Assembly: GCA_016193285.1 (NCBI GenBank)
Contig: JACPSL010000024.1
Coordinates: 1 to 49,414, forward strand
Origin: Candidatus Melainabacteria bacterium
GTDB lineage: Bacteria; Cyanobacteriota; Vampirovibrionia; 2-02-FULL-35-15
Direction: 5' to 3'
Length of the DNA stretch: 49,414 bases
Positions 1 to 49,414 of the stretch are shown here, in pieces; position 1 is the first letter of the stretch; every line of letters begins with the position of its first letter. Made by a program: the position numbers and the translations under genes. The notes beneath the pieces are model-generated. The model was not told the origin of the DNA and searched no databases. It saw nothing but the letters and a program-made list of their open reading frames with translations.

Positions 1-157
1 ATCTTTATTTTCCAGTAATTCCTCAATATGGTTATTTCAAATGGCCTACAGAAAAATCTATTTTTCAGACCTAAAATGCTTTATTTGATCCCAATTCTGC
101 ATTCTACGAAAAAAATTAATTGTTAAGTTTTAAACTTGCGCGAGAGCTTGTCAAAAG

Positions 158-628
158 TTAATATCTATAGTGAGCAAATGCTTTGTTTGCTTCTGCCATT
201 TTATGTGTGTCTTCCCGTTTTTTAACAGCAGTACCTTGGCCATTTGCTGCATCAATTAATTCATTGGTTAATTTTTCCATCATGGATTTTCCTGGCCTTT
301 TTCTTGCAGCTGTAATTAACCATCTTGAACCTAGAGACTCACCTTCAAATTGTCCTACTTCAATAGGAACTTGATAAGTGCTTCCACCAATTCTACGTGC
401 TTTTACTTTTACAAGCGGTGTAACATTTTTAATTGCTTTTTTAAAAGTTTCCACAGGTTCTTGATCGCTTTTTTGTTTTATTAAATCCAGTGAGTTGTAA
501 ACAATTTTTTGTGCTATTGATTTTTTACCTCTTTGCATTATGCGGTTTATAAATCTTTGTATGTGAATAGATTTATATCTTGTGTCTGCAGAGACTTTTC
601 TTTTATCTACTTTTCCTTTACGTGGCAT
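158..628 (-). CDS. rpsG: 30S ribosomal protein S7
   Basis: S7 binds the 3' major domain of 16S rRNA and nucleates assembly of the small-subunit head. The 156-residue product has the family's normal length and opens MPRKGKVDKRK. It carries the typical RFINRIMQRGKKSIAQ helix and the GGSTYQVPIEV and RWLITAARKRPGKSM segments, and ends in AHYRY. It lies 3 bp behind rpsL, the classic str-operon order, so the two are surely co-transcribed. No fusA or tufA start is visible in the remaining 157 bp of the window, where that operon usually continues. Identification is secure. Confidence 0.98.
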   Translation of the reverse strand: MPRKGKVDKRKVSADTRYKSIHIQRFINRIMQRGKKSIAQKIVYNSLDLIKQKSDQEPVETFKKAIKNVTPLVKVKARRIGGSTYQVPIEVGQFEGESLGSRWLITAARKRPGKSMMEKLTNELIDAANGQGTAVKKREDTHKMAEANKAFAHYRY

Positions 629-631
629 GTT

Positions 632-1051
632 TTAAGCTACTTTTCCTCCTGTAGGTGTTGTGGCAGTTGTAACTGGAGGGGCTTGACCTTCTTTTGCACC
701 ATATTTAGATCTACCTTGTTTTCTGTCTTTTACACCTTGTGCATCAAGTGCACCCCTAACAATGTGGTACCTAACACCTGGTAAATCCTTAACTCTCCCA
801 CCTCTTACTAAAACAACTGAGTGTTCTTGAAGATTGTGGCCTATTCCAGGAATGTAAGCTGTAATTTCTGCACCGTTTGTAAGCTTTACCCTTGCTATTT
901 TTCTTAAAGCTGAATTTGGTTTTTTAGGTGTAGTTGTTTTTACTTGGGTACAAACCCCCCTCTTTAAGGGACATGATTGCAGGGCAGGTGATTTTGTTTT
1001 TACTTTTGTTTTTTTTCGTTCTTTTCTAACTAGCTGATTTATTGTAGGCAT
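632..1051 (-). CDS. rpsL: 30S ribosomal protein S12
   Basis: S12 sits at the decoding centre and controls translational accuracy. The 139-residue protein matches S12 throughout: [10 protein letters not shown] start, [11 protein letters not shown] loop and [13 protein letters not shown] loop. Lys43 (Lys42 in E. coli mature numbering) and the Lys of RVKDLPG, the usual streptomycin-resistance sites, are both wild type. After the RSKYGAK end of the core there is an extra tail of about 15 residues rich in Pro and Thr, absent from the E. coli protein. It is the first gene of the rpsL-rpsG pair and is divergent from the histidine kinase across a 155-bp gap. Confidence 0.98.
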
Positions 1052-1206
1052 TTATGGCCAATTCCTTTCAAGGACTCTATTTTATATAGATTAAAATAAT
1101 TATTAGAAACATTTCATATGCATGCAAAGTAAAATACTACTATGTTTTACTAGTTTCTTGTCAAATAAAGTATTTTATCTATGTGTTTTAAGAAAAATAT
1201 TAAGAA

Positions 1207-2334
1207 ATGAGAATTAAAGCAGAAGAATTGTTAGACGCTATTGTTTCATGTTCTCCAGATGGTTATATATCATCTGATGAGTTTGGGAAAATTACTTTTG
1301 TAAATGAAACAATTGAGCGAATTACAGGATGGAGTTTAGAAGAGTTATTAGGGATGGATACTCGAAAGGTGTATGCATTGCCTGAAAGCTTATCAGTAAA
1401 AATAAGCACTGGTGAGTTAAGTAGAGAACAGCAGGCAGCTACTTTATTTAGGCATGACGGTAAAAAATTAATCTTAAAAGCTAGACAAATTGAAATTAAA
1501 TCCAAGTCAAATAACCAAAATAAAAATAAATTTAAAGGATACCTGACAATTTTTCATATTGACGATTCTTTAGATTCGAATATAGATCAAGCACAAATTG
1601 AGTTTATAAGTACTGTTAGTCATGAACTTAGGACACCACTAACAAGTATTAAAGGCTTTGCAGAAACGTTATTAAGATCTGGAGATAAATTAACAGAAGA
1701 AAATAAGAAGAAATATATAACAATAGTTAAAGAACAAGCTGAAAGACTTACTAGATTGGTAGAAGATTTGCTTGCAGTATCAAGATTAGAATCTCAAAAT
1801 TTTGAGCTTACAATAAGAGCATTGAATATAGTTAAATGCATAAATAAAGTTTATGACTCATTAGCTTCAAAATCCACTGAACATAAAATAGTTAAAAAAG
1901 TAGAAAAAGATATACCGCTTGTTTGGGCAGATGCAGACAAGCTAGAACAGATACTAACAAATCTTATAGATAATGCTATTAAATATTCACCTAAAGGTTC
2001 AAGGGTTTCAATATCAGTATCTTCTATTTTAAGTGAAAAGAATGTAAAAAATAAATTAAAGATTGAAATTACTGATCAAGGCATTGGAATAAGTGCACAT
2101 GATCTACCTAAAATTTTCAGTAAGTTTGGTAGATTGGATAATCCTTTAACTAGGCAGACACAAGGTACTGGCTTGGGATTGTTTATTACTAAATCATTAG
2201 TTTTGACTTTGAAAGGGGAAATATTTGTAACAAGTAAACCAGGTGAAACAACATTTACAGTAATTTTGCCTGCTGTAATCCCTAACCAAGGAATACCTTT
2301 AACTTCAGAAGTAATTTCAAATAAAGGAGGTTAA
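1207..2334 (+). CDS. soluble PAS-domain sensor histidine kinase
   Basis: A 375-residue kinase without membrane segments, so it probably senses a cytoplasmic signal. An N-terminal PAS domain (about residues 5-115) contains the DGYISSDEFGKITFVNE pattern. The HisKA dimerisation helix follows, with phospho-acceptor His139 in SHELRTPLTSIKG. The ATPase domain shows an N box (NLIDNAIKYS), a G1 box (DQGIGIS), an F box (IFSKFGR) and a G2 box (GTGLGLF). All catalytic motifs are intact, giving a PhoR/ResE-like core. The response-regulator-like gene starts 13 bp downstream and is presumably its operon partner, although that protein lacks normal phospho-acceptors. The signal is unknown. Confidence 0.93.
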   Translation: MRIKAEELLDAIVSCSPDGYISSDEFGKITFVNETIERITGWSLEELLGMDTRKVYALPESLSVKISTGELSREQQAATLFRHDGKKLILKARQIEIKSKSNNQNKNKFKGYLTIFHIDDSLDSNIDQAQIEFISTVSHELRTPLTSIKGFAETLLRSGDKLTEENKKKYITIVKEQAERLTRLVEDLLAVSRLESQNFELTIRALNIVKCINKVYDSLASKSTEHKIVKKVEKDIPLVWADADKLEQILTNLIDNAIKYSPKGSRVSISVSSILSEKNVKNKLKIEITDQGIGISAHDLPKIFSKFGRLDNPLTRQTQGTGLGLFITKSLVLTLKGEIFVTSKPGETTFTVILPAVIPNQGIPLTSEVISNKGG

Positions 2335-2347
2335 AGAATAACAAGCA

Positions 2348-3688
2348 ATGACTTCTATTCAACTTACACCTAGAATACTTTTAATAAGCAATGAAGACAA
2401 TAAGAATATTACATCTGCACTAAAGCAAGCTGGTTTTAAAATTGAAGTAGTTAATGAAATTAGCAGTGCAGAAAGTAGTCTTAAGATGCTTAAACCTGAT
2501 CTCATTCTCATATATAGTGAGATGACAGGTGATCATGGATTAAATTTTTGTGGATTTGTAAAAACTATTGAAATTACTCCTCGTCCAGTTATTGTTTTTC
2601 TAGTTCATGAAAATAATCCTGATGAAAGAGTAGAAGTCCTTAGAGCAGGTGCAGATGATGTGATTTCTTATCCAATTTCTGGAAAAGAAATTGCATTCCG
2701 AGTAATGGCGCATATAAGAAGAAGACATGAGACACATGTTAATTTACTTACGGGATTGCCAGATGCAGTGATTATAGGCAATATATTAGAGCATTGTTTA
2801 GCTGAAATAGACAATTGGGCTGTTCTATCAATTGATTTAGATAATTTAAGAGTTTATAACGAGGCTTATGGAGAAGCACGTGGAGATCAAATGATTAAAG
2901 CTTTAGCAGCAGTTTTAAAATCAGTGCTAAGTGGTGATGATTTTCTGGCTCATCGTGATAGTGATGACTTCTTACTTGTAGTAAGAAACAAAAATGCTGA
3001 AGCAATTGCTGAAGAAATTTGTAGAAGGTTTGATTTTATTGCACCAAGATTTTATACAAAAGAAGATGCACAAAGAGGCTATGTAATTGGTGTAGGTCCT
3101 AAAGGAATAAGAAGAAGAATACCATTAGTATCAATCAGTATTGGTGTTACAGCTAAAGGTCGTCGTAATTTTTTAAGTGCTTTAGAAGTCCTTCAAGCTG
3201 CTAGAGACATGAGGTATTTAGCAAAAAGTAAAAATGGATCAGATTGGGTAAGTGATAGGCTTAGGTTGCCTGTAAGTGAACAAATACAAACCGAAAAAAG
3301 AATAAAAATTTTAGTTATTGAACCTGATGCTTCTATGTCCTTGCTTTTAAGAGATACCTTAGAGCTAGAAGGTTATGTTGTAGAAGTTGCTCATAGTACT
3401 AATGAAGCATGGTATTTAATTAATAATTGGCGTCCAGAACTAATTTTATTGGAAACTGAAATTGTTTCTAGTGATACAAGTGGTTGGGACTTAGCAAGAA
3501 AGATTAAACAAGATCCTAACTTAGCAAGTATATGGCTTGTAATGAGTACTAAAAGTTCAGATTATAGTAAAGCACTTGAATGTGGATGTGATCTTTATTT
3601 ACCAAAACCATATGAGTTACAGGTTTTGTTTTCAGAGATTAGATATCTTTTAAGGGCAAGAATTAAATCAAGTGTATTAATCATCTGA
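2348..3688 (+). CDS. REC-GGDEF-REC protein, all three domains degenerate
   Basis: A 446-residue signalling protein with three domains. The N-terminal receiver (about 8-125) has Tyr56 where the phospho-accepting Asp is expected, after PDLILI. The central domain has the GGDEF fold: SIDLDNLRVYNEAYG near 155-170 and VSISIGVTA later. Its signature is DSDDF (204-208) rather than GGDEF, so diguanylate cyclase activity is unlikely. The C-terminal receiver (about 318-440) has Glu369 replacing the Asp in PELILLE, although the LPKPYE lysine motif remains. It probably works as a scaffold or as a constitutively 'on' regulator. It lies 13 bp behind the histidine kinase. Its end overlaps the convergent gene by 12 bp. 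Confidence 0.88.
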   Translation: MTSIQLTPRILLISNEDNKNITSALKQAGFKIEVVNEISSAESSLKMLKPDLILIYSEMTGDHGLNFCGFVKTIEITPRPVIVFLVHENNPDERVEVLRAGADDVISYPISGKEIAFRVMAHIRRRHETHVNLLTGLPDAVIIGNILEHCLAEIDNWAVLSIDLDNLRVYNEAYGEARGDQMIKALAAVLKSVLSGDDFLAHRDSDDFLLVVRNKNAEAIAEEICRRFDFIAPRFYTKEDAQRGYVIGVGPKGIRRRIPLVSISIGVTAKGRRNFLSALEVLQAARDMRYLAKSKNGSDWVSDRLRLPVSEQIQTEKRIKILVIEPDASMSLLLRDTLELEGYVVEVAHSTNEAWYLINNWRPELILLETEIVSSDTSGWDLARKIKQDPNLASIWLVMSTKSSDYSKALECGCDLYLPKPYELQVLFSEIRYLLRARIKSSVLII

Positions 3689-4171
3689 GGTTGTTAATTT
3701 AAAGTCAGAGGCTTTTACATTTTGTAAGAAGTCTTTAAATGCTTCTGTATCATCTTCATCTGATTCAAACTCAGTTGGAATTGTACCAGTAGAAAATACT
3801 TTTTCAGAAATTAGTATTGGGCAATCAACTCTTAATGAGATAGCAATTGCATCACTTGGACGTGAGTCAATAGGGACGAGCTCGCTAATTGAGTTTTGTA
3901 AAACTATGGATGAGAAATATGTGTTTTCAGTTAAGTCATTGATTTCTATGTGGTGTACTTTATGCCCTGTCCCCTCAATAATTTGGATCATTAAATCATG
4001 TGTTAAAGGTCTTTCAGGTTTAAATCCTTCTAGTGCTCTAGCTATAGCTTGTGCTTCTGCATGTCCAATCCAGATAGGCAAAGCTCTTTTTTTTGTAGAA
4101 TCATTTAATATGACTAAAGGATGATTATTCCTTACATCTAATGCTATTCCTGTTACAAACATTTCAATCAT
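3677..4171 (-). CDS. bifunctional nuclease (BFN/DUF151) family protein
   Basis: A 164-residue protein of the BFN family (formerly DUF151), found in plants, cyanobacteria and many other bacteria. Members are reported as DNases/RNases but their cellular role is poorly defined. Family features are the VTGIALDVRNNHPLVILND start, RALPIWIGHAEAQAIARALEG, RPLTHDLM and RPSDAIAISLRVDCPI. The C-terminal 30 residues are acidic. Either Met1 or Met4 could be the start. It converges with the response-regulator gene and lies 157 bp behind dnaE on the same strand. That gap is AT-rich and shows no gene. Confidence 0.9.
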   Translation of the reverse strand: MIEMFVTGIALDVRNNHPLVILNDSTKKRALPIWIGHAEAQAIARALEGFKPERPLTHDLMIQIIEGTGHKVHHIEINDLTENTYFSSIVLQNSISELVPIDSRPSDAIAISLRVDCPILISEKVFSTGTIPTEFESDEDDTEAFKDFLQNVKASDFKLTTSDD

Positions 4172-4328
4172 TATTAAAATATCCTTTACTTACTTTTTTA
4201 TTTTATTTATTTTTATGCTTGAGGTGCCTTTCAGTCAGTGTTACTTTAATTCTACATAATTACTTTATCTTTTAATAATATATTCCCTAGGATAAGCATT
4301 TTATTCCCTTTACTAGCTCTTAAGATTA

Positions 4329-7300
4329 CTAGCTAACACTAGAAAGTTGCTCTTTAAAGGTGCTTTTTAGTAGATTGTTATTAAATGGTTCTAGTATTTC
4401 AACATTAGTCTTGGGGAACAGTTTCGTTATACTCGTTGTTAAGCTTTCTTGTGGTTGAGTCCAAAATTTGTGGTCAAGTACAAAAGTTTTATTGTTTTCT
4501 TTTATTTTAATTAACACTGGATAAAGAGGGTTTGGTTTTTCTTTTTGAAGGGTACTTCTTAAAGAATGAATTGTGGTGTAAGCATCAGAATTTTTTGTTG
4601 TGTCTGAAGTAATTTCAATTGATAAAACTTTTACATTTTCTAGAGGTTGCATTGCTTTTATTTGTAGACTTATATCGCCTTCACTTTTTTGCTGGACCCT
4701 GCCTAAAATAATTACAGGCGTTTCAGGAACTAAAAACTCTCCATATTGCATTAACTCACTTGAAAATATTACAGCTTCTATTTTTCCATATATATCTTCT
4801 AGCTGTACTATGCCAATTATTTTATTTGCTTTGGTAAGTTTTTTATTAACGTTACTAATAACTGCTATTAAAATAATCTCGCTGTTGTCAGGAATTTCTT
4901 GTAGTTCAGCTATATTGCAGGTTGTAGATTTTATTAAGTAATCAGGGATATTATCCAATGGATGACTTGTAATGTAAAAGCCAGTTAATTCTTTTTCCAT
5001 GAGTAATAATTCTTTTTTTGTATATTCCTCATGTTTACTTCTTGTACTTTTAGAACTTCCATTTAACAAAAAAGATGTATCAATTGAAGAACCAAATAAA
5101 TTTAACTGTCCACTTAATATTGTTTCTTTTCTTTTTTGAGCTAGACTAATAATTTCATCAATTGATTCAACCATGTGCTTTCTAGTTTCTTTTAATGAAT
5201 CAAAAGCACCTGACTTAATTAAAGATTCTAAAGCTTTCTTGTTTATAACTCTTAAATCTACAAGATTACAAAATTCATTTAAGGAATTAAAACTACCATT
5301 TTCTGCTCTTGCTTTTATAATTTCATTTACTGCGCCTTCGCCAATATTTTTAATAGCAGTGAGCCCGAATCTTATGGAATTATTTTTTGTGTCAGAAGTA
5401 AAATTTACTCCAGATAAATTTATATCAGGAGGCATAATTAAAATACTCATTTTTTTACATTCAGCCATGTAATATTTCAATTTATCTTGGTCATCTTTTA
5501 CACTGGACAATAGTGCTGTCATATACTCAATGGGATAATTTGTTTTTAAATAAGCTGTTTGGTAAGTAAGCATTCCGTATGCAGCACTGTGTGACTTATT
5601 GAAACAATACTCTGCAAAACTTACCATCATGTCATAGATTTCTTCAGCATGTCTTGAATCGTGTTTGTTTCTTTTAAAGCCATCTATAAATTTCAAACGG
5701 TATTTTGCCATCTCTTTTGGTTTTTTCTTTCCCATAGCTTGTCTTAGTAAATCTGCTTCACCAAGTGTAAATCCAGCAAGCTTTTGTGCAATTTGCATTA
5801 TTTGTTCTTGGTAAACAATAGATCCATATGTATCTTTTAAAATAGGTTCTAATTCAGGCAACAAGTAACGAATTTCTTTTCTACCATTTTTTCTGTCAAT
5901 GAACTCATTTATCATTCCTGTATCTAATGGTCCTGGTCTAAACAAAGCAATGAGAGCTGATAAGTCTTCTATGGTTGAAGGTTTCATATCTCTAGCTACT
6001 TGTCTCATGCCTGATGATGTTTCTAACTGAAATACTCCAGCTAAGTGTCCATCAGAAATCATCTTAAAAACTTTTTCGTCATTTAGTGGAATGGAATTTA
6101 AATCTATAGATATGTTCCTTGTTTGTTTAATTATTTCAATTGCTTTATTTAACATGGTTAAATTTCTTAAGCCTAAGAAATCCATTTTTAAAAGGCCTAA
6201 ATAAGCTAGATCATCCATGCTGTATTGTGTGATTGTTGTACCTTCATTATTTTTTGAAAGAGGGACAATTTCATCTAACGGTTTATCTGATATAACAACA
6301 CCTGCAGCATGTACACCAAATGTCTTATTTATTCCTTCTAATTTTTCTGCAAGTGTTATGATTTCTTTAAAATCTGCACTGGATTTGTATTGGTGAGTAA
6401 ACTCTGAGTGATTTTCTTTCATCCAGGCAAGTTCTCTTGGTTTACCTCTTACAACAGGAATTAGTTTTGCAATCTTTTCTGACTCACTGTAAGGATAATC
6501 AAGGACTCTTGCCATATCTTTAATTACTGCTCTTGAAGCTAGCTTATTAAATGTAATTATTTGTGCAACCCTATCATTACCATATTTTTTTCTTACATAT
6601 TCTAAGACCTCATCTCTTCTTTCAATACAAAAATCTGTATCAATATCAGGAAGTGCTTTTCTTTCAGGATTTAAAAATCTTTCAAACAGTAGATCGTATC
6701 TTAGTGGATCAATATCAGTAATATTTAGTGCATATGCAACAATTGAACCTGCTGCAGAACCTCTTCCTGGCCCTACAGCAATTTTATTGTCTTTTGCAAA
6801 TTTTATAAAATCCCAAACAATTAAAAAATAATTAGCAAATCCAAGATTAAAAATTACTTCTAACTCATGTTCTGTTCTTTCTTTTATTTCAGAATTAATC
6901 TCACCATATCTTTGTTTAATTCCTTTCCAAACCAGTTCAGATAAAAATGATTCTTTTGTATGATTAGGGTTAATTGGGTATTCTGGCAGCCTAGTATAAG
7001 TGTTGGATAAAATTTTATAATCTTTTATTTTTTCAGCAATTTCAAGAGGAGTAATTAAAACAGCTTGCTTAATTGTTTCTTCATCTAAGTGATCTGAAAA
7101 TAACAAGGACATTTCAAAACCGTTTTTTAAATATTCAGTACCTGTGAAATGCAATCTTGGATAATCTTTTACAAATTTATTTGTTTGAAGACATAGTAGT
7201 GCATCATGTGAGATAGCATCTTCTTTATTTGTAAAATGACTGTCGTTTGTTGCTACAATTTTTATTTTTAATTCTTTGGATAAATTTACCATTAATGGGT

Positions 7301-7871
7301 TTACATATTTTTCTTCAGGGATTTTGTGATCCTGAATTTCTAAATAAAAATCATCTTTAAAAATACTCTTGTAGAACTCTGCTATTTCTCTTGCACGTTC
7401 ATATTGTCCACTTAAAATTATGTTAGGTACTTCACCACCAAGACATGCTGTAAGAGCTATTAAATCTGAAGAATGTTTTTTTAAAAACTCTTTATTTATT
7501 CTTGGTTTGTAGTAAAAGCCTTTTAAGTTACTTTCAGTAACTATTTTTGAGAGATTTATATAACCTTTATCATTTTTTGCAAGAAGGATTAAATGGTAAA
7601 GAGGACTTCGTACAGACCTGTCATGATGATCTCCATTTACAATGTATACTTCACAGCCGATAATAGGTTTAATACCTTCGCTTGTTGCTGTCTTATAAAG
7701 TTCCAAAGCTCCATACACAACACCATGATCAGTAACAGCAATAGCAGGCATATTGTTTAATTTTGCTTTTTTTACAATATCTTTTATTCTGCTTGCACCA
7801 TCAAGCAAACTATATTCTGTATGAAGATGAAGAGGTACATGTTGGGGGATATCTTTTGTTTCGACTTGCAT
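4329..7871 (-). CDS. dnaE: DNA polymerase III alpha subunit
   Basis: The catalytic subunit of the replicative polymerase, 1180 residues, a normal DnaE length. An N-terminal PHP domain (about 12-280) opens HLHTEYSLLDG and keeps VTDHG and NDSH metal-binding motifs, which are degraded in E. coli DnaE. The polymerase core has the catalytic pair Asp409/Asp411 in PDIDTDF, preceded by GPGRGSAAGS. Helix-hairpin-helix and OB-fold segments (for example EAVIFSSEL) occupy the C-terminal third. It is the last gene of a run starting at rpsB, 38 bp behind the DoxX gene. The retained metal ligands suggest a PHP domain capable of proofreading; that is an inference. Confidence 0.97.
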   Translation of the reverse strand: MQVETKDIPQHVPLHLHTEYSLLDGASRIKDIVKKAKLNNMPAIAVTDHGVVYGALELYKTATSEGIKPIIGCEVYIVNGDHHDRSVRSPLYHLILLAKNDKGYINLSKIVTESNLKGFYYKPRINKEFLKKHSSDLIALTACLGGEVPNIILSGQYERAREIAEFYKSIFKDDFYLEIQDHKIPEEKYVNPLMVNLSKELKIKIVATNDSHFTNKEDAISHDALLCLQTNKFVKDYPRLHFTGTEYLKNGFEMSLLFSDHLDEETIKQAVLITPLEIAEKIKDYKILSNTYTRLPEYPINPNHTKESFLSELVWKGIKQRYGEINSEIKERTEHELEVIFNLGFANYFLIVWDFIKFAKDNKIAVGPGRGSAAGSIVAYALNITDIDPLRYDLLFERFLNPERKALPDIDTDFCIERRDEVLEYVRKKYGNDRVAQIITFNKLASRAVIKDMARVLDYPYSESEKIAKLIPVVRGKPRELAWMKENHSEFTHQYKSSADFKEIITLAEKLEGINKTFGVHAAGVVISDKPLDEIVPLSKNNEGTTITQYSMDDLAYLGLLKMDFLGLRNLTMLNKAIEIIKQTRNISIDLNSIPLNDEKVFKMISDGHLAGVFQLETSSGMRQVARDMKPSTIEDLSALIALFRPGPLDTGMINEFIDRKNGRKEIRYLLPELEPILKDTYGSIVYQEQIMQIAQKLAGFTLGEADLLRQAMGKKKPKEMAKYRLKFIDGFKRNKHDSRHAEEIYDMMVSFAEYCFNKSHSAAYGMLTYQTAYLKTNYPIEYMTALLSSVKDDQDKLKYYMAECKKMSILIMPPDINLSGVNFTSDTKNNSIRFGLTAIKNIGEGAVNEIIKARAENGSFNSLNEFCNLVDLRVINKKALESLIKSGAFDSLKETRKHMVESIDEIISLAQKRKETILSGQLNLFGSSIDTSFLLNGSSKSTRSKHEEYTKKELLLMEKELTGFYITSHPLDNIPDYLIKSTTCNIAELQEIPDNSEIILIAVISNVNKKLTKANKIIGIVQLEDIYGKIEAVIFSSELMQYGEFLVPETPVIILGRVQQKSEGDISLQIKAMQPLENVKVLSIEITSDTTKNSDAYTTIHSLRSTLQKEKPNPLYPVLIKIKENNKTFVLDHKFWTQPQESLTTSITKLFPKTNVEILEPFNNNLLKSTFKEQLSSVS

Positions 7872-7909
7872 AGAAAAATTTTAACACTCAGTTGTAAGCT
7901 ATAGCTAAG

Positions 7910-8341
7910 TTATTTTTTAACTACCTTAGCTTCAAGTCCCCAGAGACTTCCTGCTTTATTTGCATAAGCAGCAAATTGTGAAAAAATTAATATGATATTT
8001 ATAAATTGAGAAGGTACTGATGTTGCAACCAGGTAGTAATTTATATTCATAAATATTCCAACAAGGGTCCCAATAACCATTGGGAATCCTAAAAGAAATG
8101 TAACTCCTGTAAGGATTTCTCCCCAAATTGTCAATTGAGCAAAAATATATGAATGAGGTAACACATACTGAGTTAAATAATTACTGTAAAAATCAAAATG
8201 ACTAGATTGTGAAAGGTTTTTTATTGTGGCAGGGAAAGTATTAATAAACTGTGGATTAAAAAGTTTACTTAAACCAGCTGTAAGCCAAACATAGCTTATT
8301 GAAAGTCTAAGGAGTAGTAGAGAAATTTTACTAAGGTTCAT
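7910..8341 (-). CDS. DoxX-like small integral membrane protein
   Basis: A 143-residue protein with about four hydrophobic segments. The pattern [19 protein letters not shown], then [14 protein letters not shown] and a final amphipathic segment, resembles the DoxX/DoxD-like membrane family. That family is linked in some organisms to quinone or thiol redox chemistry, but no specific function can be claimed here. Its ATG overlaps the rpmA stop codon by 4 bp (ATGA), implying translational coupling to a ribosomal-protein gene. dnaE follows after 38 bp. Family assignment is moderately sure, function unknown. Confidence 0.65.
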
Positions 8342-8595
8342 GATGTTGCAGGTATAACACTAACTAGTTGTCTGCCTCTTCTTCGTTCAAATTTTATAGT
8401 TCCGTTTGTAAGGGCAAATATTGTATGATCTTTGCCAAGTCCTGTGTTTCTTCCTGGATGAAACTTAGTTCCTCTTTGTCTAATGATTATATTTCCTGAA
8501 AGAACCTTTTCTCCACCAAAGCATTTAACTCCTAAGTATTTAGGATTACTGTCTCTTCCATTTCTTGTTGAACCCACACCTTTTTTAGATGCCAT
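8338..8595 (-). CDS. rpmA: 50S ribosomal protein L27
   Basis: L27 reaches into the peptidyl-transferase centre. The 85-residue product begins [16 protein letters not shown] and contains [22 protein letters not shown] and GKDHTIFAL, all diagnostic. It starts directly at the mature form and lacks the cleavable N-terminal extension of Firmicutes L27. It lies 4 bp behind rplU, the usual pairing, and overlaps the DoxX-like gene by 4 bp. Confidence 0.98.
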
Positions 8596-8599
8596 TGGT

Positions 8600-8956
8600 T
8601 TATCCTTTTTTATTTCTTATTTCTGCTTTTTCAAGAACTTTTCCATCAAGCTCTATATTGTCAACGAAGACTTTAGTATGCAGTTGCCTATGCCCTTGTT
8701 TTTTACGAGTACCTTTTTTAGGTCTCATTTTATAAACTACAACTTTATCATTTTTACCTTGCTCAATTATTTTTCCATTTACAACTGCACCTTTAATAAA
8801 CGGGCTTCCAATCTTAGATTCTTTTCCTGAAACTAACATTAATACATTACTTAAGGAAACCTTTTCATCTGTGTTGTGTGGAAGCTTTTCAACAAGGATA
8901 TTTTGGCCAGCTTTGACTTTTAATTGTTTTCCACCTGTTTCTATTACTGCATACAT
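8600..8956 (-). CDS. rplU: 50S ribosomal protein L21
   Basis: L21 binds 23S rRNA near L20. The 118-residue protein opens [18 protein letters not shown] and contains [25 protein letters not shown] and a basic [12 protein letters not shown] segment, the family hallmarks. About 14 extra residues follow the core end. It lies 25 bp behind smpB and 4 bp ahead of rpmA in the long minus-strand run. Confidence 0.97.
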
Positions 8957-8981
8957 AGCTTTGACATTTTAACATAACTTC

Positions 8982-9419
8982 TTAACTTCTCGACTTAGCT
9001 TCTTTTATAGTCCTTTGCAATTCTTTCTTTTTAATAGCTTCCCTTTTGTCATACATCTTTTTACTTTTTGCAAGAGCTAATTCTAATTTTGCAAAGTTAT
9101 TTGAAAAGAAAATTTTAAGTGGAATTAATACTAAGTTTTTTTCTCTTGTTTTTCCATAAAGCCTTAAGATTTCTTTTTTGTGTAAAAGAAGTTTTCTTTT
9201 TCTAAGTGGATTGTGATTAAACCTGTTTCCAAACTGGTAAGGAGAAATATGGCAGTTGTAAAGCCATGCTTCTCCTTTTTCTATTCTTGCAAAACTGTCT
9301 TTAAGTTGTGCTTTTCCAGATCTTATTGATTTAATTTCTGTACCAGTTAAAACTAAACCACAGATAATTGAATCTTCAATATTATAATCATACCTTGCTT
9401 TCCGATTTTCAATTACCAT
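8982..9419 (-). CDS. smpB: SsrA-binding protein SmpB
   Basis: SmpB delivers tmRNA to stalled ribosomes for trans-translation. The 145-residue product has the conserved RKARYDYNIEDSIICGLVLTG start, EIKSIRSGKAQLKDSF, the ISPYQFGNRFNHNPLRKRKLLLH core and a basic C-terminal tail (KREAIKKKELQR) that mimics the anticodon arm in the decoding site. Its ATG overlaps the pyrH stop by one base (TAATG). It occupies the place where frr commonly follows pyrH. The tmRNA gene itself is not in this window. Confidence 0.96.
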   Translation of the reverse strand: MVIENRKARYDYNIEDSIICGLVLTGTEIKSIRSGKAQLKDSFARIEKGEAWLYNCHISPYQFGNRFNHNPLRKRKLLLHKKEILRLYGKTREKNLVLIPLKIFFSNNFAKLELALAKSKKMYDKREAIKKKELQRTIKEAKSRS

Positions 9420-10162
9420 TAACGCTTTTGAACTTGAAGTCTATTGCCAATATACGTACCTATTTTTTCACCTTGGACTATTTGGTTAATTAATCCTTTT
9501 GAACTAAAATCAAAAACAATTATAGGGATGTTGCTCTCTTGAGCAAGTGCTACTGCTGCTGCATCAATTACTTTTAGTTCTTTACTTAAAACTTCATTGT
9601 AAGTTAGGTGATTATATTTTTTTGCAGCTGAGTTTCTTTTCGGGTCGCTATCATAAACACCATCAGTACCATGTTTTGCCATAAGCAAAATATCTGCATC
9701 TACTTCTGCTGCTCTTAATACTGCTGTAGTGTCTGTAGTAAAAAATGGATTCCCAGTTCCTGCTGCAAAGATAACTACTCTTTCTTTTTCAAGATGCCTG
9801 ATTGCTCTTCTTCTAATATAAGGCTCAGCAATTGCTCTCATTTCTATTGCTGATTGAACCCTTGTGTTTACACCAATTGACTCTAAGACACCTTGTAAGA
9901 TAAGGCTGTTCATTATAGTAGCTAACATACCTACATAATCTGCTGCAGCTCTATCCATGCCTAAAGCTGCACTTGCTTGAACACCCCTAAAAATATTTCC
10001 ACCTCCAACTACTACTGCTATTTGAACTCCAAGCTCATGAGCACTTTTTACTTCCTCTGCTATTTGATTTACTATTTTTGTATCAATCCCATTTGGCTCG
10101 GAACCCATTAAGGCTTCGCCTGATAATTTAAGTAAGATTCTTTTATATGCTAACTTTGACAT
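9419..10162 (-). CDS. pyrH: uridylate (UMP) kinase
   Basis: PyrH phosphorylates UMP to UDP in pyrimidine nucleotide synthesis. It is the hexameric bacterial amino-acid-kinase-fold enzyme, unrelated to eukaryotic UMP/CMP kinase. The 247 residues show [14 protein letters not shown] (ATP/phosphate loop), [11 protein letters not shown], the allosteric/nucleotide region [27 protein letters not shown] and [15 protein letters not shown]. It overlaps tsf by 13 bp and smpB by 1 bp, fitting the conserved rpsB-tsf-pyrH cluster. Confidence 0.97.
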
Positions 10163-11079
10163 GTTACATTAAGCTGCACTTCTTTTGTCTTTTCTGTGCT
10201 TTCTCCAACATTGTATCGTACAAATTGTGCAACTTGAATGTCAATGTTTAATAGTTTACTTTTGTCTTTAATTAATTTTTCAATTGTAATGCTTTGGTCT
10301 TTTATAAAAGGTTGATCAAGCAAGCATCTTTGTGAAAGTATTTTATCTAATCTTCCTTTTACAATTTTTTCAGCAATTTCTTTTGGTTTTTGTGCTAAAT
10401 CTTCTTTACCAAGCTCAATCCTTCTTTCATTTTCAATGATTTCTAGAGGTATTTTTGTTTTGTCTATAAATTCAGGCTGTGGTTGGGCTGCAGCAATGTG
10501 CATTGCAATATCTTTTGCAAGCTGTTCAAGCTCTACTGCACAAACTACAGCGTCTCCATTTGTAATTAATTTAACGAGAACTCCAATTTTATTTCCAATT
10601 GGATGTATGTAGGTTCCAATGATTCCACTTGTGTTGCCTAATTCACAGACCTCAAATCTTCTTATTTGTATATTTTCACCAATTATTGCAATCTTGTTTG
10701 AGATTAATTCTGAGATTGTAGTTCCATTAAGTGTAGATTTTAACAAACCATCAATAGATTTAGGTCTATTGTTTAAAGTTATATCTGCAACTGTTTTTGC
10801 TAAACTTAAAAATAAATCATTTTTTGCAACAAAATCAGTTTGGGTGTTTATTTCAATTATCACTCCATTTTTTTTGTCATTAGAAATTTTACTTATAACA
10901 ATACCTTCAAGTGCAGTTTTTTCAGCTTTTTTTGCTGCTTGAATTAATCCTTTTTGTCTTAAAATTTCGCTTGCTCTTTCAAGATTTCCATCTGCTTCTT
11001 TAAGCGCGTTTTTACACTCCATCATTCCAGCACCAGTTTTTTGCCTTAAGCAAGCTACATCTTTAGCAGTAAATATCAT
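10150..11079 (-). CDS. tsf: elongation factor Ts
   Basis: EF-Ts is the nucleotide exchange factor for EF-Tu. The 309-residue protein has the UBA-like N-terminus ([25 protein letters not shown]), the exchange motif [12 protein letters not shown], and the core/dimerisation repeat ending [12 protein letters not shown]. The length is close to the full-size E. coli type (about 280) plus a C-terminal extension of about 20 residues. Its ATG overlaps the rpsB stop by 4 bp and its own end overlaps pyrH by 13 bp. Confidence 0.97.
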
Positions 11080-11918
11080 TGTTGTACTTCCTGTGGTATT
11101 GTAATTTCTTGTACTTGAGTTGTAACAGGAGCTTCCTGAGTTAAGTCTGCTGATTGTTTTAGAGATTGCTTTATGTTCAGGGCTCTTTTTGAAAAACTGT
11201 TTTTAGGAGTGCTTGTTTTGTGAACATCAGGTATTTGTCCTTCACGTCCTTCAATAATTGAATTTGCAATTGTACTTAAGATTAATTTTACTGATCTAAT
11301 TGAATCATCATTTGCTGGAATAGGATAATCAATTCCTTTAGGATCGCAATTTGTATCTATAACTGCTACTACTGTAACATTTGTTTTTTGAGCTTCTTTA
11401 ATTGCAATTTGTTCTTCTTGCCCGTCAATGACTACTAAAATATCTAGTTTCCCTCGCATGTTTTTAATTCCGCCAAGAGTTCTTTGCAGCTTTTCTAATT
11501 CTTTATTAAACACAGCTAATTCTTTTTTGTTTGAGTGTGCAAGTGTTCCTGATTCTTGCATTTCTTCAAGCTCTCTTAATCTGTTTAATCGCTGCCTTAT
11601 AGTGTCAAAGTTTGTAAGTAAACCTCCTAACCATCTTCTGTTTATAAAGAATGCTCCACATTTTATAGCTTCTTCTTTTACAATTTCTGAAATGTGCCTT
11701 TTTGTTCCTACGAAAACAATATTTTTCTTTTGTAAGGCTGATTCTTTTAAAAACTGACAAGCTTTTTCCAAAAGCTCTGATGTTTTAACTAAATTTATTA
11801 TGCAAATACCATTCTTATCACCATAAATATATGGCTGCATCTTTGGATTCCATTTTTTTCTTTGGTGACCTAGATGTGCACCTGCTTCTAGTAACTCTTT
11901 AATTTGAACTTCTCCCAT
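11076..11918 (-). CDS. rpsB: 30S ribosomal protein S2
   Basis: S2 is a late-assembling small-subunit protein needed for S1 binding. The 280 residues include LLEAGAHLGHQRKKWNPKMQPYIYG, FVGTKRHISEIV, NRRWLGGLLTNFDTI, GKLDILVVIDGQEE and NDDSIRSVKLILSTIA. It exceeds E. coli S2 (241) through a Gln/Thr-rich, probably disordered C-terminal tail of about 40 residues. It is the first gene of the minus-strand run toward dnaE, so the run's promoter should lie between 11919 and the R-M cassette. Confidence 0.97.
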   Translation of the reverse strand: MGEVQIKELLEAGAHLGHQRKKWNPKMQPYIYGDKNGICIINLVKTSELLEKACQFLKESALQKKNIVFVGTKRHISEIVKEEAIKCGAFFINRRWLGGLLTNFDTIRQRLNRLRELEEMQESGTLAHSNKKELAVFNKELEKLQRTLGGIKNMRGKLDILVVIDGQEEQIAIKEAQKTNVTVVAVIDTNCDPKGIDYPIPANDDSIRSVKLILSTIANSIIEGREGQIPDVHKTSTPKNSFSKRALNIKQSLKQSADLTQEAPVTTQVQEITIPQEVQQ

Positions 11919-11971
11919 TAGATATATTTTATATTTCTTTTAACAAATATAGCTTGGACATTTTACCATGA

Positions 11972-12076
11972 TTAATGATATGGAAACATCTCTTTTAAAT
12001 CAGCTGGTACTAAAATAGGTCCAGATAAATACCTGTTTTGATTAAAATGAAGCACTATGCCAAGTTCTAGGTCTAA
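11972..12076 (-). pseudogene. orphan 3' end of a PDZ-protein gene
   Basis: Read on minus, this stretch encodes LDLEL, a short gap, then QNRYLSGPILVPADLKEMFPYH and a TAA stop. The complete PDZ protein at 13875-14405 ends LNLEL...QNRYLSGPITVPVNPQDFFPYH. The last 14 codons after SGP align without gaps, and 27 bp (12014-12040) are identical to 13917-13943. The homology starts exactly where the restriction endonuclease gene stops (12073-12075), and there is no 5' part. It is therefore the detached 3' end of a PDZ gene copy, separated from the intact copy by the R-M genes. Confidence 0.8.
12014..12040. repeat. 27-bp direct repeat, R-M cassette left copy
   Basis: Identical over 27 bp to 13917-13943, inside the orphan PDZ 3' end. 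The two copies flank the restriction-modification genes in direct orientation. A second short match, ATTTTACCATG, occurs just outside each stop codon (11960-11970 and 13813-13823). Confidence 0.85.
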
Positions 12077-12807
12077 TTTTTTGCAGAATTAAACTCAACC
12101 AGCTTTTTCCAGTTGATCACCCCATTTATGCAAAAATCTTTCATGAACTTTTGTGTAAAGTCATTTATAATTTGGCTGTAAACTTTATAAAAATAATCGT
12201 TTTTTTCTTTGGCTTTATATCCAATTGGCTCAATAATTTCAGTATATAAATTAGTGTCATCTGATATAAATTCCCAAAATCTTTGACCACATAGCTTTTT
12301 GTAATCTTCTTTTTTATCTGAGCTGTCCTCAATTCCATAACAGCAGCCATTAATAGCTTGTATGTTAATTTTGCGATTACTAGTCTTTAGTATCTTTTTA
12401 GCTTTGTTGAAATTATCAATCATTTTTTTAACTTGTTGGCTATTACCCCAGTTTGGACCTGATTTAATTGACACTATGTAGTGTAATCCATCTTTTCTGA
12501 ACTCTAAATCTATACCTTCAGCTGATGATTTGTACCCAGAGTAAACTTTTGAACATATAAATATTGCTAGTCCCTCCAAAAATTCACCAAAAACGGTTTC
12601 TTCTTGCGATGATAAATATGCCTCTAGTAATTTTTTCACCAATTCTTGTGCTTGCAATATGTTTTTTGCTTTAAAGAGATATGGGTTCTTTCTTTTGAGA
12701 ACCTCTTTAAGTTTTAATTCTTTAAGTTTTTTTATTCTATTTTCGTGAAAAGAGCTAATATTCTCTTCAACATAACTTCTAATGTCTTTAGTATTTAGTT
12801 TCCTCAT
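12073..12807 (-). CDS. type II restriction endonuclease, PmeII-like family
   Basis: A 244-residue predicted endonuclease paired with the methyltransferase upstream. It resembles the PmeII-type restriction family through SSQEETVFGEFLEGLAIF, EGIDLEFRKDG, YIVSIKSGPNWGNS, CCYG and CGQRFWEFISD. The likely PD-(D/E)XK-type site is Asp100, Ser113-x-Lys115. I chose the ATG at 12807 because it overlaps the methyltransferase TGA by 4 bp (ATGA); a longer open frame begins at 12843. The stop codon lies exactly at the junction with the orphan PDZ fragment. The recognition sequence cannot be read from the protein. Confidence 0.82.
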   Translation of the reverse strand: MRKLNTKDIRSYVEENISSFHENRIKKLKELKLKEVLKRKNPYLFKAKNILQAQELVKKLLEAYLSSQEETVFGEFLEGLAIFICSKVYSGYKSSAEGIDLEFRKDGLHYIVSIKSGPNWGNSQQVKKMIDNFNKAKKILKTSNRKINIQAINGCCYGIEDSSDKKEDYKKLCGQRFWEFISDDTNLYTEIIEPIGYKAKEKNDYFYKVYSQIINDFTQKFMKDFCINGVINWKKLVEFNSAKN

Positions 12808-13655
12808 ACTGCTGGCATAAGTTTTAGTTGATAAGGAGTACAATCAGCATCATCTATATCCTCTTTTGCCATATCATAATATTGTTTCATGACTTCTATT
12901 CCTATTGAGTTTCTATTCATTTTTTTTGCGGCTATTATTGTTGTCCCCGATCCCATAAAGGGATCTAATACCCAGTCACCTTCTCTAGTAAAGAGCTTAA
13001 TAAACCATTGTGGCAAAGCTTCAGGAAATGCTGCACTATGATTTTTATTAGAACACTCAGTAGCAAGGTGAAGAACATTATTAGGATAAACCATTTCTCT
13101 TCCTAGCCAATTTTCAATTCGCTTTCCAAACCCACTTCCTACTCTTGATTCGTCTCGTATTTTATCTCTTTCACTGAGTCTTTTAAGCCTAGCTTTTGCC
13201 CATTCACCGGTAGCTACCATAACTTCACCTTGAAACATGTTGAACTTTTTAGTTTTGTTGAATTGTAGTAGCCTTTCCCAGGCATCTCTAAATCTATTTG
13301 GCCATTTTCCTGGATAACAGTTTTTTTTATGCCAGATAAATTCTTCAGTCCATAACCACCCTTGTTTTCTCATCTCTAAAATTAAATTGATTACGTAGGT
13401 ATGTCTTTCACTGCTTACCACTTTTTCTTTTATGTTTAGTATAAAGGTACCACTTGGCTTTAGAATTCTAAGTAGTTCATATGAGATAGGCAAGAACCAT
13501 TCAACATACTCATCTGGGCCAATTCCTCCATAGGTGTTTAACCTACTATCTGCATATGGTGGTGAGGTAACGACGAGATCAATAGAATTTTTCTCTAGCT
13601 TTTTTAAAACTTCCCTACAGTCGCTTAGAATTAACTTTGTTATTGTTTTTTTCAT
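12804..13655 (-). CDS. site-specific DNA methyltransferase (SPPY type)
   Basis: A 283-residue methyltransferase protecting host DNA from the partner nuclease. Catalytic motif TSPPY (residues 30-34) precedes the SAM-binding DPFMGSGTT (231-239), the beta-class order. SPPY favours N4-cytosine methylation, though N6-adenine enzymes cannot be excluded. The segments WTEEFIWHKKNCYPGKWPNR and ATECSNKNHSAAFPEALPQWFIKLF are typical of this family. The open frame extends upstream to a TTG at 13673, but the ATG at 13655 is the better start. About 220 bp of non-coding DNA separate it from the PDZ gene. Confidence 0.9.
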   Translation of the reverse strand: MKKTITKLILSDCREVLKKLEKNSIDLVVTSPPYADSRLNTYGGIGPDEYVEWFLPISYELLRILKPSGTFILNIKEKVVSSERHTYVINLILEMRKQGWLWTEEFIWHKKNCYPGKWPNRFRDAWERLLQFNKTKKFNMFQGEVMVATGEWAKARLKRLSERDKIRDESRVGSGFGKRIENWLGREMVYPNNVLHLATECSNKNHSAAFPEALPQWFIKLFTREGDWVLDPFMGSGTTIIAAKKMNRNSIGIEVMKQYYDMAKEDIDDADCTPYQLKLMPAV

Positions 13656-13874
13656 ATTGAATAGTATTTGCAAATTATCTAAGGGTTGATTTTATAGTTT
13701 TGTGTATCAAACATCAATAGGCTAGTAAATTAAGTTAGAAAATGAATAATTTTGACAGTACTTAAAATTCAAAAACCCTAGATCAATATATTTTTTCATT
13801 ATCGGCTTGAATATTTTACCATGCATGAAATTGCTTCACTGTGCTCGCAATAGCAGTTAAAAGTTTTTGGTTGT

Positions 13875-14405
13875 TTAATGGTATGGAAAAAAATCTTGAG
13901 GATTAACCGGGACAGTAATAGGTCCAGATAAATACCTGTTTTGTATTTCAGGAGAAAAGTTTGCTAAATCTTCCCTTATTAATTCTAAGTTGAGCATTGA
14001 AGTACCCCTTGTAATAAAAACTTTTACTTTTGTACCTGGTTCCCCTGAAAGTAGCTGGTATACACTGTCAGAATTTAAGTTCTCAGTTCTAATTCCATCA
14101 ATTGAAAATATTAAATCTCTTGGCCTTAAACCGGCCCTACTAGCTGGTGAATTAGCATAAACCTCCTCAATATAGGAAGGAAAACCTACTTGATGTATAA
14201 ATCGTAGTCCTATTACCCCAATGCCAGTTAATGGTTTTACTTTTGCAACATCTTCTCGGATATTACCTTTTAATTTAATGCTTTGTTCTTTTTCTGAATT
14301 GTTATGAAAAAGAGGCGCTTTAAGTTCTTGTTCATCTATAGCAAAAGCCTGAGTATAGCTAAAAAGTACTAGTAAAAATAAAATAAAATAAAATATTTTC
14401 TTCAT
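13875..14405 (-). CDS. exported PDZ-domain protein
   Basis: A 176-residue protein starting MKKIFYFILFLLVLFSYTQA, a clear signal peptide probably cut after AFA. One PDZ domain (about 65-150) is visible in PASRAGLRPRDLIFSIDGIRTENL and GEPGTKVKVFITRG. No protease catalytic domain is present, so it is an adaptor or a regulator of an envelope process. The open frame starts at a TTG (14429), but the ATG at 14405 gives the better signal peptide. Its 3' end is duplicated beyond the R-M genes at 11972-12076. The target is unknown. Confidence 0.82.
   Translation of the reverse strand: MKKIFYFILFLLVLFSYTQAFAIDEQELKAPLFHNNSEKEQSIKLKGNIREDVAKVKPLTGIGVIGLRFIHQVGFPSYIEEVYANSPASRAGLRPRDLIFSIDGIRTENLNSDSVYQLLSGEPGTKVKVFITRGTSMLNLELIREDLANFSPEIQNRYLSGPITVPVNPQDFFPYH
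13917..13943. repeat. 27-bp direct repeat, R-M cassette right copy
   Basis: Lies within the last codons of the intact PDZ gene and is identical to 12014-12040. The distance between the copies is 1903 bp and covers the methyltransferase and endonuclease genes. Confidence 0.85.
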
Positions 14406-14457
14406 AATTGAATTTAATCTAACTATCAAACGTTAAGTACTAATTAAGGATTAATAA

Positions 14458-14676
14458 TTATATCGGCTCTCTTTGTTTTGTCTGTATTTTAATAGCTTCA
14501 ATTAAATCATTTGGAGAGATAAAACCATGTTCAAGTAATATTTGCCCTACTGGCTTATGTTCTTTTCCTTGTAAATCTATAGTTTCTTGTTCTTTTAATG
14601 CAATGCTTAACTGTTCTTCAGTTAGGACACCAAGACTTATTAAAATTTCACCGAGTAAATATTTTTTGTGTGCCAT
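14458..14676 (-). CDS. stand-alone MshEN-like (GspE N-terminal) protein
   Basis: A 72-residue protein built from two copies of one motif: LLGEILISLGVLTEEQLSIALKEQ, then VGQILLEHGFISPNDLIEAIKIQ. This is the pattern of the MshEN/GspE N-terminal domain, which in PilB/GspE-type ATPases binds partners or c-di-GMP. Here it stands alone without an ATPase, suggesting a free c-di-GMP-responsive or docking module; that is inference. It is encoded 52 bp ahead of the PDZ gene. A pilin gene elsewhere in the window makes a pilus link possible but unproven. Confidence 0.72.
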   Translation of the reverse strand: MAHKKYLLGEILISLGVLTEEQLSIALKEQETIDLQGKEHKPVGQILLEHGFISPNDLIEAIKIQTKQREPI

Positions 14677-14798
14677 TGTTTATATTATGCAACTATATCC
14701 TATATTACACAGAAAATCACTTAGTATAAATATAGTGTTCCCTTGAGTTTTAAAAATTATTCATTATTTAGGGATAAACCCAATTCTGCTGTTGCTTT

Positions 14799-15623
14799 TT
14801 AATCTGGTGAAAAGACAAGAACATTATTTAACGAATTTAAATTTTCAGAAAGTTGTACCTCAATATATAAATCAGATGCCTTTTTTTTCTTTTTACTAAT
14901 TCTTATTACTTTACCTACTGGGTGGCCTGGAGGATATGTTGGTGAAAGTGATTTTGTAGAGATCCCTGAAGTTACTACCAAATCTCCAACCGCAATATTG
15001 GTATCTATAGGTATAAATTCAAGAAGACTGATAGAGTTAGTTTTTCCTGAAAGTATGCCTAATATGTTTTTCTTTGCAACCTTACATCCTAACTGATAAC
15101 CTGGATCTGATATTAACTGGACTATTGAGTAGTAAGTATTTGCTTCAACAACTTGCCCAATTACCCCTTGTGGGCTTATAACAGAATCTCCAGTCATAAC
15201 ATTGTGAATGCCCCCTTTGTCTAAAATAATTTGTTTATGCCAGTTATCAGCACTTCTTCCTATAACAGTTGTAGGTATTGTTTTATATTTTAACCTTTTT
15301 TTTAAGTTAAGTAAGTTTCTTAAATTTTCTATTTCCTTTACTTGAGATTCTAGATGTTTGATTTTAATTTCAAAAAGTAAGATAAGTTTTGCTTGTTTTT
15401 TTACGAGCTCTTTAGAAGTAATTAATTCTCCTGCAATAGATTTTGTACTTGAAATATTGTGCAAAACATTATTAGTAAGTGAGCCAAGTAGAAAATATAT
15501 CTCTTCACCAATTGCTTTTAATGGCCTTGCTAAGACCCATACAACAATCAATGAAATTACGAATGTAAAAATTAAGCGAGGGGTAATATTTTGAATAAAT
15601 AAAGGCTTTTTAAATGAAACCAT
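14799..15623 (-). CDS. mreC: rod shape-determining protein MreC
   Basis: MreC is a bitopic inner-membrane protein linking the MreB cytoskeleton to periplasmic cell-wall synthesis. The 274 residues contain one N-terminal membrane segment (about 17-34), a coiled coil (about 75-110, LLFEIKIKHLESQVKEIENLRNLL) and the beta domain with VIGRSADNWHKQIILDKG, GVIGQVV, VQLISDPGYQLG and VGDLVVTSG. It lies 23 bp behind mreB. An mreD is not found next to it; the MshEN-like gene follows instead. Confidence 0.93.
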   Translation of the reverse strand: MVSFKKPLFIQNITPRLIFTFVISLIVVWVLARPLKAIGEEIYFLLGSLTNNVLHNISSTKSIAGELITSKELVKKQAKLILLFEIKIKHLESQVKEIENLRNLLNLKKRLKYKTIPTTVIGRSADNWHKQIILDKGGIHNVMTGDSVISPQGVIGQVVEANTYYSIVQLISDPGYQLGCKVAKKNILGILSGKTNSISLLEFIPIDTNIAVGDLVVTSGISTKSLSPTYPPGHPVGKVIRISKKKKKASDLYIEVQLSENLNSLNNVLVFSPD

Positions 15624-15646
15624 ACCTTTAATTGTAAATTGTTAGC

Positions 15647-16723
15647 TTAGTCGTATTGTGTTCCTGCCTCTAAAATTCTACGAAGTGTTTTATCAATTAG
15701 AACTTTCCCTGTTCCAACAACAACACATGAAAGAGGATCTTCTGCTACATGTACAGGAACTTCTGTCTCATGAGATATAAGTTCATCTAAACCACTTAAT
15801 AATGCTCCACCTCCAGCAATAACTATTCCCCTGTCATAAATATCTGCTGCAAGTTCAGGGGGTGTTTTTTCTAATGTTCTTTTAACTGCTTCAACAATTA
15901 CTGCAAGTGGATCTTGCATTGATTCTCTTACTTCTGGCCTTCCAACTACAACAGTTCGTGGCAATCCATTTATAAGATTTAGCCCTCTTACTTCAAGCTT
16001 GTCATTGTCGTCACTTGCTTTAAATGCTGAACCAAGTCTAAACTTAATTTCTTCAGCAGTTCTTTCACCTACTGCAAGGTTATAAACTTTTTTCATATAC
16101 TGGGTTATTGCTTCGTTTAATTCATCTCCTGCAACTCTAATAGATTCACTAACAACAATTCCTGAAAGAGATATTACAGCTACTTCAGTGGTTCCGCCAC
16201 CAATATCTACAATCATACTTCCTATTGGTTCAGCTACTGGCAGACCTGCTCCTATAGCAGCAGCCATTGGTTCTTCAATTAAATAAACAGGCCCTGCACC
16301 TGCATTTTCAGCTGCTTCTCTTACTGCTCTTCTTTCTACTTCTGTAATTCCTGATGGTATGCCAATTGCAACTCTTGGTTTACCAAGTGGTCTTCCAAAA
16401 TTACTTTTCCCATTAACTTTATCAATGAAGTATCTAAGCATCATTTCAGCATGACGAAAGTCTGCTATTACACCATCTCTAAGTGGTCTTGTTGCAACAA
16501 TATGTGATGGTGTACGGCCAATCATTGCTCTAGCTTCTTCACCTACAGCTAAAACTTCTTTTGTTTCATTATTTACTGCAACAACAGATGGTTCTCTAAG
16601 AACAATCCCACGTTCTGAAGTACAAACCAATGTGTTTGCTGTCCCTAAGTCAATTCCTATGTCTCGCGATAACCTCTTCCAAAACATTTTTTTAAATGCT
16701 CCGTTGTTCAAAGCTTTAATCAT
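15647..16723 (-). CDS. mreB: rod shape-determining protein MreB
   Basis: Bacterial actin homologue that organises lateral wall synthesis. The 358-residue product has the phosphate-1 loop [29 protein letters not shown], the phosphate-2 loop [16 protein letters not shown] and the adenosine motif [10 protein letters not shown]. Met1 and Met13 (start at 16687) are both possible; most family members begin near Met13. It is divergent from metF across 92 bp and leads into mreC. Together they indicate a rod or elongated cell. Confidence 0.97.
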
Positions 16724-16815
16724 AATCTTATCTCAACTTTTTCTTGTAAGATATAATCTAGTGTAATTGATTTTTATTAAGTGAGCAAATAAAAACCTTG
16801 TAAAAAATTAAATCC

Positions 16816-17706
16816 ATGACACTAACTGAAGCAATTATCAAAAAAAAGTTTATTGTTACCTGTGAATTAGCACCACCAAAGGGTACAGACGTATCCAGCT
16901 TGGTTAATTTAGTTCTTTCTTTAAAAGATAAGGTAGATGCAGTTAACTTAACTGATGGGCAAGGTGGCAATATGAGAATGTGCCCTTTAATAGCTGCATC
17001 TTTTTTACTTAAAGAAAACTTAGATGTTATTTGGCAAATAACTTGTAGGGACAGAAATAGAATTGCACTACAGGCAGATTGTCTTGGTGCCAGTGCTATT
17101 GGTATTAAAAATGTTTTGCCAATGCGTGGTGATGATCCCCAATCAGGTGACAATCCAGATGCAAAACCTGTTTTTGATCTTGACACTACTGAGTTGATTA
17201 AGATGTTGAAAAATCTTAATCAAGGTTCTGATATGGCAAGTAATGAATTAAAAGGTAAAACCAATTTTTTAATTGGTTGTACAGCACATCCAAATGCTAC
17301 TGATTTAAAAAAACAAAAAGAAATTCTTGATCAAAGATTTAAAATTGGTGTAAGTTTTATTCAAACACAAATTTGTTATGAAATTGATCAGATTAGAAGG
17401 TTTCTTGATTCATTAGGTGAGCTTGCAAAAAAAACAATCATTGGTATTACACCATTAAAAAATTTAAAGATGGCTGACTTTATGAATAGAAATATTTCTG
17501 GAGTTACAGTTCCACTTAAGGTTATGGAAAGGTTAGAAAAAGCAAAAGACCAGCGTCAGGAAGGACTAGAAATTGCAAAAGAAATTGTTTATGAACTCAA
17601 AAAAACAAATGCTGGTGGGATTCATGTTATGGCAGTAGGACAAGAGAATGAATTGCCTAACATTATCCAATTTCTTATTTCTTATAGGGTTCTCCCTGAG
17701 GCATGA
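16816..17706 (+). CDS. metF: methylenetetrahydrofolate reductase
   Basis: Reduces 5,10-methylene-THF to 5-methyl-THF for methionine synthesis. The 296-residue TIM barrel shows VTCELAPPKGTD (with the early Glu), LTDGQGGNMRM, WQITCRDRNRIALQADCLGA, VLPMRGDDPQSGDNP and PVFDLDTTELI, all typical of this FAD enzyme. No C-terminal regulatory domain is present, as expected for bacterial forms. It is divergent from mreB. The next plus-strand genes are two secreted miniproteins. Confidence 0.93.
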   Translation: MTLTEAIIKKKFIVTCELAPPKGTDVSSLVNLVLSLKDKVDAVNLTDGQGGNMRMCPLIAASFLLKENLDVIWQITCRDRNRIALQADCLGASAIGIKNVLPMRGDDPQSGDNPDAKPVFDLDTTELIKMLKNLNQGSDMASNELKGKTNFLIGCTAHPNATDLKKQKEILDQRFKIGVSFIQTQICYEIDQIRRFLDSLGELAKKTIIGITPLKNLKMADFMNRNISGVTVPLKVMERLEKAKDQRQEGLEIAKEIVYELKKTNAGGIHVMAVGQENELPNIIQFLISYRVLPEA

Positions 17707-17762
17707 ACCTTATTTAAGTGCATATCTTGTATGAAACTTTCTATTTATGAGGGCTTGTGAAT

Positions 17763-17969
17763 ATGAAGATTCTAAATCATTTGCTTATTTTAGTCATTAT
17801 TATATTTAGCTTTTTGCCATCACTTGCTCAAGAAGAAGATCCATGCAAGCAATATGGGTCTAGATATAGTTATGATGAGTGTAAAACAAGTCCTGATGGA
17901 GATGGTGTTTGTAATGATGATGAAGATGTTGTAGAAACTATTTGTTGTTGTAAACCTAAAAAGGCTTAA
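17763..17969 (+). CDS. secreted six-cysteine miniprotein, copy 1
   Basis: A 68-residue protein with a signal peptide (ILNHLLILVIIIFSFLPSLA) and a mature part of about 45 residues. Its six cysteines are spaced C-x11-C-x9-C-x10-CCC, and the chain ends CCCKPKKA. I chose ATG 17763 because GAGGG ends 9 bp upstream; an in-frame GTG lies at 17757. The next gene encodes a relative with the same C-x10-CCC ending. No family is recognised. An exported disulphide-rich peptide is likely; the function could be toxin, adhesin or envelope component. Confidence 0.72.
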   Translation: MKILNHLLILVIIIFSFLPSLAQEEDPCKQYGSRYSYDECKTSPDGDGVCNDDEDVVETICCCKPKKA

Positions 17970-17979
17970 AAGGTAAACT

Positions 17980-18195
17980 ATGAATTATAATAAAATGTTT
18001 TTTTTACTCTTTTTACTGGCAACTTTGTCTTTTAGCTTTTTACCTTTATATGCAGGTGAAGAAGAAGATAATCAGTGCAAAGACAGATGCGAAGCAAATA
18101 ACCTTAAAAAAGAAACAGGTTATTCAACTTTAGATGGTTCATGTAAGGATGGTTTTCAAGTGATTGAATCAATTTGTTGTTGTGAAGCAAAGTAA
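17980..18195 (+). CDS. secreted six-cysteine miniprotein, copy 2
   Basis: A 71-residue protein starting MNYNKMFFLLFLLATLSFSF and probably cleaved after LYA. The acidic mature part has cysteines spaced C-x3-C-x17-C-x10-CCC and ends VIESICCCEAK, matching VVETICCCKPKKA of copy 1. An AAAGG ribosome-binding site lies 6 bp upstream. It begins 10 bp after copy 1, so the two are co-transcribed tandem paralogues. The middle has diverged strongly while the signal peptide style and C-terminus are kept. Function unknown. Confidence 0.72.
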   Translation: MNYNKMFFLLFLLATLSFSFLPLYAGEEEDNQCKDRCEANNLKKETGYSTLDGSCKDGFQVIESICCCEAK

Positions 18196-18249
18196 TGAAT
18201 AAAAAATATCTTTCTTTTACCTTATAATAGTAGGGTAAGATTTGATAAG

Positions 18250-18846
18250 ATGAAATACTCAAAACCCTTATTAAAATTGATTGAAGAATTTCAGAAATTT
18301 CCAAGCATAGGACCAAAGTCTGCTGAGAGAATGGCTTTCCATGTTTTAAATAGAGGTATTAATGAAATTGAGGAATTGTCAAAAGCAATTTTAGAAGCAA
18401 AAACTCAAATTAAAAAATGCAGCAATTGTCAAAATTTAAGTTCAAGTGATCCATGTGAAATATGTAAGAGTGAAACAAGAGATAAAACAATAATTTGTGT
18501 GATTCCTGAACCTAAAGATTTAATAGCTATAGAGAGAACTAATGTTTATAAAGGTTTGTATCATGTTCTTGGAGGACTAATTTCTCCTATTGATGGTATA
18601 GGACCTGAAGATTTATCTATTAAAGAACTTTTGTCTCGCGTTAGTAAGGATAATTTTCACGAAGTGATTCTAGCTTTGGATACAAGTACAGAAGGTGAAG
18701 CTACTACTTTATATTTACATAGAATTCTTGCACCAGTTTGTAAAAAAATTACAAGACTTGGTTTTGGATTACCTGCAGGATCTGAACTTGAATATGCTGA
18801 TGAACTTACTTTAGCAAGAGCATTGGAAAGTAGGACAGAATTGTAA
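18250..18846 (+). CDS. recR: recombination protein RecR
   Basis: RecR acts with RecO/RecF in loading RecA at gaps. The 198 residues are the normal length. They contain the helix-hairpin-helix LIEEFQKFPSIGPKSAERMAFH, a C4 zinc finger (CSNCQNL...CEICKS) and a Toprim domain (VIPEPKDLIAIERT, LALDTSTEGEATTLYLHRIL). The C-terminal RLGFGLPAGSELEYADELTL is diagnostic. It lies 15 bp ahead of kdsA. Confidence 0.97.
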   Translation: MKYSKPLLKLIEEFQKFPSIGPKSAERMAFHVLNRGINEIEELSKAILEAKTQIKKCSNCQNLSSSDPCEICKSETRDKTIICVIPEPKDLIAIERTNVYKGLYHVLGGLISPIDGIGPEDLSIKELLSRVSKDNFHEVILALDTSTEGEATTLYLHRILAPVCKKITRLGFGLPAGSELEYADELTLARALESRTEL

Positions 18847-18861
18847 GGTATCATTAATATC

Positions 18862-19698
18862 ATGAAAATTGTGAAATTAAAAAATATTTCATGGGGTAGT
18901 GGAGAGTCATTACCACTTATTGCGGGTCCTTGTGTTATTGAAAGTAAAGAAGTTGTTTTTAAAACTGCTGAAAAATTAAAAACAATATGTGAAAAACTTA
19001 AGCTCCCTTTTATATTTAAATCTTCTTATGATAAAGCAAATCGTACTTCAATAGATAGTTTTCGAGGTCGTGGTATTGAAAAAGGCCTTGAGATTTTAAA
19101 AGAAGTAAAAAAAGAGTTTGATATTTTTGTTTTATCTGATGTTCATGAAATCAGTGAAATTAATTTAGTAAAAGATGTTCTTGACATTATCCAAATACCT
19201 GCATTCTTAAGCCGTCAAACCAATTTAATAGTTGAAGCTGCAAAAACAGGAAAAGTCATAAACATAAAAAAGGGACAATTTTTAGCACCTGATGATGTCT
19301 TAAACATTGTAAAAAAAGCATATGCTGCTCATAATGAAAATATTTTAATTACTGAAAGAGGTACTTCTTTTGGTTATCATAATTTAGTTGTAGATATGAG
19401 AAGCTTTGAAATTATTCATAAGTATGGTGTTCCTGTAATTTTTGATTCTACTCACTCTGTTCAGTTACCAGGTGGTGCTGGTACTGAATCTTCAGGGCAA
19501 AGAGAATTTGTACCAGTTCTTTTGCGGGCTGCTGTAGCTGCTGGTTGTGATGGGATTTTTATGGAAACACATCCAGAGCCTGATATGGCATTGAGTGATG
19601 GACCAAACATGGTACCCTTGGATAAGGTTGAGGATTTACTTAAAGAAGCTTTAAGAATTAGAGAAGCAATAATTAAGAATAGCTGTGTTGTCATCTGA
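18862..19698 (+). CDS. kdsA: Kdo-8-phosphate synthase
   Basis: Condenses arabinose-5-phosphate and phosphoenolpyruvate into Kdo-8-phosphate for the LPS inner core, so the cell likely has an LPS outer membrane. The 278-residue barrel shows LIAGPCVIES, FKSSYDKANRTS, FRGRGIEKGL, ERGTSFGYHNLVVDMRS and DSTHSVQLPGG. Cys24 in AGPC, with the His of STHS, the Glu of METHPEPD and the Asp of LSDGPN, matches the metal-dependent class rather than the E. coli metal-free class. Its end overlaps the ABC ATPase start by 14 bp. Confidence 0.96.
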   Translation: MKIVKLKNISWGSGESLPLIAGPCVIESKEVVFKTAEKLKTICEKLKLPFIFKSSYDKANRTSIDSFRGRGIEKGLEILKEVKKEFDIFVLSDVHEISEINLVKDVLDIIQIPAFLSRQTNLIVEAAKTGKVINIKKGQFLAPDDVLNIVKKAYAAHNENILITERGTSFGYHNLVVDMRSFEIIHKYGVPVIFDSTHSVQLPGGAGTESSGQREFVPVLLRAAVAAGCDGIFMETHPEPDMALSDGPNMVPLDKVEDLLKEALRIREAIIKNSCVVI

Positions 19699-20413
19699 AT
19701 CAATAGTTGAAGTAAAGAATTTAACTAAATATTTTGGTAAGAAAAATGTTTTAGACAATATTAGTTTTAATGTTTATCAAAATGAAATTTTGTTAATAAT
19801 TGGGTTTTCTGGAACTGGAAAATCTACTTTGTTGAGATTAATTTGTGGGCTTGAAGAATCAGATTCAGGAAGTATTGTTCTTAAAACAACTCATTTAGGA
19901 ATGGTTTTTCAGCAAGCTGCCTTGTTTGATTCTATGACTGTGTTTGATAATGTAGCTTTTCCACTTGCAAACAAGAGAAAAAAGCTACCTGGGGATTTAG
20001 TAAAAAGTAAAGTTCTTGAAAAATTAAAGCTAGTTGGTTTGGCTGGAGCTGAACATTTAAGACCTGATGAATTGTCAGGTGGAATGAAAAAAAGAGTAAG
20101 TTTTGCAAGGGCAATAATTAATGATCCAGAAATTATCCTTTATGATGAACCAACAGGTGGATTAGATCCAGTTGCTTCAACTGTAATAGTTGACTATATT
20201 TTAAAGCTTCAAAAAGAGTTAAATACTTCTAGTGTTTTAGTTACACATAATTTAAACATTGTAAAGAGGATTCAAGGTAGGGTAATACTTTTGTATGATT
20301 CTAAAATTGCCTGGGAAGGTTTATCATCTGAATTGTTTGAAAGTAACAATCCTTTTGCTAAACAATTTAGAGAAGGTACTGTACAAGGACCAATGACAGT
20401 CATTAAAGCCTAG
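19685..20413 (+). CDS. ABC transporter ATPase, MlaF-like
   Basis: A 242-residue ATPase with Walker A GFSGTGKST (40-48), Q-loop VFQQAALFDSMTVFDNVAFPL, signature LSGGMKKRVSFARAI and Walker B IILYDEPTGGLDP. The ALFDSMTVFDNVAF and LSGGMKKR variants are typical of MlaF-type (Ttg2A/TGD3) ATPases of outer-membrane lipid transport. There is no ATG in the N-terminal region; the GTG at 19685 or the TTG at 19688 is used, inside the end of kdsA. The overlap with kdsA suits an outer-membrane role. No MlaE permease or MlaD is nearby. Confidence 0.85.
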   Translation: MLSSESIVEVKNLTKYFGKKNVLDNISFNVYQNEILLIIGFSGTGKSTLLRLICGLEESDSGSIVLKTTHLGMVFQQAALFDSMTVFDNVAFPLANKRKKLPGDLVKSKVLEKLKLVGLAGAEHLRPDELSGGMKKRVSFARAIINDPEIILYDEPTGGLDPVASTVIVDYILKLQKELNTSSVLVTHNLNIVKRIQGRVILLYDSKIAWEGLSSELFESNNPFAKQFREGTVQGPMTVIKA

Positions 20414-21070
20414 TTAGTTATAAGTGTCTCCAGAAGCAACTGTTAGCCCAGTTAAATTTACGTTTGGATATTTACTGTGAATTGTTCTAGCAATTTCACA
20501 CATTGTGCTGCCTGAGGTAAGGATATCATCAATAATTATTATTTTATTTATATCTGTAAGTTCTTCAGTAACTTCAAATGCATTTTTTATATTTTCTTTT
20601 CTTTGATGAAGATTGGTCATGCTATTCATAAAAGATGTTTCTTTCTCTCTTGCTATTAGATTGTCTGAAAAAGGGAAACCTTGTCTTGCTGAAAAATATT
20701 TTCCAATTAAACTTGCCTGACAATATCCTCTTTCTTTAATTCTTTTTTTATGTGATGGAACTGGAATTACAAGACAGTTATTTTTGTCTTGTTGAATGTT
20801 ATTCCAAAAATCTGAAAGCTTTTCTGCAAAATATTTTGCAAGTTTCTTCTTGCCTGTTTTAAGGTTTATAATTCCATCTCTTAGTTTTCCTTCATAGTAT
20901 GCCCAGCTAAAAACTAAGATTTCGTTGAAATGTTTTAAGTAGTTTTCTTCTCTCTTTAAAATACTGGTTTCACATGAGTAGCACACATTTAGATTTTTTG
21001 CTGATTCATTACAAATTAAACAAGCATTTTCATACAATAAGTCAGTAACCAGGCTAAACAAGTTTTTCAT
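20414..21070 (-). CDS. ComF-family phosphoribosyltransferase
   Basis: A 218-residue ComF-like protein. An N-terminal CxxC pair (CLICNESAKNLNVCYSCE) forms a zinc finger, followed by a type I phosphoribosyltransferase fold. Its PRPP loop is KIIIIDDILTSGSTMCEIA, and VIPVPSHKKRIKERGYCQA is the usual middle motif. ComF proteins are linked to DNA uptake in competent bacteria; no other competence gene lies here. It is convergent with the ABC ATPase with no gap, and 9 bp behind the exported unknown gene. Confidence 0.88.
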   Translation of the reverse strand: MKNLFSLVTDLLYENACLICNESAKNLNVCYSCETSILKREENYLKHFNEILVFSWAYYEGKLRDGIINLKTGKKKLAKYFAEKLSDFWNNIQQDKNNCLVIPVPSHKKRIKERGYCQASLIGKYFSARQGFPFSDNLIAREKETSFMNSMTNLHQRKENIKNAFEVTEELTDINKIIIIDDILTSGSTMCEIARTIHSKYPNVNLTGLTVASGDTYN

Positions 21071-21079
21071 ATATGGTAA

Positions 21080-21778
21080 TTACTCAGATGGTGAGATTCT
21101 CTTAAGTAAGAGAAATAAAGAATCAATTTCAAGAGAAAATGCCAGGGTAATTTCCTTACCAATATTAAGAAGATAGCCATAGTCATTGTTTCTCAGCCTA
21201 TAACCCTCTTGAATTAGATTTACCAAGATATCTGGCTTTATTTGATTTTTCTTTATGGTGTTAATCAGACTGGTAAAACTTTCAGTTAGGCTTAAAACCT
21301 CATCTTCTGAAGTCTTATAGACAAAGTCATGTATCATCATTGAACCTGCTTCTTTACTTTTATATGAAAATAAGTAAATTTCGAGTTCTTTTTTTAATAA
21401 GTCATAGACCTGGGGTTGTAACTCTTCTAGTTCTTTAGAGCTTAAACCTAGTGCAGATGGTCTGTGTATGTTATCCAGGCTAGTATTGTTGATTTTAGTT
21501 ATAAGCCCGAACGCAATGTGAGAATTGTCATACGAACTAACGACCTTTACAGTAGAGCCCTGGGAGAGGCTTATAGCATGCTTTTGATTTTTACTGGTTA
21601 TAATTCCTTTATAGCATTGGGCTATAACTAGTTCATTGCTTGAAGAAATAACCTCGCCAATAGGGTCTGCAAGTACTTTTGAAGACATGGTGACCATAAA
21701 CAAATAGTGTAACAGATTTAATACTAATATGCACAAATGTTGACAAGTGCTCTTGACGAAGCAGGTTTTCTTTGACAT
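21080..21778 (-). CDS. exported protein of unknown function
   Basis: A 232-residue protein with a signal peptide (hydrophobic LCILVLNLLHYLFMVTM, likely cut after VLA). The mature part begins PIGEVISSSNELVIAQCYKGII, a short beta-rich stretch recalling barrel-type domains that start with GxV. A helical region of about 130 residues follows (ELEELQPQVYDLLKKELEIY). No catalytic motif is recognised. It probably shares a transcript with comF 9 bp downstream. The upstream region is shared with the divergent HU gene. Confidence 0.6.
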   Translation of the reverse strand: MSKKTCFVKSTCQHLCILVLNLLHYLFMVTMSSKVLADPIGEVISSSNELVIAQCYKGIITSKNQKHAISLSQGSTVKVVSSYDNSHIAFGLITKINNTSLDNIHRPSALGLSSKELEELQPQVYDLLKKELEIYLFSYKSKEAGSMMIHDFVYKTSEDEVLSLTESFTSLINTIKKNQIKPDILVNLIQEGYRLRNNDYGYLLNIGKEITLAFSLEIDSLFLLLKRISPSE

Positions 21779-21854
21779 ACTTCAATGTTGGTAATTGGAT
21801 GTCCCAATTAAACCCTGATAAATAAAGGCTTTGTAAAGTTTTTATTAATAAGGG

Positions 21855-21906
21855 AGGCCAGAAAAAGGCTTACTAAGATACTTTTAAGTAGCCTTGATAA
21901 TGGCCT
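21855..21906 (+). promoter_or_regulatory. two-tier hairpin in the HU gene leader
   Basis: An outer stem AGGCCA (21855-21860) with TGGCCT (21901-21906) encloses an inner stem AGGCTTACT (21866-21874) with AGTAGCCT (21887-21894), which has one bulge. The structure ends 31 bp before the HU ATG and 18 bp before its ribosome-binding site. This suggests a structured 5' leader that could control HU expression; no known riboswitch class is recognised. Confidence 0.45.
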
Positions 21907-21937
21907 ACCAAAATAAATGTCAAATAAGGAGGATCTA

Positions 21938-22327
21938 ATGAACAAATCGGAATTAGTTGATGCAGTATCAAGAGCAACTGGTTTATCAAAAGCAGATGTT
22001 GATCGTGCTTTAAAAGGTACTATCTATAATATTTCTGCTGCTCTTGCCCGAGGTGAAAAGGTAACGTTTGTTGGTTTTGGAACTTTTGAAAGAAGGAACA
22101 GAAAAGCTCGCATGGGAGTTAATCCACAAGATCCAACACAAAAAATTCAAATTCCTGCAAAGAAAGCTCCAGCTTTTTCACCAGGTTCTGAATTAAAGTC
22201 AGCTGTTGCTACAGGAAGATTACCAAAATTAACTTTAGTAGCAAAAGCTCCTTCAGTAATGGCTTCTGGAAGATCAAAATCATGGTCTACAAAATCCAAG
22301 AAGTCAAGTAAGAAGAGAGGCAGATAA
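21938..22327 (+). CDS. hup: HU-family DNA-binding protein with basic tail
   Basis: A nucleoid protein that bends DNA. The start is fixed by AAGGAGG at 21925-21931, 6 bp before ATG 21938, giving 129 residues; an upstream in-frame ATG (21917) lacks this signal. The HU core (about 1-90) shows MNKSELVDAVSRATGLSKADV, VGFGTFERRNRKARMG and KIQIPAKKAPAFSPG. A tail of about 35 residues rich in Lys, Ser and Arg (SKKSSKKRGR) follows, so it is an extended, histone-like variant. A clear terminator follows, so it is monocistronic. Confidence 0.95.
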   Translation: MNKSELVDAVSRATGLSKADVDRALKGTIYNISAALARGEKVTFVGFGTFERRNRKARMGVNPQDPTQKIQIPAKKAPAFSPGSELKSAVATGRLPKLTLVAKAPSVMASGRSKSWSTKSKKSSKKRGR

Positions 22328-22350
22328 AGTTAATTTGCAAAATAAAAAAG

Positions 22351-22387
22351 CGAGGTATTTTAAGTAAAGATACCTCGTTTTTTATTT
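22351..22387 (+). terminator. rho-independent terminator after HU
   Basis: An 8-bp perfect stem, CGAGGTAT (22351-22358) with ATACCTCG (22370-22377), and an 11-nt loop. It is preceded by an A-run and followed by TTTTTTATTT. It lies 23 bp after the HU stop. Confidence 0.92.
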
Positions 22388-22432
22388 GAGATAAAATAAG
22401 ACTGGTTCCTACTTTGTGAGGTAAATGTAAAC

Positions 22433-22879
22433 ATGGAAGATAAAAAAATTGCAATTGGCGCAGATCATGCAGGATTTGAATTAAAAGAAAAAATTAAAAA
22501 GACACTTGAATCAATGGAATACCAAATTATTGATTTTGGTACTAATTCTACTGACGCAGTTGATTACCCATTAATTGCTAAAGCACTTGCTACTTCTGTA
22601 TCAAATAAAAACCAAAACAGAGGAATACTTGTTTGTGGTACAGGCATAGGCATGTCAATTGCTGCAAATAAAATAAAGGGAATAATTGCAACACATTGTT
22701 ATGATTTAGAGACTGCTAAGCTTTCAAGAGAACACAACAATTCAAACATTCTAACTTTAGGCGGAAGAATAACTGATCATGAACTTGCAAAAGAGATTGT
22801 AAAAATCTGGCTAGAAACAAAATTTGAAGGTGGCAGGCATCAAAGACGAATACAAGAGATTAGAGAATTAGAAAAATAA
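22433..22879 (+). CDS. rpiB: ribose-5-phosphate isomerase B
   Basis: Interconverts ribose-5-phosphate and ribulose-5-phosphate. The 148 residues match RpiB: IAIGADHAGFELKEKI, DFGTNSTDAVDYP, catalytic Cys68 in GILVCGTGIGMSIAANK, and His101 in SREHNNSNIL with LTLGGR after it. It starts a short plus-strand cluster (rpiB, epimerase, sugar transferase, lgt) with 3 bp or overlaps between genes. Confidence 0.95.
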   Translation: MEDKKIAIGADHAGFELKEKIKKTLESMEYQIIDFGTNSTDAVDYPLIAKALATSVSNKNQNRGILVCGTGIGMSIAANKIKGIIATHCYDLETAKLSREHNNSNILTLGGRITDHELAKEIVKIWLETKFEGGRHQRRIQEIRELEK

Positions 22880-22882
22880 CAC

Positions 22883-23803
22883 ATGAGGCAAAAAATACTA
22901 ATCACAGGTGGCGCAGGTTTTATAGGATCTCATTTAAAAAAAAGTTTAATAGATAATGATTTTCAGGTTTTAAGTATTGGAAGAAATACAAACGAAGATA
23001 TTCAGGTTGATTTTTGTAGGGTTGAGGTTACCCCAACTCTACAAAATGTAATAGAAAAATTTTCTCCTGATGTAGTGTTTCATCTTGCAAGTGGTTCAAA
23101 TATTTCAAGAGCAGATGAAAATAAAGAAAAAGAATTTAATGATACAGTTCTAAGTACAGAATACTTAGTTGAAGCTTTATCTAAACTAAAGTCAAATCCT
23201 TTCTTTGTATATCTTTCAAGCCAAGCTGTATATGGCATCCCTAAAGCTTTGCCAGTCCTTGAAACTCATCTAACTTGCCCAACTACTATTTACGGAAAGT
23301 ACAAATTAGAAACTGAAAATATTATTTCTCAAAGTAAGCTGAAGTATTTAATATTTAGAGCATCAAGCATTTATGGAGCAAATCAAAATCCCTTAAAATC
23401 CGGAGTAATTGCAAAGTTTGTAAGTAGAATAAAAAATAATCAAAGTCCAACTGTCTATAACAGCACAGATTCTTTTTCTGACTTTATTTATATAAATGAT
23501 GTCGTAAGTGTGCTTGTAAAGATCCTTGAAAATGATTTTCTTGAAAAAAATAAAAACAAAATTTTTAATCTTGGTTCTGGAACACCTACTACTTTAAATC
23601 AAGTTCTTGAAATTTTATATTCTTACTTCCCACAAGCTCCAAACTTTAAATTAGAAACAAGTACTTTATATTTAAATAAAGAAATAAAAGGTTTATATCT
23701 AGATATTGCTAAGCTAAACAAATTACTTAATTGGTTTCCCAAATTTAGTATTCAAGATGGATTAAAAGATATGCTTGCAGCAAATAGTAAGATTACTGTA
23801 TGA
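22883..23803 (+). CDS. NAD-dependent sugar epimerase/dehydratase
   Basis: A 306-residue extended short-chain dehydrogenase. It has the nucleotide loop ILITGGAGFIGSHL, a FHLASGSN segment, a Ser-rich YLSSQAVYG stretch and the catalytic YGKYK (YxxxK), then FRASSIYGANQNP and FIYINDVVSVLVKIL. It probably makes or modifies a nucleotide sugar for surface glycans; the exact substrate cannot be told. Its TGA overlaps the sugar-transferase ATG by 4 bp, so the two products likely act in one pathway. Confidence 0.88.
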   Translation: MRQKILITGGAGFIGSHLKKSLIDNDFQVLSIGRNTNEDIQVDFCRVEVTPTLQNVIEKFSPDVVFHLASGSNISRADENKEKEFNDTVLSTEYLVEALSKLKSNPFFVYLSSQAVYGIPKALPVLETHLTCPTTIYGKYKLETENIISQSKLKYLIFRASSIYGANQNPLKSGVIAKFVSRIKNNQSPTVYNSTDSFSDFIYINDVVSVLVKILENDFLEKNKNKIFNLGSGTPTTLNQVLEILYSYFPQAPNFKLETSTLYLNKEIKGLYLDIAKLNKLLNWFPKFSIQDGLKDMLAANSKITV

Positions 23804-24372
23804 ACTTGGTTTTAAAAAGAATAATGGATATCTTATTAAGTTTAATTGGAATTATATTTCTTTTGCCAGTGTGGATTATTATTTCTACTTTTATTAAGCT
23901 TGATTCAAAAGGCCCGATATTTTATGTACACAAAAGAATAGGTAAAAGCGGAAAAGAATTTAATTGCATTAAGTTTAGATCCATGCATGTTAATTCTAAT
24001 CCCCATAAATTAGTTGATAATGAACTAGATAGTAGAGTAACAAAAGTTGGTTATTTCTTAAGAAAAACAAGTTTAGATGAAACAGTACAACTTGTTAATG
24101 TTTTATTAGGCGATATGGCAATAGTAGGACCAAGACCATCTTTGCCTTCGCAAGTTAGAGAGTTTAAAAAAAATGATTATGACAAGCTTCTAGTAAAGCC
24201 TGGTTTAACAGGCTGGACTCAAGTAAATGGAAGGAATTCAATTCCTTATAAGAAGCGCTTAGAGCTTGACTCATGGTATGCAAAAAATTGGAATATCTTA
24301 TTAGATTTAAAAATCTTACTAAAGACAATTTTTGTTGTCTTTAAGCAAGAAGGTATATATGATGTTAAATAA
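23800..24372 (+). CDS. polyprenyl-phosphate sugar phosphotransferase
   Basis: A 190-residue monotopic phosphoglycosyl transferase of the bacterial sugar transferase family, starting a glycan on undecaprenyl phosphate. Features are an N-terminal hydrophobic re-entrant helix (IMDILLSLIGIIFLLPVWI), GPIFYVHKRIGKSGKEF, KFRSMHVNS, TSLDETVQLVNVLLGDMAIVGPRP and KPGLTGWTQVNGR. It is the short, single-domain (PglC-like) form. It overlaps the epimerase upstream by 4 bp and lgt downstream by 14 bp. Confidence 0.92.
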   Translation: MNLVLKRIMDILLSLIGIIFLLPVWIIISTFIKLDSKGPIFYVHKRIGKSGKEFNCIKFRSMHVNSNPHKLVDNELDSRVTKVGYFLRKTSLDETVQLVNVLLGDMAIVGPRPSLPSQVREFKKNDYDKLLVKPGLTGWTQVNGRNSIPYKKRLELDSWYAKNWNILLDLKILLKTIFVVFKQEGIYDVK

Positions 24373-25153
24373 CTTACCAGTTATTACTTTAAGTTCTCCA
24401 GGTCCGATTGCATTTCAGTTTTTTAATTTATCAATAAGATGGTATGGTATTTTTATTGCTCTGGGTTTTTTAATTGGTTATTTTATAGCAGAAACATTAG
24501 CAAAGAAAAACAATTTAAACTTAAATAGTTTTAGTAATTTAATTTTTTTTATTTTAATTTTTAGCATAATCTTTGCAAGACTATATTTTGTATTTTTAAG
24601 TTGGGATTATTTTAAATCCCACATTAATGAAATTCCAAAAATATGGCTAGGCGGACAATCTATTCATGGCGGAATTTTAGGTGCTGTTATTGGAGCGTTA
24701 ATTTATTCTAAAATTAGTAAAATATCTTTTTACAAATACATAGATATAATTGCTGTAGCTGCTCCTTTAGGACAAGCAATTGGCAGATGGGGTAACTTTT
24801 TTAATAATGAAGCATTTGGAAAACCTGCCTATGATTGGATTATTAGACTATATATTCCTTTTGAATTTAGACCAGAACAATTTTTAAATGTAGAATATTT
24901 TCATCCTGCTTTTTTATACGAATCATTTTTTGATCTTTTAATTTTTATTTTTTTATACAATAAATATTTTACCTGGAAAGAAAAACCAGGAAAGATCTTT
25001 TGGACATATCTTTTATGTTATTCAGTTATAAGATTTTTTCTGGAATTTTTGAGGGTAGATAGCCTTTATATCTTTGGTAATATTCCAGTAGCGCAGGTAG
25101 TTAGTGTATTAGTTCTTGTTCTAGCTCTAGTATTTTTATTAAGGAGTAAGTAA
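24359..25153 (+). CDS. lgt: prolipoprotein diacylglyceryl transferase
   Basis: Transfers diacylglycerol to the lipobox cysteine of prolipoproteins. The 264-residue, multi-membrane protein has SIRWYGIFIALGFLIGYFIAE, GQSIHGGILGAVIGA, the Lgt signature GRWGNFFNNEAFGKP and PAFLYESFFDL. The open frame extends upstream to a TTG, but ATG 24359 has AGAAGG about 7 bp upstream. A second ATG follows immediately. It overlaps the sugar-transferase gene by 14 bp. A thioredoxin-like lipoprotein elsewhere in the window is a plausible substrate. Confidence 0.94.
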   Translation: MMLNNLPVITLSSPGPIAFQFFNLSIRWYGIFIALGFLIGYFIAETLAKKNNLNLNSFSNLIFFILIFSIIFARLYFVFLSWDYFKSHINEIPKIWLGGQSIHGGILGAVIGALIYSKISKISFYKYIDIIAVAAPLGQAIGRWGNFFNNEAFGKPAYDWIIRLYIPFEFRPEQFLNVEYFHPAFLYESFFDLLIFIFLYNKYFTWKEKPGKIFWTYLLCYSVIRFFLEFLRVDSLYIFGNIPVAQVVSVLVLVLALVFLLRSK

Positions 25154-25154
25154 T

Positions 25155-25277
25155 TTAGCTTTTCTTTTTTTGCTTTTCTTGTTGTTTTTTTTGGTCATAT
25201 AGCATAAACCCAAACATGATAATTAAAGATGAAATAAATATTACAAAGGTCATTACTCCCATAAATTCATAGTTCAT
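25155..25277 (-). CDS. 40-residue single-span membrane microprotein
   Basis: A short gene on minus: MNYEFMGVMT, then a hydrophobic stretch FVIFISSLIIMFGFMLY, then a Lys/Gln-rich tail DQKKQQEKQKKKS. A strong GAGGAG lies about 9 bp before the ATG. One transmembrane helix with a basic cytoplasmic end recalls small accessory subunits of membrane complexes, but no family is recognised. It is convergent with lgt, 1 bp away. The remaining 160 bp before the ROK gene hold no other gene. Confidence 0.62.
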   Translation of the reverse strand: MNYEFMGVMTFVIFISSLIIMFGFMLYDQKKQQEKQKKKS

Positions 25278-25437
25278 TTATTTCTTCTCCTCAATAAACT
25301 TATACCCTATACACATTGATATTATACTGACCTTTCAAAACCATGTAACCGTAGGTTACATTGATCAAAATTAATAAACATTTAATAATTAATGGATCTT
25401 ATAATTGTCATATTCCAGCAGTTTTAATTTGGTATAT

Positions 25438-26361
25438 ATGAAAAAATCAGAATTAAAAAAAACAATTATGGGTGTAGATATTGGCGGGACAAAAATAGCC
25501 TCGGCATTAGTTTCTAGTGGAAAGTTAGTAACTCCTGTTTATAGTGTAAGCACACCTCACGGGATAAAAATATTAAACGTAATTAGTAATTTTTATAAAA
25601 AGTTTTCTAAAAAATATCTTTTAGCTGGAATTGGAATTTCAACAGCCGGCATGGTAAGTGATAATGGAAGAATAGTTGGTTCAACTGGAAATATTCCTGG
25701 CTGGCAAGGTACAAAAGTAAAAGAATTTCTTCAACAAAAATACAGACTACCTGTAGTTGTTGAAAATGATGCAAATGCAGCCGCTTATGCAGAATATCAA
25801 ATTGGTTCAGCACGTGGTGCAAATCCTCTTCTTATGATTACTTTAGGAACTGGAGTTGGTGGAGGAGTTGTAGTAAATGGAAGATTAGTAAGAGGAGCTC
25901 ATTTTGCAGGTGGCGAGATTGGGCACATAAAACTAAGTTATACAAAACAAAGACTTTGCACATGTGGAAGATATGATTGTTTAGAAGCATATGCATCTGG
26001 AAATGGACTCCTTGCACTTATAAAACATTATTTTCCAGATAGTTACAAAAAAATTAGTACAAGAGATTTATTTAAATTAGCCACAGCAAAAAACAAGAAT
26101 AGTATTTTAGCAATTAGGATAATCGAAGACTGGCATTTTTATATTTCTCTTGGAATATGTAATTTATTTCAGGTATTTGATCCTGAAAAAATAATTTTGT
26201 CCGGAGGATTGTCTAGTAAAATAAATCTTAAATATCTAACTAAAGAAATTAGCAAACAAGTTTTGCCAGCTCTTGTAAAATCTATTCATGTTGAAAAAAG
26301 TATATTAGGCAATGATGCAGGCTTATTAGGTGCTGCATTACTTGCAAGTCAGAGCTTGTGA
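25438..26361 (+). CDS. ROK-family sugar kinase (glucokinase-like)
   Basis: A 307-residue ROK kinase. The phosphate loop MGVDIGGTKIASALV is followed by ENDANAAAYAEYQIG (catalytic Asp), GTGVGGGVVVNG, the substrate Glu/His region GGEIGHIKL and the zinc motif CTCGRYDCLEAYASG. These fit a glucokinase-type member; the actual sugar is unproven. The open frame begins at a TTG (25405), but the ATG at 25438 gives the normal family start. Its final 52 bp are repeated downstream at 27722-27773. Confidence 0.92.
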   Translation: MKKSELKKTIMGVDIGGTKIASALVSSGKLVTPVYSVSTPHGIKILNVISNFYKKFSKKYLLAGIGISTAGMVSDNGRIVGSTGNIPGWQGTKVKEFLQQKYRLPVVVENDANAAAYAEYQIGSARGANPLLMITLGTGVGGGVVVNGRLVRGAHFAGGEIGHIKLSYTKQRLCTCGRYDCLEAYASGNGLLALIKHYFPDSYKKISTRDLFKLATAKNKNSILAIRIIEDWHFYISLGICNLFQVFDPEKIILSGGLSSKINLKYLTKEISKQVLPALVKSIHVEKSILGNDAGLLGAALLASQSL

Positions 26362-26367
26362 GAGTTA
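26310..26367. repeat. 58-bp direct repeat, left copy (ROK 3' end)
   Basis: Covers the last 17 ROK codons, the TGA and 6 bp beyond. It matches 27722-27779 at 57 of 58 positions; the only difference is C at 26355 against T at 27767. The copies are 1412 bp apart and flank the ATPase gene. Confidence 0.95.
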
Positions 26368-26398
26368 ATGCTTTTAGTGGCATCTTTATATTAAGAAT

Positions 26399-26439
26399 GG
26401 CTAATTTAGACAGATATCTAAACTAGCCATGGCTTTTTT
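26399..26439 (+). terminator. terminator-like hairpin behind the ROK gene
   Basis: GGCTAATTTAGA (26399-26410) pairs with TCTAAACTAGCC (26417-26428), with one mismatch and a 6-nt loop. ATGGC and a run of six T follow. It lies inside the ATPase cassette, between the left repeat and the ATPase start, and would insulate the cassette from ROK transcription. Confidence 0.7.
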
Positions 26440-26460
26440 AAGGTATACTATAAATTAGCC

Positions 26461-27672
26461 ATGATAGAAAGATTCGTTAAGAATATCTTTACTTCAAAAG
26501 ATTTCAGCAAACAAATGAGATTTCTTGCTGGGCCTAGGCGTTCTGGTAAGACATTTATAGCTAAGCATTTCTTGAATACAGTTAATTGTGAGAATTTATA
26601 CTATAACTGGGATATAAAAAACATAAGACAAAAATATATTAAAGATCAAGATTTTTATCTTAATGATATTAATAGAGGCAAAAAAAATATTTGGATTTGC
26701 TTTGATGAGATTCATAAAGTTAAAAAATGGAAAAACATTTTAAAAGAGCATTTTGATAAAAATGAAGACAAGAATATAAAAACAATTGTTACTGGAAGTG
26801 CAAGGCTAGATCTTTTTAGAAAAGCTGGTGATAGTTTAGCAGGCAGATATTTTCTGTTTCATTTGTATCCATTAATACTTTCTGAGGTATCAAAGAGGAA
26901 AAGTATAGTTAATGACTTAAACTTAACAGCAGAAGATTTTATTAAAAAATGGCTGGAGCGAGATTCAAATCAAGATGAATTTGAAACACTGTTTAAATTT
27001 AGTGGGTTTCCAGAGCCTTTGATTAGTGGAAAAGAAACATTTCATAATAAATGGAAAGATGACTATATAGAAAAACTTATATATGAAGATTTAAGGGAAA
27101 TTTCACAAATAAAAGATTTAGATAAAATAGCTGAACTGATTTTAACTCTACCAAGTAAAGTAGGAAGTCTTTTATCTATAAATTCTTTAAAAGAGGATTT
27201 GGAAATAAGTTTTGAAACAGTAAAGAACCATTTAAGAGCACTTGAACTTATTTATGTTTTGTTTTTTATTAAGCCATACACAAAAAAAATATCAAGAACA
27301 ATAAAGAAAGAAAGTAAAGTTTATTTTTTTGACTGGACTAGGGTTAATAGCCCTGGTGTAAGGTTTGAAAATTATGTTGCATGTGAATTAAAAGCTTTAG
27401 TCACACTATGGTCTGATGCAGGATATGGGAAAGCAGATATTTTTTTTGTAAGAACAAAAGATGGGAAAGAAAGTGACTTTCTTATTATAAAAGACAATAA
27501 ACCTTGGATTCTTTTCGAAGTAAAGTTGTCCTCACAGGAAATAGAAAACCACCATTTTAATCTTGTTAAAAATCTTGGGAACATACCAATTGTGCAAATA
27601 GTATTAGAAAAAAACCTGCTTAAAAAGATAAGTGATAGGGCATTTATAGTTTCAGCAGATAGATTTTTTTAA
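26461..27672 (+). CDS. AAA ATPase with DUF4143-type nuclease-like domain
   Basis: A 403-residue protein of the AAA_14/DUF4143 (COG1373) type. Walker A is GPRRSGKT (24-31), Walker B is IWICFDEIHKVKKW and sensor-like IVTGSAR follows. A helix-turn-helix-like stretch sits mid-protein (SLKEDLEISFETVKNHLRALE). The C-terminus has Asp339 and Glu353-Val-Lys355 (ESDFLII...LFEVKLS), a PD-(D/E)XK nuclease-like arrangement. The gene lies alone between two copies of the ROK 3' end, with no integrase. Such ATPases are often scattered singly in genomes and their function is not established. The charged Lys-rich composition also suggests transfer. Confidence 0.88.
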   Translation: MIERFVKNIFTSKDFSKQMRFLAGPRRSGKTFIAKHFLNTVNCENLYYNWDIKNIRQKYIKDQDFYLNDINRGKKNIWICFDEIHKVKKWKNILKEHFDKNEDKNIKTIVTGSARLDLFRKAGDSLAGRYFLFHLYPLILSEVSKRKSIVNDLNLTAEDFIKKWLERDSNQDEFETLFKFSGFPEPLISGKETFHNKWKDDYIEKLIYEDLREISQIKDLDKIAELILTLPSKVGSLLSINSLKEDLEISFETVKNHLRALELIYVLFFIKPYTKKISRTIKKESKVYFFDWTRVNSPGVRFENYVACELKALVTLWSDAGYGKADIFFVRTKDGKESDFLIIKDNKPWILFEVKLSSQEIENHHFNLVKNLGNIPIVQIVLEKNLLKKISDRAFIVSADRFF

Positions 27673-27721
27673 ATTTAAAACATAATGTCAGCAAGAATGA
27701 GGTCTTAGAAATCCTTTTCAA

Positions 27722-27779
27722 CAATGATGCAGGCTTATTAGGTGCTGCATTACTTGCAAGTCAGAGTTTGTGAGAGTTA
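27722..27779. repeat. 58-bp direct repeat, right copy
   Basis: A second copy of the ROK gene 3' end (codons for NDAGLLGAALLASQSL, stop and 6 bp), without any preceding ROK sequence. It has one mismatch to 26310-26367. It starts 50 bp after the ATPase stop and marks the right edge of a cassette of about 1.4 kb. Confidence 0.95.
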
Positions 27780-27792
27780 TATAATTTCAATC

Positions 27793-28014
27793 TTACTCTT
27801 CACTAAGACTTTCTAGTTGACCTAACCCTTTTCTGGTTCTTGTTAAATAAGCAAGATATTTTTCAGTACCTAAAGTTTGTAATGCCCTTTGTTCATCTTG
27901 GTCAAACACAGACTTTGTATCACCCCCTGCTTCGAGGGTTTTTATTTGAACATCTAACCTTTGGGCCAATCTTTGTAAATGTGGTGGTACTTTTTCTGAA
28001 ATTCTTAGTGTCAT
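27793..28014 (-). CDS. small hydrophilic protein of unknown function
   Basis: A 73-residue soluble protein, MTLRISEKVPPHLQRLAQRL onward, predicted mostly helical, with a Leu-rich heptad-like end (RKGLGQLESLSEE). No signal peptide or family is recognised. It starts at an ATG on minus, 14 bp beyond the right copy of the ROK repeat. It may be the gene that originally followed the ROK gene before the cassette arrived. Composition is more balanced (Gln, Arg) than typical shadow frames, which supports a real gene. Confidence 0.55.
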   Translation of the reverse strand: MTLRISEKVPPHLQRLAQRLDVQIKTLEAGGDTKSVFDQDEQRALQTLGTEKYLAYLTRTRKGLGQLESLSEE

Positions 28015-28159
28015 TTGTTAACTTAACTTAATTACATTACCTACTTTTACTGTATTGCAATTAAGTGCCTTAACTAACTTTAGCTCTATGAAAAAAAATT
28101 AATCACATTAATACTCGTTTTTGTATATGATTTTTTACAAACTTGGGTATATCAAATTC

Positions 28160-28624
28160 ATGAATCGGGTAGAACCTGCATATCAAAATAATAAGAGCTG
28201 GGCCATTGCAAATAAGAAAAAAGGATTTAATGCAACTGCTTGTGCTCTTGGTTCTACTGCTATTAGTTGTGTAAAAACTTTTACTGAAAAAGATTCTTCT
28301 TTAAATTGGATTCTTGATATTGGACAAAAAACACTAGACGCACTTAGAAATCTTGAACAATATTTACTCTATAAAAGAGATGATGATGATTTAGATTTTG
28401 ATAAAAGAAATAGACCAATTGCAGGAAACGTAGATCAGCTTGCATGTGCTTATGAAACAAAAGTAAATCCAATTGCAGTACCTCTTGCTTCAGTTATTGG
28501 TGGAAAAACAGGAGAAGCATATAACACTATTTCAAATTGGCTTAGTTCAATGTGGTGGAGAGTAAGACCGGCTTGCGGAGAATTGCAGTGTGGTATATTT
28601 ACATTAAGAAGAACAGAAACTTAG
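28160..28624 (+). CDS. hypothetical protein
   Basis: A 154-residue protein (MNRVEPAYQNNKSWAIANKKKG onward) with a central acidic DDDDLDFD cluster and a semi-hydrophobic ISNWLSSMWWRVRPAC stretch near the end. No conserved domain is recognised. An in-frame ATG at 28127 could extend it by 11 residues; neither start has a clear ribosome-binding site. It sits between the small minus-strand gene and the nucleotidyltransferase pair. It may be lineage-specific or truncated. Confidence 0.5.
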   Translation: MNRVEPAYQNNKSWAIANKKKGFNATACALGSTAISCVKTFTEKDSSLNWILDIGQKTLDALRNLEQYLLYKRDDDDLDFDKRNRPIAGNVDQLACAYETKVNPIAVPLASVIGGKTGEAYNTISNWLSSMWWRVRPACGELQCGIFTLRRTET

Positions 28625-28635
28625 AAACTGAATAT

Positions 28636-28860
28636 ATGATTAGAAACTATAAAAAATATAAGGAGTTTGAAGATTCATTAATAGCAAATGAGAAAGCAGA
28701 TTTTGAGAAAAATCAAAAATTATATGAATGGATGTATAATGAAGCAGTTCAGTTAAAGGTAATCCCTCTAAAAAATCCTCTTGAAGGAATAGATACAGAT
28801 ATAAGAATTGCAAAACTTTTAAATAGTGTTTCAAAACCTCCTAAAAAAGCTAGCTACTGA
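28636..28860 (+). CDS. small partner of nucleotidyltransferase
   Basis: A 74-residue protein, MIRNYKKYKEFEDSLIANEK start, with the segment EWMYNEAVQLKVIPLKNPLEGIDTDIRIAKLLNSV. I recall similar short proteins (MYxEAxxLGxxPxxxPLEGIxxDIRIAxxLN) encoded directly ahead of nucleotidyltransferase genes. It overlaps the next gene by 35 bp, so the two are co-translated. A toxin-antitoxin-like or paired regulatory role is possible but not shown by the sequence. Confidence 0.62.
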   Translation: MIRNYKKYKEFEDSLIANEKADFEKNQKLYEWMYNEAVQLKVIPLKNPLEGIDTDIRIAKLLNSVSKPPKKASY

Positions 28861-29380
28861 GTTTGAAAAATCTAATATCCCTTACATGGTTATTGGTGGA
28901 CAAGCAGTTCTCCTGTATGGGGAGCCTAGATTTACAAAAGACATAGACATTACACTTGGAGTGAGTGTTGAAAAATTAGATAGCATAATTAAAATTGCAA
29001 GCAGCCTGGAATTAAAAATACTTCCTGATAATCCTAGAAAATTTGTAGAAGAGCTAATGGTCTTGCCAGTAATAGATGGAACAAGTGGAATTAGAATTGA
29101 TTTGATTTTTTCATTCTCACCATATGAACAAGAAGCAATTAAAAGAGCAAATAAAATTAATATATCAGGCACGTCTGTCAACTTTGCGTCAATAGAAGAT
29201 CTAATTATTCACAAAGTTATAGCAGGAAGAGAAAGAGATATTGAAGATATAAGTAATATAATTTTGAAAAATTCAAATTTTGATAAGAATTATATTTCAA
29301 GATGGTTAAGAGAGTTTGACCTTTCCTTAAATGAATCATTTACAGAAAAGTTTACAAGCATGACGAAAAAGCATTGTTAA
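28826..29380 (+). CDS. nucleotidyltransferase-fold protein
   Basis: A 184-residue protein with a polymerase-beta-like nucleotidyltransferase fold. It has Gly24-Gly25 in VIGGQAVLLYG, Asp39-x-Asp41 in TKDIDITLG and a third acid, Asp92, in RIDLIFSF. The tail IEDLIIHKVIAGRERDIEDI is typical of the DUF6036/AbiEii-like group. The catalytic triad is intact. It starts at GTG 28826 within the end of its small partner. Possibly part of an MNT/AbiE-type toxin-antitoxin or defence pair; the target is unknown. Confidence 0.8.
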   Translation: MFQNLLKKLATEFEKSNIPYMVIGGQAVLLYGEPRFTKDIDITLGVSVEKLDSIIKIASSLELKILPDNPRKFVEELMVLPVIDGTSGIRIDLIFSFSPYEQEAIKRANKINISGTSVNFASIEDLIIHKVIAGRERDIEDISNIILKNSNFDKNYISRWLREFDLSLNESFTEKFTSMTKKHC

Positions 29381-29416
29381 CTAATTTACACTTATCATGT
29401 AAAATTAATACTGCCC

Positions 29417-30247
29417 ATGCCTACTACAATTCATACAATTAAAGAATATAAAAAACAAAATAAAAAAATAGTAGCTTTAACTGCTTATGACTACAGTACT
29501 GCAAAGGCTTTAGATAAAGCAGGAGTAGATATTATTCTTGTTGGAGATAGCTTGGCTCAAGTAGCTCTTGGTCACAAAAAGACACTTTCAGTAACAATGG
29601 ATGAAATGTTACATCATGCTAAAGCTGTAACTAGAGGTGTTGAAAATGCACTTGTTGTTGTTGACATGCCTTTTTTAAGTTATCAAGTTAGTAGGAAAGA
29701 AGCAGTTATAAACGCAGGAAGATGTCTGCAAGTTGGAGCTAATGCTGTTAAGTTAGAAGGTGCATCAAAAGGAATTTTACAAACCATAGAAAAAATGATT
29801 TCCATTGGTATACCAGTTTTAGGACATATAGGATTTACTCCACAATCAATTAATACTTTAGGTGGAAATAAAGTTCAAGGGAAAAATGCTGACTCTGCAA
29901 AAGATCTTTTAAAGCAAGCTAAAGATTTACAAGATATTGGTTGTTTTGCAATTGTGTTGGAATTAATGTCATCTGAAACTACAGAAATAATTACAGAAGC
30001 TTTAAGTATTCCTACAATAGGCATTGGAGCTGGTTCAAGATGTGATGGTCAAATTTTAGTAACAGATGATTTAATTGGTAAGTATACAGATTTTAAACCA
30101 AGCTTTGTAAGACGATATGCTGAAGTTGGAAAAGAAATTGAAAACGCAGTTAAAAATTTTGTTTATGATGTTCAACATGGGAAATATCCTGGTATAAATG
30201 AAACTTTCTTTATGAATGAATATGAAAGTGAAAAGTTAAAAAGATAG
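29417..30247 (+). CDS. panB: ketopantoate hydroxymethyltransferase
   Basis: Makes ketopantoate from ketoisovalerate and methylene-THF, the first step of pantothenate and CoA synthesis. The 276-residue barrel shows KIVALTAYDYSTAKALDKAGVDIILVGDSLAQVALGH, VVVDMPFLSY, NAVKLEGA, PVLGHIGFTPQS and IPTIGIGAGSRCDGQ. The final 16 bp overlap the open frame of the CDP-alcohol phosphatidyltransferase, whose start is unclear. Confidence 0.97.
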   Translation: MPTTIHTIKEYKKQNKKIVALTAYDYSTAKALDKAGVDIILVGDSLAQVALGHKKTLSVTMDEMLHHAKAVTRGVENALVVVDMPFLSYQVSRKEAVINAGRCLQVGANAVKLEGASKGILQTIEKMISIGIPVLGHIGFTPQSINTLGGNKVQGKNADSAKDLLKQAKDLQDIGCFAIVLELMSSETTEIITEALSIPTIGIGAGSRCDGQILVTDDLIGKYTDFKPSFVRRYAEVGKEIENAVKNFVYDVQHGKYPGINETFFMNEYESEKLKR

Positions 30248-30987
30248 ATAAACAAAAAATAAAATCTGCAATAAAGCAAAAAGACGGCTGGTGGGCATCA
30301 ATTTTTAGCGGACAACTTGCAAATATTCTTCTTATTTTTATAAGTGATATAAAGTGGATTACTCCTAACTGTGTTACTACTTCTTCTTTGTTTTTATGTT
30401 TAATTACATGTGCTTTTATTGCAACAGGAATCCCAGTCTTTTTAATTATTGGTGCTGTGTTAATTCAATTAGTTTTTATTTTAGATTGTTTAGATGGTCA
30501 ATTAGCTAGATATAGAAATGAATCAAGCAATTTTGGAGCGTGGTACGACAGAGTAACAGACAGAGTAAAAGATTTTTTAATTTATTTTTCAATTGCATGG
30601 GGACATTATAGAGTTTATGAAGACTGGAAAATATGGCCTCTTGCAATGGCTAGCTTGTTTTTTGTTTATTTGTTTGATTACTATGTGAATCAGGATATAA
30701 AACTAGAATCTAGACTACAGACCAGAGACCAGAGACCAGAGACCAGAAAAAGGTCTATAGTCTATAGTCTATGGTCTATGGTCTTAAACAAGATTTTCTC
30801 TTTAGGCGAAAGAATCTACAAATCAATTCCAATACTCCAGTTTCACATCGGCGAGCAATATTTATTAATTTCTTTATTCTTATTTTTTAACCAAACAAGA
30901 CTTTTGTGTTATTTAATTATTTTACTTGGAATGTTTTATTCAATTTATTGGCCTCTTGCAAAGTATTATGGGAGGAAGCCAAATTAA
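30232..30987 (+). CDS. CDP-alcohol phosphatidyltransferase, start codon missing
   Basis: An integral membrane enzyme with the family signature DCLDGQLARYRNESSNF, then GAWYDRVTDRV (DGx2ARx8Gx3Dx3D, from about 30484), so catalysis should be intact. It transfers a phosphoalcohol for phospholipid synthesis; the alcohol is unknown. The frame is open from 30232 and conserved-looking sequence (KQKDGWWASIFSGQLAN, ITPNCVTTSS) lies before the first standard start, TTG 30388. Yet no ATG, GTG or TTG is in frame there. A one-base loss near 30231-30237 would connect ATG 30222, inside panB, to this frame. A heptad-repeat hairpin interrupts the coding sequence at 30713-30784. Confidence 0.75.
   Translation, partial: KVKKIDKQKIKSAIKQKDGWWASIFSGQLANILLIFISDIKWITPNCVTTSSLFLCLITCAFIATGIPVFLIIGAVLIQLVFILDCLDGQLARYRNESSNFGAWYDRVTDRVKDFLIYFSIAWGHYRVYEDWKIWPLAMASLFFVYLFDYYVNQDIKLESRLQTRDQRPETRKRSIVYSLWSMVLNKIFSLGERIYKSIPILQFHIGEQYLLISLFLFFNQTRLLCYLIILLGMFYSIYWPLAKYYGRKPN
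30713..30784. repeat. heptad repeats forming a long imperfect hairpin
   Basis: Left arm 30713-30747 is built of 7-bp units GAGACCA. Right arm 30752-30784 is built of TCTATAG/TCTATGG units. The right arm's reverse complement (TAGACCA units) matches the left arm at about six of seven bases per unit, so the two form a stem of about 30 bp with a tiny loop. It is in frame within the phosphatidyltransferase gene and encodes RLQTRDQRPETRKRSIVYSL, probably a loop between membrane helices. Confidence 0.85.
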
Positions 30988-32036
30988 CTCCTAGGATCTA
31001 AAATATCTCTAAGTTTATCCCCAACTAAGTTAAAACAAAGCACAGAAACAAAAATACAAGCTGCTGGTAAAAGTAATATCCATGGGCGAAGTAACATGTT
31101 AGAAAGTTCTTTTCCTTCAGCTAAAATATTTCCCCAACTTGGATCTGGCTGAGTTATTCCCATACCTAAAAAACTTAATGCACTTTCACCAATAATAAAT
31201 CCAGGAATTGATAATGTTGCTGCAATTATTATGTAACTTGTTGTTTGTGGAATAATATGTTTAATTATAATCTTTAAATCATTTATTCCTATTGCTTTTG
31301 CAGCCAGGATGTATTCTTCTTCTTTAATTGACAAAACCTGTCCACGTATTACTCTACTAAGCCCTGCCCAGCTTACAAAAGATAAAATAATTGTAATTAA
31401 TAAAAATCTTTGTGAGTTAGAAATATTTGTTGGCAGGATGCTTGCTAAAACAACTATTAAATAAAAATAAGGAAGGCTCATTATTGCTTCTGCAATTCTC
31501 ATCATAAAGTTGTCAATCGCACCACCAAAATAACCTGATACCCCGCCATATAAAAGACCAAGCGGGAAAACAATTAAAAGCCCCACAAAGCCAATTGTCA
31601 AGCTTGGTTTGCCACCATGAAGAATTCTAGAAAAAATATCTCTCCCATTTCTGTCTGTTCCAAAAAGATATATTCTTTGTTCACCGTTTGTTCCAAACAA
31701 GTGAACTGAACAAGGAATTAAATTAAGAATTTTATATTCTTCTCCTTTTACAAAAAACTTAATAAAATATTTTGTATTTTTATCTTCAATAATTTTTTTT
31801 GTAAAAGTTTCTTCATTAAATGTAGAAGTTGTTTTATATATAAAAGGAGAAAATATCATCCCACTTTCAAGAAAATATATTTTTGAAGGAGGCAAATAAC
31901 TTCCTTTTGGATTTCTTGTATTTGGATTATAAGGAGAAATAAAATCAGACAAGATTATTAACAAATATAGAGTTGTTATTACAATTAAACTTATTTTTGC
32001 AATTTTATCTTTTAAAATTTTTTCTAATATGATCAT
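30984..32036 (-). CDS. ABC permease, OppC/DppC family
   Basis: A 350-residue inner-membrane permease for peptides or a related solute. After one N-terminal membrane helix comes a long external loop (about 35-120), larger than usual. Then come LFGTDRNGRDIFSRILHGGKPSLTIG, the family signature, and the EAA-type loop EEYILAAKAIGINDLKIIIKHIIPQ. The end FNLVGDKLRDILDPR is typical. It lies 6 bp behind the OppB-type gene. No ATPase or binding-protein gene is adjacent. It overlaps the convergent phosphatidyltransferase by 4 bp. Confidence 0.92.
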   Translation of the reverse strand: MIILEKILKDKIAKISLIVITTLYLLIILSDFISPYNPNTRNPKGSYLPPSKIYFLESGMIFSPFIYKTTSTFNEETFTKKIIEDKNTKYFIKFFVKGEEYKILNLIPCSVHLFGTNGEQRIYLFGTDRNGRDIFSRILHGGKPSLTIGFVGLLIVFPLGLLYGGVSGYFGGAIDNFMMRIAEAIMSLPYFYLIVVLASILPTNISNSQRFLLITIILSFVSWAGLSRVIRGQVLSIKEEEYILAAKAIGINDLKIIIKHIIPQTTSYIIIAATLSIPGFIIGESALSFLGMGITQPDPSWGNILAEGKELSNMLLRPWILLLPAACIFVSVLCFNLVGDKLRDILDPRS

Positions 32037-32042
32037 TTGTTT

Positions 32043-33368
32043 TTAATTCTCAAACTTAATTCTTGGATCAGCAAATTTTAAAAGCAAGTCTGCAATTAAA
32101 TTACCAGCTATAAGCATCGTAGCTCCCATCATTAAAGTAACCATAGTTAGATTTATATCCATTTTTCTTGCAGCTTCAAGGGTAAGTGCTCCAAGACCTG
32201 GATATGCAAGTATTGTTTCAGTTAAAGCTGCACCACTAAGTAAAGCTCCAAATTCAAAACCAAAAATTGTAATTAATGGATTTATAGCATTTCTCAGAGC
32301 ATGTTTATAGATAACCATATTTTGAGGCAAGCCTTTTGCAATTGCTGTTTTAATATATTCTTGTCTAAGTACATCAAGTAAATTAGCCCTCATTTGTCTT
32401 TGTAGACCACTAATAGAAACCAGTGTAAGTATAGTTGTAGGTAAAATTAAGTGTTTAATTAGATCAAATATTTTTTCAAATAAGTTCATCTCATAAAAAC
32501 TAACACTTGTAAGTCCACCTATAGGAAGGACTTGACTATTTAATGCAAAAAGCAATCCTAAAACAGCAAGAATAAATGTTGGGGTAGACATGCTGCATGA
32601 AGTGAGAATTGCTAAAAATTTATCTATAAATTTATTTCTGTTAAGTGCAGCCCATATTCCAAGAGGAATTGCAATAAACCATGTTGAAAAAAGAGTACAT
32701 AAACTAAGTAAAAGAGTATTGATTACTGGTTTTTGAATTACCTTGCTTACGGATTGATTTTGTTGGGTAACTCCTAAATCCCCATGAAATAATCCTTTTA
32801 ACCAGAGTAAATATTGAATATGCCAAGGTTCATTTAATCCTAATCTTTTTTCTTCTAATTTAAGAACTTCTGTACTTATTGCAGGATTAAATCTAAGTTC
32901 AGCTAATGGATCTCCAGATTTTAATACTACTGATTTTATTGGAATATTTACTGGATATTTAAAACCAAAGTTAGACGACACCACGATAAGAGATATAAAC
33001 ATTACAATATAAGGCAAGTAAAATGATTTGCTTACAAATGATTGGACCCAGTACAAGAATAAAAATAAGCTAAGAAGTATAAAACTTAATATAAATGGAA
33101 ATGGAAGTATTTCAAAAGAAGATAAATAATAAGAAAAACTAATTAAACTAATTAAACTAATAAATCCAAGAAAGTACCAGTTTTTTATCTTTGTTAAGAG
33201 ATAAAACAAAAAAAATGAAATCAAAATAAGACTTAATAATGATAAATTAATATTTCTAATAGTTATATTTAATCGTATGATTGAAAAACTTATTACTGAA
33301 ATTACAAGAAGCAAAGGAATACTTGATAAAATTCTTTTAAGCACATAGACAGGAAGGCTCATAAGCAT
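32043..33368 (-). CDS. ABC permease, OppB/DppB family, with extra membrane block
   Basis: A 441-residue permease, well above the family's usual 310-340. The first helix (about 12-34) is normal, but residues 36-147 are an inserted hydrophobic block with about four more predicted helices. The family's SGDPLAELRFNP motif appears only at 151. The rest is canonical: GLNEPWHIQYLLWLKGLFHGDLG, the EAA loop QEYIKTAIAKGLPQNMVIYKHALRNA and ADLLLKFADPRIKFEN. It pairs with the OppC-type gene 6 bp downstream. The substrate is unknown; peptides or microcin-like solutes are typical. Confidence 0.9.
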   Translation of the reverse strand: MLMSLPVYVLKRILSSIPLLLVISVISFSIIRLNITIRNINLSLLSLILISFFLFYLLTKIKNWYFLGFISLISLISFSYYLSSFEILPFPFILSFILLSLFLFLYWVQSFVSKSFYLPYIVMFISLIVVSSNFGFKYPVNIPIKSVVLKSGDPLAELRFNPAISTEVLKLEEKRLGLNEPWHIQYLLWLKGLFHGDLGVTQQNQSVSKVIQKPVINTLLLSLCTLFSTWFIAIPLGIWAALNRNKFIDKFLAILTSCSMSTPTFILAVLGLLFALNSQVLPIGGLTSVSFYEMNLFEKIFDLIKHLILPTTILTLVSISGLQRQMRANLLDVLRQEYIKTAIAKGLPQNMVIYKHALRNAINPLITIFGFEFGALLSGAALTETILAYPGLGALTLEAARKMDINLTMVTLMMGATMLIAGNLIADLLLKFADPRIKFEN

Positions 33369-33411
33369 TTATTATAACTATCAGTCCTGTCAGCCCTGTG
33401 AAAAAATAAAC

Positions 33412-34008
33412 ATGCCTACATACCCTAGAGATAGCATAAATAAAATAAGATATGAGGTTACCTCGCCCCTACATGGCGATGATTTTGACTTACTTTTTGA
33501 AAACAGTAACAGAACTAGAAATGAAGATTATATAAAGGTATATCATTTTTATTATTTTTTAGGAGTATGTTTATTTGTAGCAATATTGATATTTATTTTT
33601 CAAACATTTAAAAATAAGGAAGCAAGTTCATCGCTAGTTAACTCTTTTGTTCTTGAAAATAATAATGGTGATATTGAGGCTGACAAATTAGATGAAGAAG
33701 TAGGCAGAATAAAGATGGAAGATATTGAACAGTGGGTACAAGATGACAGTCAGCAATTAGCTCTCAGCAATCAGCAATCAGCAGTCAGCCCTTCAATCTC
33801 AAAACCTCGAAACCTTGTAACCTCAAAACCTCGAAACCTTGTAACCTCAAAACCTCGAAACCTTGTAACCTCAAAACCTCGAAACCTTGTAACCTCAAAA
33901 CCTCGAAACCTTGTAACCTCAAAACCTCAAATGCCTAAATTAGTAGACATTCCTACTGCACCAAAAGCTGATGAGATAATGCTTAGACCAGTGGTAGGAA
34001 TAGAGTAG
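33412..34008 (+). CDS. single-span membrane protein with tandem repeats
   Basis: A 198-residue protein with a cytosolic N-terminus of about 45 residues, one membrane helix (FYYFLGVCLFVAILIFIF) and a long hydrophilic C-terminal part. Residues 130-169 are five copies of SKPRNLVT, encoded by a 24-bp DNA repeat. Just before them, SNQQSAVS derives from a TCAGCAA heptad array. These are DNA-level repeat families that invaded the gene; the rest lacks recognisable homology. Function unknown. Confidence 0.65.
   Translation: MPTYPRDSINKIRYEVTSPLHGDDFDLLFENSNRTRNEDYIKVYHFYYFLGVCLFVAILIFIFQTFKNKEASSSLVNSFVLENNNGDIEADKLDEEVGRIKMEDIEQWVQDDSQQLALSNQQSAVSPSISKPRNLVTSKPRNLVTSKPRNLVTSKPRNLVTSKPRNLVTSKPQMPKLVDIPTAPKADEIMLRPVVGIE
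33748..33789. repeat. TCAGCAA heptad array
   Basis: Tandem 7-bp units of TCAGCAA with variants (TCAGCAG, CTCAGCAA), in the coding sequence of the single-span membrane protein and immediately before the 24-bp repeat array. Confidence 0.8.
33799..33929. repeat. 24-bp tandem array, five copies plus a partial
   Basis: Five perfect 24-bp units followed by 11 bp of a sixth. Each unit consists of three 8-mers beginning AACCT (AACCTCGA, AACCTTGT, AACCTCAA). It stays in frame and encodes SKPRNLVT repeats. Copy number should vary easily by slippage in steps of 8 residues. Confidence 0.95.
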
Positions 34009-34146
34009 TTTTTAATTCTCAATTCTCATCTTCAGACCAATATTTGATTGTATCGATTATAGTAGACATAAAACTATATTAGACATCGATTATACCCAAC
34101 ACGTATAAATAATAACATTTCATGAAATGCTGAAATCATTAAAGAT

Positions 34147-35136
34147 TTATTCTGACAAAGCTGTAATACAATCAGCTGCCTTTATTAAATGAGTTTTTAT
34201 GTTTATATCAGTTACAAAAGAAAGATTTTCTTTTGCTTTGTCAATATATTCAATGGCTGCTTCTTTTGCTTTTTCGCATCCACCAAGTTCAAAAATTAGT
34301 TTAATTGCTTTATCAAAATCACTACCAGAGCTAAATCTATTTTCTATTAAGAGCTTAATTTGTTTTGCTCTTTCATTTGTACTGTTTAATGCAAATAGTG
34401 TAGGAGCTGTAATTATCCCTTGCTTTAAATCAGTTCCAACTTCTTTTCCTATTTTTTTACTTGAACTAGTAAAATCTAAAATATCATCTACTATTTGAAA
34501 TGCAATTCCAAAGTTCTTTCCAAAGCTTTCAGCCTCTTTAATTATTTTAGATGTTTGATTGTTTAAAATAGCTGAAGATGTACATGCTGCTGCAAATAAG
34601 CTGGCTGTTTTAGTAGTAGATTTTTCTATGTACTTTTCCCAAGAAATATTAGGATTAAATAAATATGAATATTGCTCGATTTCACCATCGCAAAGATCAC
34701 TTAATACTTTCGCATAAATTTTTACAATTTCTGTATTTTCTAATACTCCTAGTCTTATTGAAGCTTGAGCAAATAAAAAATCTCCAGTAATGACTGAAAG
34801 TTTATCATTCCAGATGTTGTTTATTGTTTCCCTGCCTCTTCGTAATCTCGCAGAGTCTATTATGTCGTCATGAATAAGGCTTGCTGTATGAATTAGTTCA
34901 GTTAACTCTGCTAAGATTAAATGTTTATTTGTAATATAACCTGTTGCTTTTGCAATCAATAAACACAATGCAGGTCTTATTCTTTTTCCACCTGCTTGGA
35001 AAATATACTGGATAATTTCTAAGAGAGTTTTACTTTTAGCTGGAAGTTTTTTAGATAAGTTTTCTTCTATGATATTAAGTTCATTCTCAATATTATTTAC
35101 AAAGTCTGGTGTTGTTTTTTCTAAAGCTTGTTTCAT
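34147..35136 (-). CDS. long-chain polyprenyl diphosphate synthase
   Basis: A 329-residue trans-prenyltransferase. The first aspartate-rich motif is LIHDDIIDSARLRRGRETIN and the second is IVDDILDFTSS, with GGKRIRPALCLLIA and LKQGIITAPTLFAL around them. The small residues before the first motif (HTASLIHDD) suit a long-chain product such as the octaprenyl or solanesyl side chain of a quinone, fitting the NuoL/NuoM genes; chain length is an inference. Its ATG overlaps the gshA stop by 4 bp. Confidence 0.92.
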   Translation of the reverse strand: MKQALEKTTPDFVNNIENELNIIEENLSKKLPAKSKTLLEIIQYIFQAGGKRIRPALCLLIAKATGYITNKHLILAELTELIHTASLIHDDIIDSARLRRGRETINNIWNDKLSVITGDFLFAQASIRLGVLENTEIVKIYAKVLSDLCDGEIEQYSYLFNPNISWEKYIEKSTTKTASLFAAACTSSAILNNQTSKIIKEAESFGKNFGIAFQIVDDILDFTSSSKKIGKEVGTDLKQGIITAPTLFALNSTNERAKQIKLLIENRFSSGSDFDKAIKLIFELGGCEKAKEAAIEYIDKAKENLSFVTDINIKTHLIKAADCITALSE

Positions 35137-36269
35137 TTAATTTTATTGTAGTACCTTAAATCCATATTTTTAAATTGTTGGATAAAATATTGCATTGTTG
35201 TATCAATTGATTTTTTATTTTTATAAGTTACTAAAAATTCTGTAGATTCATTTCCTTTTTCTAAGATATTAGTTATTAAATTATAATGTTTTAAAACATC
35301 AATTTTTTTTGCTATATCTTTATTTTCTTTATATAAAGACTCAATTATTTTAGAAGCTTCATTACTACGTTCATTGCGCCAATCCCAGATTTTTGCTTTA
35401 AGCCCGTCTTTAGCAACTAGCTCTTCTTGCTTATCAAGAATTTCAACAAGCTTGTTTAACTCTGATTTTGTTTTATTTAAAACCTTAGGCCATGTTTCTT
35501 TAATTAAATATCTTTGAATTATAGATTCAATGAAACTAACTATTGCTAAAATTTTTTTTGTATCACTTACTAAATCACAAATTCTTATTTCTATTCTATT
35601 TAACTTATAAGGTCTGTTAGGTCCATTTGGTCTTATGCTTGTCCAAAGATGTCTAATGTTATACATCTCTTTGTTAGCAAGTTGTTTATTTATCCAGCTT
35701 ATATAACTTTTGTGGTTTGTAAAAAATGGGACAAATGTTGGTGTTTTTGGAAAACTATGCCATCTGTAAGATTGAAAACCAGTTAGTTTCCCATCATGGA
35801 AACAAGATGATGCACTTAAAGCAAGAAAAAGAGGAGTATCTAATCTTAAAGCACATAACAATTTAAAAAGAGTATCATAATTTTCAATTCCTATATTTAT
35901 ATGAAGGCTTGTAGTAATAATTCTGTGTTTATATGTATTAAAAATAAATTTATAATACGGTTCATTTAAATTGGAAGAATAAAAACATTTATCAAAATGA
36001 AGTGGTATGGCACTTCCAGGGATTAATATTAAATTATCTAATTTGTTTAAATAATTTCTCACTTTAATTCTTGGTGTAATGATCTCTTTAAATAAATCAT
36101 TGTAATCTGTACATGGCTTTGTAATATATTCAAAATTTCTCTCGTCAGGCTCTTGTGAGATATAGCTAAACTTATCTTTTAATTTAGAAGACAACGGAAG
36201 AACATTTCCATCCTTAGTTCCAGCAAATAATTCAACTTCAATCCCTTTTTTTAGTAGTCTGTATGGCAC
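35133..36269 (-). CDS. gshA: glutamate-cysteine ligase, cyanobacterial type
   Basis: Makes gamma-glutamylcysteine, the first step of glutathione synthesis. The 378 residues follow the cyanobacterial gshA family: LLKKGIEVELFAGT, QEPDERNFEYITKPC, LILIPGSAIPL, ITTSLHINIGIENY, LALSASS, GFQSYRWHSFPKTP and LWTSIRPNGPNRPYKLNRIEIRICDLV. There is no ATG; a GTG start at 36269 is bounded by an in-frame stop two codons upstream. It is coupled by a 4-bp overlap to the polyprenyl synthase. No gshB is visible here. Confidence 0.87.
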   Translation of the reverse strand: MPYRLLKKGIEVELFAGTKDGNVLPLSSKLKDKFSYISQEPDERNFEYITKPCTDYNDLFKEIITPRIKVRNYLNKLDNLILIPGSAIPLHFDKCFYSSNLNEPYYKFIFNTYKHRIITTSLHINIGIENYDTLFKLLCALRLDTPLFLALSASSCFHDGKLTGFQSYRWHSFPKTPTFVPFFTNHKSYISWINKQLANKEMYNIRHLWTSIRPNGPNRPYKLNRIEIRICDLVSDTKKILAIVSFIESIIQRYLIKETWPKVLNKTKSELNKLVEILDKQEELVAKDGLKAKIWDWRNERSNEASKIIESLYKENKDIAKKIDVLKHYNLITNILEKGNESTEFLVTYKNKKSIDTTMQYFIQQFKNMDLRYYNKIK

Positions 36270-36343
36270 ATGTCATATGATGTCATATATGTAAAAATAT
36301 TACTACTTCCATATCTTGCTATACTTTTTAAGTAATAAATCTA

Positions 36344-36883
36344 ATGAAGCAAATGAAATCCTATAAAAAAAAATTGTACATTTTATCTTGTGTAATCCTT
36401 GCACTATTTTTATCTGGATGTAAAGGAAAAAAACTTACTACAGTTATTGATGACTTACCTGAGTCAGCTCTTCTTACTGAAATTAAAACCACACTTGAAA
36501 ACAAGATGCCTTTAGTTGTTTCATTTACAGCAGAATGGTGTCCACATTGCAGGCAATATAAGCCAGTATTTTTTGAAGTTAAAAAAAATTATGAAGAAAC
36601 TACTAACAATGTTGCTTTTTTTAATATTGATGTAGAAGATCAAAATGGTTCTTTAATATCCAGCAGGTTTCATGTTAAAGGTATACCAACTACTGCTTTT
36701 ATAAGACCAGATGGTTCAGTTTATAAAATGCATGTTGGAGAACTGGATAATGAGGGATTAAATGAAATTATTAAAGGCTTGCTTAAAAGTAAAAGAAAAA
36801 AAAGAAGAGAACCAATTGCTCCTTTTCCAATTGAGCCTCAAGAAGTAAAAGAAGAAATTATTGAACCTGAACCTGTTCAGTAG
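36344..36883 (+). CDS. thioredoxin-fold lipoprotein
   Basis: A 179-residue envelope protein. It has a lipoprotein signal (LYILSCVILALFLSGC, lipidated Cys26), then a thioredoxin fold with active site WCPHC (Cys66 and Cys69), cis-proline loop GIPTTAF and a C-terminal basic then Pro/Glu-rich tail. The CPHC pair is DsbA-like and suggests disulphide formation or exchange outside the inner membrane. The secreted six-cysteine miniproteins are possible clients; that is inference. It converges with topA, overlapping by 26 bp. Confidence 0.87.
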   Translation: MKQMKSYKKKLYILSCVILALFLSGCKGKKLTTVIDDLPESALLTEIKTTLENKMPLVVSFTAEWCPHCRQYKPVFFEVKKNYEETTNNVAFFNIDVEDQNGSLISSRFHVKGIPTTAFIRPDGSVYKMHVGELDNEGLNEIIKGLLKSKRKKRREPIAPFPIEPQEVKEEIIEPEPVQ

Positions 36884-39227
36884 ATTTCTTCCTTTGACTT
36901 CCATATTTTGTAAGTTCTTCTTGTGACGGGTCTTTTTGATATTTGCATTCTTTGTTTGAGCAAATTATTTGTGTAATTCTTGAAGTCTCTTTAAAGGTAA
37001 GTATTGAGTTACATTCAGGGCAGTATGATGATATTGGCCTGAACCAAAAAGCAGAATTGCATTTAGTCTTTGACCACATTGAACAACCATAAAATATTTT
37101 TCCAGCTCTGGATCTCTTTTCAATTAGCTCTCCTCCACATCCTTCTCTTAGACATTTGATCCCTATTGTTTTAAGGAAAGTTGCTCTGTGCTTACATTCT
37201 TCGTTTGTACATTGTAAGTATTCACCATAAGGACCATGTTTAATGATCATTGTACTTTTGCATTTTGAACATTTTTCATTGGATTCTCTGTCCTCTTTGT
37301 ATGGTACTCCATCTTTATTCAAATTAATTACTGTTTTACACTCTGGATAATCTGAACATCCTAAAAATGGTCCAAAACGTCCCCCTCGTAAGAGCATTGG
37401 TTTTCCACATTTAGGACAATTGTATTCTGATTTAATTTCAACCTTTAAAAGCTCAGATTGTGCTTTTTTTAATGTTTCACTAAAACCTACATAAAAATCT
37501 GAAATCATTTTATTCCACTTTTGCTTAGCTTCTTCAATTTTATCCAGGCTTAATTCCATTTCTGCAGTAAAGTCATAGTCAACATATTTAGGGAAATGAT
37601 TGATTAGTAACTCAGTAACTATAAGTCCTAGTTTTGTAGGAGCTAGTGCTTTTTTATCCAGCTTGTGAACATATTTCCTGTCTAAAATTGTACTTATGGT
37701 ATTAGCAAAAGTACTTGGCCTTCCTATGCCAAGTTCTTCAAGTTTTTTTACTAAACTTGCTTCATTAAATCTACTTGGAGGTTCTGTAAAATGTTGCTTT
37801 GGGTTAATAGACTTTGGAATAAGTTTATCACCTGCTTTTAAATCAGGTAATTGAGTAATCTCTTCATCTAAAAGCAGATCTTTTTTGTTTTCTTCTTCCT
37901 CTTCATCTCCATAATTTGATTCGAATGCCCTTAAGAATCCATCAAATATTATTTCAGTTGCTGTTACATGAAATAATCCCTTTCCTGCTTTAATTTTAAC
38001 TACTGTTGTTAAAAGTTCTGCTTGTGCCATTTGACTTGAAAGAAATCTTTCCCAAATTATTTTGTAAGCTTTTATTTGATCAGAATTTAAATATTTTTTT
38101 AATGTTTCAGGAGTTCTAAAAATACTAGTAGGTCTTATGGCTTCGTGAGCATCTTGTATGTTTTGTTTTTTTTGTTTATACATTCTTGGTTCTTCTGGAT
38201 AGTATTTATTGTTATATTTTTCTAATATAAATTTTTTTGCTTCTTCCCTTGATTCATTTGAAATCCTAGTACTATCTGTTCTCATATAAGTAATTAATCC
38301 AACAGGTCCTTCATCTCCAATTTCAATACCTTCATAAAGTTCTTGAGAAATTTTCATAGTTTTTTTTACTGTAAAATCAAATATATTTGCACAAGCTCTT
38401 TGTAAAGTACTGGTAATAAAGGGAGGGAGAGGAGTTTTTTTATAAATTTTTGTTTCAATATTGCTGACTACAAAATCTGCTTTTTTTAACTCATAAACAA
38501 TTTCATTTACATCTTTTTCTGATTTTATGATTAGTGATGATTTTATTTCTTTGCTCTTAGGAGTTGATATAGTTTTTCCATCCCATTTATAAAGATTTGC
38601 CGAAAGTAAGATTTTGTCTTTTTCAATTTCTGCATGAATAGACCAGTATTCTTCTTTTTTAAATGCATTTATTTCTTTTTCTCTTTCTACTACAAGTCTT
38701 AGTGCTACGCTTTGTACTCTTCCTGCTGATTTTGCACCAACTTTTCTCCAGAGAAGTGGACTTATCTTATAGCCAACAAGCCTGTCTAAAATCCTTCTTG
38801 CTTGTTGTGCTTCAACTAAATCCATATTTATTTTTCTGGGGTGCTTAATTGCATTTTTTACTGCATCTTTTGTAATTTCATTACATTCAATTCTTACAGT
38901 CTTATCTGGCTTGCCTAAAATTTCAGAAAGATGCCAAGCAATTGCTTCTCCTTCCCGATCAGGATCTGGAGCAAGATAAATCTTAATTGCTTTTTTTGCT
39001 AATTCTTTTAATTCTTTAACTACTTTAGATTTTATTTCTAGTATTTCATAAATAGGTTCAAAATTGTTTTTAATGTCTACCCCTAATCCTCTTTCTGGAA
39101 GATCTCTTATGTGTCCTATACTTGCTTTTACTAAGTAATCTTTACCTAAAAACTTATTAAAGGTTTTTACTTTACCTGGTGATTCTACAATTATAAGTGA
39201 TTTATTTAATTTATCTTGTGATTTCAT
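36858..39227 (-). CDS. topA: DNA topoisomerase I
   Basis: Relaxes negative supercoils through a 5'-phosphotyrosine. The 789-residue type IA enzyme has a Toprim domain (IIVESPGKVKTFNKFLG, LAPDPDREGEAIAWHL), EAQQARRILDRLVGYKISPLLW, and the active-site Tyr in VGLITYMRTDSTRIS. Four C-terminal zinc ribbons follow (CPKCGKPM, CSKCKSTM, CLREGCGGEL, CPECNSIL). The last gives a longer zinc tail than the three ribbons of E. coli. It is 84 bp behind murB. Confidence 0.97.
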   Translation of the reverse strand: MKSQDKLNKSLIIVESPGKVKTFNKFLGKDYLVKASIGHIRDLPERGLGVDIKNNFEPIYEILEIKSKVVKELKELAKKAIKIYLAPDPDREGEAIAWHLSEILGKPDKTVRIECNEITKDAVKNAIKHPRKINMDLVEAQQARRILDRLVGYKISPLLWRKVGAKSAGRVQSVALRLVVEREKEINAFKKEEYWSIHAEIEKDKILLSANLYKWDGKTISTPKSKEIKSSLIIKSEKDVNEIVYELKKADFVVSNIETKIYKKTPLPPFITSTLQRACANIFDFTVKKTMKISQELYEGIEIGDEGPVGLITYMRTDSTRISNESREEAKKFILEKYNNKYYPEEPRMYKQKKQNIQDAHEAIRPTSIFRTPETLKKYLNSDQIKAYKIIWERFLSSQMAQAELLTTVVKIKAGKGLFHVTATEIIFDGFLRAFESNYGDEEEEENKKDLLLDEEITQLPDLKAGDKLIPKSINPKQHFTEPPSRFNEASLVKKLEELGIGRPSTFANTISTILDRKYVHKLDKKALAPTKLGLIVTELLINHFPKYVDYDFTAEMELSLDKIEEAKQKWNKMISDFYVGFSETLKKAQSELLKVEIKSEYNCPKCGKPMLLRGGRFGPFLGCSDYPECKTVINLNKDGVPYKEDRESNEKCSKCKSTMIIKHGPYGEYLQCTNEECKHRATFLKTIGIKCLREGCGGELIEKRSRAGKIFYGCSMWSKTKCNSAFWFRPISSYCPECNSILTFKETSRITQIICSNKECKYQKDPSQEELTKYGSQRKKSTEQVQVQ

Positions 39228-39311
39228 TTTTTGTTTTACTTTTCTAAAACCTTATTCCTCATAACTAAAATAAAATAACATATCAAGGATTAACATATGT
39301 TTAAAAAATGA

Positions 39312-40262
39312 TTACATGTTATTTGTAATAATAAATGAATTACTAGAAGAACTATCTGAAATTGTCCAAATAGATGCTTCTTGTTCACTAAAAACTCCAA
39401 GTGGTTTTATTTCTGGTTTTAATAATACATTATATTTTTCAAGTACTTTTTCCTGCATTTTACTAATCAACTTGCAAATATCTTGTGATCTAGCATCACC
39501 CAAATTAATTATAAAGTTTGCATGAATAGAAGAAACCTGAGCAGAGCCAACCTTCCAGTCCTTTGCACCAATTGAGTCTAGAATTTTTCCTGCAGACATG
39601 TTTAATTCAATTGGGTTTCTAAAAATACATCCTGCACTTGGTTCTTTTATTGGTTGTGATTTTTGTCTCGCAATGTTATTTTCTTTCATTCTTGATCTGA
39701 TTGCAGCTTCAGTATCTTGTGTCATTCTAAATTTTGCACAAAGTACAATTTGTTCATTTGTATTGATTGTAGATGTTCTATAACCAAACTTTATATCTTT
39801 AGGAGTAAGAATTTCTATTTTCCAGTTTTTTAAATTTAATATTGTAACTGTTTCTAGTATTTGATTTGTGCTAAAACCATGTGCTCCTGCATTCATTACT
39901 ACTGCACCGCCTACTGATCCTGGTATGCCTTCAAAGAATTCCATGCCAGAAAGCCCTAGTTTTGCTGCATAAGCTGCTAATCTTGGTAATCGTGTACCAG
40001 CTCCACATAGTATTAAATCTGTACCAAGCTTTTCTATAAAGTTTAGTCCAGTGGTACAAATCACAGTTGCTGGAATATCTAAAGAAGAAGCAAGAACATT
40101 TGAACCAGCTCCTAACAATATCCATGGTTCATTATTATTAAAAAGTGAATTTATAAATTCAATTAATTCATGGGTAGTTGTTGGGAAACAAATTCTTTTA
40201 ACAACACCACCAACTTTCATTGTAGTAAAGTTTGATAATTCAATATTTTCTAATGTTTTCAC
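39312..40262 (-). CDS. murB: UDP-N-acetylenolpyruvoylglucosamine reductase
   Basis: Reduces UDP-GlcNAc-enolpyruvate to UDP-MurNAc with NADPH and FAD. The 316 residues show NFTTMKVGGVVK, the FAD loop LLGAGSNVLASS, GMEFFEGIPGSVGGAVVMNAGAHG, FGYRTS, the catalytic Ser region PSAGCIFRNP and VSSIHANFIINLGDA. The start is GTG. It lies 18 bp behind murC, the usual order of these wall genes. Confidence 0.96.
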   Translation of the reverse strand: MKTLENIELSNFTTMKVGGVVKRICFPTTTHELIEFINSLFNNNEPWILLGAGSNVLASSLDIPATVICTTGLNFIEKLGTDLILCGAGTRLPRLAAYAAKLGLSGMEFFEGIPGSVGGAVVMNAGAHGFSTNQILETVTILNLKNWKIEILTPKDIKFGYRTSTINTNEQIVLCAKFRMTQDTEAAIRSRMKENNIARQKSQPIKEPSAGCIFRNPIELNMSAGKILDSIGAKDWKVGSAQVSSIHANFIINLGDARSQDICKLISKMQEKVLEKYNVLLKPEIKPLGVFSEQEASIWTISDSSSSNSFIITNNM

Positions 40263-40280
40263 TTTTATTTGTTTGTATCT

Positions 40281-41717
40281 TTAGTATTTATTTTGTGCTA
40301 CTTGTTCCCTTTTATGTAATCCTAGTAATTTTTGACCAATCTCTGTAATATTACCAGCTCCCATTATAAGAATTAAATCATTTGGTTTAATAATTTTTTT
40401 TAGAGAGTCTGTGATTTCATTAATATTTCCTGGCAAATAGTTAATATTTGGTTTATTGATTTCTTGGATTAATTTTTCACTTGATATGTTATTAATGTTC
40501 TTACCCCTTGCTATATATATATCTGTTACAAAGGTAATGCTCTCTTCACTTTTTAATATCTTTATGAACTCATTCCATAAATCTTTTAATCTTCTTGGCT
40601 GATGGGGTTGTAAAACAATGATAAGTCTTTTAGGATTCAATGATTTTGCTGCTTTTATTGTCTCGTGAATTTCAGTGGGGTGATGAGCATAATCATCAAT
40701 AATTGTAATTTCTTTATTAGATATGATTTGAAATCTTCTTTTAACACCTTTGTAATTTTCAAGTGACTCTTTTATTTTTTCAGGACTTATACCTATTAAA
40801 TAACAAACTGAAAATGTAGCAAGAGCATTTAGAATATAGTGTTCACCTGGATATTTAAGCTGCATTGATGTTAAGAAATTCTCTTTTAAGTAAATATCCC
40901 AGCTTTTAGTTGTGGCATTGTATTTTGTACTTATTTTTGGTGCATTGTTTTCAGAACAAAAGCCATATGAAATTAATTTTGGATTATCTAAGTCAAAATT
41001 GTTTGTAATAAGTTCTTTTGTGGTTTTGTCAGACAAGCAAAAAACCAATCCTTTATTTAAAACTGATTTTTTTGCAAATTCAAGAAATGAATTTTTTATT
41101 TCTTCAAAACCATGAGGAAAATTCTCTAAATGATCAGGTTCAATATTTGTAATGACTCCAATTTCAGGATTCCCTTTAAGAAGGCTTTTATCACTTTCAT
41201 CAGCTTCAATAACAAAATATTCTCCACTATCTGTAATTATATTTGTATTTTTGGCAAGGAGTATTCCTCCTAAAACTACAGATGGGGAAAAATTGTTTTT
41301 TAAAAGTACTTCTGCAACCATTGCAGTTGTTGTAGTTTTTCCATGTGTGCCTGAAATTGAAATTAATTTTTTTGAAGAAGTAAAGTATTCAAGTAAATCT
41401 GCTCTGTGGAGAATAAGCTTGTTGTTTTCTTTTGCCCATTTAAGTTCTTCGTTTATATTTTCTATAGCTGTAGAGTAAATCACAATATCTGGATTTATTT
41501 TTTTTATGTTTTCTTTACTATGAGGGCTCCAAATATCTTTAATGCCTTCTGTTATGAGGGTTGAAATTAGCTCTGAGTATTCTCTGTCAGAACCAGATAT
41601 TAAAGTTGAAACTTCTTTAAAGGAATATCTTGCAAGGGCACTCATTCCAATGCCGCCTATTCCAATAAAGTGGATTTTTTTATTTTTAAGATTATGATTT
41701 AACGTTTTTCGATTCAA
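40281..41717 (-). CDS. murC: UDP-N-acetylmuramate-L-alanine ligase
   Basis: Adds L-Ala to UDP-MurNAc using ATP. The 478-residue Mur ligase has the N-terminal nucleotide loop KIHFIGIGGIGMSALAR, ISGSDREYSEL, the ATP loop SISGTHGKTTTTAMVAEVL, IEADESDKSL, NIEPDHLENF and IIDDYAHHPTEI. The only usable start is the TTG at 41717, lying inside rpsT (overlap 26 bp), so translation is probably coupled to rpsT. murB follows. Confidence 0.96.
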   Translation of the reverse strand: MNRKTLNHNLKNKKIHFIGIGGIGMSALARYSFKEVSTLISGSDREYSELISTLITEGIKDIWSPHSKENIKKINPDIVIYSTAIENINEELKWAKENNKLILHRADLLEYFTSSKKLISISGTHGKTTTTAMVAEVLLKNNFSPSVVLGGILLAKNTNIITDSGEYFVIEADESDKSLLKGNPEIGVITNIEPDHLENFPHGFEEIKNSFLEFAKKSVLNKGLVFCLSDKTTKELITNNFDLDNPKLISYGFCSENNAPKISTKYNATTKSWDIYLKENFLTSMQLKYPGEHYILNALATFSVCYLIGISPEKIKESLENYKGVKRRFQIISNKEITIIDDYAHHPTEIHETIKAAKSLNPKRLIIVLQPHQPRRLKDLWNEFIKILKSEESITFVTDIYIARGKNINNISSEKLIQEINKPNINYLPGNINEITDSLKKIIKPNDLILIMGAGNITEIGQKLLGLHKREQVAQNKY

Positions 41718-41973
41718 GCATTTTTAACCACTTAGAGATTCTTGACTTTTTGTGAGCAGCATTTTTAAGATGAAGTATACCTTTAGAAGTAGCTCTGTCA
41801 ATTACTGCAAAAGCTTTATTTGCAGTAGCTTTTGCTGAACTCTCATCATTTTTTGATACAAAGTGGTTAACTTTTTTAATCAAAGTTTTTATCTCTGATA
41901 TTTTTGTTTGGTTCCTAAGTCTATTTCTTTCAGAAGTTTTTACTCTTTTAATTGCTGATTTTAATCTTGGCAT
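41692..41973 (-). CDS. rpsT: 30S ribosomal protein S20
   Basis: A small basic protein that binds the 16S rRNA 5' domain. The 93 residues start MPRLKSAIKRVKTSERNRLRNQ and end with the conserved DRATSKGILHLKNAAHKKSRISKWL. It heads the rpsT-murC-murB run and overlaps murC by 26 bp. The 33 bp between it and the pilin gene contain a short TCTATGG-type heptad (41991-42004). Confidence 0.97.
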   Translation of the reverse strand: MPRLKSAIKRVKTSERNRLRNQTKISEIKTLIKKVNHFVSKNDESSAKATANKAFAVIDRATSKGILHLKNAAHKKSRISKWLKMLESKNVKS

Positions 41974-42006
41974 AAATTTAATTAATAATTGTAGTCTATG
42001 GTCTTT

Positions 42007-42492
42007 TTATTGTGCTCCTCCATTATCAAGTGAAATAATAACATCTGGCATGCTCATTACAACACCATACCCAGTTAGTACAAAACCACCTAAAGTTTCT
42101 TGTGTCTTTACTTCAGTACTTTTTCCTAATATAAATGGTTCTTGTAAAGTTGAATCTGATAAGTAACAAATATCACCAGCTTTTTCGCCTTCTGTACCAT
42201 CTAATACTCTAACTGGTTCATTTGTAAAAGGGTTTGTTAAACTTTTTGCTATACCAAGTTCAATAATTTCATTTGCATCTTTTGGTACAACTCCACCCAT
42301 ATCTACTGTTGCAATTGCAATATTTGCTCTAAGAGCTTGCACACTTGCATTTACGCTTGCATTTTTTGCTCTGTCTTGAGCACCAATTAAGTTTGGAACT
42401 GCAAGTGTAATTAGTATACCTATAATTACAACAACAACTAAAAGTTCAATTAACGTAAAACCATAAGAATTTCTTTTAGATCTTAATTTCAT
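42007..42492 (-). CDS. type IV pilin / pseudopilin
   Basis: A 161-residue prepilin-like protein. A short basic leader (MKLRSKRNSYG) is cut before FTLIELLVVVVIIGILITLAVPNL, with the key Glu5 of the mature protein. The remainder is a compact globular head with NPFTNEPVRVLD and one cysteine. This suits a minor pilin or a type II secretion pseudopilin. The leader RNA contains tandem GGAGAAAA units that supply several ribosome-binding sites. The pilus assembly genes are not in the window. Confidence 0.9.
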   Translation of the reverse strand: MKLRSKRNSYGFTLIELLVVVVIIGILITLAVPNLIGAQDRAKNASVNASVQALRANIAIATVDMGGVVPKDANEIIELGIAKSLTNPFTNEPVRVLDGTEGEKAGDICYLSDSTLQEPFILGKSTEVKTQETLGGFVLTGYGVVMSMPDVIISLDNGGAQ

Positions 42493-42498
42493 TTTTTC

Positions 42499-42535
42499 TT
42501 TTCTCCTCTTTTCTCCGTTTTCTCCGTTTTCTCTG
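42499..42535 (-). repeat. 9-bp repeats giving tandem ribosome-binding sites
   Basis: On minus the pilin leader reads AGAGAAAAC, GGAGAAAAC, GGAGAAAA, GA, GGAGAAAA before the ATG. Three GGAG cores are thus spaced by about 9-10 bp and the nearest lies about 10 bp from the start. Slippage would add or remove ribosome-binding sites. Confidence 0.75.
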
Positions 42536-42609
42536 TTAAGTTTTTAGTATAACAAAAAGATATCAGGCAAATTTACCATAATATTTTAACTTATGATAAG
42601 GTAAATTTT

Positions 42610-43026
42610 ATGCAAAGAACATTTTTAGCAATAAAGCCTGATGGAGTTCAAAGAAGATTAATAGGCAAAGTTATAGGTAGGCTTGAAGATAAAGGTTTTA
42701 AATTAGTTGCAATGAAATTTATGCATCTTAGTGATGACCTTGCAAAAAAGCATTATGGTGAACATAAAGACAAACCATTTTTTAGTGATCTTGTAAGTTT
42801 TATAACTTCTGGCCCAATTGTTGCAATGATATGGGAAGGGAAAGATGTTATTAATACAGTAAGAAAAATGATGGGTAAGACTAATCCTCTTGAGGCTGAA
42901 GCAGGTACTATTAGAGGAGACTTTGGAATTGATACAGGAATGAATATAGTGCATGGTTCAGATAGTGAAAGTAGTGCGAAAAGAGAAATAAGCTTGTTTT
43001 TTAAGGAAGATGAAATGATGCTATAA
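42610..43026 (+). CDS. ndk: nucleoside diphosphate kinase
   Basis: Balances nucleoside triphosphates through a phospho-histidine. The 138 residues match Ndk: [42 protein letters not shown] and catalytic His115 in [10 protein letters not shown]. It is divergent from the pilin gene across 117 bp. rpsP follows 36 bp later. Confidence 0.97.
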
Positions 43027-43062
43027 TAACTTTTCTAATATTAGATTGAGGTATATTCAAAA

Positions 43063-43284
43063 ATGCTACGAGTAAGACTTTCAAGAAAAGGTAAAAAGAA
43101 ATCTCCCTTTTACAGGATTGTTATAATTGATAAAAGAAATAAGAGAGATGGTGCTCCTGTTGAAGAAGTAGGAACATACAATCCATTTACTAAAGAACTT
43201 AAAGCAGACAAAGAAAAAATCCAAGACTGGATTAAAAAAGGTGCTATACCAACAGCTACAATAACTTCTTTATTAAAAAGATAA
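43063..43284 (+). CDS. rpsP: 30S ribosomal protein S16
   Basis: The 73-residue product has MLRVRLSRKGKKKSPFYRIVIIDKRNKRDG and VEEVGTYNPFTK, the S16 hallmarks, with WIKKGAIPTATI near the end. It is slightly shorter than most S16 (about 80) but has no missing core part. It follows ndk; the usual rimM/trmD partners are absent. It is convergent with the next gene, 10 bp away. Confidence 0.96.
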   Translation: MLRVRLSRKGKKKSPFYRIVIIDKRNKRDGAPVEEVGTYNPFTKELKADKEKIQDWIKKGAIPTATITSLLKR

Positions 43285-43294
43285 CTGATTTAAA

Positions 43295-43969
43295 TTACTC
43301 ACCAGAACCAGTAACTCTATTGTGGCTTCCATTTTTGTGTCCATTATTATTGTTGGGTTCGTTTGAATTGAATATTTTTGATTTAGGTGAAGAACTACCT
43401 GTATCTGCAAAAGCTGCAGCTGCGGTTGCTGAACCTACTATAAGTGCAGATACTGTAGCAGGTGCTTTCATTAGCTCTGTTGAGATACCTAGAATACTTT
43501 CTTTTACATGTGTAAGATATGTTAAAAATCCTGAAATAATTAGCAAGGGTCCCAAAACCCAATATGGGTTTAATCTTTTTTGAGGCTGTGAAGGTCCTTC
43601 AACTACTTCAGTACTGGGTAGACTAAAAGTTGGATCGTTTGGTTGTGTAGGATCACTTGGGCCTGTTGGTGGTGGTGATGCAGGGCGATCATTTCTTGCA
43701 TCGTTGGTGTTACTGTTGACTCTTTCAGGAGGTTGTATATGTTGTGTTAATGCTTGAGCACTTGGTTGTGGTATATTGTCTTCATTATTTAGTGCTTCCC
43801 TTGCTTCTAAAACATTTCGGTTAGCTACATTAGTCTCATCATCAGGTTGTACTATTCTCCATTCTTCTGGTATTTGAATTTCATCACCAGACTGTTTGTC
43901 CAAAACTCTTCTTACTTTGGGAGGGAGACTATGATTCAATCTTCCTCTGTCTAATCTTTCGATGCCCAT
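43295..43969 (-). CDS. membrane protein with disordered N-terminal half
   Basis: A 224-residue protein. The first 130 residues are hydrophilic, rich in Pro, Asn and Asp and probably disordered (PASPPPTGPSDPTQPNDP). Two hydrophobic helices follow (YWVLGPLLIISGFLTYL and an Ala-rich TVSALIVGSATAAAAFA), and an Asn/Ser-rich tail ends the chain. AAGGA lies about 7 bp before the ATG, which supports a real gene. No family is recognised. The 291 bp upstream, toward nuoL, are AT-rich with no credible gene and likely hold promoters. Confidence 0.6.
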   Translation of the reverse strand: MGIERLDRGRLNHSLPPKVRRVLDKQSGDEIQIPEEWRIVQPDDETNVANRNVLEAREALNNEDNIPQPSAQALTQHIQPPERVNSNTNDARNDRPASPPPTGPSDPTQPNDPTFSLPSTEVVEGPSQPQKRLNPYWVLGPLLIISGFLTYLTHVKESILGISTELMKAPATVSALIVGSATAAAAFADTGSSSPKSKIFNSNEPNNNNGHKNGSHNRVTGSGE

Positions 43970-44260
43970 TTTGTTTCCTTATAATCGTCAATACTGTACT
44001 TGATTTATTTTTAAACGTGCCTAAAATAAGACTATTACTTAATTTATGAAAGAGAAAAAATATAATTTTTTTTTAATAATTTAACAAATAGAAGTTAATT
44101 AAATTACGTAGGATGTATTATTTTTTTCTTAAATAGCTATTTATAAGATACATGATCAGTCCACTAAAAGACTTAGATCCTTTTATCAGACATAAAAAAT
44201 AAATTTAATTAGAGTTGAAAAAAGTACAAAGAATTTTTAGTAAAGATATAATCAATTTCT

Positions 44261-46207
44261 GTGGCCCATCAAATTTTAAAATATTCATGGCTAATAGCAA
44301 CAGTTCCACTTGTAAGCTCATTGCTTATAATGTTGTTTTTTTATTTCTCAAGAAAAGTTAGTGCAGCTCTTTCAATTGGTGCTGTAGCATATGGATTAAT
44401 TCATTCACTTTTTGTTTTATATTTTGTTTATTTAAATCCAGAGAGAACTTTGGAAATAAATTTCCCATGGATTAGTGCTGGTGAGTTTAAACTTTTTGTT
44501 GGTTATTTAATTGATCCACTTTGTGCAATGATGCTTGTACTTGTTTGTGTAGTTAGCTTTTTTGTACAAGTTTATACACATGGATATATGAAAGATGATC
44601 CTGGCTATAGTAAGTTTTATGCATATCTTTCCTTGTTTACTTTTTCAATGCTAGGTTTAGTGCTTTCAACAAATCTTTTTCAAAGTTATATTTTTTGGGA
44701 GTTAGTTGGAGTGTGTAGTTATTTACTTATTGGATTCTGGTGGGCTAGGCCAAAAGCAGCAAGTGCCTGTACAAAAGCTTTTATTGTAAATCGTATTGGT
44801 GATGCAGGTTTGCTTATTGGATTAATTATGCTTTATTTTTCTACTCAAACTTTTTGGCAGGATAAAGTAACCTTATCATTTAGTGAATTAAAAAATGCAA
44901 TTGATTTTGCAGTTCATTTAAATATTTTGCCTGTAGTTGGAGTTATTAGTGTTACTACAATTGCGTTATTTGTTTTAATGGGACCAATAGCAAAATCTGC
45001 ACAATTTCCTTTACATGTTTGGTTGCCTGATGCTATGGAAGGTCCTACCCCAATTTCAGCTTTAATCCATGCTGCAACAATGGTTGCTGCTGGTGTTTAT
45101 TTAATAGCTAGAGCTTACCCACTTTATATAGCAGCACCACTTGCAATGGATACTGTTGCATGGGTTGGTGGAATCACTGCAATATTTTCAGCAACCATTG
45201 CTTTAAGTCAGTATGATATAAAAAGAACATTAGCATATTCTACCTGTTCCCAGCTTGGATACATGGTAATGGCATTAGGATTAGGTGCATATTCAGCAGG
45301 ATTATTCCACCTCATGACACATGCATTTTTTAAAGCAATGCTTTTTTTATGTTCAGGTTCAGTAATAATTGCATGCCATCATGAGCAAGATATGAGGTAC
45401 ATGGGTGGTTTAAAAAAGTTTATGCCAATTACGTCCTTGACTTGTTTGATTGGTGTACTTGCAATTTCTGGATTCCCGTTTATGAGTGGGTTTTGGTCAA
45501 AAGATATGATTCTTGCAAGTGCATGGGAACATGACAAAATACTTTTTACAATTGGTTTACTTACTGCAGTGTTAACTGCATTTTATATGTTTAGACTATA
45601 TTTCATGACTTTTAGTGGTGAGTATAAAGGTCATGCTCATCCACATGAAACTACTCCATCTATAACTATTCCATTAATAGGCCTGGCTATTCCTTCTGTA
45701 CTTATTGGTCTAGTTGGTTCACCTTTGATTCCAGGTGGAGACAAGTTTTCATCTTTTATATCTTATGGAGTTTCTCATATCCATCATGAGTGGGGTCTTC
45801 AAATATTTTTAAAAGAGTTTTTAACTATACAAGACTTGTTACCTTTTATTGCGTTTATAGTTGGTAGTTTTTTTGCATGGCTAGTTTATAGAAAAGGTGT
45901 TTTAGTTAATGAGTTTATTAAAAAGAATTTAAGTTTTATTTATAATACTTCTTTTAACAAGTGGTATGTAGATGAAGTATATTTTTGGATCTTAGGCAAA
46001 ATTATAATGCCTTCTTATCGTGTCTTGTGGGGTGTAATTGATAAGACAATTGTTGATGGGGTTTTTGTAAGTGGCTTTTGTAGTGTAACCTCATTAATTG
46101 GTAGTGGGTTACGTTATATGGAAACAGGTCGTGGACAGTTATATGCTTTAGTAATTTTTGGCTCTGTTTTGTTTTCACTTTTGTTTATGTTAACTAAGCT
46201 GAGGTAA
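44261..46207 (+). CDS. nuoL: NADH-quinone oxidoreductase subunit L
   Basis: A 648-residue antiporter-like subunit of complex I that moves protons through the membrane arm. The conserved motifs are FWELVGVCSYLLIGFWWARP, AFIVNRIGDAGLLIG, AKSAQFPLHVWLPDAMEGPTPISALIHAATMVAAGVYLIARA, SQYDIKRTLAYSTCSQLGYM, HAFFKAMLFLCSGSV and GFPFMSGFWSKDMI. The C-terminal lateral-helix region is present. It starts at GTG 44261. nuoM follows closely; the other complex I genes are not nearby. Confidence 0.96.
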   Translation: MAHQILKYSWLIATVPLVSSLLIMLFFYFSRKVSAALSIGAVAYGLIHSLFVLYFVYLNPERTLEINFPWISAGEFKLFVGYLIDPLCAMMLVLVCVVSFFVQVYTHGYMKDDPGYSKFYAYLSLFTFSMLGLVLSTNLFQSYIFWELVGVCSYLLIGFWWARPKAASACTKAFIVNRIGDAGLLIGLIMLYFSTQTFWQDKVTLSFSELKNAIDFAVHLNILPVVGVISVTTIALFVLMGPIAKSAQFPLHVWLPDAMEGPTPISALIHAATMVAAGVYLIARAYPLYIAAPLAMDTVAWVGGITAIFSATIALSQYDIKRTLAYSTCSQLGYMVMALGLGAYSAGLFHLMTHAFFKAMLFLCSGSVIIACHHEQDMRYMGGLKKFMPITSLTCLIGVLAISGFPFMSGFWSKDMILASAWEHDKILFTIGLLTAVLTAFYMFRLYFMTFSGEYKGHAHPHETTPSITIPLIGLAIPSVLIGLVGSPLIPGGDKFSSFISYGVSHIHHEWGLQIFLKEFLTIQDLLPFIAFIVGSFFAWLVYRKGVLVNEFIKKNLSFIYNTSFNKWYVDEVYFWILGKIIMPSYRVLWGVIDKTIVDGVFVSGFCSVTSLIGSGLRYMETGRGQLYALVIFGSVLFSLLFMLTKLR

Positions 46208-46217
46208 GTTGATTGAA

Positions 46218-47753
46218 ATGGAAAAACTAACTCAAATATTTTTACAGCATGCATTAACTACCATCGTTATTCTTCCTTTAATTGCAGTAGTTATTATTGC
46301 TTTTTTGCCAAGTAAAGAATCTCTCTGTAGACTTTTGTCCTTAATATTTTCATTAGATATTTTATTAAATGTTTTAGTTGTTATTTTTTCAAAATTTGAT
46401 CCTTATTTAACAGCACTTCAATATGTTGAAAATTACAGATGGTTTGGAGATACGATAAGAATTAAGCTTGGGGTTGATGGTTTAAGTATTGCAATGGTAC
46501 TCCTTATGGCAATATTACTTCCAGTAACAATTATTGCAAGTGAACCAATTGCAAAAGACAGGCCAAAACTTTACTATTCAATGTTAATGTTGCTTAGTAC
46601 AAGTGTGTTTGGAGTTTTTGTAGCTCAGGATTTATTTTTATTTTTCTTGCTTTGGGAATTAGAGCTTATACCCATGTATTTTTTAATTGCAGTTTGGGGT
46701 GGACCAAATAAAAATTATGCAGCAATGAAATTTTTAATTTATACCTTTATTGCTGGTGTATGTATGTTTGCTGCTGTACTACTTTTATTTTTTGCAAGTG
46801 GGGCAAACACTTTTGATATGGAAGTTTTATCTAGGTACGGAAAAACTTTACCTCATATTTTTCAGCTTATGTGTTTTCTTTTATTTTTCTTATGCTTTAT
46901 TATTAAGCTTCCGTCTTTTCCTTTTCATACATGGCTTCCAGATGCACATGTTGAAGCACCAACACCAGTGTCCATGCTACTTGCAGGAATACTTTTAAAA
47001 ATGGGTGGATATGGGATTTATCGTATTTGTGTAGGTTTCTTCCCGGACATTTTAGCTGAATATGGTTTATGGATTACAATACTTGCTAGTGTAAATATTG
47101 TTGGTGCAGCAGTTGCATGCCTTGCTCAAGATGATATGAAAAGAATAATTGCTTATTCATCTGTTTCACATATGGGTTTTGTTTTGCTTGGAGTAGCATC
47201 ACTTACACAGGCAGGATTTAGCGGTGGAATATTCCAGATGTTTAGTCATGGGTTAATAAGTGCTGCTCTTTTTATGCTAGTAGGAACTCTATATGAAAGA
47301 ACACATACAAGGCTTATTGCAGATTATGGTGGAATGACAAAATACATGCCAAGATGTTTTTATTTATTTACATTAGCAGCATTAGCAAATCTTGCTTTAC
47401 CAGCGCTTTCTGGTTTTGTTGGTGAAAGTTTAGTTTTTTATGGTGCATTTAGTTCAAAATATTTTTCTAACTTTCCAACAACATTACATTTTAACTTTGG
47501 ACAAATTTGTGTTTTATTTTCTGCACTTGGAGTAATATTAACTGCTGGTTATATGCTTTGGCTTTTACAAAAAATTTTTATGGGGCCAGAAAATCCAAAA
47601 TGGTCAAAGTTAACTGACTTAAGAACACAAGAAGTAGTTGTCCTAGGTTCACTTTTAGCACTTGTAGTTGTATGGGGAATTTATCCTATCTCACTTTCAA
47701 ATTTATATGAGCCAAGCTTGAGTGAACTTGTTGGTTGTGTAATAAGACGATAA
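46218..47753 (+). CDS. nuoM: NADH-quinone oxidoreductase subunit M
   Basis: The second antiporter-like complex I subunit, about 511 residues. Motifs are LFFLLWELELIPMYFLIAVWG (conserved Glu), KFLIYTFIAG, FHTWLPDAHVEAPTPVSMLLAGILLKMGGYGIYR, DDMKRIIAYSSVSHMGF and FSHGLISAALFMLVGTLYER. ATG 46218 was chosen; a TTG at 46209 with GAGG 4 bp upstream is an alternative. It lies about 10 bp behind nuoL. nuoN does not follow; gcvH on the opposite strand ends 9 bp away. Confidence 0.96.
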   Translation: MEKLTQIFLQHALTTIVILPLIAVVIIAFLPSKESLCRLLSLIFSLDILLNVLVVIFSKFDPYLTALQYVENYRWFGDTIRIKLGVDGLSIAMVLLMAILLPVTIIASEPIAKDRPKLYYSMLMLLSTSVFGVFVAQDLFLFFLLWELELIPMYFLIAVWGGPNKNYAAMKFLIYTFIAGVCMFAAVLLLFFASGANTFDMEVLSRYGKTLPHIFQLMCFLLFFLCFIIKLPSFPFHTWLPDAHVEAPTPVSMLLAGILLKMGGYGIYRICVGFFPDILAEYGLWITILASVNIVGAAVACLAQDDMKRIIAYSSVSHMGFVLLGVASLTQAGFSGGIFQMFSHGLISAALFMLVGTLYERTHTRLIADYGGMTKYMPRCFYLFTLAALANLALPALSGFVGESLVFYGAFSSKYFSNFPTTLHFNFGQICVLFSALGVILTAGYMLWLLQKIFMGPENPKWSKLTDLRTQEVVVLGSLLALVVVWGIYPISLSNLYEPSLSELVGCVIRR

Positions 47754-47762
47754 TTAGTTTTT

Positions 47763-48161
47763 CTAATGTGCTTCTGCTAAAACAAACTTTGCATATTCAT
47801 CAGCAGAAATTAAATTTTTATTTTGATGTAAATCTGAAGTAAGTCCAATTTTTATCATCCACCCTTTTCCATAAGGATCTTGATTAACATACTCTGGATG
47901 ATCATTTAATTCTTTGTTAATTTCAATAACTTTTCCTTCGATTGGGATATATAAATCTGAAACAGATTTAACTGATTCTACTACGCCAAATTTGTCTCCT
48001 TGTTTATAAGTTTTTCCTACTTCAGGGAGTTCAACATATACTACATCTCCTAGTTCTTTACCTGCATATGATGTAATCCCTACAATGGCTTGATTTGAAC
48101 TACTTAAAATCTTTAAGTATTCGTGACTTTTTGAGTATTTTAGCTCTTTTGGAAAGTCCAT
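47763..48161 (-). CDS. gcvH: glycine cleavage system H protein
   Basis: A lipoyl carrier shuttling the aminomethyl group between the P, T and L proteins. The 132 residues show KYSKSHEYL, VGITSYAGKELGDVVYVELPEVG and the lipoylation site Lys65 in GVVESVKSVSDLYIPIEGKV, and then the NDHPEYVNQDPYGKGWMIKI end. The family length is normal. No gcvP or gcvT is nearby. It is convergent with nuoM. The upstream 260 bp hold no gene on either strand up to the small plus-strand gene. Confidence 0.96.
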   Translation of the reverse strand: MDFPKELKYSKSHEYLKILSSSNQAIVGITSYAGKELGDVVYVELPEVGKTYKQGDKFGVVESVKSVSDLYIPIEGKVIEINKELNDHPEYVNQDPYGKGWMIKIGLTSDLHQNKNLISADEYAKFVLAEAH

Positions 48162-48358
48162 AATGAGTTTCTTTAATTTTAATCCATAAACAAATGTTTT
48201 AACTAAATGATAACTATAATTTGCAAAGCTATAAATATCCCTTAGTTGTTAGCTTTTATAAGATTTTGGGTAGAAATATGATGAATAGGTTGTAGTTAAT
48301 AAACCAGTTAAGACACAGCAAGTAGTGACAATTAGTGAATTGCTAATTAGTAAAAGTT

Positions 48359-48392
48359 AAAAGCGATGGCCAAATAAATGGCTATCGCTTTT
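48359..48392 (+). terminator. terminator-like hairpin ahead of the small charged gene
   Basis: AAAAGCGATGGCCA (48359-48372) pairs with TGGCTATCGCTTTT (48379-48392), with one G-T pair and a 6-nt loop. It ends in T on plus and is A-flanked on minus, so it could work in both directions. As no upstream plus-strand gene exists, it may end a small RNA from 48.2-48.35 kb or act as a leader attenuator. Confidence 0.6.
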
Positions 48393-48422
48393 AATGCTAT
48401 TTGACATGAAATGGAGAAGCTT

Positions 48423-48587
48423 ATGCATGAAGACAATAAAGTAAAACAAAGAAAAAGTAATAGAGAAGAAAACTGGATAGATGATTTGTTAAAACGTCAG
48501 GAGCATGATTTAGAGAAAGAAGAGGAAATTTTATCAACTGTACCTCAAAGAATATGGCATAAATACTTAGAAGAAGATGAAGAATAA
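48423..48587 (+). CDS. small highly charged protein
   Basis: A 54-residue protein, MHEDNKVKQRKSNREENWID onward, ending KYLEEDEE. It is almost entirely charged and helical, without membrane segment or cysteine. GGAG lies about 7 bp before the ATG, which supports translation. It ends 44 bp before the FliO-like gene on the same strand, so it may belong to the same transcript. No family is recognised; a small flagellar or regulatory helper is possible but unproven. Confidence 0.55.
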   Translation: MHEDNKVKQRKSNREENWIDDLLKRQEHDLEKEEEILSTVPQRIWHKYLEEDEE

Positions 48588-48631
48588 GACTTATGGAACT
48601 TCTTAAGTTCATACACTTCTTTTTAAACTAA

Positions 48632-49201
48632 ATGAGTGATTCTTATTTTTTACCAGATGTTACTTTTATAAATCTTGTGGCTAGAACATCTTTAATCTTA
48701 GTTATGTTGTTTGGGCTTTTATTTTTAGCTAAGAAGATTTTGTCGCGAAATAAATTTGGCAGCCCTACAAATTTGCTTGATGACTTAGCCCAAAAGATTA
48801 CTTCAACTATTCCAGGACTTGCAAACAACACCGGATTAAAATTAAAACAAATATTACCTTTAGTCCCTGGTCAAAATCTTTATTTAATTGAGTATGAAGA
48901 GAAAATACTGCTTGTTGGTGGTACTAATCAAGGCGGGGTACATTTTTTAGCTGACTTAAGCTGTGATAGCCAAAGCTTAAAAGATTTAAACAGCCAGTTT
49001 AAGCACGTAGACATTTTTTCTAATTCCCAGACAGAAACTCCTTTTATTGTGGCAAAGTCAACTAATAATTTACAAGAAGAAAAAAACATAAATAATAAGA
49101 ATCAAGAAATAAGTCCAAGGACAAAAGACATGGTTCCTGTAACAAACGGACAACCTTTTAAAAGAAGAGTGAAATTTACCCAGACATTGAATATGTCGTA
49201 A
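48632..49201 (+). CDS. fliO: FliO-like flagellar export protein
   Basis: A 189-residue protein with an N-terminal membrane helix (FINLVARTSLILVMLFGLLFLA) and a cytoplasmic part. That part has the FliO-type pattern LKLKQILPLVPGQNLYLIEYEEKILLVGGTNQGGVHFLADL. FliO assists assembly of the FliPQR core of the flagellar type III export gate. The C-terminal 60 residues are hydrophilic and poorly conserved. fliP is not downstream. FliO is a weakly conserved family, so the name is probable rather than certain. Confidence 0.68.
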   Translation: MSDSYFLPDVTFINLVARTSLILVMLFGLLFLAKKILSRNKFGSPTNLLDDLAQKITSTIPGLANNTGLKLKQILPLVPGQNLYLIEYEEKILLVGGTNQGGVHFLADLSCDSQSLKDLNSQFKHVDIFSNSQTETPFIVAKSTNNLQEEKNINNKNQEISPRTKDMVPVTNGQPFKRRVKFTQTLNMS

Positions 49202-49226
49202 ATCTTCAATTATAAATCTTCAATTA
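49199..49226. repeat. two tandem 14-bp units
   Basis: TAAATCTTCAATTA occurs twice head to tail, beginning at the stop codon of the FliO-like gene. A 14-bp unit equals two heptads. Confidence 0.8.
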
Positions 49227-49348
49227 TTATTTTTGGTTGCATAAAAGACTTAAATTTTAAGTAAGCTGTGTTTACGCAACTTTGAAAATTAATCTCGAGA
49301 AAAGGCGTAATTCTTGAAAATATTAAAGTTTAAACAAAAATAGATGGC

Positions 49349-49414
49349 CTACATATTAATTCCTGGCATTGGTAGTTGTAATTGCTTAAAAGCATACTCT
49401 GTTCCACCAACTGG
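49349..49414 (-). CDS. C-terminal end of a gene cut by the window edge
   Basis: On minus the last 66 bp are open from the window edge to a TAG, encoding PVGGTEYAFKQLQLPMPGIN and a final Met. Only 21 residues are visible, so identity and reality are uncertain; nothing allows a functional call. It would be convergent with the FliO-like gene. Confidence 0.3.
   Translation of the reverse strand, partial: PVGGTEYAFKQLQLPMPGINM

Follow-up and report, generated by a model that had tools for sequence, protein, structure and literature searches.

The locus

Within the window, by which we mean the whole 49,414-nucleotide stretch of DNA analysed, a gene encoding an AAA_14 and DUF4143 protein (hereafter the ATPase) lies alone between two copies of the 3' end of a ROK-family gene. 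The following features were assigned.

25405-26361, plus strand: ROK-family gene, the host gene with the duplicated 3' end (open reading frame; Pfam ROK 2.7e-62; nine family orthologues end at the same place)
26310-26367, plus strand: left direct repeat, the target duplication, being the original ROK 3' end including the stop codon (repeat comparison)
26368-26460, plus strand: cassette leader with putative promoter region, palindrome and repeated half-sites (leaders of other copies are similar in length and design)
26397-26430, no strand: inverted repeat or hairpin, arms at about 26398-26410 and 26417-26429 (fold z -3.2; direct reading)
26451-26460: third half-site, TAAATTAGCC, abutting the start codon (direct reading of the sequence)
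26461-27672, plus strand: AAA_14 and DUF4143 protein of 403 aa, PADLOC PDC-S01 family (open reading frame, Pfam, PADLOC), comprising an AAA+ ATPase, a middle region and a C-terminal PD-(D/E)XK-like nuclease motif (D339, E353, K355)
27673-27721, plus strand: 49-bp cassette tail downstream of the stop codon (tails of most other copies measure 0-25 bp)
27722-27779, plus strand: right direct repeat, an orphan copy of the ROK 3' end (repeat comparison)

The two repeats are identical at 57 of 58 positions with a spacing of 1412, as reported in the initial annotation, and the one differing position is silent in the ROK reading frame, AGC and AGT both encoding Ser. The left copy comprises the final 52 bp of ROK, with its TGA stop codon at 26359-26361, plus 6 bp, and no ROK sequence was found upstream of the right copy, confirming that the left copy is the true gene end. 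When up to three mismatches were allowed, the 34-bp core of the repeat was present at just these two sites in the whole 1.81-Mb genome (G000), so that the repeat is not the general multi-copy sequence that had been raised as a counter-explanation. Between the repeats there is one gene together with the hairpin, and Pfam analysis identified AAA_14 (2.5e-26) and DUF4143 (2.9e-23), both above cut-off, with no transposase, integrase or second gene in the unit, in agreement with the annotation. The G+C content of the cassette is 28.2% compared with 31.1% for the window. The annotated hairpin is present but its description as terminator-like needs correction: it is upstream of the ATPase gene in the leader, where other copies also have palindromes, and is for this reason more likely to be an operator or element end than a terminator.

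Empty sites in related genomes

Nine family relatives have a ROK orthologue with 65-84% identity that ends at the same residue region, and in all nine it is followed by other DNA, with neither an ATPase gene nor a second repeat copy. These loci therefore represent empty sites with a single repeat copy, which the initial annotation had proposed seeking; its alternative, that the ATPase would be found here in sister genomes with no repeat, is contradicted by relatives in which this site lacks the ATPase. In most of the nine, panB (at 29417 in the window) comes after ROK, 100-136 bp downstream in two of them, while in the window the two genes are approximately 3 kb apart with accessory genes between, the ATPase cassette being the first. 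These data show that the 58 bp flanking the cassette are duplicated target DNA and that the ROK target gene was left intact. The ROK-panB stretch is a variable spot within an otherwise conserved gene order, and from the cassette to panB (27790-29400) the accessory genes include a DUF6036/AbiEii-like nucleotidyltransferase (28826-29380) and a 73-aa antisense open reading frame.

Direct repeats around other members of the family

There are 22 DUF4143 matches in G000 and up to approximately 45 copies per genome in relatives. A sample of 135 full-length ATPase relatives with flanks was compared with 362 other open reading frames taken from these loci and similar in length, each gene being scored by the best ungapped direct repeat spanning it, with a cut-off of at least 18. 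This cut-off was reached by 24 of the 135 ATPase relatives but by only 5 of the 362 controls (Fisher 1.7e-10) and, following strict cleaning in which dispersed, tandem, complex and orthologous cases were removed, by 15/126 and 2/359, respectively (7e-8). The nine high-scoring ATPase entries excluded were dispersed or tandem (L025, L158, L015, L071, L155, L034), complex (L039, L030) or an orthologue (L109). Mismatched flank pairs scored at least 18 in 4 of 1604 cases, one being an orthologous locus, and the window pair scores 55; repeats of this quality almost never arise by chance. The cleaned repeats are 22-76 bp in length with a different sequence at each locus, and brackets with such locus-specific sequence surround at least 14 relatives besides the window copy, although a recognisable repeat is present in just 12-18% of ATPase copies.

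When empty sites were rebuilt by joining flanks, the repeats mostly spanned one end of a neighbour that had remained intact. This was the 3' end for the window, L074, L099, L028, L038, L129, L154, L029 and L130, and the 5' end for L026, so that relatives do have copies of their own local gene ends, as the initial annotation had suggested checking. Together with the nine single-copy ROK orthologues, these locus-specific brackets support its reading of insertion into a gene end with restoration of the stop codon. The preference for gene ends can be explained by selection against gene-breaking insertions, with no target preference.

Unit ends delimited by sequence similarity

Seven copies from the window's own subfamily were found in Desulfobacterota assemblies, with 86-96% DNA identity to each other and approximately 49% protein identity to the window. 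In 21 of 21 pairs plus-strand similarity begins 81-126 bp before the ATG and stops 2-43 bp past the stop codon (nearly all 2-15), and the flanks of the seven copies are unrelated. Their leaders have a common palindrome, TTAAATTTGCCATGGCAAATTTAA in most copies. On Rhizobiaceae plasmids similarity again extends over the gene plus approximately 75 bp upstream with three iterons of the type TTTAAATTGGACGG, with copies adjoining traH, repA, a chloride channel, pyc, a GlxA regulator and other genes; several have the common 3' end TTATGGAACT approximately 25 bp past the stop. Empty sites are provided by plasmids in which the same tra region lacks the ATPase and, relative to these, approximately 210 bp of target has been replaced in a Sinorhizobium meliloti insertion. 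No convincing repeat was found around any of about 20 plasmid copies searched, and these are apparently either old or were inserted without duplication. In Emticicia an ATPase gene is located between araD and araA.

No terminal inverted repeats were evident by eye in the copies inspected, no terminal sequence was found to be shared across families or across ATPase subfamilies, and an attempted phylum-wide replication using one subfamily yielded almost no additional copies. Two candidate observations were discarded. The sequence CATCAAGGCGAA, considered as a terminus at the 5' junction of L266 and L272, is also present at the empty site L275 and may be carried-along target sequence or microhomology, and an apparent element remnant beside pyc in L274, considered as evidence of excision, adjoins an ISNCY transposase.

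Sister species and other bracketed families

Two genomes of the same genus, G028 and G033, approximately 93% identical where aligned, were used for comparison of filled and empty sites. The ATPase gene at L109:10160-11386 is missing from L130, and the junction shares at most approximately 3-6 bp. Two larger differences between these genomes each involve an ATPase plus a second gene (SMEK_N in one case and AAA-ATPase_like/PDDEXK_9 in the other). These two-gene insertions in G028 relative to G033 are at L119:5035-6830 and L120:5865-8726, respectively. Some ATPase copies are common to both species and have kept the same decayed repeat (L102, L129).

In an unbiased scan of 1254 G033 genes, representing most of the genome and with dispersed, tandem and CRISPR repeats set aside, few genes were bracketed, and these included three ATPase genes and one ORF6N gene. 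ORF6N matches PDC-S05 and encodes no nuclease. Three of approximately 15 ORF6N loci are bracketed single-gene cassettes, with repeats of 61 bp (L192:4123-4692 in G033), 23 bp (L223) and 31 bp (L234), two of them at the 3' end of the neighbour gene, and two AAA-ATPase_like genes have brackets of 26-31 bp. Because nuclease-less ORF6N genes have the same bracket, the encoded ATPase may not be the agent of insertion, and entry by a shared route, or by one supplied by the host, competes seriously with self-movement as an explanation.

The encoded protein

An alignment of 19 copies shows conservation of the Walker A, Walker B, GS and AGR motifs, as well as of D339, E353 and K355 of the PD-(D/E)XK site, with E353 present in at least 90% of the copies. 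The window protein matched PADLOC PDC-S01 at 3.8e-49, and every copy tested matches this family. The AlphaFold model is of low confidence (mean pLDDT 56), with the C-terminal part alone reasonable; the fold search returned initiator-type AAA+ matches that were weak and not significant, and a PDB profile search gave generic AAA+ matches plus one archaeal ATPase, 2fna. PDC-S01 is reported as an unvalidated candidate single-gene phage defence that ranks fourth in frequency among prokaryotic defence systems, with a patchy distribution, several cross-domain transfers and counts of 29,494 in bacteria and 9,986 in archaea (PMC12988326).

Mechanism and alternatives

Single-gene mobility, target duplication, intact neighbours and a defined unit are established by these data, which also show that the unit travels between unrelated sites without any adjoining gene; that the gene is mobile as a unit is very probable. 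On balance we favour the ATPase gene being a one-gene mobile cassette inserted through offset nicks and fill-in, with the encoded nuclease, we infer, as the likeliest agent. Such a cassette would open with a leader of about 50-130 bp carrying the promoter and either a palindrome or iterons, and a short tail would follow the gene. The target would be opened by two opposite-strand nicks, usually 20-80 bp apart, the cassette would be joined between them, and gap filling would turn the overhang into a direct repeat of variable length. The nicks would most likely be made by the encoded AAA+ protein through its PD-(D/E)XK nuclease domain, and this protein may recognise the palindrome or iterons at the 5' end of its own cassette. 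Loss of gene-breaking insertions would leave survivors at gene ends. As one insertion has a repeat of at most approximately 6 bp and another deleted approximately 210 bp of target, no single cut geometry can explain all insertions, and the insertion reading of the initial annotation needs tempering in that a long repeat is not always produced.

The common unit ends are the strongest support for the encoded nuclease as agent and the ORF6N brackets the strongest reason for doubt. Self-mobilisation by the encoded protein, suggested by its conserved motifs, has in our view close to an even chance of being correct. The fuller proposal, in which PDC-S01 proteins serve as mobility enzymes for a new class of minimal element, with an AAA+/PD-(D/E)XK protein inserting its own gene at offset nicks with no recombinase or fixed ends, is tentative and falls slightly short of even.

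The bracketing of ORF6N (PDC-S05) and AAA-ATPase_like genes would also be produced if the cassette were passive cargo, a chromosomal equivalent of a moron, taken up as a short fragment when general repair closes a staggered break, with fill-in generating the repeats. The ATPase would then not cut the target, and the self-contained gene would be kept since it is useful, in phage defence or addiction. The range of insertion outcomes (repeat, near-blunt, deletion), the carriage of two genes in some insertions and the cataloguing of the family as a defence candidate are in keeping with such capture. However, it predicts random fragment ends, yet independent copies have nearly the same unit ends, some Rhizobiaceae copies have a common 3' terminal sequence, and ordinary genes are almost never bracketed; we regard it as rather unlikely. 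Mobilisation in trans, by common machinery elsewhere in the genome recognising leaders or tails of several single-gene families, would explain why, within one genome group, two unrelated families (PDC-S01 and PDC-S05) both combine palindromes in the leader with short tails and long brackets, but no terminal sequence is common across families or ATPase subfamilies and no candidate machinery was found, making this improbable. An island of the tyrosine-integrase type was rejected, there being no integrase and a different repeat each time. The window's genome assembly is fragmented, but an assembly artefact or chance repeat is extremely improbable given the same bracket in independent genomes, decayed repeats common to orthologous sister-species copies (L102, L129) and complete plasmids carrying the same unit in differing contexts.

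Relation to known systems

Phage morons are autonomous single-gene inserts between phage genes. The ATPase cassettes resemble them in having one gene and an apparent promoter of its own, predicted from sequence, between intact genes, but differ in occurring on chromosomes and plasmids across phyla, many per genome, and in combining conserved unit ends with target duplications that are long and variable; the window flanks are ROK and, further on, panB in conserved chromosomal order rather than phage DNA. Free-standing homing endonuclease genes stand alone, encode a nuclease motif and spread with no other function. The cassette protein likewise has conserved putative nuclease active-site residues, whereas the cassette is at many unrelated sites and not one cognate site, its protein has an AAA+ domain and its direct repeats are 22-77 bp. 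Insertion sequences are similarly small, with one gene and direct repeats at the target, but the cassette has no known transposase or recombinase, its repeat length is variable, and near-blunt and deletion cases occur. Tyrosine-integrase islands also restore the target gene through a duplicated gene end, but the cassette has no integrase and no common att sequence. In Tn7, a possible parallel, nuclease (TnsA, PD-(D/E)XK) and AAA+ (TnsC) activities serve mobility, but in the cassette both domains are fused in one protein and there is no TnsB-type transposase or ends. No known element class matches all of the features tested. In the available portion of a report on paired-nick tandem duplications, offset breaks and fill-in produce short direct repeats of variable length, as proposed here, although in eukaryotic cells and with no cassette (PMC8355091).

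PDC-S01 (COG1373, AAA_14 + DUF4143) is the same protein family as the window ATPase, and the accessible part of its source treats it as a defence candidate only, with no mention there of cassette boundaries, target duplications or gene mobility (PMC12988326). The literature searched, most subscription papers lying outside it, yielded no account of genes annotated as PDC-S01, COG1373 or DUF4143 moving as units; one paper lists COG1373 in a table of horizontal gene transfer, with no route of movement given there. If the gene itself is mobile, its own spread could explain the abundance and patchiness of PDC-S01, and counts of defence systems would need rereading; if the protein is in addition a novel mobility enzyme, one of the most abundant 'defence' families would be a selfish single-gene element. 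A passive, moron-like cassette would be a variant rather than a new element class. The bracket signature provides a handle, since repeats flag recent insertions, identify the target and supply empty sites, and its occurrence on ORF6N (PDC-S05) genes as well suggests that a common, undescribed route of genome entry serves several single-gene families. The Agrobacterium and Rhizobium plasmids offer cultured hosts for tests.

Other repeats

Several further repeats were observed. A perfect palindrome, GTAACCGTAGGTTAC, at 25345-25359 upstream of ROK has a chance expectation of zero and closely resembles the leader palindromes of the ORF6N cassettes L223 and L234. Elsewhere in the window there is a tandem array with a 24-bp period (AACCTCAAAACCTCGAAACCTTGT) at 33771-33955 and a 72-bp direct repeat, 78% identical, with copies 1.9 kb apart at 11969-12040 and 13872-13943. 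Among the controls that scored, a non-cassette, weakly ROK-like gene of 403 aa at L145:5711-6922 (G033) is flanked by two exact copies of the 24-bp sequence TTAGATTTCGATCTCTTTAACTAA. At L147:1897-2949 and at other G033 and G028 loci there is a dispersed repeat family containing AAACGCAGAAATTGGAGTT, one 95-bp form having approximately 40 copies in the examined part of G033.
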